This document shows, one piece after another, positions 1 through 15,472 of a stretch of 15,472 bases of DNA; position 1 is the first letter of the stretch, and each line of letters starts with the position of its first letter. The stretch spans positions 1-15,472 of the forward strand of contig JAEOTJ010000399.1 of assembly GCA_016839905.1 (NCBI GenBank), read 5' to 3'. This DNA is from Promethearchaeota archaeon. Lineage in GTDB: Archaea; Asgardarchaeota; Lokiarchaeia; Sigynarchaeales; SOKP01. The translations under genes and the position numbers were made by a program. The notes under the pieces are model-generated. The model was given only the letters and a program-made list of their open reading frames with translations. It was not told the DNA's origin and did no database searches.

Positions 1-105
1 AAGATTAACGCATCTGCGGGATTAAAAGCTGTTTTAAGTAAAGGTAAGAGCCTTCAAAAAAACAAAGATTCAACCACGGAGGATGATTTTGTCGGTGAAG
101 ATTAG
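1..105 (+). CDS. 3' end of a host gene (partial), probable Tn7-like attachment-site gene
   Basis: Open frame from the window edge to TAG at 103-105, giving the last 34 residues of a protein. The tail begins KINASAGLKAVLSKGKSLQ and ends in an acidic stretch (TTEDDFVGED). Its G+C content is visibly higher than that of the following DNA, which fits a conserved chromosomal gene. I do not recognise the family from this short tail. It lies immediately upstream of the transposon end and points toward it, as glmS does relative to Tn7. By that analogy its 3' coding end is the likely recognition site for the TniQ-type target selector encoded at 3905-5650; this is an inference. Upstream sequence is outside the window. 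Confidence 0.6.
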   Translation, partial: KINASAGLKAVLSKGKSLQKNKDSTTEDDFVGED

Positions 106-156
106 TTTTAAAATATATGAAAAAAAAGAAATTAAGTAAATTGTAATTTTGAATAA

Positions 157-290
157 TTATTGCAAAAAAAGATTTATGATAGTATAAAAATTTAATGTTT
201 TATCACTTAATTTCGTAAAATTTATGCAAATTCTTTCGATAAATCTTTGCAAAAAAAGGTAGAATGAAGAGAAAATAATGCAAAAAAAAA
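157..290 (+). repeat. Putative TnsB-binding repeats of the transposon end
   Basis: Four copies of a TGCAAA-centred motif lie in the same orientation: TGCAAAAAAAGAT at 161, TGCAAATTC at 225, TGCAAAAAAAGGT at 248 and TGCAAAAAAAAAAC at 279. The last three are spaced 23 and 31 bp apart; the first sits 64 bp further out, next to the proposed terminus. Multiple same-orientation sites of about 20 bp at an end adjoining the tnsAB gene are what TnsB-family transposases bind. A-tract flanks make some similarity inevitable in AT-rich DNA, but the repeated TGC is specific. Confidence 0.6.
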
Positions 291-292
291 AC

Positions 293-304
293 AATATTTA
301 AATA
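293..304 (+). promoter_or_regulatory. TATA box for the tnsAB-tnsC-tniQ unit
   Basis: AATATTTAAATA is centred about 29 nt upstream of the ATG at 328, the spacing expected for an archaeal TATA box driving a leaderless transcript. It overlaps the inner edge of the transposon-end repeats (the last TGCAAA site is at 279), so transposase bound there could repress its own operon; this last point is inference. Confidence 0.5.
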
Positions 305-327
305 GTTGAATTTTGATTATTAATTTA

Positions 328-3000
328 ATGAATGATCAAAAATACAACTCAAAAAGAATAGAATCTTTCTCTAAGGTCAGAAGAATCAAAACCACTCAAA
401 GTGCTGATAGAGGAAACCTTTTCACTAGAAAAAATTTAGTTGATGGTTTTGTTGAATTTGAATCATTGCTAGAAGAGGGATTATATCAATTATTAGATCA
501 TGATCCAAATTGTATTGATATGGAATCCCAACCATTAGAGATACCAAATGAGAATGGTAATAATTATACACCTGATGTATGGGCTAAATTTAAAGATGGA
601 AAGCAGTTCATTTTTGATGTAAAACATACAGAATTTTTAGAATCTCTTAAGGATGATAAAGAAAAAAGAGAAAAATGGGAAATTAGAGTTAAACGTGTGA
701 AAAAATATTGTAAAAAACATAATTTATTATATGAAATTGTTACAAATAGTGAAATATGGAATGAAAGATATGAAAATATCGACTTTTTTGGAAAAAATAT
801 AGAACAACCAAAGCTATTATTAAAATTAAAACCCTATATTAATAATACTTTAGACAAAGAAAGTGAAATATCTCGTATTCAATTAGCTCTATCTATTTCT
901 GAAAAAATTAACTTAGATATCAAACAGATCATTCCAAGTATAGATCATCTAATATATCACGATTTTTTTTTATTAGATTTTAACACAAAAATTACAGATG
1001 ATACAATTCTAATTAAGAGAACGAACGAAGATTCTCTAATATCTCCCGTTTATCAATACTTAATAGAAATGAAAAAAATTCACTTAGATGGGATAAACGA
1101 ATCATTAAAGATTACAATCAATCCCAAATCTCCTTATAGTAGTATGTCTGATTTAAGAGAATTCCAAGATCTCCCCATAGAAATTCAAGAAAAAATTCAG
1201 AATCAGATAAATCATTTAGATATATTTGATAAAGAAGATTTCAGTACTAAAATATTAAAAAATTATGCTATAAAAATTGATTTAGACTTTTCTACGCTAT
1301 ATCGCTGGAAATCAAAATTTGAAAAAATGGGTTGGAGAGGATTAATCCCTAATCATAAAAAGGCAGGTCGGAAAAGAGCATTTGATGAGAATGTAGAACA
1401 ATTGATACAAAAAGTTATAGAAGAATATTACTTAAGGGATACTCAACCATCAATATCGGGTAGTTATCAATTTTTCAAAATGAAATGTAAAAAACAAGGA
1501 ATTAAAGAAATCCCAAGTTATGATACATTTCGTTCAAGAATTAAGGAAATCTCTAATATTAAAAAGACTATTGGTAGACGTGGAAGAAAAATAAATAGGG
1601 ATATATATAAACCTCTTAATGGCGTTTATCCTTTTGGTAAACATCCATTAGATTTAATTGAAGTTGATCATTCCCAACTTGATATATATTTAGTAGATAG
1701 ATATAAAAGATTACCAATTGGGAGACCTTATTTAACAATAGCAATTGATGTATACTCAAGAATGATATATGGTTATTATTTGAGTTTCGATCCACCTAAT
1801 TATTTATCAGTTGGAGAATGTTTTTTAACAGGAATACTCCCAAAAGATGAAATACTTAAAAAATTTAAGATTAAAAATGAATGGAATATCTCTGGTATTC
1901 CTAAAAACATATTATTAGATAATGCAAAAGAATTTAGAAGTCAAGCATTTTTCAATTTTTGTAAACAATATAGAATTAAGATGAGATTTAATCCTGTTAA
2001 AAAACCAGATTTAAAACCACATGTAGAAAGAATTATTAGAACAATTAATGAAGCTATAAGAGATGATGGAATATCTGGTTATATCTTACCATTAATTGAG
2101 AAGAAAAAGACTCAGTATAATCCTGAAAAAAAAGCTTCTTTAACGTTAAATGGATTCGAAGAATGGTTAATCAATTGGATTGTTAAATTCTATCATAAGC
2201 GGCCACACGGTGGGATAAAATTAAAAGAGGGCATTGATATTTCTCCTTCTGATAGGTATGAACAAGGATTAACAGATGTAAATAATAGAACGGTTGGAAT
2301 ACCATTAATACCATCAGATTGGGAACAATTGAGATTTGATTTATTACCGTTTGAAAGACGTAAATTACAAAGAGATGGAATTAGACTCTTTAATTTAAAA
2401 TATTACCATAAAATTATTTCAAGTTTAAGAGAATTTCAAAAATCTCAAAAGAAACAATATATAGTAAGATATGATCCAAGAGATATAAGAGAAATCTATT
2501 TATGGGATGGAAAATCAAGAAGATACTATAATTTGTCAATAAAAAATATCCATCCTTTATTAGAGATTGATCCTTATGATCCACTTGATTTACCTCTAAG
2601 TTTGAAAGAATTTAATAAAATAAAACATAGTAGATCTATTAAAAAACCAATAACTTCAAGAGAATTAACAGAAGAACTTAAAAAAAGGCAAAAAATTATT
2701 AAAAAAGAAATAAATAAAACAAAAACAGCTAAAAGAGCTAGGAAAAGAAATGAAAAAATCCAACATTACAAGAGTAAAGCTACTTCCACTCAGGTTAGAT
2801 TAAAAGATACGGTAAAAGATATTGATAAAATAGAAGATAATAATTTTGAAAAAAAAGAAATGAAAGATCAGATCCCAAAAATTTCATTTGATGACTCTCA
2901 AAAAGATTCAAATGAAAATCTTAAAAATTATAAACCTAAAATTCTTCCAGTTAGTTTTTATGAAGAAAAAAAATATGAGGAGAAGAATAAAGATGAGTAA
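328..3000 (+). CDS. tnsAB: TnsA-TnsB fusion transposase (endonuclease plus DDE integrase)
   Basis: A single 890-residue protein joins both halves of the Tn7 transposase. The N-terminal part is a TnsA-type PD-(D/E)XK nuclease that nicks the 5' ends: the likely catalytic residues are E45 (in FEFES), D83 (TPDVW) and K99 (FDVKH), followed by a helical region to about 230. The rest is TnsB: an HTH segment around residues 305-345 (STLYRWKSKF), a second DNA-binding region to about 415, then the RNase H-fold DDE domain with D447 (EVDHSQLD), D531 (LLDNAKEF) and E567 (HVERIIRTIN). The D-E spacing is 35 residues, as in DD35E transposases. A basic beta-barrel-like segment and a highly charged tail follow, the latter the usual TnsC-contacting end. 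An in-frame TTG at 313 could add five residues; I chose the ATG at 328 because the TATA box fits it. The stop overlaps the tnsC start by eight bases. TnsA-TnsB fusions are known in some Tn7-like families; fusion implies cut-and-paste rather than copy-in transposition. Confidence 0.93.
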   Translation: MNDQKYNSKRIESFSKVRRIKTTQSADRGNLFTRKNLVDGFVEFESLLEEGLYQLLDHDPNCIDMESQPLEIPNENGNNYTPDVWAKFKDGKQFIFDVKHTEFLESLKDDKEKREKWEIRVKRVKKYCKKHNLLYEIVTNSEIWNERYENIDFFGKNIEQPKLLLKLKPYINNTLDKESEISRIQLALSISEKINLDIKQIIPSIDHLIYHDFFLLDFNTKITDDTILIKRTNEDSLISPVYQYLIEMKKIHLDGINESLKITINPKSPYSSMSDLREFQDLPIEIQEKIQNQINHLDIFDKEDFSTKILKNYAIKIDLDFSTLYRWKSKFEKMGWRGLIPNHKKAGRKRAFDENVEQLIQKVIEEYYLRDTQPSISGSYQFFKMKCKKQGIKEIPSYDTFRSRIKEISNIKKTIGRRGRKINRDIYKPLNGVYPFGKHPLDLIEVDHSQLDIYLVDRYKRLPIGRPYLTIAIDVYSRMIYGYYLSFDPPNYLSVGECFLTGILPKDEILKKFKIKNEWNISGIPKNILLDNAKEFRSQAFFNFCKQYRIKMRFNPVKKPDLKPHVERIIRTINEAIRDDGISGYILPLIEKKKTQYNPEKKASLTLNGFEEWLINWIVKFYHKRPHGGIKLKEGIDISPSDRYEQGLTDVNNRTVGIPLIPSDWEQLRFDLLPFERRKLQRDGIRLFNLKYYHKIISSLREFQKSQKKQYIVRYDPRDIREIYLWDGKSRRYYNLSIKNIHPLLEIDPYDPLDLPLSLKEFNKIKHSRSIKKPITSRELTEELKKRQKIIKKEINKTKTAKRARKRNEKIQHYKSKATSTQVRLKDTVKDIDKIEDNNFEKKEMKDQIPKISFDDSQKDSNENLKNYKPKILPVSFYEEKKYEEKNKDE

Positions 3001-3871
3001 AGTTAAAAATGTAAATATAGATAATCGGTTTTTACATCCAAATACAATTAATATGATTAATGAATCTGATGAGAGAAGAATACAATACATTAAAGAAGGT
3101 ATTTTTATAAATTATGACGCTGGAAAAGAAATAACTCAAGAAATTTTAGATTTACTTGATCAACCAATAAGACCAAGAATGGAAGGTCTTTTATTAATAT
3201 CTCCGACAAATAATGGAAAAACAACATTAATCAAGAAATTTATAAAAGATTTTTCAGAAAAAATAGGAAGATTTGGATATATTGAAACTCCTGAACGCAC
3301 AACTCTAAAAGAATTTTATATTGAAATACTAAATGTTCTTGGGTATCCTACAAAATCTACTAAAGCTACAGGGGATTATCGTAGAAAGATAATTGTTGCA
3401 ATTAAAAGGCATCATCTTAAATTACTTTTTATTGATGAAATTCATAATTTACTAGACTCAAGACGTGATCATAAAAGAGATGTGTTAAATGGCTTAAAAT
3501 CACTGAATAATAAGGCACAAATACCAATTGTATTAATAGGGATTAATAAAGCTAAGGAAATCCTTGATGAAGACGAGCAAGTGGCTGACCGATATCCACC
3601 AATCCTTTTACCAGAATGGATAAATGATAAAGAGTTTCGGGATTTGTTAGCAACATTTGAAGCTTACTTACCATTAAAAAAATCATCAAATCTCTATAAT
3701 AATAAAATATCTTCAATTATATTAAATTTAAGTAAAGGTAGAATAGGTAGGATATCAGCAATACTTAGAAAAACATCTATTAAAGCTATTAGAACGAAAA
3801 AAGAGCGTATTACACTTGATTTATTAAAGTCAATTCCTTTTAGATGGGAAAGAATAGATGATTTTGATTAA
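2993..3871 (+). CDS. tnsC: TniB/TnsC-family AAA+ transposition regulator
   Basis: A 292-residue AAA+ ATPase that links the target selector to the transposase. Walker A is SPTNNGKTT (residues 70-78), in the TniB style (TNNGKT); Walker B is LLFIDE (144-149); a sensor-1-like strand (IPIVLIG) follows at 177-183; and R200 in ADRYPP is a candidate arginine finger. The segment RMEGLLLIS before Walker A also resembles TniB. The frame is open upstream to an ATG at 2888, but that would overlap tnsAB by more than 110 bases; the ATG at 2993 sits in ATGAGTAA and overlaps the tnsAB stop, so translational coupling is likely, with AGGAG at about 2978-2982 as a possible ribosome site. The protein is shorter than E. 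coli TnsC (about 550 aa) and close to TniB size. By family, ATP-bound oligomers assemble on target DNA next to TniQ and recruit TnsA-TnsB. Confidence 0.92.
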   Translation: MSKVKNVNIDNRFLHPNTINMINESDERRIQYIKEGIFINYDAGKEITQEILDLLDQPIRPRMEGLLLISPTNNGKTTLIKKFIKDFSEKIGRFGYIETPERTTLKEFYIEILNVLGYPTKSTKATGDYRRKIIVAIKRHHLKLLFIDEIHNLLDSRRDHKRDVLNGLKSLNNKAQIPIVLIGINKAKEILDEDEQVADRYPPILLPEWINDKEFRDLLATFEAYLPLKKSSNLYNNKISSIILNLSKGRIGRISAILRKTSIKAIRTKKERITLDLLKSIPFRWERIDDFD

Positions 3872-3904
3872 GTATGGATGTATTATTTATAGGTATCGCA
3901 TATT

Positions 3905-5650
3905 ATGTTTGAAATTAAAAAAGCTGATGAAAAAAAAACTCTAATGAGCAATATAATCCCATTCAACATATATAATATACCTTATTATCCATCTTTATGG
4001 GTAGGAAAACCAATACCATTAAAAGGAGAATCCCTTTCCTCTTGGATGATTAGAACATCATTAGCAAATCTAGAGAAGCTATCTTCATTGATAGGAGATT
4101 TAGGATATTATCCAGTACAAATCGATCTTGATCTTAATTGGAAAAAAGATTTAATTCAATTCTTATCAGAAAATACAGGTATTCAGAAGAATATATTAAG
4201 AAAACTTAGTTTATATTCATTAACCAGAAAAATAAACAGTTTTAATAGAAAAAATGAAAAAATCTTGAGAACTTATAATGATTTATGGTTTACGGGTTGG
4301 AGAAAAAGAACTAATAATGGATTAAGATTTTGTCCATTATGTTTAAAAGAAGATAAAATACCATTTTTTAGAAAAAAATGGAGATTATCATTTATTACAT
4401 TTTGTTCTGATCATAATTGTTTTCTCGAAAATAGATGTCCAAAGTGTAATACATCAATATCTCCATACGAATTAAATTGGGATTCAAGTTTAGTTAAATG
4501 TTACAAGTGTGGATACGATTTAAGAAAAACAGAACCATTAATGATCAAACAATCTGACTCTATACTAATAGGTTCTAAATACTTCTTTCAATATTATACA
4601 CTTATAGATCTTCAAAAGGTTTTTTCTATTGGATGGATCATAGCTAATCATTGTTCTTTTTCTGATAAAATATTTAATAATCATCCTTTGGCTAAATCAA
4701 AGCTAATAAATGGTTTAGAGAAGAGATATTTAGGAGCTAATAATAAAAAATCTTATTTTATGAATATCCAAGCAATTTTTTTAATAATTGGAACTGCAAT
4801 CAAACTTTATCATAATAAACCTTTGCTAATTAATTTTCTAAATAAATTTTTTACAACTAGAGAACATTATTTTACTAAAGTTCCGTATATATGTCTAGAA
4901 GAAAAATGTGACTATACCAATTCTAGTTATGCTAAAATACTTATCCATTTAAGAAAACATCTAGATAAACAGATATTCTATTGTGATATATGTAATAAGG
5001 GATTTTTGAGGAAATGGAACCTTAAAAAACATAAAATTTTACATAATAAACTTCATCCTTTTAAATGTTTTGTAGATAATTGTAAGAAAAAATTTAGGCA
5101 CGAAAAGCATTATATTCAACATTTAAGACAAGTTCATAATAAAAAACCATATATATGTCATATTTGTAATAAAAGATTTGACAGAAGATATAATTTAAAA
5201 ACACATATTAGAATTCATACAGGAGAGAAACCATATAAATGTAAAGAATGTGGGAAATATTTTACCCAAACAAGTGCTTTAAATGTTCATTCAAGAATTC
5301 ATACAGGTGAGAGACCGTATAAATGTGAAGTATGTGATAAGGCATTTACACAATCTCATTCTTTAACAGAACATATGAGAACTCATACGGAAGAGAGACC
5401 TTATGATTGTCCTAAATGTGAAAAATCCTACAAACGAAAACACCACTTAGATGTTCATTTACGAACTCATTCAGCTGAAAAACCATTTAAATGCGAAAAA
5501 TGTGGGAAAGGATTTTCTAATAAAAGTAATCTTAACAAACATAAAGCCGTCCATTCAGATGAGAGACCTTTTGTATGTAATATATGTGGAAAAAATTACA
5601 AGTATAGTGGTGGATTATCTAAACATAAAAACATCCATTCAAATATATAA
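3905..5650 (+). CDS. tniQ: TniQ/TnsD-type target selector fused to nine C2H2 zinc fingers
   Basis: The 581-residue protein starts with a TniQ domain: signature GESLSSWMIR at residues 41-50, then the TniQ zinc-binding region with C143/C146, C167/H170, C178/C181 and C199/C202, and a helical part to about 325. Residues 328-578 are nine consecutive classical C2H2 fingers. Ligands are C330-C335-H348-H352, C360-C363-H376-H380, C388-C393-H406-H411, C418-C421-H434-H438, C446-C449-H462-H466, C474-C477-H490-H494, C502-C505-H518-H522, C530-C533-H546-H550 and C558-C561-H574-H578. Fingers 4-9 repeat every 28 residues with linkers HTGEKP, HTGERP, HTEERP, HSAEKP and HSDERP, as in eukaryotic Kruppel-type proteins. 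In Tn7, TnsD reads the attachment site and recruits TnsC; here the finger array is the obvious candidate reader, able in principle to cover about 27 bp. The gene follows tnsC by 33 bp in the same unit. Similar A+T content and codon use to tnsAB argue against recent capture from a eukaryote. An alternative start is Met14 (3944). Confidence 0.93.
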   Translation: MFEIKKADEKKTLMSNIIPFNIYNIPYYPSLWVGKPIPLKGESLSSWMIRTSLANLEKLSSLIGDLGYYPVQIDLDLNWKKDLIQFLSENTGIQKNILRKLSLYSLTRKINSFNRKNEKILRTYNDLWFTGWRKRTNNGLRFCPLCLKEDKIPFFRKKWRLSFITFCSDHNCFLENRCPKCNTSISPYELNWDSSLVKCYKCGYDLRKTEPLMIKQSDSILIGSKYFFQYYTLIDLQKVFSIGWIIANHCSFSDKIFNNHPLAKSKLINGLEKRYLGANNKKSYFMNIQAIFLIIGTAIKLYHNKPLLINFLNKFFTTREHYFTKVPYICLEEKCDYTNSSYAKILIHLRKHLDKQIFYCDICNKGFLRKWNLKKHKILHNKLHPFKCFVDNCKKKFRHEKHYIQHLRQVHNKKPYICHICNKRFDRRYNLKTHIRIHTGEKPYKCKECGKYFTQTSALNVHSRIHTGERPYKCEVCDKAFTQSHSLTEHMRTHTEERPYDCPKCEKSYKRKHHLDVHLRTHSAEKPFKCEKCGKGFSNKSNLNKHKAVHSDERPFVCNICGKNYKYSGGLSKHKNIHSNI

Positions 5651-5956
5651 AATAATAGTTTGCTAAAATTAAACAAAATTATAATATTGAATAACATTAA
5701 TTATTAACAAGGAACATTACATTTTAGGAAAACTCTTAATAAACTTATCTCTCCTTTCTATTTTCTAATTCTGGTATTATCATAATAGAACTCATTATAT
5801 TTCTGAATATAATTGTAGGGAAATGGATTCATTATTGATGGAAGAAAGGCATTCCTTAAACCTTACGTTAAAGCAAGAATTACTCTAAGAATTATGCTAT
5901 ACTTGATTCAGAATGATGGAAACCTTGATTATGCTATAGTAGAATAAAGAATCATA
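5651..5956. other. Intergenic stretch, possible 42-codon gene remnant
   Basis: About 300 bases between the tniQ stop and the minus-strand gene ending at 5957. Most is AT-rich with frequent stops. Bases 5819-5947 on the plus strand form an open stretch after a TAG (GNGFIIDGRKAFLKPYVKAR and on to a TAA), visibly less AT-biased than its surroundings and lacking a start codon, so it may be the 3' remnant of a gene I cannot identify. I looked here for the distal transposon end and found no convincing inverted TTTTTGCA array. Confidence 0.3.
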
Positions 5957-6385
5957 TTATTTTTTAATTACTTTACCATCATCATATTCAAATTCATCAT
6001 CAAATTGATCACCAAATTCAAATATTACATCTTCTACAGTTTTTGGGTGTACTCCTAGATGAGAAGCAATTTTTTCAACACTAATTGTTTTAGATCTTTT
6101 AAACATTGTAGGAAGTCTTGCAATAACTATTTTTTCCAAATTATTTAAATCTCTTTGAGTTGTAACTCCTAAAAATTCTTGTTGAAATAACATTCTTAAT
6201 CCGATTAAATCAATTCTCCAAGTAGTCATTAATTTATCTGAGTTATTGTCAATCCATTCTTCAATAATTTTATTTAAAACTGCTGATTTGGTTGTTCCTT
6301 TAATACCAATTAAATCAGCTAAAATTCTATCGAAAATCATATTGAGACTAAATGTGGCTCTCGTAGTTTTTTCCTTTTTTTCCAT
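5957..6385 (-). CDS. Predicted DNA-binding protein, RHH-like N-terminus plus C-terminal HTH
   Basis: A 142-residue protein starting at the ATG complementary to 6383-6385. Residues 7-48 (TRATFSL, then DRILADLIG, then TKSAVLNKIIEEWI) have the strand-helix-helix spacing of ribbon-helix-helix (CopG/Arc-like) proteins. Residues about 96-120 (KTISVEKIASHLGVHPKTVEDVI) look like a helix-turn-helix that would read DNA or hold a partner; the end is acidic (DQFDDEFEYDDG). The frame extends 18 codons further upstream, but TTTATAAAT at 6406-6414 lies about 25 nt before the internal ATG, so a leaderless start there is preferred. It is divergent from the gene at 6593. A regulator of neighbouring genes is plausible but unproven; I cannot name the family. 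Confidence 0.65.
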   Translation of the reverse strand: MEKKEKTTRATFSLNMIFDRILADLIGIKGTTKSAVLNKIIEEWIDNNSDKLMTTWRIDLIGLRMLFQQEFLGVTTQRDLNNLEKIVIARLPTMFKRSKTISVEKIASHLGVHPKTVEDVIFEFGDQFDDEFEYDDGKVIKK

Positions 6386-6405
6386 TATGGTATAATTTTT
6401 CTTGA

Positions 6406-6414
6406 ATTTATAAA
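6406..6414 (-). promoter_or_regulatory. TATA box for the minus-strand RHH/HTH gene
   Basis: TTTATAAAT on the minus strand is centred 25 nt upstream of the ATG at 6385, the normal archaeal spacing for a leaderless message. It decides the start chosen for that gene. Confidence 0.45.
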
Positions 6415-6592
6415 AAAGAATTATTTCCTTATATATCATAAAAATGGATACTTTTTATTAAATTTTTCATAAAAACTACATCAATCTTTAAATAGGTATT
6501 TCTATATATTTTATTTGAGAATGTTTTATTATTCCCATTATCATATAAAAATATAAAAACTAAACTTAATATATCAAATATGGTACTCAATT

Positions 6593-6955
6593 ATGTCGGT
6601 AAAAATTGAAAATCTAATAAAAATCTTAAGATCTAAGAATCGAAAATTAAAAAAAGGTACAAGAATAACTTATAATCTGCAGACTTTATCTCCTACTACT
6701 ATTGAAATTATAGTATCTTTAAATATTAGCGGTGAACACTTCTTACGATTAGCAAAGAAAATAGCAAAACAACATAAAATTGAATTCTTAAGAGAATATG
6801 ATTTCAATATGTCAAGATGGAGTGAGCCTGCGGAAGTTAAACCAATATATTACATCTCTGGAATTAATTGTGAACGTGTAGATCAATTTAATGAAGCGCT
6901 GAATAGGATTCTTTCAGCGAAAGATGAATTATATCAGGTAGAACTAGCAGCTTAA
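6593..6955 (+). CDS. Small hypothetical protein upstream of an M42-like peptidase
   Basis: A 120-residue protein starting MSVKIENLIKILRSKNRK, with a basic N-terminus, an alternating beta-like middle (ITYNLQTL, TIEIIVSLNI) and a helix-rich C-terminus ending LYQVELAA. No membrane segment, signal peptide or known motif is visible, and I do not recognise the family. It is followed after about 30 bases, with a strong GGGGAGG ribosome site, by the M42-like peptidase frame in the same direction, so the two are probably co-transcribed. A TTAATATA element about 20-28 nt upstream of the start may be its promoter. Confidence 0.6.
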   Translation: MSVKIENLIKILRSKNRKLKKGTRITYNLQTLSPTTIEIIVSLNISGEHFLRLAKKIAKQHKIEFLREYDFNMSRWSEPAEVKPIYYISGINCERVDQFNEALNRILSAKDELYQVELAA

Positions 6956-6974
6956 CAAGAGATAATTTGATAAT

Positions 6975-6981
6975 GGGGAGG
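6975..6981 (+). promoter_or_regulatory. Strong Shine-Dalgarno site that fixes an unusual start
   Basis: GGGGAGG ends seven bases before an ATA at 6989 in the peptidase frame. No ATG, GTG or in-frame TTG lies near it except a TTG 300 bases downstream, well inside conserved sequence. The site therefore points to a non-standard start or to a changed start codon. Confidence 0.4.
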
Positions 6982-6988
6982 ATTAATA

Positions 6989-8275
6989 ATAACATCAGAA
7001 TTTCTTAGTTTAAATGATTTACTCAAAGAAAAAAAACAGATATTTGAAGATCTTAAAATAATTTCTAATACTCCAGGACCAACCAGATGTGTTGCAAGAG
7101 TAAAATGTAATTTTGATATAAGACTTAGTAAAAATGAAGAATTTCCGATTTTCAATGAGATAAAAAAGATTGTTAGAAGATTCAACAAAAATCATAATAT
7201 AAATATTCTTATAAAGCAGCACCATGGAAATTTATTACTTTTAACAGGTTTTGATGATTTTCCATCAAATGATGAAATTAGAAATATACCTATAACATTG
7301 GGTTCTCATTTAGATGAAATAACATTTATGGTCACAAAGAAATATATATATGATTCCAAAAAAGCAAGATTAATTAATCCAATATTTTGTGCAAAACCTT
7401 TAAAAAGGCGATATTCCAATGATAAAAAGCGTATTTTAGACGTTTATGGTTTCAGAAGTGAAGGAGGAAAAAGATTATTTAAAAAGGTTGGTGATGGTTA
7501 TCTATATATGGAAGAAAATGGTTTTTATTCAAATGATACCGAGTATTATATAAAATCAGTCGAAGCTCCTAATTTTAGAGAAGGAGATTTAATTGTTTTT
7601 AGTAATAAAAATCTACAGACTAAATTTAACAACGGAGATGGCATTATTTTCGAAGGAAAAGCCTTGGATGATAGAGTAGGGGTATTATCTCATTTATATA
7701 CAATGAGAGAATTAGCAAAAATAAAGATTAAAGCCAAGCTAATATTAGTTGGAGATGAAGAAGGTGTATGTAGTGATTTAGCCTGGGCAAAACTAACCAG
7801 ACCAACTTTTAAAAAATATTGTAAGAAAAACGGAATAATTATAGTTTGTGATGGAATAAATGGTTTTAGTTTAGAGGAATTCATATATATGGGTAATACA
7901 CATGTAAATAAAGCAATTATTCCTGTTTATTTGGCAGCTGGTAAGGGTTCTGGAGATCCAGGAATCTTTTCTTTAATGAGGGATAAAGTAATTCCGAAAA
8001 TTAAAGAAATTAGTTCATTTGAAGGAGTAACTACAACAGACTATATTAGTCGCAGTTTTGATCCTAAAATAATGGATGATTTTTCTTCTATCATTTTTAT
8101 TGATTGGTCAAATGGACCAGTTAGAGATCCGACAGCTATTTGTCATTACTATGAATCAGTTTCAATTAATCAAGTGATTCATATAATAGGAGTCACTTTC
8201 TATTCATATCTTTATTTTTATCATTATTATGAAGAAGAATTAAAGGATTTATTGTCTAAAATGAATTTAATTTAG
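6989..8275 (+). CDS. M42-like metallopeptidase / aminopeptidase family protein (start codon unusual)
   Basis: The frame encodes about 428 residues from 6989 to TAG at 8275. M42-type landmarks appear in order: an N-terminal SNTPGPT segment near 7064-7084, the metal-site motif SHLDEITFMV (from 7304; His then Asp-Glu), KALDDRVGV (bridging aspartate) near 7660, GDEEGV (catalytic glutamate pair) near 7750, CDG near 7849, and CHYYES with a possible last metal-binding histidine near 8144. Such enzymes use two divalent metals to remove N-terminal residues from peptides, usually as cytosolic multimers. The start is odd: the open frame runs back to a stop at 6971-6973 with no ATG or GTG, and the only standard alternative, TTG at 7298, would cut off the conserved N-terminal part and begin two codons before the SHLDE motif. 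The Shine-Dalgarno site at 6975 favours an ATA near 6989. Loss of the start codon, a sequencing error, or true use of ATA all remain possible. Confidence 0.7.
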   Translation: MTSEFLSLNDLLKEKKQIFEDLKIISNTPGPTRCVARVKCNFDIRLSKNEEFPIFNEIKKIVRRFNKNHNINILIKQHHGNLLLLTGFDDFPSNDEIRNIPITLGSHLDEITFMVTKKYIYDSKKARLINPIFCAKPLKRRYSNDKKRILDVYGFRSEGGKRLFKKVGDGYLYMEENGFYSNDTEYYIKSVEAPNFREGDLIVFSNKNLQTKFNNGDGIIFEGKALDDRVGVLSHLYTMRELAKIKIKAKLILVGDEEGVCSDLAWAKLTRPTFKKYCKKNGIIIVCDGINGFSLEEFIYMGNTHVNKAIIPVYLAAGKGSGDPGIFSLMRDKVIPKIKEISSFEGVTTTDYISRSFDPKIMDDFSSIIFIDWSNGPVRDPTAICHYYESVSINQVIHIIGVTFYSYLYFYHYYEEELKDLLSKMNLI

Positions 8276-8400
8276 AAAAATTGAATTATTTAATACGATA
8301 ATATATTTTAATAGTTATTCTATCTATTTCTTAATGACATTAAATTAAATCAAATATATCTTTAAATAAAATAAAAATTAGAAATTAAGATCTACTCTTT
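8276..8400. other. AT-rich intergenic spacer
   Basis: Between the peptidase stop and the minus-strand zinc-ribbon remnant. It contains TCTTTAAATAAAATAA at about 8358-8373, a TATA-like element with no gene at the right distance. Nothing else is recognisable. Confidence 0.3.
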
Positions 8401-8613
8401 TTATTGTTCACTTCCACAAGTTTCGCAGAATTTAGCTTCTTGTTTTATTTGATATCCACAATGACTACAAAATTTTGTATTTGGAATTAAATTTTAATTC
8501 TGCGTTAAATTTTTATTCGGTATATCAAAATTATATATAACAACAAGTATTATTATGATAGGAACACCAATTAAAATAAATGTCGTTAAGTATGGACCAT
8601 TTTGAAGTATCAT
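8401..8613 (-). pseudogene. Broken small membrane protein with C-terminal zinc ribbon
   Basis: On the minus strand one frame reads from ATG (8613) through a membrane segment (YLTTFILIGVPIIIILVVIY), then a TAA at 8494-8496, and in the same frame continues into a clear zinc ribbon, FCSHCGYQIKQEAKFCETCG, ending in TAA at 8401-8403. Two CxxC pairs and a short tail (SEQ) complete it. The membrane-helix-plus-zinc-ribbon layout is common in small archaeal membrane proteins of unknown function. The single in-frame stop between the two recognisable halves suggests a nonsense mutation; a sequencing error is the alternative. The frame may have begun further upstream, since it is open to about 8670 without another ATG. 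Confidence 0.6.
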
Positions 8614-8644
8614 AATTCCACCAAATGTTATTATACATGTTGAT

Positions 8645-8890
8645 ATGATCAATGAATTAAAAAATTACTATAAAATCGTGAACACATCAGAACTAATAAG
8701 ATTTATTATTGGAAAGATACATAGATTGACTTTTGAGGATGGATCTTTATATTTAATATCAAAGGAGTTAGGAATAGGAGAAATTAAACAAAAGGAAGAG
8801 AAAAATGATAGCGAGGATATAAAGATTTCTGATATAAAAATTTCTGAAATAAAAGAAGGAATGAAGAATATTTCTTTTTTGGAAGTGTGA
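8645..8890 (+). pseudogene. N-terminal fragment of an RPA-like single-strand DNA-binding protein
   Basis: An 81-residue frame beginning MINELKNYYKIVNT. It contains a helical region with ISKELGIGEI and, after a charged linker with a repeated KISDIKISEIK pattern, the phrase EIKEGMKNIS, which resembles the first strand of archaeal RPA/ssDNA-binding OB folds, where DLxxGMxNVxxxGxV is typical. In a full protein an OB fold of about 100 residues would follow; here the frame stops nine codons later and runs into the 66-bp repeat block at 8904. I infer truncation by rearrangement at or near that block. It could be a complete small protein of another kind; the match rests on a short motif. Confidence 0.4.
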
Positions 8891-8903
8891 AATTAAGAAA
8901 AAA

Positions 8904-8969
8904 TATTTTCTCAATAATTTATCTATATTCTCACGAATTTTTCTTCATTTTCAAAAATTATTCTTTGTT
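8904..8969 (-). repeat. 66-bp repeat block, copy A (three units of about 21 bp)
   Basis: Read on the minus strand, the block consists of three degenerate units: AAGAATAATTTTTGAAAATG, AAGAAAAATTCGTGAGAATA and GATAAATTATTGAGAAAATA. It matches copy B (11201-11266) at 56 of 66 positions with no gap, in the same orientation. Similarity stops abruptly on both sides. The three-unit array with a period of about two helical turns resembles transposase-binding arrays at Tn7-like ends. It forms the 3' end of the minus-strand RHH gene and follows the truncated RPA-like frame. Confidence 0.65.
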
Positions 8970-9127
8970 GCATTAGAATCAAGTATCTCTTTAGCTTTAT
9001 TCCTAATGAGTTCATTTAACATCTCAGAAACAGATCGATACCCTAGCTGTGGATTATCATTAATATATTTTTGAAATACCTCAAATAACTCATAATTTAT
9101 CTTCAAATCATACTTTTTCTTAACCAT
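8951..9127 (-). CDS. Small ribbon-helix-helix DNA-binding protein
   Basis: A 58-residue protein from ATG (9127) to TGA (8951-8953). It starts MVKKKYDLKINYELFEVFQK and continues with the RHH-type phrase NPQLGYRSVSEMLNELIRNKAKEIL. This strand (YDLKI), helix, GYRSVSE turn, helix pattern is typical of archaeal CopG/ParD-like regulators and antitoxins that bind operators as dimers. No toxin gene adjoins it. TTTTAAAG around 9150-9160 on the minus strand lies about 30 nt upstream and could be its TATA box. The last five codons and the stop lie inside repeat block A, so its C-terminus may have been altered by the event that placed the block. Confidence 0.7.
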   Translation of the reverse strand: MVKKKYDLKINYELFEVFQKYINDNPQLGYRSVSEMLNELIRNKAKEILDSNATKNNF

Positions 9128-9206
9128 TAATTGAAAAGAATAAATAATATCTTTAAAATATGGTTTTTAAGAGACTTGAAGGATAGATTTATATTATTAT
9201 GATGAT

Positions 9207-9243
9207 TAAATAATATGATAATAATATGATAATAATAATTTAA
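9207..9243 (+). repeat. Short AT-rich tandem repeat upstream of the secreted-protein gene
   Basis: ATAATATGATA occurs twice in tandem, followed by further ATAATA units, between the divergent RHH and secreted-protein genes. It may be a simple low-complexity run or a spot for regulator binding. It lies 20-55 bases before the ATG at 9263, so it also covers the expected promoter position. Confidence 0.35.
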
Positions 9244-9262
9244 TAAAAAAGGTGAATCAAAA

Positions 9263-10762
9263 ATGAAAAATAAGAAATATGTAATAATGGGTATTTTAAT
9301 TGGAATGATTTTAATGACAATGGGAAATCAAGTAACAGGTATAGTGGAGTTATCTACAGAGATTGAAGATGAAATTAAAATAACAAAATTGAAAACAAGT
9401 GATTATTATGAAGAAAGTTCTGGTATCTATATAGGAAAAACTAATGAATATGACATTGTCATTATTTCTGGAAATGAATTATATTACATTAATGATACTA
9501 ATAATGGAACGCTATATAAAGTTAATTTGGATGATCCAACTTTTACATCTAATCTTGTTCGTGGAAATTTAGGTGATATTAGAGATATGTGTAAATCTGA
9601 GGAAGATATGTATTTAGCTACATATGAATATAATAGTGCAATCATGAAGTTAGATTTAGATACATTAATGTATAGCAAAATTGATTCATCCCCATCTGGG
9701 GTTCCGTTAAAAATATCTGCATATTTAGGTTTAACTCATCGGTTAGATCTTTTATGGACAACATATAATGATGTGTATCATTGCACTAATTCAACTGGGT
9801 TATGGGTTACCTCACTTGTTTTAGATGGTATATATCCAGAGGGAGTTGATATTGATTATACTACTGATGCAATTGGTTATAATTCAACGAATATATGGAC
9901 TATCAATATGATAAGTAAAACTTACAATCTTAGGGTAACTAGCACAGATATTAATAGTGTATGTATTAATGGTGATGAAATATATTATGTAAGAGGTCAA
10001 TATAATGATTTGAAAAATGGACAAATTAGAAAGTATGATATAAGTGAATCGACTACAACAATGATTAAAAATGATTGTGATTACCCTACAGATGTTGAAT
10101 ATGCTTCAGGTTATGTTTATTGGATAGATAAATCATATTGGAGCACAGACGCGATGATTTATAAGTGTTATTATAATGGAGATTATCTAACAAAAATTTC
10201 AAGAGCTTATGGTAATAGTTTCTCAGGAAAGATTGAATTTATGTCTAATCAAGAATATGGTGTATATTATGATACTTGGAGTTTTATAGAAAGTAATATA
10301 TATGTAGTTAATGGAAGTGATATAACACCACCCGAAACGATTGAATGGAATTCTTTCAATGAAACAATTGATTTTAATAGCTGGCATATAATCGATTGGG
10401 AAAAATCTTATGATTTGAATGGAATACAGGATTATGAATTATTAGTTTCTAATGTAGAAGATTTTTCTATTTATAACACATATTGGATTCCAGATGATGG
10501 TGAATTAAGTCATTCATATCAGAGATACGATTTTTCTAATATGGGATATGGAGATTATTATTATAAGATAAGAACTAGGGATAATAATTTGCCAACATCA
10601 AATATAGGTGTGTGGAGTGACATATTAAAGATTTCTTATCCAGAACCAGAAGAATCAAAGGAAACAGAGGAACCTTCAATTCCAGGATATCCATTAATAC
10701 TACTCTATGCAATAGGAATAATATCAGTAATATATATTATTAGAAATCAACAAAAGAGATAA
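9263..10762 (+). CDS. Secreted beta-propeller-like surface protein with Loki-type C-terminal sorting tail
   Basis: A 499-residue exported protein. Residues 1-26 are a signal peptide (MKNKKYVIMGILIGMILMTM, then a small-residue region). Residues about 45-350 contain repeated strand pairs such as NELYYINDTNNGTLYKVNLD, DMYLATYEYN, DEIYYVRG and GYVYWIDKSYWS, typical of a beta-propeller that reads like YWTD/NHL-type repeats. Residues about 352-460 (TPPETIEWNSF onward to GVWSDILKISY) look like a fibronectin-III-type beta sandwich. A Pro/Glu-rich spacer follows, then PSIPGYPLILL, a hydrophobic helix and a basic end (NQQKR), matching archaeal CTERM sorting signals of the kind abundant in Lokiarchaeota. 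The ribosome site GGTGA (9251-9255) precedes the ATG by seven bases, and a hairpin terminator follows the stop. The protein is probably cell-surface anchored; the ligand is unknown. Confidence 0.75.
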   Translation: MKNKKYVIMGILIGMILMTMGNQVTGIVELSTEIEDEIKITKLKTSDYYEESSGIYIGKTNEYDIVIISGNELYYINDTNNGTLYKVNLDDPTFTSNLVRGNLGDIRDMCKSEEDMYLATYEYNSAIMKLDLDTLMYSKIDSSPSGVPLKISAYLGLTHRLDLLWTTYNDVYHCTNSTGLWVTSLVLDGIYPEGVDIDYTTDAIGYNSTNIWTINMISKTYNLRVTSTDINSVCINGDEIYYVRGQYNDLKNGQIRKYDISESTTTMIKNDCDYPTDVEYASGYVYWIDKSYWSTDAMIYKCYYNGDYLTKISRAYGNSFSGKIEFMSNQEYGVYYDTWSFIESNIYVVNGSDITPPETIEWNSFNETIDFNSWHIIDWEKSYDLNGIQDYELLVSNVEDFSIYNTYWIPDDGELSHSYQRYDFSNMGYGDYYYKIRTRDNNLPTSNIGVWSDILKISYPEPEESKETEEPSIPGYPLILLYAIGIISVIYIIRNQQKR

Positions 10763-10763
10763 T

Positions 10764-10790
10764 AAGATTTTTTAAATCTTTTTTATTTTA
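10764..10790 (+). terminator. Hairpin plus T-tract terminator of the secreted-protein gene
   Basis: AAGATTT, a three-base loop TTT, and AAATCTT form a perfect 7-bp stem (10764-10780), followed directly by TTTTATTTTA. It starts two bases after the stop codon. T-tracts alone terminate archaeal RNA polymerase, so the tract is probably the working part. Confidence 0.55.
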
Positions 10791-10800
10791 AATACAAAAG

Positions 10801-10830
10801 AGAATGAAAAAGTCTTATCATTCTTTTATA
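10801..10830 (+). terminator. Second inverted repeat with T-tract
   Basis: AGAATGA (10801-10807) and TCATTCT (10818-10824) form a 7-bp stem with a 10-base loop, followed by TTTATA. It may back up the first terminator. No gene is seen between here and 11008; the rest of that stretch is AT-rich without recognisable features. Confidence 0.3.
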
Positions 10831-11008
10831 TGTTGTATCATCATTGTCTTTTGAATCTTTATTTATCCTACAAATTTAATTGATTAATCTTATTAACAAT
10901 AAAAGTTTCCAAGTTAAATAAGAATTTTAAAAACTAAACAGAGGAATTCTTTTAAAATTTTCAGAATTAAGTATTTTCAAATATTAAAAATTAATGAGGG
11001 AATGAAAA

Positions 11009-11224
11009 TTGGCATATATCCAAATAACTGATGATGAGATAATTATTAATACTGGAATACATGAACCGAGACTTAAAATATACAATAAAGGAGATTATAA
11101 GCAATTACGAGCACGAGAAAAATATGAGGAAAAATTATCAGATTTGATAAGTTTTTCAGTGATTACATCTTCATTAAACAATAGTAAGCCCCTTTTTATT
11201 TATTTTCTCAATAATTTTTCCTAA
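11009..11224 (+). pseudogene. 71-residue ORF, probably a truncated N-terminal fragment
   Basis: A frame beginning at TTG 11009 (GAGGG at 10996-11000 gives a well-placed ribosome site). It reads MAYIQITDDEIIINTGIHEP, then a Lys/Glu-rich helical part (RAREKYEEKLSDLI). The first part looks like a real protein start. From about residue 62 the frame is the reverse side of the minus-strand repeat block B (11201-11266) and ends there as LFIYFLNNFS, so the natural C-terminus has probably been replaced. I do not recognise the family. Confidence 0.4.
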
Positions 11225-11266
11225 TTCTCATTAATTATTCTTTATTCTCATAAATTATTCTTTGTT
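11201..11266 (-). repeat. 66-bp repeat block, copy B (three units of about 21 bp)
   Basis: Minus-strand units are AAGAATAATTTATGAGAATA, AAGAATAATTAATGAGAATT and GGAAAAATTATTGAGAAAATA without its last base. It is 56/66 identical and ungapped to copy A at 8904-8969, and the flanks are unrelated. It abuts a TniQ gene relic on one side and a truncated ORF on the other, supporting an origin from a Tn7-like element. Confidence 0.65.
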
Positions 11267-11353
11267 ATATGTCCTAATCATACAAGAAGACAATGATTCT
11301 CCATTAAATGGATGTGGATTTTCTGCCCAATACTTAATAGGATCAAGGTTCAT
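11255..11353 (-). pseudogene. tniQ: Relic of a second tniQ gene (N-terminal 32 codons)
   Basis: The minus strand from ATG (11353) to TAA (11255-11257) encodes MNLDPIKYWAENPHPFNGES followed by LSSCMIRTYNKE. The stretch W-x5-P-F-N-GESLSSxMIRT matches the start of the TniQ domain in the intact protein at 3905 (GESLSSWMIRTS at residues 41-52), with Trp replaced by Cys. The homology ends at the edge of repeat block B, where the frame stops. GGATATAAAAAA lies just upstream, so even the promoter region may survive. This is the 5' end of a dead target-selector gene from another Tn7-like element; its sequence differs from the intact copy, so it is not a recent duplicate. Confidence 0.6.
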
Positions 11354-11487
11354 TGTTTGTTATTTTTTATATCCTATTCTTTTCTTTTAACTTACTACTA
11401 CTAGAAATTAATTACATTGTTTATATAAAGTTTTTATCTGTTTTTCAAAAAAAGGACTCAATAAGAATAACTTTTCGTTTATAATAA

Positions 11488-13062
11488 TTAAATCATATAT
11501 TCCTTAATATGATAAGCAAGGGTTTCACTGAGAAATGGAGGAACTGCATTTCCCACATGTTTGAATTGATTTGAACGACTTGTTTTGAATATAAAGCTAT
11601 CTGGAAATGATTGTAGCCTTGCTGCTTCTCTCACACTTAAAGTTCGATCAAGTTTGGGATGAATATATCTATAACCATCTTTATGAATGTGAGCAACAAC
11701 CGTCCATGATGGTTTATTCCAAACTAATCTTTTTAATTTATCCCCAAATTTTTTTCCATCACCATAAGGCATACATTCCTTTATTGTTTTTTCTATAATT
11801 CTTTGAAATTTTACAAGATCAGTTTTATACTTCTTATGGTTTTTATAAAAGTTTTTTATCTTCTTAGGTAAATCTTTATAATTATCTCCTTGATCCATAA
11901 ACTCATAGATTTTTTTATCTCGCTTAGATGTGTTTCTTGGTATAAAATTATAAAGAATTCCATTATCTATTTTTTCTCTTAAATAATTTATATATGGATT
12001 ATTTCTCAAAGCTTTATAATTTAATATTTCACCATAATCTGATGTATTAAAATCAATTAGGTCTTCAATTGCATCTTTAACTGTTAAATTAGATTCGTAA
12101 AATTTTAAAGGTCTAAACTTAGAATTTTTATCAGGAAAATTAAATATATTTGGTAATTCTATTTCATTATAATTATTCAAAAGCTCATTTTTTTCTATTA
12201 GAAGATTGCGTTTGCTAGCAATTTCTTTTGTATTACATTTTACCCCTAATAAAAATAATCTTTTTCTCTTTTGAGGAACATTAAAGTCCACAGCATTAAG
12301 TATTTTATCTTGGATTGAATAACATTGCTCTTTAAAATCAATTTTTATTTGATTGATAACTGCACCATTATCAAATGATTTCATACCAGGAACATTTTCA
12401 ATTAAAAAGACTGAAGGTTTAAAATATGATACATAATTCAAATACCTCTTGTATAGAATGTTTCTTGGATCATTATAGAACCAGTGAGTCTTCTCATTAT
12501 ATTCTAAATCATCTAGTTTTAGCTCAGGGTCATCCCAGATTTGCTCTCTTATTAGTGATCTTATTTTTGGTCTTCCTACATGAGAAAAACCTTGACATGG
12601 TGGACCTCCAATTATTAAATCAAAATTTAAATCAGTTACATCTAATAAATCTTTAATACTATTCGGAAAACCATCGTTTTCAGTAAGATCTTGACAAAGG
12701 ACTGCAGAATTTTTAAAATTAGCTGAATAAGTTTTGCAAGCAGAAAAATCATTGTCAATACCTAATAGAACATTGAATCCTGCTTTTTTAAAACCTAGAC
12801 TTAAACCCCCAACCCCACAAAATAAATCTAAAACATTAATTTTTCCATTCTTATAGTTTAGTTTTGTAAACTTTTTTATCTGTTTTTCATTAAAATCATC
12901 TACCTTCTCTTTATAACTCATAAACCTTCTGTGTATTCTTAAGAATGAGTCCTCCGAGATCTGCTCTTCCTGTCGAAATTTTTTTTTTTTAAAAATTAAT
13001 CCTTTTTCCTTATAATAGCAAGTATTATTCCATTTGAATAGAAGTTGCTGATTTACAGTCAT
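11488..13062 (-). CDS. dcm-like: DNA (cytosine-5) methyltransferase
   Basis: A 524-residue C5-cytosine methyltransferase with all main motifs in order: I, DLFCGVGGLSLGF (79-91); IV, GGPPCQGFS with catalytic C156; VI, ENVPG (222-226); VIII, QKRKRLF (264-270); then a long variable target-recognition region, IX, SVREAARLQSFPDSF, and X, HVGNAVPP near the end. It transfers a methyl group from S-adenosylmethionine to C5 of cytosine in a specific sequence that cannot be predicted here. The 75-residue basic N-terminal extension before motif I includes a long A-run (FKKKKF), and about 40 residues between motifs IV and VI form an insertion. Its gene follows the mismatch glycosylase gene by 41 bases on the minus strand, so the two are probably co-transcribed. 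No restriction endonuclease is visible next to it; the GHKL ATPase at 13906 is the nearest candidate partner. Confidence 0.93.
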   Translation of the reverse strand: MTVNQQLLFKWNNTCYYKEKGLIFKKKKFRQEEQISEDSFLRIHRRFMSYKEKVDDFNEKQIKKFTKLNYKNGKINVLDLFCGVGGLSLGFKKAGFNVLLGIDNDFSACKTYSANFKNSAVLCQDLTENDGFPNSIKDLLDVTDLNFDLIIGGPPCQGFSHVGRPKIRSLIREQIWDDPELKLDDLEYNEKTHWFYNDPRNILYKRYLNYVSYFKPSVFLIENVPGMKSFDNGAVINQIKIDFKEQCYSIQDKILNAVDFNVPQKRKRLFLLGVKCNTKEIASKRNLLIEKNELLNNYNEIELPNIFNFPDKNSKFRPLKFYESNLTVKDAIEDLIDFNTSDYGEILNYKALRNNPYINYLREKIDNGILYNFIPRNTSKRDKKIYEFMDQGDNYKDLPKKIKNFYKNHKKYKTDLVKFQRIIEKTIKECMPYGDGKKFGDKLKRLVWNKPSWTVVAHIHKDGYRYIHPKLDRTLSVREAARLQSFPDSFIFKTSRSNQFKHVGNAVPPFLSETLAYHIKEYMI

Positions 13063-13103
13063 TTATATGAGTTTTATTTTTGATCATTGTTCTATGAATA
13101 AAT

Positions 13104-13796
13104 TTAATCACTAATATTTTTAAATGAATTGTTTTTCCTATAAAAACAAATGTCTGAGATGAAACAGATTTGGCATTTTGGAACTTTTGGTAAACATAAT
13201 GTACCCCCAAAATCTAAAACAGCATAATTAAATCTTATGTAGGAAGAGATAGGCAGTAATGATTCAGAAAATTCCCATAAAAATTTATCAGTTTTTGGCG
13301 TTGGTGTGCGGCTTGTAACATTAAATATACGGTGATATACTCGAATAAAATTACTATCTAGTAATGCTCTTTTTTTCTTAAAACCAAAACATAAAATGGC
13401 ATTTGCATTATAGTCACCAATTCCAGAGAGTTTTTTTAAATCATTAAAAGTATTTGGTATCTTTTGTTTATATTCATTCCTAATTTGATCCCTTAATTTG
13501 ATTATTTTGGATGCTCTATATTTTAAACCTAAGGATTTAATTAATTTGAAAATAGTATCATAATCTGAATTAAAGAATTTTTCCAAATTTGGATATTTTT
13601 GTAAGAATTCAATATAAACTGAAAGCACTTGATTAGCATTTGTTCTTGTTAGTAAGATTTCACTTATTAATACCTTATATGGTGTTCTATCTTTTCTCCA
13701 AGGATAATCTCTTAAGTTTTTTTTAGCCCATTCTAAGATTGCTTCTTGAAATCTCTCTTTAATTATTACTATAGAAATATCCTCAATAATTATCAT
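13104..13796 (-). CDS. mig-like: Mig-type T/G mismatch DNA glycosylase (HhH-GPD, 4Fe-4S)
   Basis: A 230-residue HhH-GPD glycosylase. The helix-hairpin-helix is LSGIGDYNANAIL (123-135) and the catalytic aspartate is D147 in LLDSNFIRV. Y129 stands where endonuclease III has its catalytic lysine and MutY a serine; a tyrosine there is the mark of the archaeal Mig thymine glycosylase, which lies beside a C5 methyltransferase on a Methanothermobacter plasmid. The 4Fe-4S loop is intact: C201-x6-C208-x2-C211-x5-C217. The segment LWEFSESLLPISSYIRFNYA also fits Mig. The enzyme would remove T from T:G pairs made when 5-methylcytosine deaminates, protecting sites methylated by the enzyme encoded 41 bases downstream. 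No MutY C-terminal (NUDIX-like) domain is present. TTATATAA at about 13823-13832 gives a TATA box about 30 nt upstream of the ATG. Confidence 0.87.
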   Translation of the reverse strand: MIIIEDISIVIIKERFQEAILEWAKKNLRDYPWRKDRTPYKVLISEILLTRTNANQVLSVYIEFLQKYPNLEKFFNSDYDTIFKLIKSLGLKYRASKIIKLRDQIRNEYKQKIPNTFNDLKKLSGIGDYNANAILCFGFKKKRALLDSNFIRVYHRIFNVTSRTPTPKTDKFLWEFSESLLPISSYIRFNYAVLDFGGTLCLPKVPKCQICFISDICFYRKNNSFKNISD

Positions 13797-13821
13797 CCTT
13801 ACTTTTTTTTTAATATTTATT

Positions 13822-13832
13822 TATTATATAAT
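13822..13832 (-). promoter_or_regulatory. TATA box for the glycosylase-methyltransferase unit
   Basis: On the minus strand TTATATAATAA is centred about 31 nt upstream of the glycosylase ATG (13796), suitable for a leaderless transcript. The 109-bp gap to the divergent GHKL gene must hold both promoters. Confidence 0.45.
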
Positions 13833-13878
13833 TTATTTTATAGAAAATCAATATAGATATTAATATAAAAATAATAAT

Positions 13879-13901
13879 ATTTCAATTGATGATATTGAAA
13901 T
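13879..13901. promoter_or_regulatory. Inverted repeat just upstream of the GHKL ATPase start
   Basis: ATTTCAAT (13879-13886) and ATTGAAAT (13894-13901) form a perfect 8-bp inverted repeat with a 7-base spacer, ending four bases before the ATG at 13906. It could be an operator or a hairpin covering the translation start. In AT-rich DNA some inverted repeats arise by chance, but a perfect 8-bp one at this position is notable. Confidence 0.4.
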
Positions 13902-13905
13902 AAAA

Positions 13906-15027
13906 ATGAAAGAAATAACGACAAAATTAAGTGCTTCCGCAAATGTAATTCAAGTATTAGGAGATCAATTGATTAGCAATGATTCTGTTGCTTTAATAGA
14001 ATTAATTAAAAATTCTTATGATGCAGGTGCTACAGAAGTCGAGATCGAATTTAAAGGCGCTCTAAAGGAAGGATCTGGAGAAATAATCATAAAAGATAAT
14101 GGTAATGGAATGGATTTAAAAACTATAAAGGAAGCATGGATGGTAATTGCAACAAATTTTAAGAAAATTGAAAAAAAAAGGACTTCAAGGAAGAGATCTA
14201 TACTTGGAGAAAAAGGAATAGGAAGATTTTCTGCATCAAAACTAGCTAAAAAACTAGTTATGATAACAAGTTCCAAAAATGATGAGGAAATTTGCGTTCA
14301 GTTTGATTGGGAACTTTTTACAGATATTAATAAAATGTTAGATGATTTTGAGATTGTGATACAAATTGGAAAACCTAATAAATTTTTATCACAAGCAGGT
14401 ACGATTTTAAAGTTAGTTGGTTTGTGTAGTGATTGGAATAAATCAAAGGTTAATAAAATCACAAACAATTTGACCCGATTAATTAATCCTGTAAAACCTA
14501 TTGAAGATTTTCAGATTAATATTAAATTTTCAGATAATGAATATAAAGAATTTAATGGTATTTTAAAACCTCCAAAATCTATTGAAAATCCTCTTTATAA
14601 AATGAAAGGAAGTGTGGATAAATCAGGAAAAATAAATTTTGAATTTAGTACAATAAAGAATATTCCATCAGATAGAAAATTTCTGAAGAAGGAGGTTAAA
14701 CAATTAAAATTTAAAAAAACAATCCCATTTGATTTTGAATTTAGAGTCTGGAATTTAAGTTCAAGTTCAATTAAAGAATTATCTCATGCTTTAAAGGTAC
14801 CCATGAAAACTATCAGAGAAGATATAAAATTTGTTGCAGGAATAAGTCTGTATAGAGATAACTTTAGAATTTTACCTTATGGAGAGCCCAATGATGATTG
14901 GTTAAGATTAGATTTAAGAAGAGTAAATTATCCAACTTTCAGATTAAGTAACAATCAAATAGTAGGAACAGTAACATTTCAAGAAATAGATGCCACTTTA
15001 CTTAAAGATCAAAGTAATAGACAATGA
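13906..15027 (+). CDS. GHKL (HSP90/MORC-like) ATPase of a restriction-modification-type locus, ending at an in-frame TGA
   Basis: A 373-residue frame with the GHKL ATP-binding fold: N box ELIKNSYDAGA (E32, N36, D39), G1 box DNGNGMD (64-70), G2 box GEKGIGRFSASKL (101-113). A middle domain and the family phrase GISLYRDNFRILPYGEPNDD follow. GHKL ATPases of this kind, related to MutL/MORC, are known from bacterial and archaeal restriction-modification and defence islands, often beside C5 methyltransferases, which fits the genes at 11488-13796. The frame stops at TGA (15025-15027) inside LKDQSNRQ-stop-LIEN, where relatives commonly continue NREGLI; a GGA to TGA change would explain it. The same frame then stays open for 148 codons to the window end, so the real gene extends further. 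Confidence in the fold is high; the partner and exact role are inferred. Confidence 0.85.
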   Translation: MKEITTKLSASANVIQVLGDQLISNDSVALIELIKNSYDAGATEVEIEFKGALKEGSGEIIIKDNGNGMDLKTIKEAWMVIATNFKKIEKKRTSRKRSILGEKGIGRFSASKLAKKLVMITSSKNDEEICVQFDWELFTDINKMLDDFEIVIQIGKPNKFLSQAGTILKLVGLCSDWNKSKVNKITNNLTRLINPVKPIEDFQINIKFSDNEYKEFNGILKPPKSIENPLYKMKGSVDKSGKINFEFSTIKNIPSDRKFLKKEVKQLKFKKTIPFDFEFRVWNLSSSSIKELSHALKVPMKTIREDIKFVAGISLYRDNFRILPYGEPNDDWLRLDLRRVNYPTFRLSNNQIVGTVTFQEIDATLLKDQSNRQ

Positions 15028-15472
15028 TTAATAGAAAATGACCAATTTGAGTTTTTAAAGGAAATCATAATAGAAGTATTAGTAATTTTAGAAAAAAAAA
15101 GAGCACCCCTCAAACAAAAGAAAATTTCAAGAGATTTTGGAAAAATTGAAAAAATTGGCGTAAAAGAATTAAAAGAATCGATTGAACGAAAGACTAATTC
15201 AAGTAGAAGCAAGAAAGCAAGAGATATTGTAAAAACAATTGGAAAAAAAGTTGCGGTAAAACAAATAGAGAAAATTGAAAAGCTATTTAGTGAAGATTCG
15301 ATATTAAAAGTAATTGAATCCAAACTGGAAACCGAGGATCAAGAAACAGCTAGCCAAATGAAGGAGAAATTTAATATTCTAAAAAAAGCACAAAAAGAAA
15401 CAATAGAAAGTTTAAAGGAAATTAAAAAGATTGAACCTCTAATTAAAGATCTTGAAAAAAATATCGAAGATG
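15028..15472 (+). pseudogene. Continuation of the GHKL ATPase frame after the in-frame stop (partial)
   Basis: In the same frame as the preceding ATPase, 148 codons without a stop read LIENDQFEFLKEIIIEVLVI, then a Lys/Glu-rich helical, coiled-coil-like region (GKIEKIGVKELKESI, AVKQIEKIEKLF, LKEIKKIEPLIKDLEKN) to the window edge. An open frame this long is very unlikely by chance in DNA this AT-rich, so it is coding sequence of the same gene. The first in-frame ATG is at 15358, so no obvious separate start exists. Either the gene is recently inactivated, the base is a sequencing error, or the stop is read through. The 3' end is outside the window. Confidence 0.65.

What the first reader, a model, noticed from the sequence alone, without database searches (positions are those of the whole stretch)
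3905..5650. TniQ target selector fused to nine Kruppel-style C2H2 zinc fingers
Seen: an intact TniQ domain with its own zinc ligands followed by nine consecutive C2H2 fingers, six of them at exact 28-residue spacing with HTGEKP-like linkers. Known: TniQ/TnsD proteins choose the target of Tn7-like elements and usually read DNA with small HTH or zinc modules; long tandem Kruppel arrays are a hallmark of eukaryotic regulators and rare in prokaryotes. Inferred: the array reads the attachment site, so this would be a transposon with a modular, potentially rapidly evolving zinc-finger address reader. I know of no description of such a fusion, though I could not search.
Basis: partly seen in the sequence, partly recalled or inferred. 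Interest (0 to 1): 0.95.

Follow-up and report, generated by a model that had tools for sequence, protein, structure and literature searches.

The report
Archaeal transposon selector with zinc-finger array
In uncultured archaea, probably of the group closest to eukaryotes, a Tn7-like jumping element carries a target-choosing protein joined to nine eukaryote-style zinc fingers, which probably read the DNA address where the element lands, although that address is still unknown.

Summary
The fusion is real. One 581-residue gene (3905-5650) holds a TniQ core (Pfam E 7.3e-20) and nine C2H2 fingers, just after TnsA-TnsB and TnsC genes. It is no chimera: five other public proteins share the layout at 52-56% identity. 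More TniQ-array fusions occur in a second archaeal clade (5 proteins, one named Hydrothermarchaeales), a Sigynarchaeota genome (13 fingers, then a second TniQ core) and another Asgard genome. Two further Asgard Tn7-like loci carry short TniQ-like proteins with arrays, on weaker evidence. In the window's clade, DNA-contact residues of fingers 4-9 are more conserved than other finger positions (0.783 against 0.536, permutation p 0.0008), as expected of a specific reader; in the second clade they are not (0.508 against 0.515). Best explanation: a TnsD-type target selector whose reading part is a C2H2 array, with one address in the window's clade and probably others elsewhere. The address is unknown: the left flank is the end of an insertion sequence, the far end was not found, and a code-based site search did not clearly beat controls. 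Eight literature searches listed no paper on such a fusion. DNA binding and target choice are inferred.

The parts
1..119 (+). Left flank: C-terminal end of an IS-type transposase gene (stop 103-105) and the end of that insertion sequence; not part of the Tn7-like element
   Evidence: peptide matches in Asgard genomes, one within a 531-aa frame; DNA similarity to six matches ends at AAAATATATG; Pfam MULE only at E 0.02, below cut-off
120..127 (.). A8 tract beside the insertion sequence end, likely its insertion site
   Evidence: five of six matched copies have a T or A tract at this place
142..312 (.). Putative tnsA-side end of the Tn7-like element: TGT at 142-144 and four TGCAAA-centred repeats (161, 225, 248, 279), TnsB-site-like
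   Evidence: 0 of 300 block shuffles have four such words in 130 bp; the exact end base is a guess
313..3000 (+). TnsA-TnsB fusion transposase (ATG also at 328)
   Evidence: DDE residues D452, D536, E572 assigned by eye
2993..3871 (+). TnsC / TniB AAA+ ATPase
   Evidence: Pfam TniB E 4.4e-44; solved TnsC E 9.8e-12
3905..5650 (+). TniQ-C2H2 fusion, 581 aa
4010..4426 (+). TniQ domain (residues 36-174)
   Evidence: Pfam E 7.3e-20
4886..5644 (+). Nine C2H2 fingers (residues 328-580)
11488..13062 (-). Candidate cargo: C5 cytosine methyltransferase
   Evidence: Pfam E 6.2e-61; PADLOC DrmMII / type II MTase
13104..13796 (-). Candidate cargo: HhH-GPD glycosylase, MutY-like
13906..15027 (+). Candidate cargo: HATPase protein like BbrUII/HgiDII restriction enzymes
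   Evidence: scores below curated cut-offs in NCBIfam

Best explanation
The window holds one end of a Tn7-like transposon from an uncultured archaeon, probably Asgard. The TnsA-TnsB fusion cuts and joins DNA and TnsC is the ATPase adaptor (by homology). The 581-residue protein is a TnsD-type target selector: its TniQ core recruits TnsC, and its nine C2H2 fingers take the place of the helix-turn-helix extension of classical TnsD as the part that reads the attachment site (inferred). Fingers 4-9, with canonical spacing and linkers, would make the main base contacts over about 18 bp (inferred from known C2H2 proteins). Contact residues are largely constant in six relatives, so the address is probably the same in that clade; other archaeal clades carry different arrays and so probably other addresses.
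For: Operon order tnsAB-tnsC-tniQ with intact frames and family matches. TniQ core aligns to solved TnsD and TniQ. Five relatives keep the fusion. Contacts of fingers 4-9 are more conserved than other finger positions in six proteins (0.783 against 0.536, p 0.0008); the same test on four proteins of the second clade gives no such excess (0.508 against 0.515, p 0.54), so the excess is not a property of those positions as such. Array-bearing TniQ genes lie beside TnsC or TnsAB genes in L001, L047 and L050 too. Known TnsD proteins carry DNA-reading C-terminal extensions on the same core (PMC10293859, passages).
Against: No attachment site is known for any member. The predicted site was not found in the left flank: 84-100% of shuffles did as well. 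The contact p-value treats positions as independent and ignores shared descent. Contacts are not conserved in the second clade. The site search in 61 genomes did not clearly beat controls. Some related TniQ proteins of the same larger clade have no fingers (P0002, P0005, P0008, P0010), so fingers are not needed by all such elements.
Confidence: 0.75

Rival explanations
1. The array binds the element's own DNA (ends or tns promoter) and serves regulation or end pairing, while the TniQ core or a second TniQ protein chooses targets.
For: Conserved contacts would be expected here too. A second, finger-less TniQ (P0010) lies on a contig of the same length (15574) as P0007 and probably the same contig.
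Against: No second full TniQ was found in the window by a profile search of six frames. The predicted site is not matched in full anywhere in the window, best 8 or 9 of 11 positions, but the prediction is crude. In known TnsD proteins the C-terminal extension reads the target (PMC10293859, passages).
Confidence: 0.12
2. The array binds protein or RNA rather than DNA, for example as a docking part for another targeting factor.
For: C2H2 fingers can bind RNA or protein (recalled); fingers 1-3 are irregular.
Against: The conserved positions are the DNA-contact ones, and fingers 4-9 have DNA-binding spacing and linkers; structural matches listed are DNA-bound proteins.
Confidence: 0.08
3. The element is decayed and the fusion has no current function.
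For: An insertion sequence lies at its edge and a 32-residue remnant of another TniQ gene lies in the window.
Against: The three transposition genes are open frames, five relatives keep the fusion, contacts are conserved.
Confidence: 0.04
4. Assembly chimera at about 4880.
For: None found.
Against: Five independent relatives with the same fusion; even GC3.
Confidence: 0.01

Closest known systems
TnsD of Tn7 and TnsD-like proteins of CAST elements
   Same: TniQ core with C-x2-C...C-x2-H zinc ligands and a long C-terminal DNA-reading extension, next to TnsC (PMC2918618 and PMC10293859, passages)
   Different: The extension is a C2H2 array instead of helix-turn-helix domains
TnsF of Tn6022
   Same: A second kind of reader with zinc fingers used with TniQ; one TnsF-TniQ fusion is reported (PMC10293859, section 11)
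   Different: TnsF has LIM-like zinc fingers and an inactive tyrosine-recombinase fold; the paper's text has no 'C2H2'
Eukaryotic C2H2 array proteins (ZFP568, PRDM9, CTCF)
   Same: 28-residue repeats, TGEKP-type linkers, sequence and structural matches
   Different: Here the array belongs to an archaeal transposon's targeting protein; no KRAB, SET or BTB domain was reported by Pfam
Double TniQ proteins P0002, P0005, P0008
   Same: TniQ cores in the same larger clade
   Different: Two TniQ cores in tandem and no fingers

Membership tests
Tn7-like transposon | TnsB-type DDE transposase, with TnsA endonuclease | tested here: met
   solved TnsB E 1.3e-47; TnsA-like NCBIfam E 1.7e-7, below its cut-off; DDE residues by eye
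Tn7-like transposon | TnsC AAA+ ATPase | tested here: met
Tn7-like transposon | TniQ/TnsD protein | tested here: met
Tn7-like transposon | Two ends with TnsB sites and a 5-bp target duplication | tested here: inconclusive
   repeats at one end only; the other end was not found in the window
TnsD-type target selector | TniQ core plus a C-terminal DNA-reading extension | tested here: met
   for the architecture; DNA reading inferred
TnsD-type target selector | Binds a specific attachment site and directs insertion beside it | not testable with these tools
   no attachment site of this clade was available
CAST (CRISPR-associated transposon) | Cas effector genes and CRISPR array in the element | tested here: inconclusive
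   no Cas family among the ten ORFs scanned; the element's far part is not in the window and no CRISPR array search was made over the whole window
C2H2 (Kruppel-type) finger array | Tandem C2H2 units, 28-residue period, TGEKP-type linkers | tested here: met

The most novel reading that the evidence does not exclude
Archaeal Tn7-like transposons use modular C2H2 arrays as protein addresses. Arrays of about 5 to 13 fingers, differing between lineages, are attached to full or shortened TniQ cores, so nature has made zinc-finger-guided transposases whose target can be re-coded by changing fingers.
Probability: 0.55. Interest if true: 0.92.

Novelty: new variant of a known kind. Interest (0 to 1): 0.83.

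Why it matters
Tn7-like elements were known to choose targets with HTH-type TnsD extensions, CRISPR effectors, TnsE and TnsF (PMC10293859, passages and section 11). [quoted passage not shown] It makes two questions testable: can a natural transposon's address be predicted finger by finger, and did long C2H2 arrays spread on mobile elements in archaea?

Tried and rejected
Assembly chimera: rejected by five relatives and even GC3.

Flanking gene as target: the left-flank peptide matches a transposase-like protein found in several Asgard genomes, and an insertion-sequence end with an A tract lies between it and the element. I treat it as a separate insertion; this rests on six aligned matches.

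Site prediction: a pattern written from the recalled C2H2 code did no better in the left flank than shuffles (84-100% reached the same score). In 61 genomes of the Lokiarchaeota record's family it matched in 19 genomes, 22 places; 9 places lie in frames with a GGQDSK motif, 8 of them 215 residues before the stop (the gene name 2-hydroxyacyl-CoA dehydratase activase is recalled). The largest group of similar loci was 8 of 22, against 5 of 30 (twice) and 2 of 13 for two scrambled controls (control 1 had 33 places, 30 with loci). With two controls this is a weak lead, and I do not build on it.

Other: viral contigs gave 41 pattern matches and no relative. Of 13 loci from genome contigs only L001 and L002 bear archaeal titles; 11 others matched the TniQ part alone. 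The phylum of L001 (23 genomes) gave only L001's own genome. The M42-like gene was absent from all 65 genomes of the Loki family, which has no positive control. The first 50 Foldseek rows were C2H2 or CTCF/TFIIIA-type chains; TniQ appeared only in the VIA-align list. The TniQ label of L117 has no Pfam support.

Full report
Observation. The gene at 3905-5650 encodes 581 residues. Pfam finds TniQ at 36-174 and C2H2 fingers in the C-terminal part. Nine fingers follow one another; the last six are exactly 28 residues apart. A codon shuffle of the gene never gave more than one such motif in 2000 trials. The predicted structure has mean pLDDT 83.6, with residues 1-28 under 50. Its first half aligns to solved TnsD and TniQ chains, its second half to DNA-bound C2H2 proteins. 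By sequence the TniQ part meets a solved TniQ.1 chain (E 2.5e-5) and TnsD 8v32 (E 3.7e-5).

Setting. Upstream lie a TnsA-TnsB fusion (313-3000) and TnsC (2993-3871). Four TGCAAA words lie between 161 and 284, a cluster seen in 0 of 300 block shuffles; they look like TnsB sites. The longer word TGCAAAAAA has no reverse copy in the window, so the other end is probably outside. Downstream genes include a C5 methyltransferase, a MutY-like glycosylase and a BbrUII/HgiDII-like ATPase, a restriction-type set that would suit Tn7 cargo (PMC8649781, title and start of abstract in listings). That these are cargo is inferred.

Relatives. The TniQ-part search gave 19 proteins; 6, the window's included, carry C2H2 domains by the table. 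The five others are 52-56% identical to the window's. Three hits are double TniQ proteins without fingers, one from a MAG named Lokiarchaeota. A search with L001 gave 22 proteins, 5 with C2H2 domains, the query included; one is named Hydrothermarchaeales and one only archaeon. A search with L047 gave 2 proteins; the one with C2H2 domains is itself, named Sigynarchaeota. In 227 genomes of the Lokiarchaeota record's phylum, taken to be Asgard, TnsAB relatives were found in 12 and Pfam TniQ in 8, 7 of them over the cut-off. G162 (L047) and G037 (L050) have full TniQ cores with 13 and 6-7 fingers; L047 has a second TniQ core after the array, cut by the contig end. G160 (L058) and G086 (L117) have TnsAB and TnsC followed by proteins with a short N-terminal part and arrays. 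Their TniQ link is weak: Pfam E 2.2e-4, below cut-off, for one L058 protein; none for the other or for L117, which resemble it. G091, G092 and G093 have TniQ proteins without fingers; one of these has a C-terminal part similar to the transposase's HTH region.

Tree. On 52 TniQ cores the six window-type proteins form one clade (97/92), near the double TniQ proteins and P0010; the five L001-type proteins form another (100/100). Against the labelled rows the finger label needs two changes, and starred branches force two; one gain with losses or several gains cannot be told apart, and 32 rows without a label were not counted. L058 and L117 are not in the tree. The window's host is inferred from these neighbours only.

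Contact residues. In the six window-type proteins, positions -1, 2, 3 and 6 of fingers 4-9 have mean pairwise identity 0.783 against 0.536 for the other finger positions counted (permutation p 0.0008). Over nine fingers contacts have 0.743, the class 'other finger' 0.504, the TniQ core 0.584 and zinc ligands 0.967. In four L001-type proteins (the fifth, P0024, diverging after about residue 400, was dropped) the figures are 0.508 and 0.515 (p 0.54), with 0.641 in the core. So the address looks frozen in one clade and not in the other. Positions are not independent and the proteins share descent, so the p-value is a guide only.

Search for the address. The flank at the tnsA end looks like an insertion sequence: its last codons match proteins in Asgard genomes (11 of 227 at E up to 1, the best at 2.8e-4), and DNA similarity to six aligned matches ends at AAAATATATG, after which they diverge, five of six with a T or A tract. 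The true neighbour of the element is then not in the window. A site written from the recalled finger code was not found in the flank; in 61 related genomes it recurred in 8 similar loci, against 5 and 2 in two scrambled controls.

Literature. Eight full-text searches listed no paper describing a TniQ protein with a C2H2 array. Three of them matched more papers than were listed (15 of 329; 15 of 76; 15 of 31), and most subscription journals are not held. The closest survey (PMC10293859) describes HTH extensions of TnsD and the zinc-finger and recombinase-fold selector TnsF; its main text has no 'C2H2'.

Conclusion. The fusion is real and recurrent, and its contacts are conserved in one clade. 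I put the reading role at about 0.75. The address and all biochemistry are open.

Noticed in passing
window 11255-11353 (-): A 32-residue frame MNLDPIKYWAENPHPFNGESLSSCMIRTYNKE resembles the N-terminus of the TniQ proteins (profile match E 2.5e-5 in the six-frame search): a remnant of another TniQ gene.
   Followed up: partly
window 7298-8275 (+): M42-peptidase-like protein (weak Pfam match, E 1.9e-5, just over cut-off), not found in 65 genomes of the Lokiarchaeota record's family.
   Followed up: partly
L055 1-1440 (+) and L057 1866-3197 (-): C2H2 arrays of 8 fingers followed by a similar C-terminal part that by eye resembles a PD-(D/E)xK nuclease; the L055 contig also carries TnsA/TnsB and TnsC genes.
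   Followed up: no
L002 9980-10513 (+): A Lokiarchaeota contig holds a 177-residue truncated TniQ of the double TniQ type.
   Followed up: no
L019, L023-L038: Many Asgard genomes hold stand-alone arrays of 8 fingers in 380-430-residue frames, several with a second frame of 4-5 fingers beside it.
   Followed up: no
window 9263-10762 (+): 499-residue protein with an N-terminal signal-like and a C-terminal membrane-like stretch, and only a weak family match (DUF6923, below cut-off).
   Followed up: no
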